A stretch of 64,000 nt of DNA from Anaspis maculata (lineage: Eukaryota > Arthropoda > Insecta > Coleoptera > Scraptiidae): positions 108,546,363 to 108,610,362 of the forward strand of contig OX421961.1 in NCBI GenBank assembly GCA_949128115.1, read 5' to 3'. Shown here one piece after another: positions 1-64,000 of this stretch. Position numbers and translations under genes: made by a program. Numbering within the stretch: position 1 is the stretch's first letter; each line of letters opens with the position of its first letter. The notes below the pieces were generated by a model. That model made no database searches, had not been told where the DNA came from, and saw only the letters and a program-made list of their open reading frames with translations.

Positions 1-26
1 GCTAAATAAGCTGACTGAACGCACCT
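1..26. repeat. End of a MITE copy cut by the window edge
   Basis: These 26 bases match the right terminal inverted repeat of the complete MITE at 7170-7347 (shared core AGCTGACTGAACGCACCT). Only one end is visible; the rest lies outside the window. It sits in, or just beyond, the last visible intron of the GTPBP1-like gene. Confidence 0.75.
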
Positions 27-487
27 TAAGGTGGCGAGGTATGAAGTTATCTTTTATCCGTCCAATGTCAGAGTCCAGAAAAAAGAAAATTTGTTCAAAT
101 GAGAGCATGTTGGACGCCTGGCAGTTTTGCACCGTTATACATGTCACCCTGTATAAACTTCACTCAAGTTGCATTCAGTTTCTTATTCAAAGTTATGGAT
201 TATTAGAAGATTGGGCTAAACAACGACATAAACATATTCCAAATCGTCCAAAACAATCAGGAGTTATCCCAATGTGAAAAGGGGCAAAATTTTCGATGTG
301 TCGTATTCAATGTTGCGTAGTTTATATGAGTGCATGACGTCATCATATAGAAACATCACCAACGGATAAAACGTACGCGAAGAGAGAGCAAAAGCGGGGA
401 AACGTCACATGGTTCCCGTTTGCTTTCGTTCAGGCGTCTTACCACGACAAAGAAGTTTCACTTCAAAATAAGAAAAACGCGTCGTAC

Positions 488-3400
488 CCATTGCCTGGTA
501 TCGGGAACTTATTGTAGTGGGGTGATGCAGAACTAGAATTTCGCCCTCAAACTCCCAGCAAGCCTGAGGGTTGAGCATAGGTGACACCATTACCATACCT
601 TTCCGAATTTGTGAGCGTTTGATCTGAATTGAAATCAGCAAGATGTTAGATTACTAAGTTTGGACGATATCACACGACTCGCCAGAATACCTTTTTCAGA
701 GCAAAACTGGCGGTTTGTCCCGCTCGTACTTCCTTGACCGCCATCCTTTTCCTGTGAATACTTTTAACGGCAATTGCTTGGAAATGTCCGAGAGGGTCCG
801 GTCCTAACATCAGCGTGTCGTTCAATTTGATGACGCCTTTCAAAGTTGTTCCTGAGACCACTGTCCCTACGCCCTGAAACAGGTATGTTTCTTATATTCG
901 GAAAAGTCATTTCACGAACTCAAGAGTCCCTCCTTGTTAATTATTAAAAAATAACCTGCAGAACTTTGATCAAGGATTCGAACAGAAGGAGCTCCTACTG
1001 AAAGTATACAGGTGTTTCATTTGAAATGAGAAAGTTGACCGATAATATTACCACCGATGAAACCTTGTAAGGATAACTGGTAGACAACTTACAGGGACAG
1101 AGTACGTATCATCAATTTGAAACTGAGCTGGCTCGTTCTCATGATATTCCATTTTAGTTGTTAATAGATTGAGAAAACTTTTCAGCAGTTCTAGATTTGC
1201 ACCGGACACGTTGGAAACTTGGAAAATTGGGCACAGCCTGAAAATAATCAACACTCACATTCGCTATTTTGCTCTCCAGTTTGTGACTGACTATCAACAA
1301 ACCTTTCAGAAATAAAATTAGTTGCGCTCAAGACAACATCGTCCGGTGATTTCACCATCACGGGTACCTTTCGGCATCCGGACGATTTCAGAATTCTTAT
1401 CAACATTTTCAGGTTGTCTTGTAACACGTTGGCAGGACACATGTCGATTTTTGTTATCACAACAAACACTGGTACCGCTAATGCCAAGGCCAAGCCTAAA
1501 TGTTCCTTGGTCATCCCCACGATTCCGGAATTCGCACCAATCTAAAATAAAATTTTCATCATTGTCAAGTTTCTCGATGCTCTCATGATCATGCTGGCGT
1601 GTGTCTGTCTAAATGTGGGTATCAGAGACTCACATCCCCACAAAAAGACCGTCGCCAACTAAAGGACGTTCGTATATGATCTCACTATGCAATAACTGAA
1701 AAAAAAATAGATATACCTACCATCAACATTCCAAAATCTGGAGCATGCCCAGTCATTCCGAAAACTGTTGTTTTCAAATACCGCTCGTGTCCGGCAAGAT
1801 CAATGAAAGTTATCACTTTCGAACTCCTTTCGCAAATTTTGACCCAGTCCAAAGCACCATGTTCCGGTTTATTCACAACATTTCCTGCAAGTAAGTTGAG
1901 TATTGCAATAACCAAATTAAATCTGCAAGGCAATTTTTTGCTTTGACGTGCATATGTGACCGGCAAATTCCAAGAGATTGCCAAGCGACTATTGGAGGAA
2001 TACGGCAATTCCTGGAAACGCCTAGGGGGAGGCACGAGAGAACGACTCAAAAATGTATGAGATCGCCGTCGAGTTTACGTCAGGCAAATAGATTCTGAAC
2101 TGCCACCGGTATCCGGGTCAGCCGTTTCTGTTGTAGTATCGAGTTACAAACGAGTATACCAAATTTCAAGTCGATCGGGTTGATGCTTCGGCAGCTATCG
2201 GGTCAGAACGTTTTCCCTGCATCCTGAATCATAACATAACTTTTCCTTCCGAATGAGGTGACGGGTCGGGAAAGTAAATAAGGAACGTGAGTGTTATCCC
2301 GCGTTTGGTTCGGCATATGAATAATCGCCTCTGTCAAGATAACGTCTTACTTGATAACTGTTTGCACATCGCAGTCATCGCACATGTCACCTTGTAAACA
2401 ATAGGGGTCGAAATTTTGAAAAGCTCAGTTCTATCAATAGCTGCGTTCTTTTGAATCTTGTAAACTAAGTATTTCACCGCAGTTGGATAGAACAGAACCA
2501 AGAAATAGAGAAGGTGAAAGTGAGACAGCACTAGAAAATCTGCTCAGATCAGATGTGAAAAGAAGCTAAACGAGAACACTAAGATTCCTTGACTCGACTG
2601 ACTTCCATTGGTCACGTTTACGCGAGGTGTAGCACTGTTGCTAAAATTCGTCAATAATGAATTTGGCATTTAATTGAGTACTTATATGACAATTTCAACA
2701 AACGAAAACGTTGTTAGAATCAGTGCTAAGCCTCGCGTAAACGTGGTAATTGACGCTAGTTTTCCCCAAACTTACCTCGTACCGGTTTCTGGATTTAATA
2801 ATAATAATATTACAGTTTTTATTGCCAAAAACAGTGATACAATATTATTATGAGATACCGATATTAAAAATTTAAATAACCCTGAAAATAACATTCAGAG
2901 CAATGCCTGGCAAAAGGGCCCTATTCAATTCCATTCCGAAAATGGGACTGTTCTTCCAGAGAACCCTGACAAAATAAAAATGCGAAACAATAATAAATTT
3001 GAAAATTGAGTCAAAAAAAGGGAATCAATAAATACATAATTATATAGAGTAAAGTAGATGTAAAATATGTGTGGAAATGGAGACAGACTGGAGAGCGAGA
3101 ATGTCAAGCATACACGGCAGGTCGTGACTGCCGCGTCACAAAAGAACAAATTTACTGGGGAGAGTTCATGGATGTCGGTCGTTCCACTTGGCACGTAGGC
3201 CTCGTTATTGGATCCATTGTACCCCTCCCAGGCCAGTCGGACTCACTGAGCCGCAATGTGGTGCTTGGATGTTTGATGGTCGGTCCATCGAAGCACTGGG
3301 GACCGGCAAGTGCACGGCTGACCGAGACTCCCGTCTTATCCCCAACTCGGCAAGTCAACTTTGAAAGGCTGCATCTTCGTAACAACGGCACGAGTTAGGT

Positions 3401-5794
3401 CGGGGAGAGTTAGCGTCAACCGTCATCATTTGAGCCAAAGAATCTAGAGTTTTCGTCTGGCAGGGTGCTCCTGAATCACCCTAAATATCCTCTTGCTGTC
3501 GGTTTCGTTACAAGAAAAATTGAACCATAAAATAGCCACGACGTTTCAATTTTTCTTTCAAAGAAAGTCGAGTGCAGTCGGTTCCTCTACAGGGGAAGTG
3601 TAAGGTCGGTCTGAGAGCGGGTGGAAGCCATGGGTACTATCGGCGTAGCCAAAGGGAAAATACTGAGGCACAGGCATACAATTACCCATCATCTCTGAAG
3701 CATTGGAAAGTAATAACATTTTGGATGCATTGTGAACACACTCGTAAGCATCGCGTGTATAAACGTTAAAAGTTACACCTGCAAAGAAACAGCTGTCAAA
3801 ATGTCACTGATATCATTCCAGCTGTCAATATGATAACTTAGGAAGTGGGGTCTTATACCACTGTTTTTTAATTTGTTCAAACCAAAGTACAGACTGAGAT
3901 CACCACAGGCATAAAAAAAATCGTGGGCAAACCTGTTCTGTGCTAGCGCACTCGGTGGGTTATCGTGTCAATTGTGTCATACCTATGCATTAACCGGTGT
4001 TTTTAGGTTTGCCTAATAGTCTACAGTCCATGAATATTTATGGACACTTATATACACTTCACAATAAATTTGGCAATTTTGCATCAGAGAACCGGAGAAC
4101 GTTGCCAGAGAGTCGTTGTGTCAAATTCTGTTTATATCTTGTGGTTATGTTTAAATGACATCTCCCTTAGCCTGTGTGTCTCTCCTGTTTTCCCCGATTC
4201 TCTGTTAAGTGTCATTCAACAGTCAAGTGATGTACTTCCAAGGGTTGCCCCAACATCTCCATTTCTACCTCTCTAAAAATAACTGCGCATTCCCAGATGG
4301 CAACTCCTAAAAAATTAGGTTGCTTAATGAGGCTTATGTTCAATAGCTCCAAAACTAAGTGTTTCACGCCAATAGAACGACGATTCAGACAACTTGCTGC
4401 AGACAGAGATCATTTTAATGTTCTAGGTAAAATACCGAAAATTTCAGCTGGTGTTCTTTTTCTGTGAAGGGCACTTTACGGATTTGATTGTCTATATAAA
4501 TTGCCCACGCAGCAGTGCTTTCATCTGAAGTAAACACGATATCGTTATCCCCCATACATCTTGTTTAGCAGTACACTCCGGAAAAAAAAACACCCTTTAG
4601 TTGACCAACCTATCAATTACAATAGGATAAGATAACGAAAAACCCGACTGGGTAATATTATGTTAAACGTGCGAGATTTAGCTTCCAAAGAAACAAATGA
4701 TAAGGAAAAATCACAAAAAAGCCGCGAGGCTTAGCCTGAGCAAGAAAATGAAAACAAAATAATAATTGAAAAAAAAAAACATTTTCTCGTGATTTGCATA
4801 TGATACAAAACACTAGCTAAATTTATGTGACTAATTTTGACTTTTGTGAGTGGAAAAATTATACATGGGAAAACCATGAATACCTATGGATTTTGTGGTT
4901 GAAATCATCAATAACATAACACCCTTGCAACCTTGCATCACTCTGTTTCACTTTGAAAACCTACTTTTTTGAAATTTGTTCTTTTTCAGCATTTTCTTTT
5001 GGAAATTCACAATAAAGGAGTAGATGCACACTTTCCGCAGTAAATCAGTAATATTAAAAAATGCGAAATTCTAGGATGTTTATACCAATCATTGACAGTA
5101 TGATGCAATATAATGACATTTTTTTTACCTTCTTCATCAAATCCCAAAATATCGTTTCCTACTGAACTCGTCCGGCCCGATTCCATCTCGTGCTTATGCC
5201 TAAACAATTTCTGCCTGGCATGCCCCCGACCATTGTCCAACTCCCCGTGCGTTAAAACACCAAGAAGTGTCGATTTACCTGCGTCCACGTTACCAACAAC
5301 TGCAACTCGAATTTCAAGAAAATCTAGAAAAAAAAATTGGTATAATTGCCGACGTATCAACAACAGCAGCTTGCTGTACGTACCACTTTGATCTAGAACC
5401 CTACGAATCAAGTACTGAGCCATAACGCCTCGAACATCTTTCCTCTCTCTCAGCTTCACACAGCTGCATCCCAAAGTGGTAGCGAGAGATTCCAAAGTCG
5501 CAACTGCTGCTTCCAGCTCGTCGTCGAGGAGTCCGTTCTCACTTCCATCATCAGATCCTCCAATCTAAACACAAGAAAATTGTGGAAGATGACCAAAAAA
5601 AGTACGGCCGATATTACTTCCAAAATGACTTCGCCCCTGCCTTCGCCGAGCTGCTGCCTCAGCTGCTGAAGCAGCAAATCAAACTGCTCTTCGGTGGGCG
5701 CAACCAGAATGCTACGGCCCAAGATCTTGTCAAATTCTGCACTTTTCACGCTCTTATCGACGAAAGAACTCAAAGTCTCTCGGCCGTCCGACAT
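488..5794 (-). CDS. GTPBP1: GTP-binding protein 1/2 family GTPase, 3' end off the window
   Basis: Translational GTPase of the GTPBP1/GTPBP2 family, related to eEF1A and HBS1; family members act in ribosome rescue and mRNA decay. Coding exons on the minus strand, in order: 5794-5618, 5564-5384, 5323-5129, 1884-1721, 1541-1303, 1237-1093, 873-691, 623-488. All junctions are GT-AG and keep the frame, giving about 473 residues. G1 motif GNVDAGKST lies at residues 130-138, followed by [10 protein letters not shown]3 DLAGHERY and G4 TKID. The beta-barrel domain 2 follows ([16 protein letters not shown], then [20 protein letters not shown]). The ATG at 5794 precedes a short N-terminal region matching the family. 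The family's C-terminal part, roughly the last third, is absent and should lie left of base 1. Intron 3 is 3.2 kb; most others are 45-250 bp. GTPBP2 is the alternative name; conserved G-domain wording favours GTPBP1. Confidence 0.9.
1885..5128. other. Intron 3 of the GTPBP1-like gene, non-coding
   Basis: A 3.24-kb intron. It holds a hairpin repeat (2613-2744), AT-rich runs near 2800-3060 and 4560-4800, and a higher-GC stretch at 3070-3420 that is open in overlapping frames on both strands. That overlap is typical of non-coding GC-rich sequence, and I recognise no protein there. I saw no convincing exon. Confidence 0.6.
2613..2744. repeat. Short hairpin MITE
   Basis: Inverted repeat whose arms begin CACGTTTACGCGAGG on the left and end CCTCGCGTAAACGTG on the right, with AGCACTG/CAGTGCT continuing the pairing. 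About 130 bp in total, with an AT-rich loop. No coding capacity and no clear target duplication. Confidence 0.65.
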
Positions 5795-6429
5795 GTTTGG
5801 ATAAATGTTGAGAAAATTCTTGGTTTAAACTATCGCTGTTACGACTGTCGTCCAAAACTTGAATCCAGTGTAGTTTACCATCAGTCCTGATGTGAGCATT
5901 ACCAATTTGAAACTGAAAATAACACAATGGAATCAACAAACTTCTTGCTTAGGAACCCCACTTTTGGATCATGGCAAAAATTTGAAATTGTCCGCGAAAT
6001 GTTGCAATAAACAATGGGATGATAGCAATGCCTTAATATCGGGAAATCACTTTTATATAACAAAGCAATTACTTTACATATGGTGCAACATTGAAATAAA
6101 AATATGACACTCGCATTATCAGATTGGGGAAAAAATACCGGACAATTTAGAATATTAAGATTATCGATACGAGATAACTAACTGTACATGGTTACATTCT
6201 GAATTACTTGCAAATTAATGTTAGTTTCATTAATATTAGTTAATATTTATTTACGTACTTTGGCGCTATGAGGAGAATCTCACCTTTAGATTATCCACAA
6301 ACGTCAGTTCAACTTTGACAGTTGCTCCACATGTCACGACGTGTCACCGCGAAGTTGGCAATGTCAATGCATACAGGGTGATTCACCACCAAATGGACAT
6401 AGATAGGGTAGGGTAGGGGCAGGGTTGTG

Positions 6430-6640
6430 CACGAGTACGAGTATTAGGTATTCGAATACTGTATTCGAATACTTTTCATGGTATCTGTATCTGTACTCGT
6501 ACTCGAATACTTTTTAGGAATTTCGAATTTGTACTCGTATTCGTACTCGCGAACGTCGTACCTATGAGGTACTCGCACTCGTACTCGTATTTTTCACGGA
6601 TACCAAGGGGTTGTACTCGTACTTTTCCACGAGTACGACA
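6430..6640. repeat. Degenerate TACTCG low-complexity tract
   Basis: Irregular repeats of ACTCGTACTCG and ATTCGAATAC. Because the unit contains TACGAGTA-like and TATTCGAATA-like self-complementary words, the tract can pair with itself. Open frames across it (serine/tyrosine/arginine repeats) follow from the composition and are not genes. Confidence 0.7.
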
Positions 6641-6944
6641 CCGCGTGACATTGACACAGAGGAATCGACCAATCAAATTATCCAACATGTGCGTGGTTTC
6701 AACTTTGGTTTTAACACATTTACTCGTCGTGAACGGTGCATCCTACGAAAAAAACTTTGAACTTGAACAAGTCTGTCAAATGTGCAAAGAAAAATACGAT
6801 CGGGTCACAGACAATTTTTTTCTGGCAGTTCAAGCTACCCGAACCCCCTGTAACATCGCCGTCACCGGTCAGAGATGCAACCCACTCGTGTGACAAAATC
6901 ACATGCCAGTCCGAATCCGAAACATATAAGTATGGGCGCTTTCC

Positions 6945-7075
6945 ATTTAAAACATTTGTGTCGGTTTGTGTCAGCTTGTGTTAGCTTGTGTCGATGAAAC
7001 AAAGGAACACAGATCAAATGGAACGCGTTTGTGTCGGTTTGTGTCGACACAAGTCGACTTGTGTCGCTAAATGGA
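6945..7075. repeat. GTGTCG minisatellite-like tract
   Basis: About ten imperfect copies of a GTTTGTGTCGG / GCTTGTGTCG unit arranged head to tail, flanked on both sides by a GGGCGCTTTCCATTTA-like word and its near complement. This makes the block a small inverted-repeat unit with a tandem core. Confidence 0.6.
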
Positions 7076-7169
7076 AAACGCCCAATATGTATTCTTGAAG
7101 TGTGGGAGAAATAACCGATTCGGTTCCTTTCGCAGTTGTCCGTTTCCCGTAACGTGTTCCGAACCCTCA

Positions 7170-7347
7170 AGGTGCGTTCAGTCAGCTTATTTAGCCGCAA
7201 GTTTCAATTTTAGTCGCAAGCGCAGCGACGCCCATTGGCTCTTATCGAGGCTCTTATGAACCAGCCTCCTCAGAACAGCCAATAAGCGATGCAGCGCTTC
7301 TGACTAAAACTAAAACTTGCGGCTAAATAAGCTGACTGAACGCACCT
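7170..7347. mobile_element. 178-bp MITE with TCA target duplication
   Basis: Terminal inverted repeats of about 35 bp start AGGTGCGTTCAGTCAGCTTA on the left, with the complement ending at 7347. TCA flanks both sides (7167-7169 and 7348-7350), consistent with a 3-bp target duplication. The interior is a near palindrome around TTGGCTCTTATCGAGG. Another end of this family is at bases 1-26. The transposase superfamily is not identifiable from the ends alone. Confidence 0.75.
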
Positions 7348-7597
7348 TCACCCGAAGCCGCCGCCCGCTATGACACTTCACGCCATCTTCACTTCCATCA
7401 AGAAGTTTCAAACTAGTCAGAGCCAATAAGAATCAAGAAATACAGTTTGCAAACTGATTTGGGGGGTTCTCATTGGCTCTGACTAGTCTGAGATTTCTGA
7501 TGGAACAAACCTAATGGTGCAACCCATGTGAGTTTTCTCGTCTACTCTAAAGTAGGCGAGAACCATTCTCACATGGTTTTAGGCAACTCTCTCTACA

Positions 7598-8874
7598 TCG
7601 ATGTATCGCGGATTGCATAAAACTCCCAGGGACTTTTATATAATCCGTACTACACTTCTGTAGCGAAAGTTGCCTAAAACATTCGCTACATCAGTGTACT
7701 GCGGAATGTATTTTACTCCCAGGGACTTTTCTCACACGATTCAAGAATAGCAGCCCAGGTTTTGAAATTTTTGTAACGCTGTTCGTTTTGAAGCTATACA
7801 GGGTGACTCATGTATTTCGTAGAATTTTTTGAGAAGCTGTATCTTCAGAGCGGTCAAATGGATTTGATTGAAACTTTGTGGGTCAATTCTTTCGTTGATA
7901 GCTGATAGCTGACACATCGCCCTATCAAACCTTGTATCTGGTTTGGTGGCAAACCAGGCAAACATGGCAAACATTAGGTATCTGTATGCACATTTTTTAA
8001 AAATTCATATTCATATTCAGAAACTTAATGAAACATGATAATAATATCACAAAAAAATTGCTTAGCACCATTGAGATGTCAATAAAATTTTGATAGTCCT
8101 GAATATTCTTGAGGTTAGGATTTTTTTGTAAATCAATAATTCAAAATGTTTGCAAATGATCCATTTATGGCCTTAAATTTCAGCCGTCTCGTCAGAGAAA
8201 TAAGAAAAACACGGTTTCTCAGTAGCAACAAAAAATTTCATCAGAATTAAAAAAAAAACTTTTGTTACGTCTCTCGATTTAACTTTCATCCCACATTGAA
8301 CTGTGATGGACAGGGAGCTGGGCCGCTATTCTTGAATCGTGTGAGAAAAGTCCCTGGGAGTAAAATACGATCGCACGCAAAATAAACGGAGACAGTGTTT
8401 CGCGCGGAGTGTATACCGATTTACTGAATTTTGGCTTGGTGTCACAGTGCGTGCTTTCCACCTAGCCCCAAGTTCGGTACACCTGCCATTTTACGCATGT
8501 GCGGGTTCCAAACGGTGCTTTCCATCTACGTGTTCCTACTCGGTTCTGCGCCGTTCATTGGATTACCTAAAATTTTGTGCCACACCATGGAACATGTGCC
8601 GTCTGGTGGTATTTGTACCGTCTAAGTGGAAAGCACCCAGTGACAAGAAGGCTAGAATCACAGAGTGCTAGAATTCATTAAATCAGTACACTCCGCGCGA
8701 AACACTGTCTCCGTTTATTTTGCGTGCGATCGTACATTCCGCGCGCAGTACACTGATGTAGCGAATGTTGCCTAAAATCGTCGTTTTTAGGCAACTTTCG
8801 CTACAGAAGTGTAGTACGAATTATATAAAACTCCCAGGGACTTTTCTCACACGATTCAAGAATAGCGGCCCTGG
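7598..8874. repeat. Compound inverted-repeat block
   Basis: A 43-bp module (CTATTCTTGAATCGTGTGAG then AAAAGTCCCTGGGAGT) occurs inverted at 7715-7759, direct at 8320-8361 and inverted at 8831-8873. Each neighbouring pair can form a foldback. A second module (GCAACTTTCGCTACAGAAGT) pairs 7650-7680 with 8785-8815. The block contains the hairpin at 8366-8734. A related fragment is near 35635-35690. No intact protein is encoded. Confidence 0.6.
8366..8734. repeat. Hairpin repeat with 70-bp arms
   Basis: The left arm starts TACGATCGCACGCAAAATAA and the right arm ends with its complement; pairing continues through CGGAGACAGTGTTTCGCGCGGAGTG. The loop has a further internal pair (GCTTTCCA...TGGAAAGC). 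It is nested between copies of the module described for the compound block. Confidence 0.7.
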
Positions 8875-9385
8875 TGCCATAGACCGCTGCACCGCTGGTG
8901 CCTCAAAACTCACGTCATAAGGTAGGTACATGATTTTAACCCTGTAGGTCTCTAATGTGCGTTATTGATAAGGTTGTTGAAAATTGATTTGTCTTACTCT
9001 TACATGTTAGACCAGGGGCTTTAGTTCAGGCTGGTATGAGCTTGTCAATTTTCGAAAAAATGGCCAAAAATTTACATCATAAATGTAACTACATGAATGA
9101 AACCAACTGGACTTTGAGTGGGAGTGGGAACATACCCTTAATCAAAAATGTGGTCGCAAGGTCACAAGGTTGAAATTTTCAAAAAAGGACCAAAAATTTT
9201 ATCAGTTTTTTCACAGATTAGGCGTTTTGTTGACTAAACCACTAAGTGTGATATATATTTGTAATCAGGATGAAAGACGGAATCGATTTCCATGTCAAAA
9301 TACAGGGCCGGTGTACGATTTGAGAATTTTTTTTTCGATGTTGCACCCTGTAAGCGATGTATGTACCATCCACGATGTGTACCAT

Positions 9386-9621
9386 TTTTACGTGTTTGTT
9401 TTTGAAAAGCCCTTTTTAAAAAATATTAACTTTATTAACTGTGAAAATAATTTAATTCGTACAAGTTTAGAACGTAATAACGGATCGACAATTTATGCGT
9501 GCGACGTGCACTCGGTCATGATACAAAGAATTGTGATATGCGCTAACTGCATGAAGTCGTATATATAAACAGCAGGTGCTAAGTAAGCAAAACTAATCTT
9601 ATTCATGACGGGGTCGTAACA
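9386..9621 (-). repeat. 3' LTR, 236 bp
   Basis: I compared it base by base with 18082-18317 and found no difference. On the minus strand it starts TGTTACGACCCC directly after the polypurine tract. It contains a TTTATATATA motif that could serve as a TATA box. The apparent 60-residue open frame inside each LTR is incidental. Confidence 0.93.
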
Positions 9622-9633
9622 CCTCCCCCTTTT
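9622..9633 (-). promoter_or_regulatory. Polypurine tract, plus-strand primer
   Basis: Minus-strand AAAAGGGGGAGG immediately upstream of the 3' LTR. This position fixes the LTR start at TGTTAC. Confidence 0.85.
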
Positions 9634-9875
9634 AGATAGAATTTTATAAAATTAACTGAAAATAAAAATAGAGGTAAATTTTTTAAAATTCTAAAAATAT
9701 AAAATTATTGACATAAAAGGTAAGTAAGCTAAAAACTGAAATAACAAAATCGTTAAGTACTAAAGACTTAAAATTAAAAGATTACAAATTAAAAGAAAGT
9801 GTCTTTTAGGGTCACGAGCACTTTTCACTTCGTATAAGCTCTGCTTTTAAACACTTCGCGCACTGCAAAGTTTGT

Positions 9876-10986
9876 TCACAAGGCTTTTCTTTGCTGCCTC
9901 GTATTTCTTGAGACGGCTGCTGCTTCCAGAGGCGTCTCTTCAGTTTGTAGTTCGAGTGTCGGTTGCAACTCGATGTTCCACTGGTGAATAGATGTTCTAC
10001 GGTGTGGTTTTGGATTGATATTGCAAAAGTTATAGATTTTTGCACAGCAACCCCTGTCGTCAGGTCTGGGGTTGTTAGAAGGTGAACTTTTCATGTAGCC
10101 AATGAAGTGGCGGCAACAGCCACATTTATAGCAGATGACTGTTACAATTATTATAACAAAGATGGTCAGGGTCCAGATGGTGGATGCGCTGAGGTACTTT
10201 GTTGCGAAGGGCTCTTGATTTAACGTTTTGAGTTCCTCTTCAAGCTCGCCAAGTTTGTGAGCGGCGACATTTAAGTCGTCCAAGTTGAACTGGTTGATTT
10301 TAAGTGGTTTTAAATGGAACTCTTCTTTTGATGTTTGTTCCTCGCAGCATTCGAATGGAATTTGAGGGATGAAGTTCTCTTCTGTATAGTTGGAAGTTTG
10401 TTCTTCTTTAGCATATAGTTGATAAATGCCAGTATATGCATTACACCGTTTTTGTAACGTGATGAGTTTGTTGCCCTCCAGAAGTTTGGTGGTTGTACCT
10501 TGATTAGGGCAGGTGTAGGTAATTGCCAACTTTGATGGTAGGACTAGTAACCATTGGTTCTTGCCGATGTACTGAATGTTATGGTTGATTACATTCATAA
10601 TTAGTGGCTTGCATTTGTCGGAGTTTTGGAGTGTCGTGATGAGGATGACCTCACATGGTCCTTGGGTCGAGTCAAGAGGAATTAAATCTTGACATATGGC
10701 GGTTCTGTCGTCCATTTCTTGGCAAGTGTCGAGGTCATGGATCTTGATGTAAGTTCTCTTATCTTTTGATAATGCTATCATCTTTGATTCGGGGATGATA
10801 GTATGGAAAAGGTTTGTAGAAGGATCTTTGGTTGGTACAGAGTAGAGATGGTAAAGGTCGAAGGTATCCTGATTTATTAAAGGTATTATTATTACAAATA
10901 TTAACCTGTTTTTTGTCTGAAATGCTTGAAGTTTAAAAAGATTTAATAACTGGGGAAGATTTTCCAAAGTGGGTTTGAATGGTAAG
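9876..10986 (-). pseudogene. env: env, C-terminal fragment with transmembrane anchor
   Basis: C-terminal part of the envelope protein, separated from its N-terminal half by the SINE at 10999-11342. The open frame runs about 363 residues. Several cysteines lie in the ectodomain part (CQEM, CEVI, CKPL, CPNQ, ECCEEQ). One strong transmembrane segment follows (IWTLTIFVIIIVTVICY), then a Cys-rich juxtamembrane stretch and a tail of about 80 residues. This layout suits the fusion-type envelope of insect errantiviruses. The frame is free of other stops, so the break is recent. Confidence 0.85.
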
Positions 10987-10998
10987 TTATTTCGCGTT

Positions 10999-11342
10999 TT
11001 TTTTTCAATTCGTTTATTTAACGTCGGCCTATTTCCGCAACGAGGCCTAACACCGACGCCGGTGAATGCTTTCCTCCACTATACCGGAAATTTTGCCGAA
11101 CCCCTGTGTGTTCCAACACAGGGTAGGGATTTTTAACGACCACCAACATCGCATGGGGTCGGCACCATCGTTCGTATTTTACGTGCTATGCGACACACGG
11201 CGCGTCTTGCATTTAGCAAGCATTCCAACTAAACCAAGAAGCTTGTTTTTCGAGGCCGAAAATCCGTCCCCGGCGGAGATCGAACCCGCGACCTCTGGAG
11301 TGGCAGTCGAACGCGCTAACTAACCACACCACAAGCTCCTCT
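10999..11342 (-). mobile_element. tRNA-derived SINE inserted in env
   Basis: 344-bp insertion flanked by a 12-bp target duplication TTATTTCGCGTT (10987-10998 and 11343-11354). On the minus strand the head is tRNA-like, with box A in GGTGTGGTTAGTTAGCGCG and box B GGTTCGATCTC (complement of 11276-11286), and the tail ends in a run of A. Relatives of the body and tail lie at 29640-29830 and 51770-51915. SINEs move with LINE machinery. It interrupts env at about residue 276. Confidence 0.88.
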
Positions 11343-11354
11343 TTATTTCGCGTT

Positions 11355-12184
11355 AGATGTCTATTGATGTCTATCAATTCGCTGAGTAAATTTCTAGGTT
11401 TAATTATCGATGGGTGGATTACTTTTAATTTCGCAAAGGTTAAACTATTGACTATATCAGTAAGTTCTTCTGAAATTAATGTGAATGATTCTAGAAGTTG
11501 TTCACAATTATTCATCAATTTTAATTGATGCTCAAAATATTTTTGACTCCCAAAAAGGGTTTTAATTTCGTTTTCTATTACTTTCATATCTTCGTTGAAT
11601 GTTTGTTCGTCGATTTGTAATTTTCTAATCGTTTCGTTAAAATTTCGAATGGTACTTGTTGTGACTTTAATTTGGTCTTTAATTAAGTTTTGAATTTCTG
11701 AATCGTCTCTTTCTAATTTGTCTATACATTTGCTAAAATATTCTCCGTCGGAGGCATCTAGATTTCCTGTTATAAATTTCCATACGGTTCCAACACCGTT
11801 TGCAAGTCCTCGTCTTACTCGGATTGTTTCGAATTTAATTTCTGTTAACATATTATCGATTTTATTTGAAATCGCTTTTAGAATATCAAGATGGGGTTTT
11901 ATCGTAAGGGAAAAAGTTCGAAATCTTACATTTTCATCGTGTTCATCTTTCAAAAGTACAGTTGTTAGGGTATTTAAAATTTGCAAATTATGTTCGTACG
12001 TTTCTTGTAAGTGATTAATGTCTTTATACACTACTAGTTTCCAAATATCTGAAGTTATTTTTATTTCTCTCTCTTTTTCGTAAAATAGTCCTATGGTATT
12101 GTTTAGGTCTTTGATTTGGATAGTGGAATAAGAAAAATTAATAAGGAATAGGAGAATAAAGATTTTAGATGGAGTCTTGTCCAT
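11355..12184 (-). pseudogene. env: env, N-terminal fragment with furin site
   Basis: N-terminal half of the envelope protein. A hydrophobic signal peptide covers about residues 1-20 (FILLFLINFSYS). A furin-type site RVRR lies at residues 122-125 and is followed by GLANGVGTVWKFITGNLD, which fits the fusion peptide and the conserved start of insect errantivirus/baculovirus F-like envelopes. A long heptad-rich helical region follows. The natural frame ends at the SINE near 11355; the track continues into SINE sequence to 11213, and those residues are not envelope. With a signal, a cleavage site and an anchor in the other fragment, the gene was complete before the SINE arrived. Confidence 0.88.
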
Positions 12185-12672
12185 GATTGATCTGTAACAA
12201 TTATTTGTTCACAGATGATTAGATAAAACAATAAAGCTCTTAATTATGAAATTAGCTGATACGATAAACCAACCTAGGAATTATCGCTAACACTACTAAA
12301 TTCGTACTATAATTGAATTTTCGGTAAAGCCGAAGGATTTTACAGTCTGAATCCTAAGATGTTATTCAGATGACAGGGACAATTTGGTGACTTCCAAAAT
12401 TGTATATCAGGGCAAATCTGAATTTGACCGCAATAAAAAATTAAAATGTTTAATGTAAGTTTTACAGGGAATAGAATTATGCGTATATAATCATAATTAT
12501 GGGGAAAAAGGTGTTCTTTGAACATAATGGTTGACGTCTGCCAAACGTCGTCAGAGTTTTTCAAAAATTCTTGTATTAAGTCCTATTTAGTCGCCTTTTA
12601 CGACACGCATTTGGATTTACGTCTGCTTTATTCTTAAAGGTCCCAAAACAGCAGGGATTATTTGTTAAATAC
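12185..12672 (-). other. pol-env spacer of the LTR element
   Basis: AT-rich stretch of about 490 bp between the end of the integrase C-terminal fragment and the env start. In errantiviruses env is expressed from a spliced RNA, so a splice acceptor may lie here; I could not choose one. No convincing coding frame. Confidence 0.5.
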
Positions 12673-12981
12673 CTAGTCTGAGGTATTTGGGTCTTGGTCT
12701 TCGTCTAATTCTATATTTGACGGTTTTATCCGGTCAAAGTTGACAGTCATATATTTATTATTGGAAGTTAGTAGCTCTACGCAATTCGGAGGTAAGAGTC
12801 TGGTTATTTTGTAGGGACCAAGATATGTGGGGGACAATTTGGATTGTCTTGATGGTTTTCTTAAAAACACTGATTGACCAAGTTTGTACTGAGGTCTATT
12901 TTCTTTTACATGTTTGTCAAAACGTTCCTTTGATTTTTGTTTGGAACTATTGATATTGGAAATGACTTTTTTTGTTAACAT
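12673..12981 (-). pseudogene. pol: Integrase C-terminal tail, out of frame with pol
   Basis: Open frame continuing the integrase in another frame: a basic stretch, then LGQSVFLRKP, LGPYKITRLL and a C-terminal VNFDRIKPS, the SH3-like chromatin/DNA-binding tail of Ty3/gypsy integrases. The upstream pol frame stops at 12947 after entering a run of seven A (minus strand, 12967-12973). A one-base length change there, or an assembly error, explains the split. Confidence 0.75.
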
Positions 12982-15900
12982 ATTGTGCGTAATTTCTCAT
13001 GAGTCTCTGGTAATCATCTTGAAGTTCTGCTTCATTGGTAAAAATATTATCTCTAGATGGATCAATATGTCCAAAAACAATTTCCTGAGGGGTGAATTTG
13101 GTTGAAGCTGACTTGCTAAGGTTATATGTTTTTATAGCGAAAGGTAGTGCGTCAACTACAGGTTTATGAGGATAATCGATGTGGAAACTTCTAATAGAAT
13201 CCATCAATGTGGCGTGAAAACGTTCCACTTGCCCATTAGATTGGGGATGATCAGTGGGACTGACAGTTAGTCTAATGTCGTACAATTCGATTAGATTTTT
13301 GAACGATTGGTTCATAAATTCGCTTCCGGCATCTACATGAATTCGTTGTGGTACAGGGTAGTGTTGGAAGTACAATAAAAATTTATCAGTAACGCTTCTT
13401 GCTTGTTTGTTAGGAATTGGATAAGCCTGTGCATATTTTGAAAAGTTATCAACAATTGTCAGAAGATGTAACTGGGGATGTACGTCTAGTGTGTCCATGT
13501 TTATGTGTTGAAATGGTCGTTCTGGTGTTTTTGTAATTACGAGGGGAAAATCTGTGTTTTGCCTATTAATCTTCGATTGATTACAAGTCTGACACCGTTT
13601 TACAAATTCTTCTATATCTGTTTTCATATTGGGCCATAAATGTTGTTCACGTATTCTTCGAAATGTTTCATTGATACCTTTATGTAAATTATTCTTTGAG
13701 GAATGCCATTTCGACATTATTTCGTTCTTTTCTTCAGGCGTTAGGTCTTTTTGCAATTTGATTATATCATGGCAAATATGGAATTTGAAAGTATCAGCGT
13801 TGAATAAATGACTCAAAATTATTTTCAATGGTAGGTGATTGACCTTGTTCAAATGATATTCTTTAGGTTCTAAATTTTCTTTGATCTCGTAGAGAAGTCT
13901 GAATAAATCTTTTTGAGAAAGTCTTGATAAATTGTCTACGGGCAATTTGATGAAATAGTATTTTCGATTAGTGACCTTTAAGCTGTTTTTGATAGTCAAT
14001 GTTTCAGTTAGATTCAAATTTCTTTCTGTAGTACATGTATCTGCGACATAGGTTGCAATATGGGGTGTATCCTCATTTTCATTATTGGGAATGAATGCTA
14101 TTATATTTTTGTGGTAAGCAAGTGTCACATAGTCGTTTGTCTCTTTTATTAAATCAAAATTTATTGAAGGTTGTTCGTTAATAAATCTGTCATATTCGAT
14201 TTCGAATTCGTAGTCTGGATTTGCATTGAAATCAATTAAGTCTGGTGTCTCGTTACGATTGATTATTGACTCATCTTCTTCATCTGGAGATGAAGGTGGA
14301 TTTGCTGTGACTGGATTTATTCTGATACGCGAAAGTGCATCAGCATTTTTATTCAATTTCCCAGCTTTGTGAATGATCTCTTTTTCTTCTAAATGAGGAT
14401 GATCGAGCCTTAATTGGTTTAAAATATTTTGTTCTCGATCGATATTATTTGAGTGATTAGTAGTGACGTTGTAGTTATTCACGTTAAAGGTTTCGAAAGG
14501 TTCAAGAATTATTTCAGGAAGTTCAACTTCCTTGGTTTCATTGCTTGAGTTCAACATTGTGGTAATAATTTGGTTATCATTTATCTTTACGATGGAATTA
14601 GGAATCTTTACTCCATTGATCTCTAGTTCAGGACATATAAAGGTTGAATCAGCATTATTGTTTGAGAATGGATTTATTTTTACTGGTAGTTGAACTACCT
14701 CGATCGTTCTAGGCGATATATGAAAAATTTTCTTCAAAGTAGTATTTGGTTCTTCGAACTCATAGATATAAATTTTAATCCGACTATTATTAAAAATTTC
14801 TTTTATCATAGAAAGAACGTGCTTCCAGTTCAAGTTATCAAGACCGCATCCGAGCTTTGGCAGTGCTAATTCAGCGATTTGATTTTCTTCGCATATAACC
14901 CGCAAGTTCATTAATGCTGTGTTGATAGAATTGTACGTGGGCTTATCTTGAAAGCGTTCCTTCGTGATAAGGTGAAAAATTTCTCGCGTTTCATTTACGC
15001 TCGAGAAAAAGGAATAAGCAACTTGTCCTACTATCTTTTGCTGAGCTAGCAGCTCGTCGGTATTGTGTGGATATTTTATTGCAATTTTTCTTGCTAGGCC
15101 TTGGCCCATTTTAAAATCTTGAGACACTGCGTGCCCAATTGGAATGTTATTGGGTGCATCTAAAATGTCACCTCTTATGAATTCGATTGAAAATTGATTA
15201 GAAAATCCATTTATTGGATTATTATTATTAGAGAGACTCACGGCGGAGCTCGAAGAATTCCCGAAGGAAGTATTTAAATGATTCTTATCTGAATCGACCC
15301 TAAGGCTATTATTTGCCTCGGAAATATTTATTCTTTGATTCTCTACTTTGAGAGAAGTATTTTTATTAGAAGATCCATTTATAGGATTATTATTATTAGA
15401 GAGACTCACGGCGGAGCTCGAAGAATTCCCGAAGGAAGTATTTAAATGATTCTTATCTGAATCGACCCTAAGGCTATTATTTGCCTCGGAAATATTTATT
15501 CTTTGATTCTCTACTTTGAGAGAAGTATTTTTATTAGAAGATCCATTTATAGGATTATTATTATTAGAGAGACTCACGGCGGAGCTCGAATGGTTCCCGA
15601 AGGAAGTATTTGATTTTTTAAAGGAATTAGTATCGACTTGGATTGAACACTTTGGTTCTATTGCTTTTTTAGCAATTCTAAGATCCACAGAGGGAGTATG
15701 AAATTGTCGATTTTCTTCGTTGATTATACGCGGTTTATGTACCGGGTTTCTTGTATTATTTTTATTAATGGATTCACAATGATTTAAAGTAGTGAGAGAA
15801 GTATCACCGTTCCTTGCATAGGAAAATAATTGAATTTCAGGATAGTCTTGAATTGAACAAAATAGTTTTCTTTTAGGAAAATCGATAACACAATTGAAAT

Positions 15901-16165
15901 TTAAAATAAAATCCATACCCAAAATTCCGTCGAATAATCCAAAGTCGATAGGTGCAACATGCATTGTGTGCGAATTGAATTTACCGACTTGGTATTCGTA
16001 AACATGGTTGGAAAGTACGGGAATATTTTCAATCCCGGTTATATGAATATCTTTGCTTTGGATTTTACTTTCGGGTGAAATAATATTTGGGTGAATCAAA
16101 CTGATAGAGGCACCACTGTCTAAAAGAAGTTTAAAATTATTTTTTGTGTCTAGAATATAAAACAT
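12947..16165 (-). CDS. pol: pol polyprotein: protease, repeats, macrodomain, integrase; RT missing
   Basis: 1072-codon open frame. Order by approximate residue: aspartic protease, active site LLLDSGAS at 13-20 and partner motif GILGMDF; Asn/Ser-rich 56-residue repeats, 188-319; macrodomain, 322-468; protease-RT linker (SPRTIEVVQLPV to EPFETFNV), to about 560; a joint near 575-612 where the first residues of RT (RLDHPHLEEKEII) run straight into the last residues of RNase H (HKAGKLNKNADALSRI); spacer; integrase, about 795-1072. The integrase has a zinc-binding region with CQTC and a catalytic triad: D in NMDTLDV, D in VDAGSEF and E in GQVERF, the last two separated by 35 residues. No YxDD RT motif is present. 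The C-terminal tail is frameshifted (12673-12981). The first Met shown is arbitrary; the protease is normally made as part of a gag-pol product. Confidence 0.9.
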   Translation of the reverse strand: MFYILDTKNNFKLLLDSGASISLIHPNIISPESKIQSKDIHITGIENIPVLSNHVYEYQVGKFNSHTMHVAPIDFGLFDGILGMDFILNFNCVIDFPKRKLFCSIQDYPEIQLFSYARNGDTSLTTLNHCESINKNNTRNPVHKPRIINEENRQFHTPSVDLRIAKKAIEPKCSIQVDTNSFKKSNTSFGNHSSSAVSLSNNNNPINGSSNKNTSLKVENQRINISEANNSLRVDSDKNHLNTSFGNSSSSAVSLSNNNNPINGSSNKNTSLKVENQRINISEANNSLRVDSDKNHLNTSFGNSSSSAVSLSNNNNPINGFSNQFSIEFIRGDILDAPNNIPIGHAVSQDFKMGQGLARKIAIKYPHNTDELLAQQKIVGQVAYSFFSSVNETREIFHLITKERFQDKPTYNSINTALMNLRVICEENQIAELALPKLGCGLDNLNWKHVLSMIKEIFNNSRIKIYIYEFEEPNTTLKKIFHISPRTIEVVQLPVKINPFSNNNADSTFICPELEINGVKIPNSIVKINDNQIITTMLNSSNETKEVELPEIILEPFETFNVNNYNVTTNHSNNIDREQNILNQLRLDHPHLEEKEIIHKAGKLNKNADALSRIRINPVTANPPSSPDEEDESIINRNETPDLIDFNANPDYEFEIEYDRFINEQPSINFDLIKETNDYVTLAYHKNIIAFIPNNENEDTPHIATYVADTCTTERNLNLTETLTIKNSLKVTNRKYYFIKLPVDNLSRLSQKDLFRLLYEIKENLEPKEYHLNKVNHLPLKIILSHLFNADTFKFHICHDIIKLQKDLTPEEKNEIMSKWHSSKNNLHKGINETFRRIREQHLWPNMKTDIEEFVKRCQTCNQSKINRQNTDFPLVITKTPERPFQHINMDTLDVHPQLHLLTIVDNFSKYAQAYPIPNKQARSVTDKFLLYFQHYPVPQRIHVDAGSEFMNQSFKNLIELYDIRLTVSPTDHPQSNGQVERFHATLMDSIRSFHIDYPHKPVVDALPFAIKTYNLSKSASTKFTPQEIVFGHIDPSRDNIFTNEAELQDDYQRLMRNYAQYVNKKSHFQYQ
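14757..15200 (-). other. OARD1/TARG1-like macrodomain inside pol
   Basis: About 147 residues. Reads FIRGDILD, HAVSQDFKMGQGLARKI, HLITKERFQDKPTY, LALPKLGCGLDNLNW and IYIYEFEEP in the order of human OARD1/TARG1. TARG1 removes ADP-ribose from glutamate and aspartate side chains. Its two catalytic residues, Lys84 (in LITK) and Asp125 (in GCGLD), have counterparts here, so an active hydrolase is predicted. Similarity to the host enzyme suggests capture of a cellular gene or descent through a related virus. I do not know of this domain as a standard part of Ty3/gypsy pol. Confidence 0.88.
15207..15640 (-). repeat. 168-bp tandem repeat in pol
   Basis: Unit of 168 bp (56 codons) with corresponding points at 15207, 15375 and 15543: two near-identical full units plus a partial third. 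The encoded unit is Ser/Asn-rich (SSSSAVSLSNNNNPING and a charged segment). Because 168 is a multiple of three the frame is kept. It links protease and macrodomain and is probably disordered. Confidence 0.88.
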
Positions 16166-16167
16166 TT

Positions 16168-16396
16168 TGTGTTGGCTATCATGGGACTTTGCATTTAAAA
16201 TTACATTTCGGACTCGCTCACGTGCGTCTGGGTTATAGGAGACTGGACGTCCGAGGGATCCAGCTCCGCATCTTCGTTTTTTAGATAATTTACGCGAGGA
16301 GTGGGATTGTTTGAAAAATTATTGTTTGGTCGATTTTGAAAATTACTTTGACCTGAAAAATTTCTATTTTGAGGATTTGCATTATTGTGACTCGAA
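16168..16396 (-). pseudogene. gag: gag C-terminal tail cut off by the MITE
   Basis: Open, Asn/Gln-rich sequence on the pol side of the MITE, with NPQNRNF- and NNNFSNNP-type segments and an acidic end. It reads as the continuation of gag beyond the zinc knuckle. It overlaps or adjoins the start of the pol frame, as usual for gag-pol junctions. Confidence 0.7.
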
Positions 16397-16399
16397 TTA

Positions 16400-17004
16400 C
16401 ACAGGTCAACAAAGTGAAAAAAAAATTTTGTGCTTGGGTTTATTTTATGATTTTATTGAATGTCATGAGTCAAAATAATGAAAAAATACCGACATTCTCA
16501 TTAAAGTTTGCTTTTGTAATATTGGTAGGTACTAATGGAACAGATTTCATATCATGAATAAAAACAGAAAATCAGTTTATAGGGGGACGGAGGGAAATTC
16601 TGACATTCATGTGTCATCTACATTAGAGTGTAGAGTGCTCTGGAGTCGCAAAAACGATAGTCATGTGTTTTATTTGACGTTTGTAGGAAATTAAAAATGC
16701 CGAAAAAAATGAAAAAATGTAAAAGTTCTCATGATCATAATAGGAAGAGTCAAGGACTTTATTTCTGATTTTTTTTTAATTATTTTGTATCAATTATTCG
16801 TTAAAGTTGATAAAAAGAACAAAAAAAATAAATTTTTCAATTTTTTTCAACAAGTGAATTGATCAAAATCGACATTTTCATAAATTTTTAAATATGTCAA
16901 AAGCAAACTTTTTCATGGGATATTATTTTTGTTCAGGTTGATTTGACTCAAGCTACAAAAATTTAGTATACTTATCCCAGGCACAAAATTGGTGTTGACC
17001 TGTG
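16400..17004. mobile_element. 605-bp MITE inserted in gag
   Basis: Perfect 12-bp ends CACAGGTCAACA / TGTTGACCTGTG, continuing as an imperfect inverted repeat (TTTTGTGCTTGGG against TTTTGTGCCTGGG). Flanked by TTA on both sides (16397-16399, 17005-17007), a 3-bp target duplication of the kind seen in PIF/Harbinger-type elements. The interior is AT-rich with a further inverted pair around AAAGTTTGCTTTTG. No transposase. Confidence 0.88.
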
Positions 17005-17774
17005 TTATTTATTCTTCTGAAACAATTTACTATTAAATGACCAGGTTTTTTGCAGTAATTGCAGAATTTCGCGTCTGGTCGTGGATTTGGATTATGAGCA
17101 TAATTGCTCGGTCCTGCTTGAGGTGAAACATGTTGGTTATGGTAATTTTGTCGTGGAAAGCTTTTAAATGTTTTCGTATTGTTTTGACTGCTGCGCGTTG
17201 ATCTTAGGTATGCAATATTTTCTTCCTCAAGTATTAGTTGGGCGGCTTCGCTAATGGATAATGGTTTTTGTGCTCTTATTAATTGACCTAAGGGGTCATT
17301 TAATCCGGCTAATAAAGTTTTCAGTCCGATCTTTTCGTGTGACTCGATTAAGGTGTTTTTATGTAATGGGTTGATTTCGTCGTCGAGTCGAACACTCGAC
17401 CTTAATTTTGTTAATAAATTTTCTATTTTTGTTACGAAGCTTCGCGCTGTTTCAGTCGTTTTTTGGAAAGAATTTGTGAGGTCTCTGACGAGAGCTTCGG
17501 TATCCCTACAATCGCCAAAGTGGCCTATTAAAAGGGGCCTTATTGCTTCCCAGGTTGTTAGATTCCTCGAGGATATGAAAGTTTTAGCTTTTCCAGTTAG
17601 TTTGGATTTAATTAGAAAAACAAGGACATTTTCTTGTCCTTCTTCGATGTTTTCCGTTGCAAAATTACATGCTTCTATAAAATCATTCAGTAAGGCTTGT
17701 TCGCCATCGAATGAGGGAATTAAATCTCTAAGATCTCTCAAAGAGAGTTGAATTTCGTTATTACCTTCAGCCAT
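16953..17774 (-). pseudogene. gag: gag, truncated by a MITE
   Basis: Capsid/nucleocapsid protein of the LTR element. The first 256 or so residues are genuine: a helical capsid-like region (IRPLLIGHFGDCRDTEALVR, FVTKIENLLTKLRS) and one zinc knuckle CNYCKKPGHLIVNC (CX2CX4HX4C). The last 16 or so residues of the open frame come from the MITE, which supplies the stop at 16953. The remaining gag tail lies at 16168-16396. The ATG at 17774 follows the leader and PBS and begins MAEGNNEIQLSL. Structural protein of the retroelement particle, acting in the cytoplasm. Confidence 0.88.
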
Positions 17775-18061
17775 TTCGAATTATTACAGGTAAATAATAT
17801 AATATCAATACACTAAACAAGATAAAAAGGATATAAAATGGAAAGGGGAATACCCCGAAACAAACAATGATGATTATAAAAATAAGTAGACTTACTACTT
17901 GATGGAAATCGTTGCCGTCGGAGAACTTCAGGACAGGTTCCGCTGGAGCTTCCTTGGTTTGATTACAGATGTAGGCTGCTAGGCTGAAGTGCTGGAGCAC
18001 ACCACTTGACACTTTTTTACGTATAAAATTTTCAAAAATTATTTGTGCCAAATGGGCCTAA

Positions 18062-18080
18062 CATCCTACCGACTGCGCCA
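18062..18080 (-). promoter_or_regulatory. tRNA primer-binding site
   Basis: Minus-strand TGGCGCAGTCGGTAGGATG, one base inside the 5' LTR. It begins with TGG, complementary to a tRNA CCA end. The start TGGCGCAGTCG resembles the serine-tRNA-type PBS of 17.6/297-like Drosophila errantiviruses; the exact primer is inferred. Confidence 0.85.
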
Positions 18081-18081
18081 T

Positions 18082-18317
18082 TTTTACGTGTTTGTTTTTG
18101 AAAAGCCCTTTTTAAAAAATATTAACTTTATTAACTGTGAAAATAATTTAATTCGTACAAGTTTAGAACGTAATAACGGATCGACAATTTATGCGTGCGA
18201 CGTGCACTCGGTCATGATACAAAGAATTGTGATATGCGCTAACTGCATGAAGTCGTATATATAAACAGCAGGTGCTAAGTAAGCAAAACTAATCTTATTC
18301 ATGACGGGGTCGTAACA
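18082..18317 (-). repeat. 5' LTR, 236 bp
   Basis: Identical by eye to the 3' LTR at 9386-9621. Followed on the plus strand by the target duplication CCAT. It should carry the element's promoter. Confidence 0.93.
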
Positions 18318-18652
18318 CCATCAAAAATCTTTGTGGACAGATTCGAAACCTAAGTGAAAAATTATGTAAAAACTTGGAGGTGTAAAAATCGTTTTTCATT
18401 CCTAAAACTATGTCAAAGGAGAAGTCACCAGGAGGAGATAAATTTTGGCCCTTTTTGAATATTTCAAACTTGTCTTTATGGACCGAGAGCCCCCAAAAAT
18501 TTTGTCTTATGATCCGATTTTTGATTAGGGGGGATGTTCCCACACAAAAGCCCGTTGATTTCATTCATGTACGTACCTTATGTCCTTATGACGTAAATTT
18601 TGGCCATTTTTCGAAAACTGCCAAGTCTATAGCAGCCTAAAGCCCCCGGTCA

Positions 18653-19039
18653 GGGCTATGCCCTGTCCATGACGCTCTCCTGTACGGGTCCACATTCAGC
18701 AGTCCACGGCGAAATCGAGTGGCGAAATCGGCGATAAATAAAGTCGTGGACTTTTTTTCGGTGGGACGTTTGAGCTGTGGACGTCTATGCTGTGGACTGA
18801 TTTCGCTGGCTGTGGACATGCTGTAGAGTGTAGACCGCTGAGTGGGCTCCCTCGTGAACTACAAGTTGCCTACACCCTTATACTAAACCAAGCCTACACC
18901 CTACACTTGGACGAGTTTCAAATTTAGCGCTTTTATTCAATCAATTAAAGGTACCAACCTAAAAGCTTGAAATCCCTAAAAAAGACCTATGGCTTCTGTC
19001 TTCTGTCATTTCTGTGTCATTTGTCATTGTCATTCCTCA
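18653..19039. other. Gene-less stretch with short GCTGTGGAC repeats
   Basis: Between the foldback and RpL10. From 18755 to 18835 it has several copies of a GCTGTGGAC(GT) word and related TGTGGAC words, possibly a degraded minisatellite. The rest shows no clear feature; the RpL10 promoter must lie near its right end. Confidence 0.5.
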
Positions 19040-19226
19040 ATCTTCTCTCCTCTGACAGTCTTTCGTTTTGTGCGTTGGACGTTGTCGGTAAGTGTCTGCA
19101 AATTTCTTCTTCATCCTTCAATATTTTGGGATATTTTCCATCAAAACTTCCCATCTGGGATCAAATTAAACTCCATCCATGCATATTTCCTAATATTAAT
19201 ATGAATTTTACCGATTTCAGATCACA

Positions 19227-22200
19227 ATGGGTCGACGTCCCGCGAGATGGTATGTATCCTCATGGATAACCTGAAATCAGTTTATTGTTCGTTCTCGCAG
19301 AATTACCGTGCTCACCTGTTACTTCTCTCGTTTTAGTTACCGTTACTGCAAAAACAAACCCTACCCGAAGTCCCGGTTCTGTCGTGGTGTCCCCGACCCC
19401 AAAATTCGTATCTTCGATTTGGGCAAGAAGAAGGCGCCCGTGGACGACTTCCCGCTATGCGTCCATCTCGTCTCCGACGAGTATGAACAGCTGAGTTCGG
19501 AGGCTCTGGAAGCTGGACGTATCTGCTGCAACAAATATTTGGTGAAGAACTGCGGCAAGGATCAGTTCCACATACGTATGCGACTCCATCCTTTCCATGT
19601 CATCCGCATCAACAAGATGTTGTCCTGTGCCGGAGCTGACAGGTGGGTCTTGTAGTCATGTTGGTGTGCAGATTAGTTAGTAGCTAAGGGCTGGATTTCA
19701 AGTTGAAGATACGCCCCGCGCAAGTGTAGCATAAGTCCGGTCACTATGACAACATAACACAATCTGACGTGATGATTGGTTTATTGATGCCGTAAATGAG
19801 TGGTGCAATTTGCATCGCGGACTTGAAATTCAGCCCTAAGCCAAGAATCACCCTTCACAAGCTGGAGCTTATGCAGCTCCTTCCTTTTCTGGTTTGTGAT
19901 ATTGTACAGTTGTACTTAGCCAGATAATGGCACAATTTGCCTAAAATAGATATTTATGTAGCAAGGGCGCAAAGTCCCATCCCTTTTCAACTCACTTTTT
20001 AGTTTTATTTTATGTGTGGCAAGAAAATAAATCATTATAATCAATTATATTACAGTTACCCTGGTTACCTATGAATTTTCAAAGGTGGCTGTGTCTATGA
20101 TTTTTGGTTTCGCATATCCTATTGTCATTCTGTCAATTCCGTCTGAAGATTCGGACAAAAACAGTTACTTTACGCCCGCTTATGTGAATTGTGAATGTCT
20201 ATTTCACTCTTAATATACCGAGCGTTCATAAATTAAATGGGTCAAGGGTGCCTATGAGTTTGAAAACATCTGTCGGAACTAGCATCGTTCATTTGATGTC
20301 TGTAATTTTTTGGTTATCGTAATTTGTCAAACCAGTCGCAGTTTTCGTTTTTGGAACATTTTAAATGTGGTTTTCATGGCAGGGCACAAAACCCACATGA
20401 TCGAGGAGTATTTTTGAGCTTGAAGTATTCTCGTGCACTTATGGCAGATCAGAAATCAATAATATGGGACGTAACTTGTCAAAGTTTGACAAATTTATTA
20501 CAAAAGGATTACGCTAGTTTCGACAGACGTTTTTGAATCCACAGGCACCCTTGACCCATTTAATTTATGAACTCTCGGTACTTGATAAAAATGAGGAAAT
20601 ATCACACAGACACTTGAGATGTGCTTTGAGATGTGCTTTTGTAATTATATCCAAAACAGACCAAAGAAGTTAATCCATTGCAAGAGTTACCCTCTAGATG
20701 GCTTTGATTTTAACGTTACTAAAATACAATTACTTTCCCGGCCCACCCACGAACACGGAGGGAAAGTATTGTAATCGTGCAGAAAAAAAGTTTCGAGATT
20801 TCACCGGATATATCCGTTTTTTTACTTATGTTGGCGTTTGATTCATCAATTTTAGAGTGATTTTTTTTCGTCATTACAAACTCCAAAAATGAAAGTTGTT
20901 GCATATGGTATTTTTTTCTCAAATTGTATTGTTGTTGAGGTTGTGCCTGTCATTACAAAAGCTTTTCCAAAATATCCACAAAATGACTGGTTGAAAACGA
21001 TTTTAAATAATGACTTGCAATTTATGTGTAATCTTATCAATATGCTTACAAGCTTAAATTGTATCGCGTGGTAACACCACTTGTTAGGACATGACTTGCA
21101 TTCAGTGGACAATAAGAATAATGATTCAGTACCTTTCATCTGACTGCAGGACCCAAAACTCTGCAAACACGTATTTCTCCTCTTTTTTTGGAGCTCATCA
21201 GTGCAACGTTGTAATTTTCCAACTTGAATGGCTCGATTTTCTTCTCTGTCTGTGTTGAGATTTTTGACCAAAAATGACCTGAATAATGTTTTGCCGTCCA
21301 AAGTAGTTGCCGGTAGGTGTGTAGGTACCCTTACGTCAGAAAGCTTGATGGCAAAACATCAGGTCATTTTTGGACGAATTTGTTTTAGCCGGCCGTCCAG
21401 TTCCGACCGGCAGGTGAATGAGGGGTGTCCTATTAAAACGCCACCGGCTTCATTTCACATAACGTAATGGGGAAAAATAGATTTGGTTAGCATTATTGTT
21501 GGAAAATTCGATTTTTGGTCAATCCAGTCGCTTCAATCGATGTCGATTCAAGGTCGACCAATGCTCTCGCAAACGTAATAACGAAGATACAGGCCCTCGA
21601 GGTTGTTTTTTTCTCGTTTTTTTTTTGCATAACTTTAGAACTGTTGAGCCGATATTATTCAAATTTGGAACAAAGTTTATTAAAATAAATATCTATCGAG
21701 CAATGATAACGCATTTCATCAAACATTTTCAGGGGCGAAGATAATAGGGGGTACCTTTCTCCTTTTTCCTTTATTTTGCACCCCCCTGAATATTTTTGGA
21801 AATAGTTTCAATATTTGAATTGAACGTTCAACTTACAGAAAAAAAATACTCTTGCAAAATTTTGTTTTAAGGTTTCATTTTTGAGATATTTGGGTTTGAA
21901 ACTTCGGAAAACGTATCGAAGACACCACTTTCAAATGCCTTGAAAATTAAAATTCAAGAAAACTCAAGATTCCTCAAGTGGAACAAGAATTCCAGGTGTT
22001 TTAGGTTGACTATTCCACACAACATACTTCAGACCAATCAATACGTTTGAAACCTTCGAGTTGAACCAATGAAATTAGTTTTATACTGATAAAACACCAC
22101 CTTCGTACAGTTTTATACTGATAAAACTGTGCCTTCCTTTTTATAAATAAACATGATACTTGATTTAAAAAGTTCCTGAAAATCGTGCCTGCTATGAGCA

Positions 22201-25069
22201 TTTCAAGCGTCACCTACACACAGTGACACCGCTTCCAACTGTGGCAGTATTGCAATCGGTATATATACTCATCCCTTGTGTCCAACTAGAAGTGAGATGT
22301 AGTTTACTATATTTATGAAATACCACATTTAGGCAGTTTCTAATTCAAATAAGTAACAATAATTTTGATCTGCAACGATTATCCATGGACCATTGTGTAG
22401 TTTCTGTTTGTTATAATTGCCGCATTATTATTATTTTTGCCACAACGGCACCGTACGTCGCCGTAGGTTAGGCAGCCTAGGCCACCCCCCTGCACAGCTG
22501 ACACATTGACAATGACATCCGCAATCCGCGCGGGGCACAAAATCGCAGATTCAGCCACAAAAAGGACCTGTTCATCACTTCTGTAAGGTTATGGTTATAG
22601 TTTGCGGCCAATGTGATTTGGTTTTTTGAAAGGCAAAGCTTTGGAAGACGTTTTTACGTTGAAAAGCACAATAATAATTGAAATATCAGCTGTTCGTTAG
22701 ATTGTAAGTGTACTTGATTTCCGAAGCAACTTGATTGAATTAGCATGACCTCATGACGGTGTCACAACGCCAAAAAACAAGTCTTTTTTTTGATATGGGG
22801 TAGATTGGGGATCAAAACGTTTTTATATTTTGATAAATTTCACGTTTTGTGGAATATTCTCCGCAAATACCACTCAAGCTATACGAGTTTTATCAAAATT
22901 TTCGAACTGTTTCTCAAGCTTTGTTTTCATGAAGCAATTCAACTCGTGCAAATGGTCACTTTATTATCAAAGACAAAAACCCTCCAGCTACGCTGTCGGG
23001 TTTTTTTCAGATAATAAAGTGACCATTTCACACTCGGTGAATTTCTTGAAAACAAAGCTTTCGAGATAGTTCGAAAATTTTATCGATAAAACTCATAGCT
23101 CTTGTGGTATTACATACGATAAACCTTCATTTTGGCTGAAAAACATGAAGTTTGAAAAAAAAAAATTGGGCCCTAGAAAGTGGCGATTTTGAGATGTTTT
23201 CCAATGTTTCAATCCCAGATATCTTTTAAACGAAGCCTGTAATCAAAATTTTGCAAGAGTAACGTTTTTCTTTAAATTGAACGTAGAATTCTAAAATTGA
23301 GACCCTTTCCAAAAATATTCAGGGGGGGTGAAAAATAGGGGAAAAGGGGGAAGATATCCCCTATTATCTTCGCCCCTAAAAATGTTTGATGAAATGCGTT
23401 ATCATTGTTCAATAGAGACCTATTTAAGTTAACTTTGGTTCGAATTTGAATGAAATCGGTTGAACGGTTCAAAAGTTAAAAAAAAAACAACTTTTTTCAA
23501 AAACCTACTTTGAAGGCCTGTATCTCCGCTATTACGTTTGCGAGGTTATTTTTATATGGAAAGTCGCCTTATTTTTCAATTTTCCATCTCCCTGTAAATG
23601 TTGCGTTAATTTCGGGACACCTGCAGATAGACTGTGTGCATGACCTTGAGCTGTCAGGGCGTAAGACACAGAGCCCACGGTGGTGAAAATAAGAACGTCT
23701 TGTGGCGATCTTTGACAGCAGACAGCTGGCAGACGACAGCTTTGACGTGGTTGTTCCAACTTGTTTTGACATCAGAGATGACATTATTTATTTCTCGTCA
23801 ATTTGTTGGTTGGGCATGTTGTGATGGAGCCACCACGTAAAGGAAATTTAAAATGTTTAATAAAATGTTATTAGTTGACACGAGCGCCATCTAGTGAGAT
23901 GTTCGCTAACTAAGTCGCTCCCACAACAGTTTCACATTCCGCGGCGGCGCTACATGTCATGCACGTAGCCCATAGGTTGCCTCATCCAGTTTATGCGTGA
24001 CGTCACAAGATACCCTCAGAAAACTTGATTTTGGCTGAAACTGATGTCGCTTTTTTCATTTGACATTTCAAATCTTATTTGGACCAAAATGCATCAAAAC
24101 CTTGAACTGGACGAGAAATGGCTGATGAGCATTCTACGATTGGTGGTTTTGAAAAGAATTTGGCATGTTTTTATTCATCAAAACACTATTTGAAACGCCA
24201 AACTGTCAAACTTAAAACAAGCTGGGCTGGGACTCTGTGTTAGTGTCGCTAGCTACTTATCGCCACGAAGCGATAGTTTCGTCCTACGCGCAGTAGTAAC
24301 TGAGCGGCTTGTTTATAGTTCGACAGTTTGACGTTTCAAATCGTGCTTTGATGAATAAAAACATGCCTTTTTTTTTTCAAAATCATCAATCGTTGAATGA
24401 ATGCTCATCAACAATCATTTCTCGTCCAGTTCAGAATTTTGATTAATTTTGGTCCCAATAGACTCGAAATGTCAAACGAAAGAAGCAACATCAGTTTCAG
24501 CTAAAATCAAGTTTTCGGAGGGTATCTTGTGACATCACGCATAAACTGAATGAGGCAATCCATAGTAAAAAATAACGTCGACCAGCCTTGGCACGGGAGT
24601 ATGTGATCTCAACTAAATACTTTTTGTCTCGCCTTCCCGAGTACACTTGATCAAAAACAAGTGCGTGCTTGTTCAGCGCTCACTTCCCCCAGAAACTTTG
24701 CTGTTCTGTTGCTGATGAATGATGCGTTGTTGCAGGCTCCAAACCGGAATGAGAGGTGCTTTCGGCAAGCCCCAAGGCACCGTCGCCCGTGTCCGCATCG
24801 GACAGCCCATCATGAGCGTCCGTTCCAGCGACCGCTACAAGGCGCAAGTCATCGAGGCTCTGCGTCGTGCCAAGTTCAAGTTCCCCGGACGTCAGAAGAT
24901 CCACGTTTCCAAGAAGTGGGGCTTCACCAAGTACGACCGCGATGTCTTTGAAGACCTGAAGGAACAAGGCCGTCTGGCTCCCGATGGTTGCAACGTGCAG
25001 TACAGGCCCGAACACGGACCTCTCGCGGCATGGAAGAAAGTACAGGATCAGGACGCCCTTAAGGAATAA
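19227..25069 (+). CDS. RpL10: 60S ribosomal protein L10 (uL16)
   Basis: Large-subunit ribosomal protein uL16 (QM homologue), which sits near the peptidyl-transferase centre and is loaded late in 60S maturation. Coding exons 19227-19249, 19337-19642 and 24736-25069, all GT-AG, give 220 residues, against about 214-219 in animals. The N-terminus is [18 protein letters not shown]; the C-terminal exon holds [13 protein letters not shown] and [17 protein letters not shown] non-coding first exon probably ends at 19087 before GTAAGT, just after a pyrimidine-rich CTTTCG run suggestive of a TOP-type 5' end. The ATG is six bases into the second exon. The last intron is 5.1 kb, unusually long for a ribosomal protein gene, and holds several foldbacks. 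An AATAAA overlaps the stop (25065-25070) and a second is at 25108. The gene faces APEH tail to tail. Confidence 0.96.
20218..20578. mobile_element. 361-bp TA-flanked palindromic MITE
   Basis: Ends CCGAGCGTTCATAAATTAAA and its near complement ending GAACTCTCGG, flanked by TA on both sides (20216-20217, 20579-20580), as in Tc1/mariner-type MITEs. Arms run inward through GGGTCAAGGGTGCC. Relatives are nested inside the large foldback at 60775-62631 (61346, 61459, 61893 and 62060). Confidence 0.8.
21565..23552. repeat. 2-kb foldback in RpL10 intron 3
   Basis: The outer arms share CGCAAACGTAATA / TATTACGTTTGCG, then GATACAGGCC/GGCCTGTATC, AATGCGTTATCATTG-type and CTTGCAAAATTTTG-type words in opposite order. 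Arms are about 400 bp at roughly 80-85% similarity by eye. The spacer contains a second hairpin (22860-23115). Internal words match the foldback at 44900-45936, so both belong to one family. Confidence 0.75.
22860..23115. repeat. Inner hairpin of the 21.6-23.6 kb foldback
   Basis: Inverted pairs include ACCACTCAAGCTATACGAGTT against AACTCATAGCTCTTGTGGT, AATTTTCGAACT/AGTTCGAAAATTTT, and AATGGTCACTTTATTATC/GATAATAAAGTGACCATT around a short loop with CTCCAGCTACGCTG. Confidence 0.7.
23971..24565. repeat. 0.6-kb foldback
   Basis: The left arm begins CATAGGTTGCCTCATCCAGT and the right arm ends with the complement of that word (GAGGCAATCCATAG). Both carry TTTATGCGTGAYGTCACAAG and GTTTCAGC-type words in opposite order, with CATGTTTTTATTCATCAAA near the centre. 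Lies in the last RpL10 intron, about 170 bp before exon 4. Confidence 0.75.
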
Positions 25070-25211
25070 AGCATTTGCTATTTTTATTTCTTGATTAAAA
25101 ACTACAAAATAAAAAACACTTTTTCTTAATCCAAATTTTGTAATTATTCATTGAGCAGTTTCACACTTTATTCATATTCAAAATGCAGCAGCAAGACTCC
25201 TGTATAGCCGT

Positions 25212-28200
25212 TCACAAACGATATTTCTCGATCCAAAGAACGCTGTTGATCACGTTATCCATTTCATGAGGAATCAAGCCCAAGGGATGATTGTCTTCAT
25301 ACAAATTCATCCTACAATAAGAGACAGTTGAGAAAACTGCAGTGAGAAATAGGAAAAGCTATTTGATACAAAAAGACCACTTTACAAAAATAACAATGAG
25401 ATGGAGGACAGGTGGTAACAGACCCACCCACAGACAGACAAGACAGGCACACAAACTGACACACAGACATCATTCTGGAAATGGTCCTAATGGACCTCAA
25501 AATGGATATATCCGGCGAAATCTCGAAGCTTTTTTCTGCACGATTACAATACTTTCCCTTCCATGTTGGTGGGGGGGCCGGGAAAGTGAAAAATGGTTTT
25601 TAGTAAAGTGGTTCTTTTGTGTGGAATAGCTCTTATGTGGTTCAATGAGGGGCAAACTGCTGTCCAACAACAAACCTGACTGTTGCGCCATTAGCTCTGA
25701 GGCGATGGTAATAATCCAGTCCTTGAACGGCGGGAACTCGCAAATCTTTGGATCCGATTTGCAGAAGAGTGGGAGCTTTTACTTTGTGAGCGTGCTCGAT
25801 AGGAGACGCTTTTCTCATTTTGGCGAAGGCTTCGTCGTCGACTTGACCCACCTGCGTGAACGTATATCCGGCTTCTACCGCGGACCAATCGGGAATGTCG
25901 GAAATGGTGTTCATGGTGGCGACATCTATGACGGGATTGCGTGCCACGACGCACTTGAATTTGTCGGGGTACTTTCCACTCAGGTAAGTGACCAGGAACC
26001 CACCGTGCGAACCGCCAACAAGAACCAAGCTGTCCGGGTTGAGGAACGGGTACTTTTTCAGCGCAATGTCTGTAGCTAGAACACAATCGGCAACGTCCGT
26101 GTTTCCTACGTTGCCGAGCAGGCAATCGACGCTGTTTTGTCCGGTGCCGATGGATCCGCGATAATTGACCAGCAATGCTGCGTAGCCCATCGACAGAAAC
26201 ATCGAAGTTTCCAGGGCCAAGTTGTTGGCGAAAGCACTGTGAGGGCCGCCGTGCGGAAAAACGATCAGAGTTGTCGACTTGTCCGCTCCTGATTTTGGTC
26301 CCAGAAAAATGGCGGTAGAATTTTCTGAAACATCACCAGAAATCCAGTTCATACGAGTTTGATTAGGTATTGAACAACTTACTGACAGCCTCATCAGTGT
26401 TTTGCTGCACCTCCAAATAATCGTAAGTGCACTTCTCTAAACCGCTTACAATTTCACTAGTTGTGAGTTCTATCCAGTTGACTGAAGATTCAGAATCTTT
26501 GGGCGGTAGTTTACCAATCGCTAATTTGTCTTGCATCAGGAAATTGCGACGGTTTACCAGCACTACGTCGTTTAGAACGTCCAGGACAATTTGACTTCCG
26601 TTGTTGTATTCCAATTCAGTTATTCTTCCAGATTCTATACATGACAAAATTATGCTACACAGCCGCACAACGTACCTACTAAATTTCTCAATATTGTCGG
26701 AAATGACAATTTGAACTTGGGATTCACCCGGTATGTCTCGGTGTAACCGACTTACGGCGCACCCGATACAGTAAATATAAGTACGTTGTACCCTATGGTT
26801 GTACCTCTCGCATCGCAATGATCCGGGAACGCAAAGTTGCAATTTTTGCAAAGATGAGCGGAATCACCACATCCGGCACAATCTACACCGTCCACCGACC
26901 TCCATGGAAAAATCCAAAGGAGAGGTGAAGAAGGAACCGAGGTGATAAAACCTCTGGAGACAAAAAGAAAGGTCTCTTTTTGGTCGAGGCTGATGGTGTG
27001 GTGGTTGTGCGAGACTGCGGTTCGTTGCGATGTTCGGGGTCGACGGGATGTTGTGTATAATGTAAGTACTTTAGTCATTCAATTATTATACTCCGTTCAT
27101 TTTCGATGATCTTTAATGTTTAATAAACGTCTCAAACGTTCCCCTTGCTGGATTATTTGCGCCACTTATTAGAATACCGAAATGTACTAAAAAGCCAAGC
27201 GAGTGGAGTGAAATCCTATGCCACCCAGCTAGAGGCAACGATCGTCCGGTATTCGGGCATATCAGAATGTCCCAGATAGAAGCCATGAAAAGGTAAGACG
27301 ACGGTGACCTTTGACAATATCATGAACGTGATTGAAATTTTCATCCGTTTCCGAGCGAAATAGCTTAAACCAGTTCAATTGTTGATTTGGATATAACCTG
27401 CCGTTGAAAAAACGGATTGAATTAACGGACACCGATGTTTCGACACTCCCATGTCTCCTCAACGTGGCTAATTCCATTAGAGATCATTGAATAAAAGCAA
27501 GAGAGAAACAATAAATCCGGGAAATGGCGACAAAAATAAAGTAGACGTGGAATCGGATTGTCAGACCCTGTCCTTACCAATGTCAATGACGTAAGAATTC
27601 ATGGTGTTCTTCTGATTGGTAGATAGAACTACCCTGCTACCACTAGCAAAACAGCGTCTAGAAAATCCAGTATTGTACAGTCCATAAAATGCAGTTCCAT
27701 TAGAAGTCTGTGACTCACTTTCAACGATATCGACAACAACGCTTGGCAGAGACTACAAAAACAACAAAATTATGTGCAAACGCACTAAACAGTCGACTGT
27801 TTTGACTATTACAGTTTTCTTGAGCGGTAAATCAGTCTTGACAAGGGATAGAGCAGAAGCATGAGGGCCACCTGCTGGTCTCTGCATCCAGATCAGAGTC
27901 TTCCCATCAGGAGTAACCGTTGGCGACTTCACAGACTTATTTACCAAAGCCAGGGGCACTGAAAATTTTAACGTATATTTTTTTACATACCTAGTGCAGA
28001 GTAATTCAAACTTATTGACGCCACAGGAATTTCATTCAGCGAAGGCTAGATAGGTACATCTGAAAAAATGTTTTGACGTCGGAAACATCAATCTAGTCCA
28101 CCTACATTCATATAAAAATTGATTTTAAAAGTCCAGGAGTCGATGAGAACATGGACTAATTTTCTTGGTGAGCAAATTTTAGAAGACTGGATTAAATACC

Positions 28201-30798
28201 TATAATAGCTGCTTGAAAGTTGTTTGATACATGTAAAAATATTAAAAATAAATGGAAACGTTTTATTTATACATATACCGTTGTTTTCTTATTTTCAGTA
28301 GAATGAATTTTTTGAGCCAAAATAAAGTGACAAGCTGGAGCGCTGGGAAGATACAGCTGATGGGGCCGCTGATACTTTCGCTCAAAAACTTTGCAGATGC
28401 CATCAGCCGTAGCCTCCCAGCTTGTCACTTAATTTTTGCCCCAAAAAATCATTCTACTGAATTTAAAACGTGAACGACATACAGTCACATAGTCTCGGTT
28501 TTCAGAGAGACAGCCATGAAAAAAATCACCAACTCATTTGTGTCTTGTGTGGGTTCTGTCAGAATGACAGATGTAATTTATTGTTATTTGTGTTATTCCT
28601 TATTCCATTGTTCTATATTTCTAAGTCGCAAATAAATTATAGGTAAGGTATATTAATTCTCGTGGATATTCAAGAAAATGAGACAATAATTAAATACTAT
28701 TTACGACATGGAATATGGATATGAATATGATATGAAACGGCAATACTTGGGAAACATTTGCCATTTTGACAGAATGAATACAATCAAGTTAGGTACTTAT
28801 TTTTTCTATGGACATCTCTCCCCTCTAGAAAAGAAACTAAGGCCAAGTATTGCCCGTTCCCCTTCTGTATTTGCAAAAGTCCTAGTTCTGTATTTGCAAC
28901 GTGAATGGGTAATATAGAGCGTTGAAGAAAATTTCACTCAAGTCGCTTATGATTTCCGAAAATCTGGTGTAAAAATGTGGCTAGTGAGTGATGACCCATG
29001 GAGTGATCAGACCAGTGGTTACTATGAGATGAAATTTTCTTGAATCTATAGGTCGCGGGAGCAAAAATGGCGTCCTAAAAATGGGTACATGGTATAATGT
29101 TATTTTCACTAGTACCTACTTGTGATAACAGTTTTCTTCAGTTGTAAAGTTGTAATAAATATATATGAATAAATAATATTGAACAATTGTCGCTTTATCA
29201 AAAAAATGAATGTGTTAAACAAGCGAATCTCTACAGCAGTACCTTGGCACCCCATCATGCGCAAGTGCGGGCAAGAACCTGGCAAGTGGCGCTTTCGTTG
29301 TGCTGGCAGGAGCTGCTCAGGGAATATCACTAGACAAAGAAAAAAGATCCAGCTTGGCCGTGATTGGCGTATGTATCTACTTCTCTATCTAGTGATCTAC
29401 CCGGAGCAGCTCCTGGCGCAAAACGAAAGCGGCTAAGAAGCGCGGAAATGCGCAATGCGCTGTTGCCACGTCAGGCATATTTGAAACGTTGCCATAGCGG
29501 GTGCCAAGGTGACGGTTATGTTCTCGCGACCTATACAATGCATATTATGCAGGGCGTCTCAAAATTGGCCCAGCAATTAATTCAAGGTGATGTTTCAGGA
29601 ATGCCACAAAAATGTTGATTTTTAAGGTCCTCTATTTTATAGGGGCATGGTGGGGAGAAAGGCTAACACGCCAAAAGGTCCATGCCGAAAATGTTGCTGA
29701 TTCCCTACCTGTTCCAACATAGAGTACAGATCTCTAACAACCACCAACATCCATGAGGTCGGCACAATCGTTAAAATTCTATGTTATGCGACACATGACG
29801 CGCCCTTGCATTTAGGAAGACTTAAGCCAAGACTCCCAGAGACAGAGAGCACAGTAGACTGTCGCGTTAGTCATTGCACTGAGCTTCTCCTGTAGAGTAT
29901 CTATTTCTGAATGGAATGGCTGGAGCGTCAAGTTTGAATCACCCTATTGTCATTAGGCACAGCACTAACCAAAATTTCCATTGAAATCGAGGCTGAAAAT
30001 GGTGCTAGGCCTGTTTGAGCAATAAATCAAGCCAAGTTTCCTTGGCTCTGTGTAGTATCCAACTCCAATTATGGAAGCGCCATCTGGTGAGTACACCACT
30101 TGGGCCGGGCAAACATTATCAGGTACCCCACTCAAGATTTCAATTTTATCACTAGCTACATCATACTGAGCAATTATCGACTTCTTCTTCCCAACTAATT
30201 GTTCACCCCAATCCTGTCTGTACAAATACTCCTCTCCCTTGGTCTTTTTTTCTTCTTCTGATTCGCTTTTTTCCTTTTCCACCTTCCCAATTCTTTTATA
30301 AAACGGCTCGGATTTTGGCACTTTCAGCTCTGCAATGTAGAGCACTCTCTTCTCGTCCGGCGACCAGCGAAACGTGCCAAATTCACCATCGGTGTAGACG
30401 TTCCCATGCAAATCTGCAGCATTCAAATCGATAATTCTAGTCAAATTGTTATTCTGCCAAATTTCCAAGTACTGTTTCTCATTCAAGTCCCGCAGCACAG
30501 CCCGGTACTTTTCAGAAGCCGAAACTGCTGCTAGTAGCCTGGAAATGGTGCATTAGCTTCAGAGTGAATGTCTTGAAAGTAAATAATACTCAGTGCTGAT
30601 ATCAATTGGTATGAATTCATCTATCTTCTTAAAATCTGAGGCTATTGTTATGGTTTTTAAGAATTTGGTGTTTTTGCCTCTTTCCAAATTTCTCTGGTTC
30701 CATACTGACGCCACAGAGCTGTTGTTGTTGGACAGTTTTGCCCCTACCAAGTTTGGAATTTGTGCTAGATTTTTATAGACGGTAACAACATCATCAAC
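25212..30798 (-). CDS. APEH: Acylaminoacyl-peptidase, first coding exon not found
   Basis: Serine peptidase of family S9C, which removes N-acylated amino acids from blocked peptides in the cytosol. Exons (minus): 30798-30590, 30538-29970, 27958-27813, 27752-27578, 26715-26680, 26634-26383, 26324-25676, 25311-25212; all phases fit and total 711 residues, against 732 in human. Exons 1-4 are the beta-propeller, with landmarks LLAAVSASEKYRAVLRD, FGTFRWSPDEKRVLYIAE and GLIYCSNRPSTIFSLD. The hydrolase domain has FPHGGPHSAF (oxyanion region), nucleophile GGSHGGF, Asp in GSKDLRVP and His in EDNHPLG in the separate 100-nt last exon. The 36-nt exon at 26680-26715 has a weak acceptor and is the least certain; it follows an 862-bp intron. 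The acceptor at 30799 is phase 0, and the start codon lies upstream on an exon I could not identify. A polyadenylation signal lies at 25172-25167. Confidence 0.92.
26716..27577. other. APEH intron with unrecognised repeat-like sequence
   Basis: 862-bp intron. The minus strand has an open frame (27078-26752) with a Cys/His cluster CAGCGDSAHLCKNC, and another (27477-27262) with SVNSIRFFNGRLYPN. Neither joins the APEH frame convincingly. They look like fragments of an inserted repeat, but I cannot name a family. Confidence 0.4.
28294..28461. repeat. 168-bp hairpin MITE, family shared with 62.8 kb
   Basis: Ends TTCAGTAGAATGA... and ...TCATTCTACTGAA, arms continuing as TTTTGAGCCAAAATAAAGTG and its near complement, with GACAAGCTGG / CCAGCTTGTC further in. 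A second copy (62771-62911) shares ends, arms and the loop word GCCATCAGCCGTA. It lies in the intron between APEH exons at 27958 and 29970. Confidence 0.8.
29640..29830 (-). mobile_element. Fragment of the env-type SINE family
   Basis: Shares with 11066-11220 the ordered words TGTTCCAACA, ACAACCACCAACATC, GGTCGGCAC and ATGCGACACA, then GCGC and TTGCATTTAG. The tRNA-like head and A-rich tail are eroded. Lies in an APEH intron. Confidence 0.65.
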
Positions 30799-32499
30799 CT
30801 TCAAACAAAATTATTAACTTTAGGGAAAGGTTTCAAGCAAGATGTTACTTTTGAAGACGACATCCTTATGCAGGCGGAAACAGTTGATTTGCTAAATCTG
30901 CAACAGAAATAAAACAATAATATTTGTATCATACCAATTCCAAATATACGGCATTTTGAAATCATTTATCCTCATTCTACCTAGATAGGTATGCTGCCTT
31001 ACTATTTTTAGTAGGTATCTCTATCCACTTTTCACTATCATAGGAATTTGACTCAATTTTTGAAAGAATACATTTTGAATGGCTATGAAATCTTTTAGCA
31101 AAGAAAATTCAAATATGTATTGAGAATGTTAAACCAATTTTTTTCCATACCTGGCAATAACAAGATTAATAAGACTTCGGTTTTTGCTTTTCATTCATCA
31201 AAACTCTACGTTTACGTTTGTCAGTGTCATGAAGTGTCACACCTTGACGTTGCTGTCAAAAGTAAATCAAAAGTCCCTGTTCGAACTGTCAGCTGTCACT
31301 GTGACAGCAGCTTCTATTTTTAGGGATTTCGCGAAGTTTCTTGTTGCTTGTTGGCAGTTGTGTATCACGAACCGAAAAAGAAATGTCGTCAGAATTCTAC
31401 ACATGTGTAGAATTTCACACATAACTGATGTTTTTGTGATAATATCCCCGCGATAAGATTAGCAATGCTATAATCTGGACCGATAAATTGCTCAAGCGTA
31501 CGTGTGTTTGTTTATTTCAACGGTGACAACAGTGCAATTCTCTTTTGTATTGTTACACCCCTCTCAGGATCTCTGCATCGTCCTCTCAACATTTTCGTTT
31601 GTATTCCCCGTGGATTATCCCCTGTGCCTAATGCATGAATCTGGTTATGCAACAGGAGGACATTAGATGAGCCCTAAGGACTCCGAGTAAGTACTAGGTG
31701 GTTATTGTATTTTGGCGAATGGCCAGGCAGAATAAACGAGCACACCCACTAACACCTGCTTGCAGAAATCGCTTATTACATTCTATTTTGCATTTTGTTG
31801 AAAACACCGCTTTTTCTGGAACGTATCACCTTTCGGCGTTAATTTAGGGAGCCCCGTCTCAAGTGTCTTGCCGGTGTCCATTATGCAATGTTTTATTTTT
31901 TTAAGTTGCTAAACTAGTTCATCAAAAATAGAATCTATTTTGGTGCATTTAAAAATCTACCTCCCTTGCTAGATGCTGTTATTTCGATTATCTCGATCGC
32001 TGACTTTCATCGCGTACAGAATCAAAAAGTAAAAAAAGTTCTTGAGATTCATGAATATTCTAGCTCTTATTCTCCCTCTGCGAATCTGTGATATGATAAT
32101 GTAGCCAGCACATTGGAATAATTTAAGTAAAACCAAGTAGTATGCATTAAATTTAAAGTTTATGTAGGAATTCTAGTTTTGTATTAAAAAAAATATATAC
32201 TAAAGCAAGTCATGTGTATCAACACAATTTCCTGCTTTCTTGAGTTCTTTACTCTTTATTTGCCAATATTATAATGCGACCAGTAATATAGATACTAGGC
32301 ATGATCCAAAAGTTTGGTGTCATTTAGTGAAGCACAGCTGATAATGACCATGAAAATTACAATAATAATGTAGAGATGAAACACCCTCCAAACAACCAAA
32401 AAAGTTCAACTAACCTGAAAGTTTTCAACTTCACAACTTCAACTTTTTACAAACAGAAAAGTTCGTATGTACCACGTCATGAATAATTGCTAGGGAAGC
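30799..32499. other. Upstream of APEH; nothing coding recognised
   Basis: About 1.7 kb. It should contain the APEH first exon and promoter. Several TGACAGCTGTCA-type words occur at 31220-31310. I found no ATG-bearing exon with a phase-0 donor that I would defend. From 31500 to 32300 the sequence is ordinary AT-rich DNA with no clear feature. Confidence 0.45.
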
Positions 32500-32600
32500 T
32501 TAGCTCAATAGCAAAAGTAATGCAAGCAACGCCGGATCCATCCACTTTTTGGATGGGTGACCGTGCTCGTGCATTATCGATACATCGATTATCGTCAAAA
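32500..32600 (+). mobile_element. Possible SINE fragment
   Basis: TTAGCTCAATAGCAAAAGTAAT followed by GCAAGCAACGCCGG resembles a degraded tRNA head (box A region), and GGATGGGTGACCG resembles an internal module common in arthropod SINEs and 5S RNA. No box B of good quality and no clear duplication. Confidence 0.35.
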
Positions 32601-32689
32601 GTGGATTTAGAATAGATGAATTACCCGAGGAATTACCTAGTTACACTAAAAAATTTTAATATAGGATGACAAATAACGATCCCACTAGT

Positions 32690-34745
32690 GGCGGGGTTAA
32701 CGGCCAAAAATGGAATGATCTGTGCATTTTGTGATCAAAGCATGAAATTTGGCATATGTGTTCAGAAGACCCTCCTTTGCAATTTCAGATGTGGCGCCAC
32801 GCAAGATTTTGCACCAGAGGCACTGTATTGCGGTTAGCATACCTGCTAGGGGTAAATTCTGCAAAAATGGTTCCTGGCCGTTCTCTGGTACCGCACTCGG
32901 TATTTTTTAGTTCTGTTTAGCTAAAACTACATGTAGAAATGAGTGAGGAGTGCATTTTCACAAGCAAAGTTCCAAATGCTGCCTTTATACGTTGTTTTAA
33001 TACATTTTAAGGCCAACTTTGTTTTAGTACAGGAAACATGGTAAAAAAATTGCCAAAACCTCGGCAAAGACATGCACGTCCTGAAAATTTGATATTCTGT
33101 TCAGAATTAAGTGCCCTACTACATATCTAAAAGTGCCAAAAATCGCACCCCGGGGCTTCGAGTTATTGGAGGGGGGGTGAAAAATTGCAACTCAAAATTA
33201 ATGGTATGGAACCCGATGGAACCCGTCAATCCAATGGATGCAAATACGTCGTAGTTCAACGCATCACATCCCGTTGATACAGTTTTGGCACAAAAAGTGT
33301 CGATTATTGTTGTAGGGGGGTCGTGGGGTAGGGCGAAACTCGACTGGGTGGCTCTTTTCCTTCCTGGGCCATGAAGAATCGATCACGACAAGATTTGTAT
33401 CTTTTCCGACTAGAGGCATTCATCTTTGAAAATATTTTAGAGGCCATTAGATTGAACTGTATTCTTCACGAAAATCATCCATTCGATCTGTAACTGTGTT
33501 TTTCGAGACAGAAAAAATCGATTTGAACTTAAGTCGGCACAGCCCGTCGTCTACTACTGACCAGAACACTACACCATGCATCTTCAAATGAAAATAGCCC
33601 AAACTATCTGAAAAATTATAACTAATCTTTGAAAGTTCGAGGATCTGTGCAGAACTGAATTCCCTATAACATAAACAAAATTGTCATAAATCGCAATGCA
33701 GGGTATTGAGTTATTACTTGAAGGTGCATGCTGTAGTGTTCTGGTCATTAGTAGACGCCGGGCAGTGCCGACTAAAGTTCAAATCGGTTTTTTCTATGCC
33801 GGAAAACAAAATTACAGATCGAATGAATAATTTTCGTCAAGAATACAGTTCAATCTAATGGCCTCTGAAATATTTCCATAGATGAATACCTCTAACAGTA
33901 AAAAAAAGTTACGTGAAAATTGTCAAAGAAAAAACAGGTTTTCTCAAGTTAACTTGTTCGAACTTGTTTTTATCCAAATTTACACATCGGATTCAAGTTC
34001 AGCACATTGAATTTAGTCGGAAAAGATACCAATCTTGTCGGGATCGATTCTTCATGGCCCAGGAAGAAAAAGAGCCACCCAGCCGAGTTTCGCCCTTCCC
34101 CACGACCCCCCTTCAACAATGATCGACACTTTTTGTGCTAAAATTGTATCAACTGGTTGTGATGCGTCGAACTACGACGTATTTGCCTCCATTGGATTGA
34201 CGGGTTCCATCGGGTTCTATACCTTTCATTTTGAGCTGCAATTTTTTACCCCCCCTCCAATAACTCGAAGCCTCGAGGTGCGATTTTTGGCAATTTTAGA
34301 TATGTAGTAGGGTACATAATTCTGGACAGAGTATCAAATTTTCAGGACGTTCATATCTTTGCCGAGGTATTGGCAATTTTTTTACCAAGTTTCCTGAACT
34401 AAAACAAAGTTGGCCTTAAAATGTATTGAAACAACGTATAAAGGCAGCATTTGGAACTTTGCTTGTGAAAATGTACTCCTCACTCATTTCTACATGTAGT
34501 TTTAACTAAACAGAACTATAAAATACCGACTGCGGTACCAGAGACCGGCCAGGAACCATTTTTGCAAAATTTACCCCTTGCAGGTATGCTAACCGCAATA
34601 CAGTGCCTCTGGTGCAAAATCTTGCGTGGCGCCACATCTGAAATTGCAAAGGAGGGTCTTCTGAACACATATGCCAAATTTCATGCTTTGATCACAAAAC
34701 GCACAGATCATTCCGCTAACCCCCCCACTACACAGCTCTGACCGT
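32690..34745. repeat. 2-kb foldback with kilobase arms
   Basis: Arms of nearly 1 kb pair almost end to end: GGAATGATCTGTGCATTTTG near 32711 against its complement near 34705, TGGCGCCACGCAAGATTTTG, GTACCGCACTCGGTATTTT and AACCCGTCAATCCAATGGA-type words in mirrored order, meeting near 33720. Arm similarity is high, about 90% by eye. There is no open frame of note, so it may be a large non-autonomous element. Confidence 0.85.
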
Positions 34746-35099
34746 TTTTCATACATCACTGTATATTTTTCAAGCATTTCATTTATACATAATATGTATG
34801 ACTGCCTGTAAATCTGGTTCCAAAAAATTTGGGATTCCATTCGAAAAAAAAAAATGTCAGACCAGCTTCAGTGATTTGTAGAATGGGAATGAAAAAGAAA
34901 ATTTTCGAATTATCCAGTAGTTCATCGAGACTGGGGACAAAAAAATATAAAATGGAGTGTGAGTGTTGGACGGACAGAAGCTAAAAAGGCTCGCAGTGCA
35001 GCATTCGAAACCTCACCTCAAAAACGACACAAACACGGCGAATCAATACAAAAAATCAACTACTGCGCTACTGCTCTGAGCTTCTGTTCAATACAGGAT

Positions 35100-35222
35100 A
35101 CAGGTTGTCCCGTTGTACACCGTTCCAGTCGTAGTACACCGTCCCAGAACCCGACTGCAGTAACGCTCAGCGCGGCTAAATGTTGGATGGGAGACCGCCG
35201 ATGATTACTGCCAGTGGGCGTG
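35100..35222 (+). pseudogene. 5S rRNA-like fragment
   Basis: Contains CGCTCAGCGCGGCTAAATGT followed by TGGATGGGAGACCGCC, which matches the 3' half of animal 5S rRNA around box C (GGTTAGTACTTGGATGGGAGACC-type). The 5' half is not recognisable, so this is a fragment or a 5S-derived SINE and not a functional gene. Confidence 0.5.
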
Positions 35223-36083
35223 GGCCTCATCTAAAGGTGGATTTATGCTCGCAAAAAATAAGAAGAAAAATAAGAAAATGTTGAAAATGAGCTTTCAGAT
35301 TCAAGCGTTTATGCTCCAAAATAAGAAATAACAACAATAATAAGGAACTTCAACTTATCATTCCCTGCTGCGTATTGAAGATGCTTTGTTGAATAATCAA
35401 GTTACGCAGTTAACTTATGTAGAATAATATTCTACAATGTGTTTTGAAGCCTTCCGTGGCTTGTGTTTCCTTCCGTTAATGACGAGATCCTAGCCCCCCC
35501 CCCAATAAATACTTATCGCCACTACTGCCCAAGAAATTTAAGAATAAAAATAACAAGTTGAATATTTTCAACTTCTGCTCGAAGCCGAACGAGTGACGAG
35601 CGCAGTCGAGCTTTGCCAATGACGATGGGGGCTGCTTTTATGCAATCCGCAGTACATCGATGTAGCAAGAGTTGCCTGAAACCGACTGTCTGGGTAGGCG
35701 GGGAACTCCCACGGGTTGCTTCGTAACGGCGCGGCGGTCCAAACGTGGCGCCATCTAGCAGTTTTCCTCACAAGTTCTCTTCAGTGATAATGGGGTGTTA
35801 CATTGGTAAAAAAGTAGTTATTTTTATTGAGTATTCCGATTGTTTATGATCTTATTAAGCCTTCCATGTAACAGGTACATTAATTTCGCCTCTAATTTTA
35901 TAGAAAAAAATTATTTCTCATTAATCTATGACGTCACTCGGTGAACCTCGCGCGCAAACCAAACGTGACCTACTTAACCGACATTTGAGCGTCTTCAAGG
36001 TTTAATCACGCTTTTGTCACTTTTGACGTGTAACGTGTAATTCAAAACATCAAATCACATGACATTTGTGACATTTATTTACA
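35223..36083. other. Gene-less stretch with a repeat fragment
   Basis: At 35635-35690 the words GCAATCCGCAGTACATCGATGT and AGTTGCCTGAAAC relate to the compound repeat at 7598-7620. The remainder has AAATAAGAA-rich DNA (35255-35340) and nothing coding that I recognise. Confidence 0.5.
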
Positions 36084-36780
36084 GGGCGTTCACAAAAAGA
36101 AAACAAACTTTATAATTTTCAAAGTATCATAATTCATTTTTTCAAATGGCATGCCCCTAATTTCATAACGCTGTTCGATAGCTTTTTTATCCTCTTCCAT
36201 TTTTACTAGGGGTACCCTACCCTTGAACTTCATATTTTTCGAGATAATCGGAAGTTTTCACGAAATTTGCTATTTTCTGGACTTTTTTCAAAAACTGAGT
36301 CGGCCACTGAGTCGGCCGTGATGACTGACAGACAAGCTAAAAAGTACGCAGCTGTCAGTTAGTCAGTGTAAAAATTGTCCAACACAGAAAAATGGCTTTA
36401 CGCGAGAGGAAATGATTGAGATGATATTCTGGTATGAATTCAGATATCCAGGATTCCACTTTGATTTCTTTTTGCGTTTAAGCCATTTTTCTTTGTTCGA
36501 CAGTCAGACTGACTAACTGACAGCTGCGAACTATTTGGCTTGTCTGTCATTTATCACTGCCGACCAAGTTTTTGAAAAAAATAAGAAAAATAGCCAATTT
36601 CGTGAAAACTTCCAATTATCTAGAAAAATATGAAGTTTAAGGGTAGGGTACCCCCAGTAAAAATGGAAGAGGATAAAAAAAAACTATCGGATAGCGTTAT
36701 AAAATTGGGGGCATACCATTTGAAAAAAATGAGTTATGATACTTTGAAAATTATGAAGTTTGATTTTTTTTTGAACATAA
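36084..36780. repeat. 0.7-kb foldback
   Basis: Left arm AACTTTATAATTTTCAAAGTATCATAA is mirrored at the right end. Pairing continues through GGTACCCTACCC / GGGTAGGGTACC, CACGAAATT/AATTTCGTG and GACTGACAGACAAGC-type words, meeting near 36440. The left flank is CAGGGCGTTC, like the CAGGG ends of other foldbacks here; the right end does not match it. Confidence 0.75.
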
Positions 36781-37786
36781 AATAGCAACTTTTTGACATT
36801 GGAATATTGGTCTTTGACTTGATTATCACCATGGCAAGTTTCATCTCTTTGTTTTGAAAAGCAAGGCCGCTACAATTTTTTTAAGCAAACTGTGGAAATG
36901 CGATTTTTTTCAGTTTTCAATTTCTAGTTGGTAACACTGCCAAACAATTGAACAACAAAAATACAGGCACAAAACAGTTGAAAAAGCTGAACCCGAAAAT
37001 GCACAAAATATAGGTGTTCCACTTGAAAAAATTGACGCTTCGTTTATCCCGTCAAAATGGAACAGCCTGTATAGCTGAAAATAATTTCAGGTCATCAAAC
37101 CATTCAACTATTCTCTTACATCTTTTTATCTATTTTGAACGGTAAGACCGCTATGGGATAACTACGCTAGAGTGGACCACCATGTATTAAATTGCCTTTG
37201 ACTCTGGACTGCGAATTCTGGGACACCTGTACATCTACAAAATAAACGTCAATATTTTTTTAAATATTTTTCTCTTGTTCTTGAGTGGATTCGCTATATC
37301 GCTCTGTATTCGGAATGCGATACTTCTTAGACCTACTGTATAGATGAAAAAAAAAATCACGCTAACGGGACTAGGGAGCAAACTGGGCGGGAAGAAGCTA
37401 AAAAACGCGAGTGAAAACGACTCTCAGAACTTGGACCCTTTCCATCCAAACAACACAAAGCAAACAGACCACCGCCGAAAAACACGAAAAGAAGGGAATA
37501 TGCCTCGGAATATGCACACAAACTAAAGACAAACAATATGTTATTGACTGTGCACGCTTCCGTTGCTAGTGTTGTCACGCTTTTTCCATTGCAACTTTTT
37601 GCTGTATCCGAGGCTGTATCTGTCTTCAACTCCGGCGAGATGTTTTGTTAGAAACAGGTCTATGGAATAACATGGCCGCGCAAGGAAAAGTAGCACGACC
37701 GAAATAAAACAATTAGTAAAAAAAACAATACCTACATTGTGGTTGCGAATCCCTTACCTAGATCGACAAGCAATCGCGAGTAAGCC
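36781..37786. other. Gene-less stretch; nothing recognised
   Basis: About 1 kb of mixed sequence. One end-like word AACAGCCTGTATAGCTG occurs at 37061. Overlapping opposite-strand frames near 37357-37629 look incidental. Confidence 0.45.
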
Positions 37787-38866
37787 AAGGACCCCGCACG
37801 ATTCTTATGGAAAATGGCTCCCGGTTAAATTCTCTGAATTTTTGATATGTTGTAGCTCATGAGATACTAATCAAATACCGTGAAGCCCAAACTCAAATAA
37901 TGGATAGTTTCTCACCCACAGGGGGTTGAAGTTGGAGGTTTTGACGGCTCAGAAATGATATTCTGACGTAAATAAAAGCTTTTTATTTGGTTTCTCTTCA
38001 AGTTGTGTTTCATGCTAAATGTATTTATTCGACAGATAAATATCAACCCCCTCCTCCACCCCCAACCCCTATCTACCATCATAAAATTCGATATTACTCC
38101 AAAAAGCCATGCGGATGGCTTCTGTGATTCAATTTATGAATTTTGACATAGAAATTATTTTCCACCCCAATGTTGGGGTGCCGATTTTCCAATTTTCCTC
38201 GGTTAATTTAGCTGAATTTTTGGTATTGTGTACTCCTAATTCTGCTGAACAAAAAGTTCTCATACCAAAACTTATTCCTATGAACGGTTTTTGTTCTACA
38301 GGGGACTGAAGCTCAATATTTATGCTCTCAAATATTCGGATTCAGTCCCTTGTAGAACAGAAACTGTCCATAGGAATAAGTTTTGGCAATAAAACTTTTT
38401 GTTCAGCAGAATTAGAAGTACGCAATACCAAAAATTCAGCCAAATTAACCGAGGAAAATTGGAAAATCGGCACCCCAACATTAGGGGTGGAAAATAATTT
38501 TTATGTCAAAAGCCATAATTTAAATCACAGAAGCCATCCGCATAGCTTTTGGGAGAAATCTCGAATATTATGATGGTAGATAGGGGTTGGGGGTGGAGGA
38601 GGGGGTTGATATTTTTCGTGTCAAATAAATACATTTAGCATGAAACACAACATGAAGAGAAACCAAATAAAAAGCCTTTATTAACGTCATAATATCATTT
38701 TGAAGCCGTCAAAACCTCCAACTTCAACCCCCTGTGGGTGAAAAACTGTCCATTATTTGAGTTTGGGGTTCACGGTATTTGATTAGTATCTCATGAGCTA
38801 CAACATATCAAAAATTCAGAGAATTTAACCGGGAGCCATTTTCCATAAGAATCGTGCGGGGTCCTT
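37787..38866. repeat. 1.08-kb near-perfect foldback
   Basis: The left end AAGGACCCCGCACGATTCTT is mirrored exactly at the right end. Both arms carry GGCTCCCGGTTAAATTCTCT, TATGTTGTAGCTCATGAGAT, CACAGGGGGTTGAAGTTGGA and GGTTGATATTT words in opposite order; they meet near 38330 at a CTACAGGGGACTGAA / TTCAGTCCCTTGTAG pair. Arm identity looks above 90%, suggesting a young insertion. Confidence 0.85.
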
Positions 38867-40653
38867 TAGCCAGTGTAGTTTGTTTTGTTGTCAATTGTAA
38901 ATTTACAACAATTTACTGTAAATTTTGCATGTATTGAATGTGGCCGCTAAGTGTAACGTCACCAAATTCGGATCCGTAAAGGATTAACAGATCCACAGCT
39001 GTTCAAAGTTAATTTTCACCAAAATCCAACCAGTAGTGCCAACAGTATGTGGTGCCACCGTTAGGTGGGGTAGGGCCGAGATCGTGCAAGAAAGTAAAAT
39101 TTCGAGGAAAAAATTATAAGTCTACTGAATTGGAAATGTACGTCCGGTCCGCTATTAGCAAGTTGAAGCAAGCCGTGGAACACACCTCGTACCTGCTTAC
39201 ATACGTAGATGCGTTGTTACGACTGATGTTTTTATTCTGTTAAAGCAACATCAGAACGTATCCTTCATGCAAATCCAGCTCGCGATTACAATCGAATCTA
39301 ATCTTTCATGTTCGATGCGTTGGTAGGCTTAGTACGGATGAGTTCTTCACGTATACCTAAACTTTCGTCACTCAAAACAGGAAACGAACGTTTTAGTACC
39401 ATTACGCATGCGTGTGTCATTTCATGCAGATACATATACGCCGTGCGCAACGTTTTTGATTGGCTGGCAAGGAATTTGCTGCGTTGCGATGGTTTTGCGA
39501 TTACCTTGCGAGCCGGCGGCTACTGTGGCGTTGCGTCTTTTCATAGAACGGCCATTAACTCTCTACTTGACTCTCTATTATTGCCGAACCCTGACATGTA
39601 ACATTAGAAAGGTCTATTGAAATAAGGCCACTCACTGAGACTTTTTCCCGCCGAGAGCGCCACAATAGCCGAGGATAAAGACGATAAAATTGATAACTGA
39701 GAGAGCTGTTCACATGTCCAAATGTCAAACTTGGTAGATATAACTTCACTGGGAACTTCACATTTTATTATCGCTACATCCAACCATAGATACATCCAAC
39801 TCGTCCAAGCCAAGGGTCAAATGAATGTTGAGTGTCAAAAATTCGAGGAAAAATGACAGTCCGAATGCTCTCTGCAGTAGTAGCGAGAGTAGTGGCGACC
39901 TCTACGTTGAGCTTTGTGCACCCCGAGGTGCACCCCTTCGTTTGATTTTTGACGAAATTTTTTTGGCAGCTTGTTAACACAGCTTGTTTATTTTATTATT
40001 GTCTTTTGTTGTGGCCATTGTAAGTAAACATCTCATTATAAAGGTGGTGGCCGTTACGCTCGGCACTGTTGATGATATTGTGCTGTATAAATGTAATTTA
40101 ACAAGTTTCCTTATACAATCATGTTGCATTTAATGACTCATTCCCATTTACGTTTTGTAAATAAATACACTAGAATCTCTACTCGAAATAAAAAATTGGC
40201 TCTCGATTTCTCAGTTTTTGAACATTTGAAATACAATAGACCTCGCAATAAACGATACAAAAAAGATGTTATTATTTTTCCTTCACCTTTTGAATGCACC
40301 TCTTGATTAATAATTACAGTGTGTCGTAATTTAGCCTTTTAATTAGGCATAGTATTCAGTTATGTCCAGCACAGCTCTTTGTAAGTATTGCTTTGTTTAG
40401 TGCCAATAGTGCCATATTTGGCGCTTGCTTTTGCACTCAATTCAGAAACCGCAACTTGGAAAAACGAAAGTTGTGTGTGGTCAACGCATTCCCTCAAGTA
40501 TTTTATGCTTATTATTATGCAAAATAAACAAACAACTCTGCTAATACCGAAATTAACTTTTATGTTTTATGTTTGATGAAAATGTCTCTGTTGCTTTGTT
40601 AACTTTCACGTTTTGTGGCGTTTACACCCTTGTGACGTTTTGTGTGTTGTCCA
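38867..40653. other. Gene-less stretch upstream of LRRFIP
   Basis: No recognisable protein. Open frames on both strands at 39308-39620 and 39555-39980 overlap and resemble nothing I know. The LRRFIP promoter and a leader exon may lie here: an acceptor-like TTGTCCAG ends at 40653, directly before the exon with the start codon. Confidence 0.4.
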
Positions 40654-40693
40654 GGTTTGGTTTTGGTGTTGTCGTCTCCGGTTCCTCCTCGCC

Positions 40694-43600
40694 ATGGACG
40701 GCGTTGGTGGCCGAAGACGTCTTGCGGCAAAATCTTCTGCAGAGGACCAGGCCCTTGACCAAATCGCCAAGGAGGTAATCTTTTTTTCTCAAATTTATTT
40801 GTCCGACTGAGTATAAACAACATTATAAAGTGCAACCATAATAAGCTAACAAGTTCATAAAAAACATGACGCGACACCAGTAACATCAGCAAAAATTTGA
40901 ATTGAGATTAAAACACTCAAAAATTCATAAGTTCAGGGTGATTACGCGAGCATCCCCTCCTCCTCCTTCTTCTGGAGGTTTCTTCTTCGAAATAATTTGG
41001 AGAGAAAACTTTTCTCGGGCAATTTTTCCGTTGATTTAAAAATTAGAAACTATATTTTTTTCGAACCTATAATATGTAGGTATACAGGCTCTCGCAAAAC
41101 ATTGGTTTATGCGGCACCCTGTATATTTTAATTGAAATCGATGTAGTTTTTCAACTAAATACATACATATCACTTTTCAAACACCCCGTGTTTGAGTTTA
41201 AAAAAAAAATTCTTCAAAAACCTTTTTTCAAAAAAAAATTGAAAAATTTTGTACCTAAATAAAACTAGGTTCAAGTCAGTTCAGTATGATGAAAGTTTTG
41301 TTTTATTGCTACTAGAAGGTAAGCAAACATCTGTTGCGATGTGTCACTTGTCAAACATTTCAGTTTTTGGCAGCTAGATTTTTCAGTTTCTGCGCAATTA
41401 TTAGGGTATAATTAGGGGTATAATGATGATAATAATTCGAACAAAATGGTAGATTACACTCGTTTAAAGACGTATTGTCACTCTTCTTTCTTCAGAGGAA
41501 CTCCTCGCAAGCTCGTCGTGTCCCAAAACTAGTCGTGTGACAATACCAGGTATTATGGAACTCGTATAATAATATGTACTATCATCTACTCCCGTATCGT
41601 ACGCAAACGCGTGTCGTACTAGCGCTTGACTTTTATAACACTGAAAGGAAAGGCATTTCTACTTCTAAAATTTTTCAATTTCTTACAAATATTTTACGCA
41701 AAATAGATAAAATAGTATATTACACGTTCAAGAAGACGTTTCGTCTCACGACTGTTTTTGGGACCCTCCTCATTTAAACTTCGTCTTAATAAACTCGTAT
41801 AATAATATACCTACCATTTGAGATTATTTTATTGTGATTTGGTTTGAACAAACCGATCTATTAGAATTTGCGTCATTTGGTAACCGTGAAGCTTCTATCT
41901 GAAAGATTTTTGCAATTATTCGTGAGCTGAACGACATCGAAAGCTGTTTCTATTGAAGCTTAGCTATAATACCTACCTACATAATTTTAAGTTAGGCTGG
42001 AATAGGTAAGTATATCTTTGAATAGATCATACGGAATGAAAGTAAAGATATGTGGAGATCTATATTTGTAACGGGAACACACAATAAGATCTTGTCGGAG
42101 TCAACTCGCCTTCTGCATTATATCAATTTATAATAAATTTAATATGAAATGTTTAACGATTAGAGACGTTTAAAAATTGTATCTCGGCTCTAACATGAAA
42201 CGGAAGTCTTTAAATGGAACTATGCTTGAGCTATCATGGCTTAATTTTTTACAACATTCTTCAACTCGACTAGACTTTGCCTATTTTTAGAATTAGATGA
42301 TCACTATTATCTTGAGCTTTGTCTATCGTGGGGTGCAAAGCCTACCTACTTCCGCAAGGGTGGCGCTTGAACATTTATATCCGACAAATTGAATACTGTT
42401 GTATCTAAAATTATAAATAATACAATTTTTGTACTCACCACGTTTCTGAAAACAATGGGACTAGTTTTCGTACAGACATCATTGTTTAAATATCCATTCG
42501 AAATACGTTATCATTACTTGGTTTAGTTATTATTGTTTGCGATGATAATAACTTTGAGATAATTGGCTCTAAATATTTTTTCTGTTGCCACCTTCTGTTT
42601 TTTTCAATATTGCAATGTAGACAACAAAAGTTGGATCGAAACGGAAATGCTTACGTTGACACACGCGGAAAGGTGTCCCTCTGGATTTAATGACTTTGCC
42701 TGGTATTTTGGGAGAGTGAACTCCGGCGCTCTTCATGAGGGTTTTGCCTTGAAGTATTTATGTGTATGAATAGTTCCTTCCAGTCTTGTGCCGTCTCTGT
42801 ATGGGGAAGCTAAGGTGGCATCAGAGTCACCTAGCCGCCGTATATTATCCTTGAATCCTGGATACCCCACGCGTGACGTAACGCCGCACTATCCTTTTTG
42901 TGCGACTTCTTCGCTGCTTCCCCGCGTTATCTCTTTTTATTATTAACAGTCAAATATTTGCAACATCAATAAAGCAAAAATTATTATATTATCTGCTTAC
43001 ATAGAGTCTAACGCGGTGTAATAGGTGCGGTGTGCGCCGTTTTTAGCAATTATAAAATGATTCTGGTTCCTGTTTTGATAATGGAATCATCGAACAAGCT
43101 GAACTGGGTCCATCATATCAAAAGGAGTCCTTCGTTGAGTGATTGCCTTTTGCAGGAGACAGCCCCATCGGCGCACGTTTTGTTCATTACTGCCGTCTCA
43201 CAATGCAAAAAGTCCGTGAGTATTTTTCCGGTTCCTTTATATCGTTCCAAATGCAACAGAGATGCACGGAGATGCATATTCTTTGCTTTTGCGGAACTTT
43301 TACGAAAATAGCTCTTCCGGTTCCATTAGAAATGACATGGTCTGCGAAATTTTTAAAAATAGCTTTCCATGAAGAATATGAACTCCTGTATGTGTTCGGT
43401 TGAGATTTGGTCATTCCAAGCAATCTCCCAAGTTGTGAAGCCTGTATTAATAATTTTTGTAAATAATTGTTTGAGTGTTGCTAATTTTTCATCGTCAGTT
43501 TCTGGTTTTCATATTAGCCGAAACTACTCATTGCACTAAGTGAATGAATGAAATCAAGGAAAAACATGGTCCATTTAGTTGCCGACTGCGCTTTCGTCCT

Positions 43601-46600
43601 CGATTTTTTATGTACCTAGGTTGAATACTTGTTGATAATAGTAGTTGGTTTAGGTTATTCAATCAAACCTTTACAATTGGCCAATGATTTGGCCTTTACA
43701 ATAATTAATCCTGTGATCATCGCATGTGCATACTTCTACTTTACGAAATAAAATTTGGTCCAAGTTAAAATTAGGAAAATAATTCATTTCATGAAAATTT
43801 CTTATGTTAACTCTTGTATCAATTATTTTTGATAAAGATAATTTTTGAAATCCAGAAAAGTATGGAAAGCTCAAGCAAATTTAACAAAAACTAGGTGGAC
43901 CCGTGGGCTACGCCCCACGCTTTTTCAGGAGCAATTTTTTTATAATAGGTAAGCAGGTTGTTGTCTTTCGAACAACGGGTTGTTTCACAATAAAAGTCAG
44001 TTTTTCAGTCTCGGGGTTAACTCTTTAACTTGGTTTTGTTGTTATGGACTTTATTTTTGCCACAATTGTTTTCATATCGGGAAAGCGGTAGCTACCAATT
44101 TTTACTAGTTCAAGAGTTTTACTAAACTGCTCAACATTTGAAATGTCGGTATCGAAAATTTTGCCCTTATTCAAAACGGTATAACTTTGGATTGTGTCTC
44201 GGATTGTGTCAACCGATTACGATTTTGTTTTCGCAGTTCTTCCATCTTCCGATACATCTTCCTTCCATCTTCCAGCAATCAGCAATCTACTCGGTTGGCG
44301 AGATTTTTTGACTTATTTCAATTACATTTGTTACAGGGTGGAATGTAAAGCATTGCAAAATTGTACTTAGTTCAATAGCTCCCCATTTTTGTGAACAATT
44401 TTTTTTTTGAATTATAACGATATAATTATGAAGCCTGATGTCCTATCTCGAAACGGTTCTTGAATTTTTCAGATCAGAAGTTCAACAATGATGACTTGAT
44501 TTTGTTTAGTAAAAGTTGCATTTTAGTCATTTCGATTGGCAATAAAGTCGCATTTTTGATGATAAGAACCTGTAATTTTGCATGCTTGTTGCTTGAACTG
44601 TTGAAAACTGCTGTGCCTTCAGAAACCTCCGTTTTACTTTCCCGGTTCGCGTTCTCGAACGAAAAGGAAAATATTGTGAGCGCGCAAAAATTTTGTTCCG
44701 AAATCTCCCAAACAACCGTGAGAACAAAATCGGAATCGCTTGAGACAATCCAAAGTTACACCATTTTGAAAAAGGGCAAAATTTTCGATACCGACATTTC
44801 AAATGTTGAGCAGTTTAGCTCAAGTAACCGCCCACAAGTAAACCAAATAAGTGGTCAACTAATAGTGAGCTTAAAAGTCAACATATATCAATCGACCTAC
44901 AGGGTGTTAGGTACTGGTTATTACAAACTTTGAGGGATGATTGTTCATCAAAAATAAGGCCGAATGGAAATAAATCTCATGGTCCTGAATTGCTTCCTTA
45001 AAAAAAACAGGGTGTTGAAGTTGACTTTTTTAAATTTGTTTTTTCACTGTAACTTTTGAACCTTTGGACCTATTTCAATCAAATTTAAACCAAAATTCAC
45101 TCAAATAAGTCTCCATCGAATAATAATACCGCGATTCATCAGAAGTTTCCATAGGGATTGATAATAGGGGGAGTGTCTTTTTTCCTCCCCTATTTTCACC
45201 TCCCTTAATTATTTTTTTGAAATTGTTCATATTTTCGGATTCTAGATGCATTTTAGAAAAAAAAGTTACTCTTACAATTTTGATTAGAGGCTTCATTTCC
45301 AAGATATTTGAGTTTAAAACTTTGGAAAACGGCTCGAAATCGTGACTTTCAAAGGCCTGAAAATTAAAATCCAAGAAAGCTCATGATTCTTCAACTGGAA
45401 TAAGTTTTCTAGGTCTTTCAAGTTGATTTATTGCCATTGTTTGCAAATAAACGAGGCGTTTTCAGAGAAAAACAATTTGGGCTCTGGAAAGTGGCTATTT
45501 CGAGATGTTTTCCAAGGTTTAGAACCCAAATATCTCGAAAATCAATTCTCAAATCAAAATTTTCCAAGAGTAACTTTTTCTTTTAAATCTAATGTAGAAT
45601 CCGAAAACATCAACGATTTCACCAAATTAGGAAACGTAAAAATATGGAAGAAAAAAAGGGCACTCCTCCGATTATCTACCCCCCTGAAAAAATTTTATGA
45701 ATTGCAATATTATTATTCGATGAAGACTTACTTGAGTAAACTTTGGTTCAAATTTAATCAAAACAGGTCCAACGGTTCAAAAGTTACGGTGGAAGATCGA
45801 TTTAAAAAAGTCAACCCCAACACCCTGTATCTTTTTAAGAAATCAATTTAGGACCATGAGTTTTATTTCCATTCGGTTTTATTTTTGATAGGGAATCATG
45901 CCTCAAAGTTTGTAATAACTAGTACCTAACACCCTGTATATGTAGAGTCTAGGTTAAATCCTGGGGGAAGCCAAGAGTTGAGCTAAAATTTTAAAATCCT
46001 ATAAACCATATAAACTGTGTAGGGATGCGACCTATATTCTTAAACGTTTACTTCACTGAACCACTAGTAGTCCGAGCCAAGCGTCTAAAATACAGCTAAT
46101 CTTGCATTTTCGTCGCACACACGGAACATCACAATATGCGGACACTCGAACGTTTGTGCATTGTCAAGGGAAATGGAAGGGTGGGGACGGCTTTTAATAT
46201 ACAATAGACCTATAGTCCGGCCGTTAGGCGCTAAAATATAGATGAACCCTGCATTTTGGGGTTAAGGAATGCCACTTGGCATAGCTATTGTATGAACCAT
46301 ATTCATCCGATTCAGAAGTGTAGACATCGGCGGCAGCCGTGCAGTCTCTCTCTGCAGGGTGAATAAGAAAAAAGAAGGACAAAAAGTTGTAACTCATGAA
46401 CCATAAGAGACAGAGACGTGTAAACCGGCACTCACGGTCCTCCGTTTATGCTGATGGAGTTCAATCAAATCAATTTCCAACGTTATGAAGAGTTTCGGAA
46501 ATATCTTGAGCACACTGTTTTTTGTCGTAAAAATTTAATTTTCGAATAAATTCGTAAATAATCAAAATATCGGAGTGAAACATGGTACCTAGGCATTCAG

Positions 46601-49600
46601 TGGTATACGAAATTGAAATTGATCGGTAGCCAGCACCTAAGCCTACTATTTCCTGAAAAAAGACATCCAACTTTTTCTTTTTCCCAGAAGCCATCTTTCT
46701 TTCACCATTGATAGGAATAGTGAAGAAATTGGATAGTAATTATAGAGAAAGAAAGGCACAATCATTCTACTGCAAAAAAGCGGTCTTAACATCAAGTATT
46801 GCCTCTTGGTCAAGAAATCATTGCCATTCGAGCTATTTTTAGTTTTACAAACTTTCAGGGCTCATGATGACCAGTGTGGTTCTTGAAAAGACTATTTTCA
46901 TTTTGCATTACATTGCCTCACATTTTGTCAAGTCAGTTATCAAAATTCATCGTTCTCAGTGAAGAGGTTTCACCCTGCCAGTTGATCAAACTCAATATGC
47001 GCCATTTTTGGGGGAAGAATGCAAAAATGAAAAGTTTTTTGCGATCAACAAATGCTCCTTGAGAAAGATCTATTGCCGCAAGAGGCACGAAATGACATGC
47101 ACGTGATTCAGAGAGATTCGGTGTTAACTATAGTGCTACGTGGAATAGGTTAGGTTTGTCCAAACGTCCTAGAAAGAAGGAGGAAGACGTTGCAGCTTAA
47201 ATATAAGTGTAAGTATTATAGCTACATCTGGACAACACCAGAAAGTACTCTGCATTTTATGGTTAGAGCTTGCCACTCCACACAGTTGTTGATTGGGCCA
47301 TACTTTTTTGATTCAGAAGTGTAGCCATTGGCGTCAACCGTGCAGACTCTGTATACTGGTTGAAGAAGAAAAAGAAACAACAGAAGAAGTAACTCATGAA
47401 TCAAAAGAGATAGAGGCGTGTAAATTGGCACATATAGTCTACCATTTATGGTGATGAAGCTTTATTGAACAATTCTGTAATATCTTGGAGCGTCCTTGAA
47501 ATATCTCCAAAAACAAAAAATAAAACCGAGAACTTGATTTTTTCAAAAAATAAGAGAATTTCCAGAGGAATGGAGTGAAACTTGTTTTTTTCTGCATTCA
47601 GTGATGTAAGAAATTAGGAATGATCTCTAGCCAGTGTCCAGGCCGTTTATTACCAGAAATAAGACACTTAACTTGTCTTCTTGCGACAGCCAGCCACCTT
47701 AAGTTCACATTCTATGGAATAATCTAGTGTGAGTTACTATGGTAACTACAGAGACGGTGACGAACAATCATTTCGCCATGAAAAGAGTAGTCTCAACATC
47801 AAGTATATTGCCTCTACGCCAAGACAATGTGGACGATCGAATTGTCCTTGCTTTTATAAACTTCCACTGAGCAATCCCATCATGCGTGAGTGGAATATAG
47901 CTGTTCCATGTAACATGAAACAAGCTGGTAGCAGTCGTAGATGAGGTGTTGTGGTCAACATTGTCAACTGCAGCTGTTGTGAAAACGTCATAAAGAAATC
48001 TAGGTGGACATACGACACCTTCTCTATGATAAGAGGAGTACACAGCATCAGCTTTTTCCACGAAAGTAGAATCCAGTCTTTTATACAAAAGGCTCATTCC
48101 TAAGCGGTACGTGAGATCGATAAGCTTTTTTTCGTGTCTCTCCGTAGAGTTTCATAGCAAGGTATGTTGGCACTGGAGTTTCCTGTCTGCGTTCATGACG
48201 CCTTCTTGCTTCTTTTCGATGCTTCACGGTATGAAAGGCCAGAAGTTGCGCTATTGTAAGAACAACTTGATCATTCACTCTATCTTCAGATTCAGAAGAT
48301 GACGAAAGACATGGTCCACTCATGATCATCTTCACCGAAGCTAAAATTGAAGGAGGCATTCCGCTTCCACCGTTGTCTTTGGGTCTATCACGATTTCTGA
48401 ATAGATCTTCTTGCACAATCTTGGCAGCATCGCACAAAGCCGAGCCTTCGCAAGAAGAGCAGTTGAATGTCTTATTTCTGGCAATAAAAGGCCTGGACAC
48501 TGGCTAGGGATCACTCCTAATTTCTTACATCACTGGATGCAGAAAAAAACAAGTTTCACTCCATTCCTCTGGAAATTAACTTTTTTATGGAAAAATCAAG
48601 TTCTCGGTTTTATTTTTGTTTTGAAGGATATTTCAAGAACGCTTCAAGATATTTCAGAATTGTTTGATAAAGCTTTATCACCATAAATGGGAGACTATAT
48701 GTGCCAATTCACACGCCTCTATCTCTTTTGGTTCATGAGTTACTTCTTCTGTTGTTTCTTTTTCTTCTTCAACCAGTATACAGAGTCTGCACGATTGACG
48801 CCAATGACTACACTTCTAAATCAAAAGAGTATGGCCCAATCAACAACTTTGTGGAGTGGCAAGTTCTAACCATAAAATGCAGGGTACTTTCTGGTGTTGT
48901 CCAGATGTAGCTATAATACTCACACTTATATATAAGTTGCAACGTCTTCCTCCTTCTTTCTAGGACGTTTGGACAAACCTCACCTATTCCGCGTAGCACT
49001 ATAGTTAACACCGAATCTCTCTGAATCACGTGCATGTCATTTCGTGCCTCTTGCGGCAATAGATCTTCCTCAAAGAGCCTTTGATGATCGCAAAAAACTT
49101 TTCATTTCTGCATTTTTCCCCCAAAAATGGCGCACATTGAGTTTGATCAACTGGCAGGATGAAACCTCATCACTGAGAACGATGAATTTTGGTAACTGAC
49201 TTGACAAAATGTAAGGCAATGTAATGCAAAATGAAAATAATCTTTTCAAGAACCACACTGGTCATCATGAGCCCTGAAAGTTTGTAAAACTAAAAATAGC
49301 TCGAATGGCAATGATTTCTTGACCAAGAGGCAATACTTGATGTTAAGACCGCTTTTCTGCAGTAGAATGATTGTGCCTTTCTTTCTCTATAATTACTATC
49401 CAATTTCTTCACTATTCTTATCAATGGTGAAAGAAAGATGGCTTCTGGAAAAAAGAAAAAGTTGAATGTCTTTTTTCAGGAAATAGTAGGCTTAGGTGCT
49501 GGCTACCGATCAATTTCAATTCCGTATACCACTGAATGCCTAGGTACCATGTTTTACTCCGATATTTTGATTATTTACGAATTAATTCGAAAAGTAAATT

Positions 49601-52600
49601 TTTACGACAAAAAACACTGTGCTCAAGATATTTCCGAAACTCTTCATAACGTTTAAAAATGATTTGATTGAACTCCATCAGCATAAACGGAGGACCGTGT
49701 GTGCCGGTTTACACATCTCTGTCTCTCATGGTTCATGAGTTACAACTTTTTGTCCTTCTTTTTTCTTATTCACCCTGTAGAGAGAGACTGCACGGCTGCC
49801 GCCGATGTCTACACTTCTGAATCGGAAGAATATGGTTCATACAACAACTATGCCAAGTGGCATGTTTTAACCCCAAAATGCAGAGTACCTTCCCCTAACG
49901 TCCGGACTACTAGTACCATGCGATCAACAAAATTCGGAATTGGGGTAGGCTGTGCTCTGGCCGAAAGCAGATTGACATCCTGAAATTTGACCAGGTCACA
50001 GCCTACCTAAATTCCGAATTTTGTTGATCGCATGGTATATTTTTTCAAGGTTTGAATGAATATGAAACGTGAAAATTCGAAGTACGTACAGTCTTTTTTT
50101 TTTTTCCAAAGTCCACTGTGGTGACTGTGGTGCAAATAACACACACCTTTGCATTCACCGTCAATGATCAGGGCCTGAGATGACACAGCGCTCGAGTGTC
50201 GAACAACGTTTTTCGTAGTCGTTGCTTAAATTGTGAAAAAAAAAACTCGAATTTATTGTAAATTTTGACACTACTTTGACAAATGTCGAGCTAGATACAT
50301 ATAATCAATTTCACGGCTTTTTGCATTGGAACAAGCCATGGAAAAATTGTGTTGTGTTGGTACGAATGATGACAAGGGGATGCCAGCTAGTTGTCTACAC
50401 GTGCAATTTTTAATGTGACACCTTGTCACCGTGATTTGTCAAGTGATTTTTTTTTAGCATACGCCAGGAATTGTTAGTTTCTTTGTAGTGCTTTGCAGTG
50501 TGGAGGATGAGGGACATGTCTTTACTGGTTGATGGGTCTCTGCCAAGGTTGTTACGTTTTTGGCGGCTACTAATGTCGAAGATCGGCAGGATACTACTCG
50601 GATTAAAAGGCCCACTGAGCACTGCAGTAGTGAGTACTAGGTACCTCTCGAGGTACCTACTCTAACTGTTGAGATTATTTTGGGTTGGTAGGTAACATGA
50701 AATCCACTTTTAGGCGTTATGGAAGTTTTATTCACTTACTTCCAAAACCACAACTACGTCGCTGTTCTCTTCTCGCAAGAATACACGCAATCATAATAGT
50801 TTCGGGTTTCGCACTCGGTTTGCTCTCTTTGCCTCTCGTCCCGGTGCGTAGAGAAAGCGGTTAGACGTATCTCAAAAGTCCAACACTAACCCTAGCTCTA
50901 CCTATTATACCTACTGCAACAGCAAGCAAGGTATGAAGACATATGCTGGCAGACAACACAGTGTACCTACTCACTCACGCCCAAATTGTCTCGTCTCCGT
51001 ACAGTTGTACTCCATAAATCATTGTCCTACTATCCATATTGTCCATCTAAAGAATAAGTTCCCTCTGACGGCCCCGTGGCGCAGGTGGTTGTGTGGCTGC
51101 CTGCGGCCACGAGAGCCCCGGGTTCGATTCCCGGAAGAAGTCTGGATGTCTGTGTTGTCTAATTTGCAATTTTTCACTATCATTGTACCGAGTAAATAAA
51201 GGCAAAACTCCTATGGCCAATGTGCGCCTATAAGGAGGAAAACAATTTTAATTTCAAAATAATTCCTTGCGCGTGAGTACCTATCTCACGATCCGGCCAC
51301 CGGAAGTCAAAAAATAAGCGCCATTTTGAAAAAAAAAGTCAAATTTAAAAAACAACGGAGGATTTGGTGTGGGGTATCTATTCTAATGTTTTCTGGGTCG
51401 CTGAGTACGATTATGATGGGTGAAATACGATTTGAGTTCACGAGGTTGAAGTAACTAAAACTACCCCATGGATGAAGGTACTTGTTGAGGGTAGAAATAG
51501 CAAAAGAGCAATGATATGTACGTAAACATTCAGTCTTCGAAAAATGTATCAACATTGACCACTATCAAAATCATTGTGCTCCAAAAAAGCAGGAAAGATG
51601 TAATTTCTGACTATATCTTCCAATAAACAAAATTAAACATGTCCATCTTGAACTTGGATGTTGTGACTCTCTTCTATGCCATGGGTTCAATTGCTGCAAT
51701 TCAAAAACAGATATTTGAGTATCAAAAATAGACTACCGATGTTTGTTGAACTTGACCTTCTATTTGAACATTCACCCTTACAGTTTTTACAGGCCAGGGT
51801 GCAAGGTAATTGTTTTTTCGGCACGAACAGCGGTATAGTGGAGAAGAGCATTCACCGGCGTCGGTGTTAGGTCTCGTTGCAGAAATAGGCCGACGTTAAA
51901 TGAACGAATAAAAAAATAAATATATGAAAACAAAAATCGCGCCGGCGGCGGCGCCGATGAGGTTGACGGCGGCGACGCCGCCGGCGCGCGTTCATCTCAT
52001 GTCGGCGGCGGCGGCACTCAAAATATGATCGGTGGCGGCGCGGCGTCGGCGCGGCGCCTATCTCTAGTCATTCGTACCAACGCAACCCATTTTTTCCTTA
52101 GCTTGCTCTAATGCAGAAAGCCGTGAAATTGATTATAAGCGCAAAACTTATATTTTCGAGTATTAAATCGAAAGCGGCCTGCCAAAAGCAAAATTTGATG
52201 AAGAACTGCAAAGATTTTTTCTGTGCATTCGGGCAAAATAATAATCAATGTACTTTTTGAGGTGGATGCTTTTGAGAAAAGGCCGAAACGCGTCGTAAGC
52301 AGAATGTGTTTAAACCAAAGTGAAGACGACTTCATGTCTCCTCTAATCATTGAAAATCTATTATCATTGAAATTTTTGACTAAATGTTTGTAATAATTTA
52401 ACATAAACATTCTGAGCATCCAAAAGTATTTATCGGTTGTACTTCGGTGGGCAATAACACATTTTAACTATCAATAATGTGGCTATGGATGGCTATGATT
52501 CACTGAGAAAACTTTTCGAACTCAAACAGTCATTTCTCCTATTTTCGGTGGTTTTGCTCGAGCAATAATCGCATAAAAACCAGCGCATGTCTTATCTTCC

Positions 52601-55600
52601 TCGATAAATATCACCTATACACACACACACACATGGCAGAATCAGAATATCCGTTGTAGGAAATAATACGTCGAGTACCGTCGTTTGCTTTGTCGGGTCA
52701 TGTTTTTTTCCATCTTTCGTTTTTGATGGTGGTGGTGAAAAGATGACGGATGTGGACGAAATAAAGTTGGATAACGACAGTGGTAGTGGTGACGAAGAAC
52801 CGGAATCCACTGAAGAAGAGACGGTCGCGCAGGATGAAACAGTGTTGTTGATTGAGGGCGTAACCAGGAGTGAGAGCTCAGATTTTGACGGCGGCAATAG
52901 AAATTGCAAAGCAGTTTGCGGCGACGATGATGTCATTACGAACTTGATGCACAATTGCAGCGATGAAGTGCGCGATATGAAAAAATATGCTTCTGTTACA
53001 ACTTCTGTACTCACGGCGTTTTGATTTTGCAGGCGGAAGCGAGATTGTGGGCCAAAAGGCAGGCCAGAGCTGAAGCAAGGGAGATTCGCATGCGCGAGCT
53101 GGAGCGGCAACAGAAGGAACAAGAAGAGAATGCCGACAGACAGTTCGACATGCTGGCCGAGCCCTTGGCGAGGACGCCGAGGACGGCAGCCAGCGGAAGT
53201 CGGTTCTTGTCCAGCAGGAGGAGCTCCGAGGATTCCCTAGAGGATAGCGGGAGTCTTCGGGATATACGGGTAAGGAAAATGCAATTGCTTACAAGTTCGC
53301 ATCAGTATTCGGAAGTGAGTATGTACTTACATAATAAGCGCCTTAAAAACTAGAGAGTACTTTACGTTCGAAAGAACGATTTAGAACATGTATCACCATC
53401 TAAACGTTAACCATTTGCTAAGATAAATAAATACAGAGTGAGTAAATACTCGAGGGGATCCGTAATTGACATGACTCGTTAATCACATTCTCGAGTTAGT
53501 GGCAGTAATTAATATTCTACTCGTTTACTTTTTTTAAGTACGAGCCGTTGATGCTGGAATGATTGAAATTGCGCGTTTCAGTTGAGCTCGAAAGACATAA
53601 CTTCAGAAAACCATGAGAGGTAGGATGGCAGGACACTCGCACCTCGTAAAACACAAGGTTTAGTTCGGGATATATTAGAGGCGTAAATAGGAATGGAGGA
53701 ATACAAAGGCAGGTCCGGATTGGATTAGGTACTCTTCGCTAATAATTAGGGATAAAAGCTTCTATTTAAACCCGGGATGGGAAAGGATGAAGATGGGCTT
53801 CCCCTTTATAATGGTGAAGCAGTTGGATGATGTCGGTGATCAATAATACGAACATACTGAACAACTAAATTAGTGTTGTGTACCACATTGCGGATACTAC
53901 TACCTACTAATGTGGGTCGAGATCAAGCTTACAAATTTTTGAATGCATTTCAAAATTTGGCTTTGAAATTTGATTTGACTTTGAAGAAATTCTTCATTTC
54001 CATCTGAAACCATTCGATAACGGAATCGTATATTCAAGGTCTAGACTAGACTATAAAAAAAAATTGTTTCGAACATGATCTAGTATTAAAAATATAGGTA
54101 ATATAAGTAGTAATAAAACACCCAACCATTAGTGCTATGCAAGCACTTTTTTGTCGGTGGCTAATAATAAATACAAACAGTAAATTTGTTTTCAACTTAT
54201 TGCAGAACGAACTGAAGGAGGTGGAGGACCGATTTCGTAAAGCAATGATAGCCAATGCTCAGCTCGACAATGACAAAGCCGCTCAAACATATCAGTTAGA
54301 GTTATTAAAGGATAGGTAATTATATTTCATTTGTAAGTAAATTCAGCCGGGCCTGACCGTGTGTGATTTATAGATTAGAAGAATTAGAAGAGGAACATTC
54401 CCAGTTGAAACGAGAGCACAGAGACAAATGCCGAGAGCACGACCAGCTCAAGAGGCTGTGTGCGAAATTGAAAGACGATTTGGCTGTGACCAGGGCGGAG
54501 CTCGTCGAACGGGACCAACTAATCGCCGAAAAGGGTCTGGTGATCGTCGGCGAGGAGGGCCTCATCGACGAAGAACTGAGAAACGGCGACTCCAGCCTGA
54601 GCAGCCTGGGCACTCCAAGGAAAGCACTGGTCAGTGCGGAAAACGCACATCTGCTGGAGAGCGTCGGCGAGGGCAGCCTGGACGTCCGACTGGCCAAGTT
54701 CGCCAAAGAAAAGGGCGAACTGCTCGACCAGCTAAGCAGCTTGAAGTTAGAACTGGAAGAAGAGCGAAGCAAACGGAAGAAGTCCAGCGGCACCCTGAAC
54801 GGACCGAACTCAGATTGCGACGCGGACGAGCTAGATTTACAGAGTACGTTCACGCTACATTCTTTTGAAATTCCAAACAATCACTTTTTTCTCTCCACAG
54901 GGGAAGCTAGTAAACAGCTGGGCGATTACAAATTCAGGGCGCAGAAGGCGGAGCAAGACGTGGCTACGTTGCAAGCCACTGTTGCTCGTTTAGAAACTCA
55001 AGTCATTCGCTACAAAGCGGCAGCGGAGATTTCGGAAAAATCCGAAGAATCTCTGAAAACAGAAAAAAGGAAATTGCAAAGAGAGGTAAGATTTGCACCA
55101 CCATCACACCATACGCATGTCAGCTTAGTTTCCTATTTTTATGCTTATTTGCACCACTTTATATTTTGCATTTTTATTCTTTAAATTGCAGGATTCTTTA
55201 ACTGATTCCATCACTGATGTATCAGAAAGCTTATAGAGGTAGTGGTGGTAGAGTAGTAATCGTAATTTACTAAACAAAAGATGATTCTCTGTGATCTGTT
55301 CTTTTATTCTGTTGATTGATGATGAAAAGTATTAAATCTAATAATCACTTTGTGTTTCTTTTTTACGTAACTCTTTGTACTGTACCTTCGACACACTGAA
55401 AGCTCAATGATCATTCAAGTAAATTAACAAGTTTACAGTGATACATACACTCACTGGAACGTTAGGTCGATGAGTTTTCACTTTAGATTTCGCAAATTTG
55501 TTGACGTTGACACAACAAATTCAGTTCACACTTTATGCTCAATGATCATTTAAAATCTTCATTGTGTCGAAGTATCATCCTTGTGTCTGAAGTGCATAAC

Positions 55601-56383
55601 GCATAACTGATGTTAGGTGGACAATTTGAAGCAACAATTGTTGCTGGTGGAAGCTTCAAAAGTGGCTTTGATTCAACAACGTGAACGGCTCTTATACCGT
55701 CAATCCTTCGGCCCGATGTAGCTGGCATGATCATTCTATCTAGATGTTCATAGTAATGTAGATTTTCATTCCCCATTTTGACACCTGACTAATCCATCTA
55801 ATATGCATCATGATTGTTGGTATATTATATTTTCATATTATCTCGTTTTATCTTGACTACTCCTATCCATTCATAAACAATAAAATGGGCATTCCTTACT
55901 AAATGCTAGTCATTGTGTGTATGAAACATGCTATTAATAGTGTTCTACTGCGTACAATCGTATCTCTCCTATTAAAAAGTCGAAATTGTTTTTCACTGTG
56001 CAGCAATAAATGCACGAAATTCTTTATCCGCCATCCCAAGTATATACAACTCGACATATAGCATGAACTTGTAGTTTAGAATCAGCTGTATTGATGATCT
56101 AAAATGCTAGTCCGAAAAAATCGACTGATGAAGGCCGTGGCACATTTTTTGGCAACACAAGTGGCATAGCTTTGTTACATAGTGTGTGTGATACTACAAG
56201 CTAATTTTGATTTTGCATGATGATACTCGTAACTTTTTTTTACTAGGTTTTAATTGGTTTATTGTCTTTTAGGCTCGAGAGGCGCTGAGCAGAGCAGAAG
56301 AATTAGAAACGTCAAATACACATCTGCTCAAAAGATTAGATAAATTGAAGAATGCAAAATCGACGTTATTGAAAGAACTCTGA
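40694..56383 (+). CDS. LRRFIP2: Leucine-rich-repeat flightless-interacting protein (LRRFIP)
   Basis: Coiled-coil protein of the LRRFIP1/2 family, which binds Flightless-I and links actin remodelling with Wnt/Toll-type signalling. Coding exons: 40694-40774, 53033-53269, 54206-54315, 54374-54843, 54901-55085 and 56273-56383; all junctions are GT-AG and in phase. The N-terminus is [20 protein letters not shown] followed by LDQIAKE, then the family signature [20 protein letters not shown], a Ser-rich stretch ([15 protein letters not shown]), and long coiled coil ([54 protein letters not shown]). The last exon, [15 protein letters not shown] to TLLKEL, closes the coil. Length is about 398 residues. 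Alternative start and end exons are listed separately. The first intron exceeds 12 kb and is filled with foldbacks. LRRFIP1 and LRRFIP2 cannot be told apart here; insects usually have one gene. Confidence 0.93.
40775..44118. other. First part of LRRFIP intron 1
   Basis: AT-rich, with a word AACTCGTATAATAATAT repeated directly at 41561 and 41791, a CACCCTGTATA end-like motif near 41117 and scattered TACCTAC words. At 43891 there is an isolated GTGGACCCGTGGGCTACGCC block typical of an eroded repeat end. No exon recognised. Confidence 0.5.
44119..44822. repeat. 0.7-kb foldback
   Basis: Mirrored words: ACTGCTCAACATTTGAAATG and GTATCGAAAATTTTGCCCTT at 44125-44175 against their complements near 44765-44820, plus TTTGGATTGTGTCTC and CGATTACGATTTTGTTTTC. 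A GGGCAAAATTTTCGA word related to it occurs near 283-297. Confidence 0.7.
44900..45936. mobile_element. 1,037-bp TA-flanked foldback
   Basis: Ends CAGGGTGTTAGGTACTGGTT and the near complement ending CCTAACACCCTG, flanked by TA (44898-44899, 45937-45938). Arms mirror through AAGGCCGAATGGAAATAAA and ACAGGGTGTTG. Central words (GGAAAGTGGCTATTTCGAGA, TTTTCCAAGAGTAAC) match the 21.6-23.6 kb foldback. Open frames across the arms (45423-45851) are mirror images and not genes. Confidence 0.8.
46205..49910. repeat. 3.7-kb foldback carrying gene fragments
   Basis: Largest foldback here. Arms of about 1.5 kb pair from GTCCGGCCGTTAGG (46215) / CCTAACGTCCGGAC (49893) inward to GTCCAGGCCGTTTATTACCA / its complement near 47640 and 48495; a unique spacer of about 0.75 kb lies between. 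Mirrored open frames show arm conservation: the peptide start MASGKKKKL occurs on the minus strand at 46470-46694 and on the plus strand at 49438-49656, and [15 protein letters not shown] at 46874 (+) and 49070 (-). Each arm also has an internal direct repeat (the YTSESxEYG-type segment near 46310 and 47330). It lies in the long LRRFIP intron. Confidence 0.85.
47768..48500 (-). pseudogene. Degraded copy of an uncharacterised multi-copy protein family
   Basis: Two overlapping minus-strand frames, 48500-48081 and 48097-47768, read as one protein with a frameshift near 48090. First part: [49 protein letters not shown]. Second part: [17 protein letters not shown] and [20 protein letters not shown], then FHVTW. 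From memory, this arrangement (ISQLL..NSVK; ETPxPxYLG; GVVCPxxL; FTTAAxDNIDHNxSSxTA; FHGTGIS) belongs to a large uncharacterised family repeated in many insect and cnidarian genomes. Function is unknown and I propose none. It fills the foldback's spacer and runs into its arms. Confidence 0.65.
49916..50035. mobile_element. 120-bp TA-flanked hairpin MITE
   Basis: Ends CCATGCGATCAACAAAATTC and its complement ending CGCATGG, with arms of about 45 bp that are nearly perfect through GGAATT and TAGGCTGTG. TA lies on both sides (49914-49915, 50036-50037). It directly abuts the end of the 3.7-kb foldback. Confidence 0.8.
50036..51069. other. Gene-less part of LRRFIP intron 1
   Basis: Ordinary AT-rich DNA with TAGGTACCT-type words near 50635-50660. 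No exon or clear repeat recognised before the SINE at 51070. Confidence 0.45.
51070..51243 (+). mobile_element. tRNA-derived SINE
   Basis: The head folds like a tRNA: GCCCCGTGGCGCAGGTGGTT contains box A, and GGGTTCGATTCCC contains box B (51120-51132). It is followed by an unrelated body (ATTGTACCGAGTAAATAAAG and GCGCCTATAAGGAGG). The acceptor stem does not pair well and there is no isolated gene context, so this is a SINE, not a working tRNA gene. The family differs from the env SINE. Confidence 0.75.
51770..51915 (+). mobile_element. 3' part of an env-type SINE
   Basis: TATAGTGGAG, GCATTCACCGGCGTCGGTGT, TAGG and AATAGGCCGACGTTAAATGA match the complement of 11025-11100, and the copy ends in an A-rich tail at 51905. 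The 5' half, including the promoter head, is missing or too diverged. Confidence 0.7.
51935..52062. repeat. GC-rich GGC/CGC block with palindromic character
   Basis: GGCGGCGGCGCCGATGAG, ACGGCGGCGACGCCGCCGGC and GTCGGCGGCGGCGGCA form a roughly 125-bp island of almost pure GC trinucleotides in strongly AT-rich DNA. The words are self-complementary, so strong hairpins are expected. Perhaps a repeat-element terminus; the family is unknown to me. Confidence 0.7.
52743..52859 (+). CDS. LRRFIP2: Possible alternative first coding exon of LRRFIP
   Basis: ATG at 52743 opens an acidic frame ([20 protein letters not shown], then [15 protein letters not shown]). A donor GTAACC at 52860 ends the frame in phase 0, which would join the acceptor at 53033. 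A second phase-0 donor (GTTTGC, near 52913) is possible. LRRFIP genes are known for alternative N-termini. Against it: the donor is weak, the would-be intron is only about 170 bp, and the peptide does not resemble the family head. Confidence 0.4.
53270..54205. other. LRRFIP intron between exons 2 and 3
   Basis: 936 bp, no recognised exon or repeat. A polypyrimidine-poor acceptor TTATTGCAG precedes 54206. Confidence 0.6.
55192..55236 (+). CDS. LRRFIP2: Alternative terminal exon A of LRRFIP
   Basis: After acceptor TTAAATTGCAG, a phase-0 frame reads [14 protein letters not shown] and stops with TAG at 55234-55236. Splicing from the donor at 55085 would end the protein 14 residues later, shortening the coiled coil. 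Confidence 0.55.
   Translation, partial: DSLTDSITDVSESL
55617..55721 (+). CDS. LRRFIP2: Alternative terminal exon B of LRRFIP
   Basis: After acceptor TGATGTTAG, a phase-0 frame reads [20 protein letters not shown], goes on in similar helical character and stops with TAG at 55719-55721 after 34 residues. The heptad-like Leu/Val spacing fits continuation of the coiled coil, so this looks more genuine than chance. It competes with exon A and with 56273-56383. Confidence 0.6.
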   Translation: MDNLKQQLLLVEASKVALIQQRERLLYRQSFGPM

Positions 56384-57822
56384 CAGTCGCCTTGTAACAA
56401 TATTTAGTTTCGTATATAAAAAGAGAGAAAAAAAGAGAAAACGCTGCTGCATTTGTGTTGAAGATTAGAGTGACATAATAATAAGCGAAGTGAAGTGAAT
56501 AAATCTTTAACCGGAAGATATTTTTCAGTCATAATAATTGTAACTTTTATCTAGCAATTTAATTATAATTTATTTTAAATGTTCATATAATTTTAACCTG
56601 TTTTAACACATCAATATACTTATATTTTCTGTATTATCTAAGCAATAGTTCAATTATTATTTGTTGTGCATGTTTTGAAATTATACTGCAGTGTTTTATG
56701 AAATGTTTTTGAAAAAACATCTTTTTATTTATTGCTTAGACCAAGCAGAGCTTTTTTCCTTGAATGGTCAGTTCAAATTGATATCAGTGATTTGCTTGGT
56801 CTATGATTTATTTGTTGTAACTAAATTGTAAAATCGATCATCACAAGTACATCATATTATTTATTTATTATTAGGTTGTCACTGTTACTGTAGAAAAGTG
56901 TGTAAATATTGTCTCAGGACCTCCACATCCCTACTCTGTAGGTTCCAGTTCACAGATCGCTTGCAATTATTATGTGTCAGGAGCCTTCAAATTCCAGAAA
57001 TTTAGTTGCCTATTCCTTATGTTGCCAATAAGACGCATCAAAATAGAACTATGCATCAATAAATCTCATATCCCCAATTAATAGAGTTTTTATTAATGTG
57101 TGCCATTTTTTAAATCAAGTTATACGACTTTTTACTATACTTGATGAAGAATATGGAAACGTAAATTTTTGATTGAATTTGGAGGCATAATGCAATACAA
57201 ACAAGGAATAAATGTTGAAGCTTTGTTCACCAGGTGATACTAATATTATGTAATATGTGTAATATTATCAAACTTGAATTACATTTTTGCTGGATTTGAA
57301 ATACTTGTAGTCACATTTTTACTTATTCATTGTATAAGATCTTGTGTATAAAACGTGAAAAGCGCGTGTTTTTTTTTTGTTGATTAATAGTAGTCGGTTG
57401 AATTAAGAACCAAAGTAATGAATTATTTGTAATCAGTTATTTTGTTGTAATAACTGCAAGTGAAAAATAACTACTCAGAGTTTGTACATAAATGAGAATA
57501 ATGTGATTTTTGTGTATATTGCAATAATCATTTTGGTAAGAGGTATTTCAAGAAATAAATGATTAATAATGATTTTCTGAATTTGTTCGCATCATTTCAA
57601 TACATCTTTCAAGGTACCTACATACAAAAAAAAGGTTGTGCGTCAAAAGATTCTAGACTTTTGTTGCTAACGAAACGCATCACATTCACTTCTACAGACA
57701 TTTTCAAGTCCATAAGGATGAGGGCAAATGATGGAATACGTCCCGATCCGAGGATAATAATTTTATTGCGTCGCACTATTTCTTCCAGCGCACGCCACAA
57801 AATAGCGTCAAGTGGTGCGTGG
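56384..57822 (+). other. LRRFIP 3' UTR and downstream DNA
   Basis: Polyadenylation signals AATAAA at 56498-56503 and 57058-57063 are the first plausible ones. The stretch is very AT-rich and shows a TTGCTTAGACCAAGCAGAGC / TTTGCTTGGTCTATGA inverted pair near 56733 and 56793. No coding frame recognised. Confidence 0.55.
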
Positions 57823-58460
57823 CAGGGGCGTATTTAACGTAGATGCAATCGATGCGAGGCATCGACGGGCCTTCGGATGCTTGCGGGCCTTTTCATTAGA
57901 GCTTGAAAAAAATCTATTGTAAAATGATACAATGGCAAAAAAAGGACTAACATGAGCTGGAGCAAGAGGCCCGCAAACTGATTTTTCATTTGAGACCTTC
58001 GATGCTTGTGGTCCCTTTTTGTCAGATCTTGATTGAAATAATTTTCAACTCTACCTAATGTTGGAGCAGATGGCCCGCAGATTGATTTTGTTATTTGATA
58101 AACTGCATTCATTGGTGCCTGTTGACTGTTGAATGTCAACATCGAGGTCAATATGCTGAGAGATGGTTAATAGCAAGTGGCAATGAACATGAAAATAATG
58201 GGAATAAACTGTCTACCCCTCGGTCTACCCTTCAACTCTAAGAATAGGTACCCGTAAAATAATGAAGCTGGGTGCTGTGTGCTGAGAGCTCGAATTTCTA
58301 GAAGTAATTTTTTTCTTCCGCTTTTGATTTGATTTTAGGCTTTATTTACATATTATTATCATTATTATTATTATTATAAAAAAAATTGTCTGCGGCGTTA
58401 TTGCGCTCGGCCCCTTCCGAGCTTGCATCAACGGGCCCAAATCCTTGGAAAACGCGCCTG
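57823..58460. mobile_element. 638-bp hAT-type non-autonomous element
   Basis: Ends CAGGGGCGTATTTAACG and the imperfect complement ending AAAACGCGCCTG, flanked by a perfect 8-bp target duplication GTGCGTGG (57815-57822, 58461-58468), the hallmark of hAT transposition. The interior has GGGCCTTCGGATGCTTG-type words repeated with variation and no transposase frame. Confidence 0.85.
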
Positions 58461-58944
58461 GTGCGTGGTCCCTTCCCCTTTCTCCCTCCCTTTAGTTTTT
58501 AGTTGCTTCATTCCCCCAGACCCCAGACGGTTTATTATACTATTATCACAGTCATACAACACAACATCACAGTAAATACGGGATGAGAACAAGAAACTAC
58601 ATGGATATGGTTGGCATTTTGTTTTCTGAATTCTTATTTTAGACACACAGTGATTTATATATGGTTTTGTTAGACAAAATTTGAGAGATGGAGTGAACGT
58701 AAATGATGGCACCAAAAAATTTACAACAATGTAAATTTTACTTTCAGACTTTTGTTTACCGAATAAACACATCAACAGATGAAGTGGTCCACACCAAAAT
58801 TTCATCTCACTTTGAGTGGGTGTATCTCGGATAAAAAGGGACCGATTTTAAAAAACTGGATCATAAGGGCATTTATTTGACTACAGGGATCTATGTCAGG
58901 CCGGGTGATTAATGAATGAATAGTGTATAATACAGGGTGACAAC

Positions 58945-59201
58945 CAGGGCCGTCTCTGGACATTCGGCCGCCCTCGTGCAAAAACTGTTAGGCCGCCCCC
59001 TTCTCCCATTTTTTCAAAATGTCAAACTTTGTGTATAGTTTTTTTTGAATAAAACTTTTTTAAATGTTCAGGGGCGGCCGCGGAGGTAATTAAAATATAA
59101 AAAGCAAAAAAAAATAGGAAAAAAACTTCCGAAAAACCGCCCCTTGAATCTGGCCGCCCTTGTGCCATGTACGAGTTGCACGCCCGCTCATGACGGCCCT
59201 G
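58945..59201. mobile_element. 257-bp hAT MITE
   Basis: Ends CAGGGCCGTC... and ...GACGGCCCTG, with a perfect 8-bp duplication GTGACAAC (58937-58944, 59202-59209). GGCCGCCC words repeat near both ends. It had inserted into an ACAGGGTGACAACGG sequence that is itself a repeat end. Confidence 0.88.
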
Positions 59202-59209
59202 GTGACAAC

Positions 59210-60019
59210 GGAAGGTGTGTCAAAGTTGTCACTTTCCAACCATGGTCAACTTTTGCAAAAAAACTTTAGATTTTTTCTATATTCATTCATCAATATCTCG
59301 AAATGGTTTTAGATTTTTATTGATATTTTGATTTTTGAGGAAGTGACGTCATTTTTCGTGAAATGTGAGTTTTTTTTATATGCCGTTTCTCTCTTGGACC
59401 ATGGAGCTTTCCCAAATTTGGCGAAAATGCATAATTTGCAGTAACAAACCTTCACATTAGGAAATTTGACCTCCCCGACCCCTAATGGTGCTACCTTCTG
59501 GTTATCGCCTAGACCTATCCTTGAGGTCGGCCGTAACGGGGTAGGTGACGGGTAATACCTATCACATTTACTAACACAGGGTGACTCAAGTAATGCATCA
59601 GTAACCTTCTCTTGCATCACAGGTTCCACAGTTGCCATGGCAACAATTCCATTTTCGTTGTTCTTCTACGGGAATAATTCGAAAAATTCACAAGATGATA
59701 TCTCGAAAACGAAATGAGGTAGGATCAGACAGTTTTGTTCCCTTGAATATAACACATTTTGTACATTTTAGAACAGTGTCAATATTTTTTCACAAAAACC
59801 CTGATTGAAAGTTGAGGGTGGGCATGTTGTTTTGTACAAAATGAAATTTTTATATGGAAATTTTGGTCTGTCAATATCAGTGGTTAACTCGAGGGTTAAC
59901 TCACCCCACCTGAGTTACAAAGTCGCATTTTTTTTTACAAGGTATGTTCAACAGTTTTGATTTTGATTTGTAAATAATAGAGTATAATTTGGATTCTAAC
60001 TTAGGTTTCATATCATAAT
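59210..60019. other. Gene-less stretch before the piggyBac remnant
   Basis: Includes an ACAGGGTGACTCAAG word near 59577 resembling ACAGGGTGACTCATG at 7799, so both are probably one-sided ends of a repeat family. GGTTAACTCGAGGGTTAACT at 59881 has two TTAA sites and could be near the piggyBac element's left end. Confidence 0.45.
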
Positions 60020-60595
60020 TTGGGCGTGATGGGAGATTTCGAAAAAGAGCAAGAGAAACTTTTGGCGCTTTGGAATGAAGGGGAGGAGGATGCAGTGCAC
60101 GATTATGCAGTTTCAGACAGTGATGACAGTAAAGACGACCATGTTAGTGTCAACAGTGCTATTTCTGATAGTGAAGTTGTTGCTGATGACATGACTGAAG
60201 ATCATGTTGGTGATACGCCAGTCCCGATGTCGGAAGATAATGAAGAAGAAACGCAGGCAATTCATCGAGGAACTGGGATTTGCTTTGATAGAGCCTATCC
60301 TCAATGAAAGAAAAACCAATCTCAGACTGCCAAGGGATCTAAGCTCAAATTTTTTTGAAATTCTCGGTGAAACGGTTCAACCTCAACCACAACAGCAAAA
60401 CAATAGACAAGCAAGGTGCCAAACATGTCCTAGGAATCGAGACAAAAAAACAAAATACCTTTGTCAACATTGTGAATGCTATATTTGCCTGGGAAATTCC
60501 AACTTCTCTTGCAATGACTCGTGTGTAATTGACACACCTTCTTATCTATTTTGTCATTTCATTTTAGTTTTGTGGTCTTTAAACGATGATTTTTG
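60020..60595 (+). pseudogene. piggyBac transposase deletion derivative
   Basis: Two overlapping frames. The first (60020-60307; likely ATG 60029) is an acidic N-terminal region, EKEQEKLLALWNEGEEDAV and an Asp/Ser-rich stretch, as in piggyBac-like transposases. The second, from about 60255 in another frame, reads FIEELGFALIEPILNERK, LRLPRDLSSNFFEIL and a Cys-rich zinc domain CQTCPRNRDKKTKYLCQHCE, then CYICLGN, the C-terminal domain of this family. The central DDD catalytic domain (over 350 residues) is absent and the junction shifts frame. Non-functional; ends and TTAA duplication not resolved. Confidence 0.8.
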
Positions 60596-61345
60596 AAACG
60601 AAATTGGCATTCTAGTGTTACTCATTTTTTCTTTTGTTGGAAGCATTTTTATTCATTTGTGCAATAATCATATGTTTCATTTTCTCTTGTTTCTCATAGA
60701 ATAAATGCTTTATTTGCAAAACACTGTTTTGTTATCGATGGCTATGAATACCAGTACCCTCGCCAGTACCTATACAGGGTGGTGAAAATTTCGATGCTCA
60801 CCATTGGTATCTTGGAAACGGTAAAAGATACGAGATCGGTTAAATTAGAAAAAAGTTGCGCATTTTTGTGGCGATTGAGAATCTGGAAAGAAACTTTGAA
60901 TATTTTGATTGGTTCTCGATTTATCATGAAAAAACTGAAAATTCTGATTTCAGAAATTATTTTTTATCTTTCCAAGCATTCAAGCTATTTCAATCAAACT
61001 TGGTAGTCTTATGTTTTTGTTCACTCCGAGTCGAATAACGTTGATAGAAATTTTCCAGGCCTTCTAGATTTCAAATTATGATAGTCAACTTTATTTTTTC
61101 TTATGGCCGCCATATTGGATTTTTGCACTAATAGATAGAGAAAAAAATTAGCTTTTCGAATCAGTAACCAACATGTTCTTTTCATGACATTTTTAGCGTC
61201 AAATTTAATAAATTTCGTAAATTATTGACAAAATCGGGAATGCTTCAAAAAACAATTGAAATATTATCAATAGCAACAACAAAAAAGTGACAGATTGTGT
61301 GCCATTGACGTATCTAACTTCTTAATCGTGTTTTGTGCTTGTTTG

Positions 61346-62060
61346 CTTGAGAGTTCATAAATTAAATGAGTCAAGGGTGCCTATGAATTCAAAAACGTCT
61401 GTCGAAACTAGGGTAATCCCCCATTTACTCCTTTTGTAATAAACTTGTCAAGCTTAACAAGAGAGTTCATAAATTAAATGGGTCAAAGACAGTGGCGTAT
61501 CTAGGGTAAACTGCACCTAGGGCAAAACATGAAAGCGCCCTTGAATGAGAAACCTTGAAAAATGCGTCGCAGGCGTTTTTTTCTCAGAATTCAGGTGGGC
61601 CAACGACAAATTGGGCCTCGAGTTGGGCCCCATATTAGGCTATACCTGGATCAGATGAAAAAGTCGAAAGTTGATCGTCTGTTAAAATGTATTGGTTTTG
61701 TTTTTTCCCTCTTTCTCTCTTCCCATTTCGCTTGTCAATAATTGTTCACACGAATTGCGCCCGACAGCTCAAACATCTACACTATGTATTTCATTTTTTA
61801 AATTTTCATCTTTTTCTCTCATTCGCGCCCTGAGGATCAAAGTGCGCCCATAGCACGTGCCACGTGCCCCCCCCCCAGTAGATACGCCTCTGGTCAAGGG
61901 TGTCTGTGAGTTTAAAAACGTCTGTCAGAACTAGCATCGTTCTTGTTAAGTTTGACAAATTTATTACAAAAGGAGTAAATGGGGGATTACGACCCTAGTT
62001 TCGCCAGACGTTTTTGAATTCGTAGGCACCCTTGACTCATTTAATTTAGAAACTCTCAAG
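61346..62060. repeat. Inner foldback of the 60.8-62.6 kb element
   Basis: CTTGAGAGTTCATAAATTAA at the left and its near complement at 62040-62060, continuing AGTCAAGGGTGCCTATGAAT and AACTAGGGTAATCCCCCATT. A second start of the same family occurs at 61459 and resumes at 61893 after the hAT insertion. Family shared with 20218-20578. Confidence 0.75.
61490..61892. mobile_element. 403-bp hAT-type element
   Basis: Ends CAGTGGCGTATCTAGG and the complement ending AGATACGCCTCTG. Flanks GTCAAAGA (61482-61489) and GTCAAGGG (61893-61900) agree at 6 of 8 positions; the undamaged form is expected to be GTCAAGGG, as in the sister MITE at 20218. No transposase frame. Confidence 0.8.
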
Positions 62061-62770
62061 AAAACAAGCACAAAACACGATTAAGAAGTTAGATACGTCA
62101 ATGGCACACAATATTTCACTTTTTTGTTGTTGCTATTGATAATATTTCAATTGTTTTTTAAAGCATTCCCGATTTTGTCAATAATTTACGAAAATTTTGA
62201 ATTTGACGCTGAAAAATGTCATAAAAAGAACATGTTGGTTACTAATTCGAAAAGATAATTTTTTTCTCTATCTATTAGTGCAAAAATCCAATATGGCGGC
62301 CATAAGAAAAAATAAAGTTGACTATCATAATTTGAAATCTAGGAGGCCCGGAAAATTTCTGTCAACGTTATTCGACTCGGAGTGATCAAAAACATAAGAC
62401 TACCAAGTTTGATTGAAATGGCTTGAATGCTTGGAAAGATAAAAAATAATTTCTGAAATCAGAATTTTTAGTTTTTTCGTGATAAATCGAGAACCAATCA
62501 AATTATTCAAAGTTTCTTCTCAGATTCTCAATCGCCACAAAAATGCGCAACTTTTTTCTAATTTAACCGACCTCGTATCTCTTACCGTTTCCAAGATACC
62601 AATGGTGAGCATCGAAATTTTCACCACCCTGTATACCTATAGTTCAATATTAAAAAAACCTAAAATCAAATTTCTGTGTCAATAAAAAAATTTTTCGTCT
62701 TTCGGGTGTCACACACGTCCCCACCTGGGTTATTACGTAATTTTTTTCACCTGGGTAACGCCGGGTTAAA

Positions 62771-62911
62771 TTCAGTAGAATTACTTTTTGGAGCAAAAAT
62801 GAAGTGCACCTGTAAAGTTTTGGAGCGAAACTATCAGCGGCCATCAGCCGTACCCTCCCAGCGCTCCAGCTTGTCACTTTTATTTTTGCTCCAAAAAGTC
62901 ATTCTACTGAA
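62771..62911. repeat. 141-bp hairpin MITE, family of 28.3 kb
   Basis: TTCAGTAGAATTACTTTTTG at the left and CAAAAAGTCATTCTACTGAA at the right, with GGAGCAAAAATGAAGTG / CACTTTTATTTTTGCTCC next. Shorter than the copy at 28294-28461 and with CCAGCGCTCCAGCTTG on one arm only, showing a deletion in one arm. Confidence 0.8.
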
Positions 62912-63439
62912 AATAAGAAGAGTGAACAGGATATAAGTACGTATATAACTTTTTTCGAAACTGAACCAAGTATTTTCAAAGTGTGATCCTGCTGATCGAT
63001 TTTAAAAAATAAGCTTCAGTGGCGTAGAAAACTGGACGTAAAAAGGAAGGCTGCTCTGTATAATAAGCAATTACAATTATACAGAGTTGTCCATATTGCA
63101 TATTAGACTACGACGACACCCTTTCATTATTTAATAAAATTGGGTAGCTTCAGAAAAAAAAATTGAACAAGTGGGTACGTTTGAAGCTACATTAATTATA
63201 GTGTGATTGTTTTGTGATTTATTGGCTGTTCAATAATATTAATACGAAAATAATGCTGTAGGAAATGAAATTCCATCAACTACCTAGTAGCAATTGACAT
63301 CCATGCATGCTTTTAGTAAGTAGAAACCGAGAGCTTATCTCTGGTAGAAACTAGAATGGTGGAATGGAGAACATGTATAGCAAGTACGAAAACTTTTGCG
63401 AACACCTACTATACATTTCAACCCCTAAAATCCAATGTT
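62912..63439. other. Gene-less stretch upstream of the tetraspanin
   Basis: AT-rich. A TCTGTATAAT / ATTATACAGA pair at 63055-63085 forms a small hairpin. Otherwise nothing recognised. Confidence 0.45.
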
Positions 63440-63705
63440 GGTATGGCACAGTCTCCGCGCGGTTGGTAGGGCCGTTTGGTGTCAGTCGGTGGGGCGGGGA
63501 CATGCGTGATTGGTCGCTATCGCTATCCTTCAGGCGCTGGCACCTTTTGGCAGTCAGTGGCGCAGCGCAGCAGCGTTTTCGTGTTTACCATTTGGGGAAA
63601 GATATCTGTATCACGTTTGCCTTTATTGTCGATTTTTCGGGAAATCTCGCGAAGAAAATTGACAGAGGCAAATCGGACGCGAAGGTTGGTGGTGTTCGTT
63701 GATGA
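63440..63705 (+). promoter_or_regulatory. Probable promoter and 5' UTR of the tetraspanin gene
   Basis: GC-richer than its surroundings, with a GTGGGGCGGGG box (Sp1-like) at 63488-63500 and an ATTGGTCG (reverse CCAAT) at 63508-63515. A donor-like GATGAG|GTAATTG at 63704-63712 could end a leader exon. The open frames here are typical of GC-rich leaders and are not proposed as proteins. No TATA box seen. Confidence 0.45.
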
Positions 63706-63877
63706 GGTAATTGTTTACCAGTGAAGTGTCCATTCAAAACAAAAGGTAACGGCAGTCCTTTCGTTGGATCTTTTATTATAACTTTATTGCTGGGAATTCG
63801 ACACCGCGAAACCCTATTTCCATTTTTATCCAATGGAAACCCTTTTATTTCTAGGTGTCCCTTTGGAATCCATCAAC

Positions 63878-63940
63878 ATGGTGTCTGGAGGAATGACCTG
63901 TGTTAAATACCTGCTTTTCTGCTTCAATCTCTTGTTTGCT
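63878..63940 (+). CDS. Tetraspanin, first coding exon
   Basis: Acceptor TTTATTTCTAG ends at 63854. ATG at 63878 opens MVSGGMTCVKYLLFCFNLLF plus A, followed by a consensus donor GTAAGT at 63941. This is the diagnostic tetraspanin N-terminus: a short cytosolic tail with a juxtamembrane Cys (palmitoylation) and the first transmembrane segment with CVKYLLFxFNLLF. Tetraspanins organise membrane microdomains. The exon is 21 codons in phase 0; the rest lies beyond the window. It is closest in feel to CD63/Tsp42E-type members, but one exon cannot settle the subfamily. Confidence 0.88.
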
Positions 63941-64000
63941 GTAAGTCATTGTTATGTTTATCTCATGAACCATTAACCTAATGCACACTTTTTTTTATCA

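Follow-up and report, generated by a model that had tools for sequence, protein, structure and literature searches.

Macrodomains lie within the polyproteins of RNA viruses (alphavirus nsP3, rubella p150 and coronavirus), where they are thought to reverse host ADP-ribosylation, and interest in viral macrodomains stems from what they show of ADP-ribosylation as a defence against viruses. The host enzyme TARG1/OARD1 (C6orf130), a free-standing terminal ADP-ribose glycohydrolase, is reported to free proteins of ADP-ribose linked to Glu/Asp, and DNA of ADP-ribose linked to thymidine (PMC8501950, PMC11102865). The macrodomain of the bacterial antitoxin DarG, which is paired with the DarT toxin, is described as taking thymidine-linked ADP-ribose off DNA in the same way; a DarT rescue assay in E. 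coli exists for both proteins, and the rescue is reported to fail with TARG1 K84A and with DarG K80A (PMC8501950). Telomeric DNA, single-stranded sites included, is described as being modified by PARP1, with TARG1 removing the mark (PMC11102865). Among LTR retroelements, macro-domain ORFs are mentioned for fish epsilon-like endogenous retroviruses (Basta et al. 2009, as cited in PMC4977317), in which the domain forms an additional ORF of vertebrate retroviruses.

The window (the whole 64,000-nucleotide stretch of DNA analysed here) holds an LTR retroelement with a TARG1-type macrodomain that is one domain of Pol, unlike the free-standing host enzyme. As in the RNA viruses, a macrodomain is part of a viral polyprotein; as in the fish retroviruses an LTR retroelement carries it, but inside a Ty3/gypsy pol and not as an additional ORF. 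The TARG1-like fold recurs in other classes of invertebrate-associated viruses as well, with Kadipiro virus VP8, thrips negev-/virga-like viruses and a cressdnavirus (names as in BFVD) among its best viral structural matches in BFVD, at 28-35% identity in the first three. A Pfam scan of a part of the window frames recognised nothing DarT-like among them. With insect errantivirus-type (gypsy) elements the window copy has in common its LTRs, protease, integrase and a Baculo_F-like, F-type envelope, and it differs from them in the macrodomain in pol and in the loss of reverse transcriptase (RT) and most of RNase H. The element spans 18319-9382 on the minus strand, and its features are as follows.

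18078-18319, minus strand: 5' LTR repeat of 242 nt, 100% identical to the 3' LTR (repeat search)
16953-17774, minus strand: gag-like frame (Retrotrans_gag 19.2 bits, Ty3_capsid 16.1 bits, both under the cut-off)
16204-16452, minus strand: residues resembling a gag tail, in another frame than the gag-like frame (our own reading)
12950-16165, minus strand: open pol frame of 1072 codons with protease, repeat linker, macrodomain, pre-RT linker, RNase H end and integrase
15806-16165, minus strand: retroviral-type aspartic protease region with the motif DSGAS (gag-asp_proteas, Asp_protease_2 and RVP below the cut-off; motif found by eye)
15194-15697, minus strand: 168-nt coding repeat (56 codons) in three head-to-tail copies between protease and macrodomain (98% and 61% to the reference copy)
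14756-15193, minus strand: TARG1/OARD1-type macrodomain (Pfam, phmmer, AlphaFold, Foldseek, VIA-align)
14960-14962, minus strand: Lys codon aligned with TARG1 Lys84 (LITK)
14837-14839, minus strand: Asp codon aligned with TARG1 Asp125 (GCGLD)
14370-14400, minus strand: deletion junction where RT and most of RNase H are missing in frame (1317 nt in comparison with an RT-holding copy)
13244-13738, minus strand: integrase, H2C2 zinc domain and rve core (Integrase_H2C2 E 6.7e-16, rve E 1.4e-13)
12676-12996, minus strand: weak SH3-like integrase C-terminal stretch in a separate frame (SH3_Tf2-1 E 7e-4, below the cut-off)
9876-12184, minus strand: Baculo_F-type envelope region in two separate frames, 11213-12184 and 9876-10967 (Baculo_F E 2.8e-15 and 9.8e-28)
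9382-9623, minus strand: 3' LTR repeat of 242 nt, with a purine tract before it (repeat search)

The identity of the domain is carried by several kinds of comparison, all of which bear out the TARG1-type assignment of the original prediction. Within the stretch searched (14720-15202, minus strand) the Pfam Macro match reaches 25.6 bits, phmmer aligns the domain with human OARD1 structures at E 2e-27 to 3e-27, and the domain is complete, with 37-38% identity to human TARG1. The AlphaFold model (pLDDT 89.7) has TARG1 as its best structural match in Foldseek and VIA-align, and in a class check TARG1 is closer to the domain than other macrodomain classes by sequence, Foldseek and VIA-align alike. 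The phmmer, AlphaFold and Foldseek results rule out chance similarity. The alignments also place counterparts of the catalytic Lys84 and Asp125 where they had been predicted, and the domain may thus be described as a predicted ADP-ribosylhydrolase with a predicted active lysine, on the strength of alignment and model.

The domain is part of a Ty3/gypsy pol, as had been proposed, and lies inside the open frame in which protease and integrase are recognised. The LTR repeats stand 8,696 nt apart (start to start) with CCAT at the outer end of both, readable as a 4-bp target duplication, and just inward of the 5' repeat stands TGGCGCAGTCGGTAGGAT, which we take to be a tRNA-Ser-like primer site. The LTR pair and the F-type envelope, the latter in the form of the two Baculo_F frames, are thus both present in the window copy, as in a Ty3/gypsy errantivirus-like element. 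The frames of the gag (16453-16952) and envelope (10968-11212) regions are broken while the LTRs are identical, so these breaks may long have been present in the lineage that was copied and need not be decay after insertion. The number of 168-nt in-frame repeats seems to vary among related loci, because the protease starts near 370, 538 or 706 when the macrodomain is at 1501. As to the surroundings of the element, two nested inverted repeats (48 nt at 100% and 49 nt at 94%) lie beside it at 8313-8878 and perhaps belong to a small DNA transposon, matches of other window frames to APEH, to LRRFIP and to a GTPase domain of translation factors point to an animal host, which the F-type envelope makes likely to be an arthropod, and searches found no RNA families in the 64-kb window and no tRNAs within 9000-19000.

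The original prediction had described an uninterrupted pol of 1072 codons. The frame is indeed open, but the pol is not complete: the pre-RT linker runs directly into the last residues of RNase H and then into integrase, and RT is absent. In RT-holding copies of the same family, hereafter family C, the order is protease, macrodomain, RT, RNase H and integrase (for example L041 with the adjoining L059, pieces read apart), which contains the order protease, RT, RNase H, integrase of an errantivirus-like element. The same deletion junction, with at most one base of difference, is found in 12 of the 30 family C loci read (the window counted), and 36 of the 70 family C macrodomain matches have no RT match among the matches listed, some of them (L053) having a broken RT in its place. 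The shared junction and the many macrodomain matches without RT suggest that RT-less copies have multiplied, presumably by means of proteins from complete relatives, and the window copy, having no RT, could at most have moved with proteins supplied in this manner. Two further loci, L056 and L058, show a second, different loss in the RT region and retain macrodomain and integrase, in a sample picked by macrodomain match.

We then turn to the genome (757.8 Mb searched), where the proposed check for the same domain in other pol frames gave a clear answer. With the window domain as query, the best 150 of 425 candidate places all have E <1e-25 and fall into 70 matches at 88-100% identity (family C) and 80 at 35-42%. 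With human OARD1 as query, the best 150 of 476 places are all single-exon at E 8e-32 or better, the top matches being 51-53% identical, with one partial match at 55%; a part of these single-exon matches was read, those read are element copies, and an intron-split host OARD1 could rank below the best 150. Taken together the domain is found at about 220 places or more, a part of them read (69 copies of family C, two of the 70 matches being one copy, plus the 150 human-OARD1 places and one of family F). These numbers rule out a capture confined to a single copy.

Among the loci read, the macrodomain occurs in seven Ty3/gypsy families: C, to which the window belongs, and at least six others (A, L008 and others; B, L009 and others; D, L060; E, L061; F, L179; G, L178). 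It occupies three positions in pol. Families A, B and D have the order RT, RNase H, macrodomain, integrase; families C and F have the macrodomain between protease and RT; and in families E and G it stands at the front of pol, ahead of the protease. The domains of the seven families are 33-56% identical pairwise and 37-51% identical to human OARD1, and the longest open frames, assigned to families by identity and place, are 1482 (A), 1462 (B), 1653 (C), 1627 (D), 1341 (E), 844 (F) and 1631 (G) codons. A further family, H2, has an RT closer to that of D (52% identity, vs. 46-50% for A, B and C) and, in a 321-nt stretch of a single copy, runs from RNase H into integrase with no macrodomain in between, which indicates that the domain is not needed by every related element. 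The H2 copies (G000 C1:17676670 and other matches at 51-52%) have unusually long open frames of up to 2526 codons. In L179 of family F a degenerate second half-macrodomain, lacking the catalytic residues, lies upstream of the intact one (minus strand, about 3280-3107); it is 27-31% identical over 62 residues with an hhalign probability of 91% (from a profile that includes F itself), and looks like a doubling of the domain followed by decay of one copy.

Retention of the domain can be followed by position among the matches listed. All 33 RT matches of family C have a macrodomain match within 4.5 kb, mostly at one fixed spacing, while in families A and B together 94 of 117 RT matches have one nearby and 23 do not. 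The catalytic residues are kept almost throughout. In the 59 full-length copies of family C (11 partial matches among the 70 were dropped) the Lys is present in 59 and the Asp in 58; both residues are kept in 14/14 loci of family A, in 4/4 each of D and E, and in the single loci of F and G, with AAGSD in place of the GCGLD of TARG1 in F; family B has the Asp in 12/12 loci and the Lys in 11, with one Arg. The outcome that would have spoken against a function, namely a domain found in the window copy alone and under relaxed selection, is therefore not what the 33 RT matches and the near-complete retention of catalytic residues display.

The strength of selection differs among families. The pooled pairwise dN/dS of the macrodomain is 0.355 in C (59 copies), 0.547 in A (14 loci) and 0.221 in B (11 of 12 loci); a value of 0.22 for C, obtained from the 30 copies nearest the window, was judged to be biased and gave way to the estimate from the 59 full-length copies. 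Neutral evolution was simulated on the tree of each family (1000 simulations each), using the transition bias seen in the data and with the copies that bear a stop inside the domain removed beforehand (4 of 59 in C and 4 of 14 in A). None of the 1000 simulations is as low as the observed 0.221 in B (11 loci), 29 are as low as 0.398 in A (10 of 14 loci), and 36 are as low as 0.349 in C (55 copies; 5 of 300 in a separate run). From these counts, family B shows clear purifying selection on the macrodomain, and families A and C show a modest one. The RT has lower values than the macrodomain in B (0.08-0.09 vs. 0.22) and in A (0.18 vs. 0.55, from 14 loci, four of them with stops). In C the protease, at 0.53 (27 loci), is not below the macrodomain, and the integrase estimate is uninformative (11 loci, dS 0.0016).

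What the domain does for the element is best read as erasure of ADP-ribose: predicted from sequence and structural model to be an ADP-ribosylhydrolase, it would serve either counter-defence or the clean-up of cDNA. Reverse transcripts go through a single-stranded DNA stage with free ends, so an eraser borne by Pol would be well placed. Being a part of the Pol polyprotein, the macrodomain would be packaged alongside RT and integrase, and its action on the replication complex would be in cis. Its likeliest substrates would be thymidine- or end-linked ADP-ribose on single-stranded cDNA, or else ADP-ribose linked to Glu/Asp of Gag, of integrase or of host proteins close by, a proposal that follows from the two linkages which TARG1 itself reverses. 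The outcome would be a blunting of ADP-ribosylation-based restriction of reverse transcription or integration. In its specific form, that a TARG1-type ADP-ribosylhydrolase in Ty3/gypsy Pol removes host PARP-type ADP-ribose from element cDNA or proteins, we give this reading an even chance. Modest selection in A and C together with weaker constraint than on RT counts against it, as do the AAGSD of family F, the Arg in place of Lys in one of 12 B loci, the 23 RT matches of A and B that have no macrodomain match among those listed, and the relative H2. As for the host side, Drosophila lacking PARP-1 are reported to have 5 of 8 significantly changed mobile elements up and 3 of 8 down, and 9 of 10 further rising elements (which pass no false-discovery limit) belong to the gypsy superfamily; the authors state that the derepression in parp-1 mutants may be indirect (PMC7712786).

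Other explanations of the same data have to be weighed against erasure. A domain that merely reads ADP-ribose could guide integration by tethering Pol or the integration complex to DNA ends marked by PARP1 or to ADP-ribosylated chromatin. Macrodomains as a class bind ADP-ribose, and in A, B and D its placement after RNase H and ahead of integrase would suit such a role, but the domain stands before RT in C and F and before the protease in E and G, and the catalytic Lys and Asp, kept in nearly all copies read, should be dispensable for reading alone; we regard this reading as unlikely. That the domain is a housekeeping factor without a link to defence, whose target is a protein of the element itself or a host metabolite such as O-acetyl-ADP-ribose, agrees with the other name of OARD1, O-acetyl-ADP-ribose deacetylase (PDB molecule names), and purifying selection alone does not tell the target. 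The varied positions in pol and the weaker constraint than on RT in A and B point to an accessory rather than a core factor, however, and we hold a housekeeping role to be quite unlikely.

The domain might also have no function, as a single captured gene fragment copied along with successful elements. This would fit the modest selection signal in A and C, the extra degenerate half domain in F, and the few matches that some families have among those listed (4 for D, 1 for F). It is hard to reconcile with seven families whose domains, only 33-56% alike, retain open frames and catalytic residues, with a dN/dS in B below all 1000 neutral simulations, and with a macrodomain match near every one of the 33 RT matches listed for C, and we consider a functionless passenger very unlikely. 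A single-copy chimera or assembly artefact is scarcely credible: the window copy, taken alone, is rearranged and RT-less, but 59 full-length matches of its family lie on many contigs, six of them (the window included) 100% identical in the protein domain, and the genomic copies refute this explanation.

The original prediction also knew of no standard Ty3/gypsy pol with this domain. Among the papers listed by full-text literature searches, judged by title and the start of the abstract and with subscription journals mostly outside, none describes a macrodomain in a Ty3/gypsy pol, and the main text of a 2025 study of insect endogenous retroviruses (PMC12992720) has no word starting with "macro". 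To that extent this part of the claim stands, with the qualification that a macro domain in retroviral elements has a precedent in the fish retroviruses, as far as these are described in PMC4977317; it is the placement in Ty3/gypsy pol that appears new. That many Ty3/gypsy pol families of a single genome carry TARG1-type domains would extend the conflict over ADP-ribosylation to endogenous retroelements, and would suggest that transposition is held in check by ADP-ribosylation linked to DNA or Pol. The idea is directly testable, given a small domain, a catalytic lysine identified by alignment and, as reported in PMC8501950, an existing DarT rescue assay.

The history of the domain was approached through two sets of trees. 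In the RT tree, built from families of this genome alone, C groups with A and B (86/99), and the groupings that would match position in pol, C with F (p-AU 0.0024) and A with B and D (0.008), are rejected. The best RT tree implies three changes of position, the least possible number being two. From this mismatch the position of the domain does not follow RT descent as read from these sequences, and the domain has been relocated or gained repeatedly. It is possible, though we put it forward tentatively and think it somewhat less than probable, that TARG1-type erasers form a mobile counter-defence module of Ty3/gypsy elements. In one animal genome, at least seven families would then have gained it in, or moved it to, three places of Pol, and this would imply a host immunity, yet to be described, that marks retroelement cDNA or proteins with ADP-ribose.

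In the macrodomain tree the seven element domains lie on one side of a branch with five OARD1 proteins on the other (97/92), E groups with G (99/97) and A with B (91/91), and the groupings A+B+C (p 0.062), C+F (0.335), A+B+D (0.186) and A+B+C+D+F (0.223) are not rejected. The phylogeny asked for by the original prediction sets the elements apart from these OARD1 proteins, all of them from outside the arthropods, and is compatible with one capture as well as with several. Two protein searches, one with the window domain alone (21 candidates) and one with residues 318-485 of the pol frame (169 candidates), returned nothing at E 0.001; both require exact 5-residue words and are thus no evidence of absence elsewhere. 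A profile search, whose length limit excludes fusions of pol length, gave 1644 matches, and among the best 120 the named ones are nearly all vertebrate OARD1, plus two molluscs. A tree that includes 13 relatives from viral contigs is weak; the branches of the window and of E are long in it, and the elements stand on one side at 79/84. In total, 83 viral-contig stretches encode TARG1-like relatives, of which 80 were kept as loci (L069-L148), and in this weak tree one of them, L070, is separated from the 12 other viral relatives used and falls near family E and the OARD1 of Littorina.
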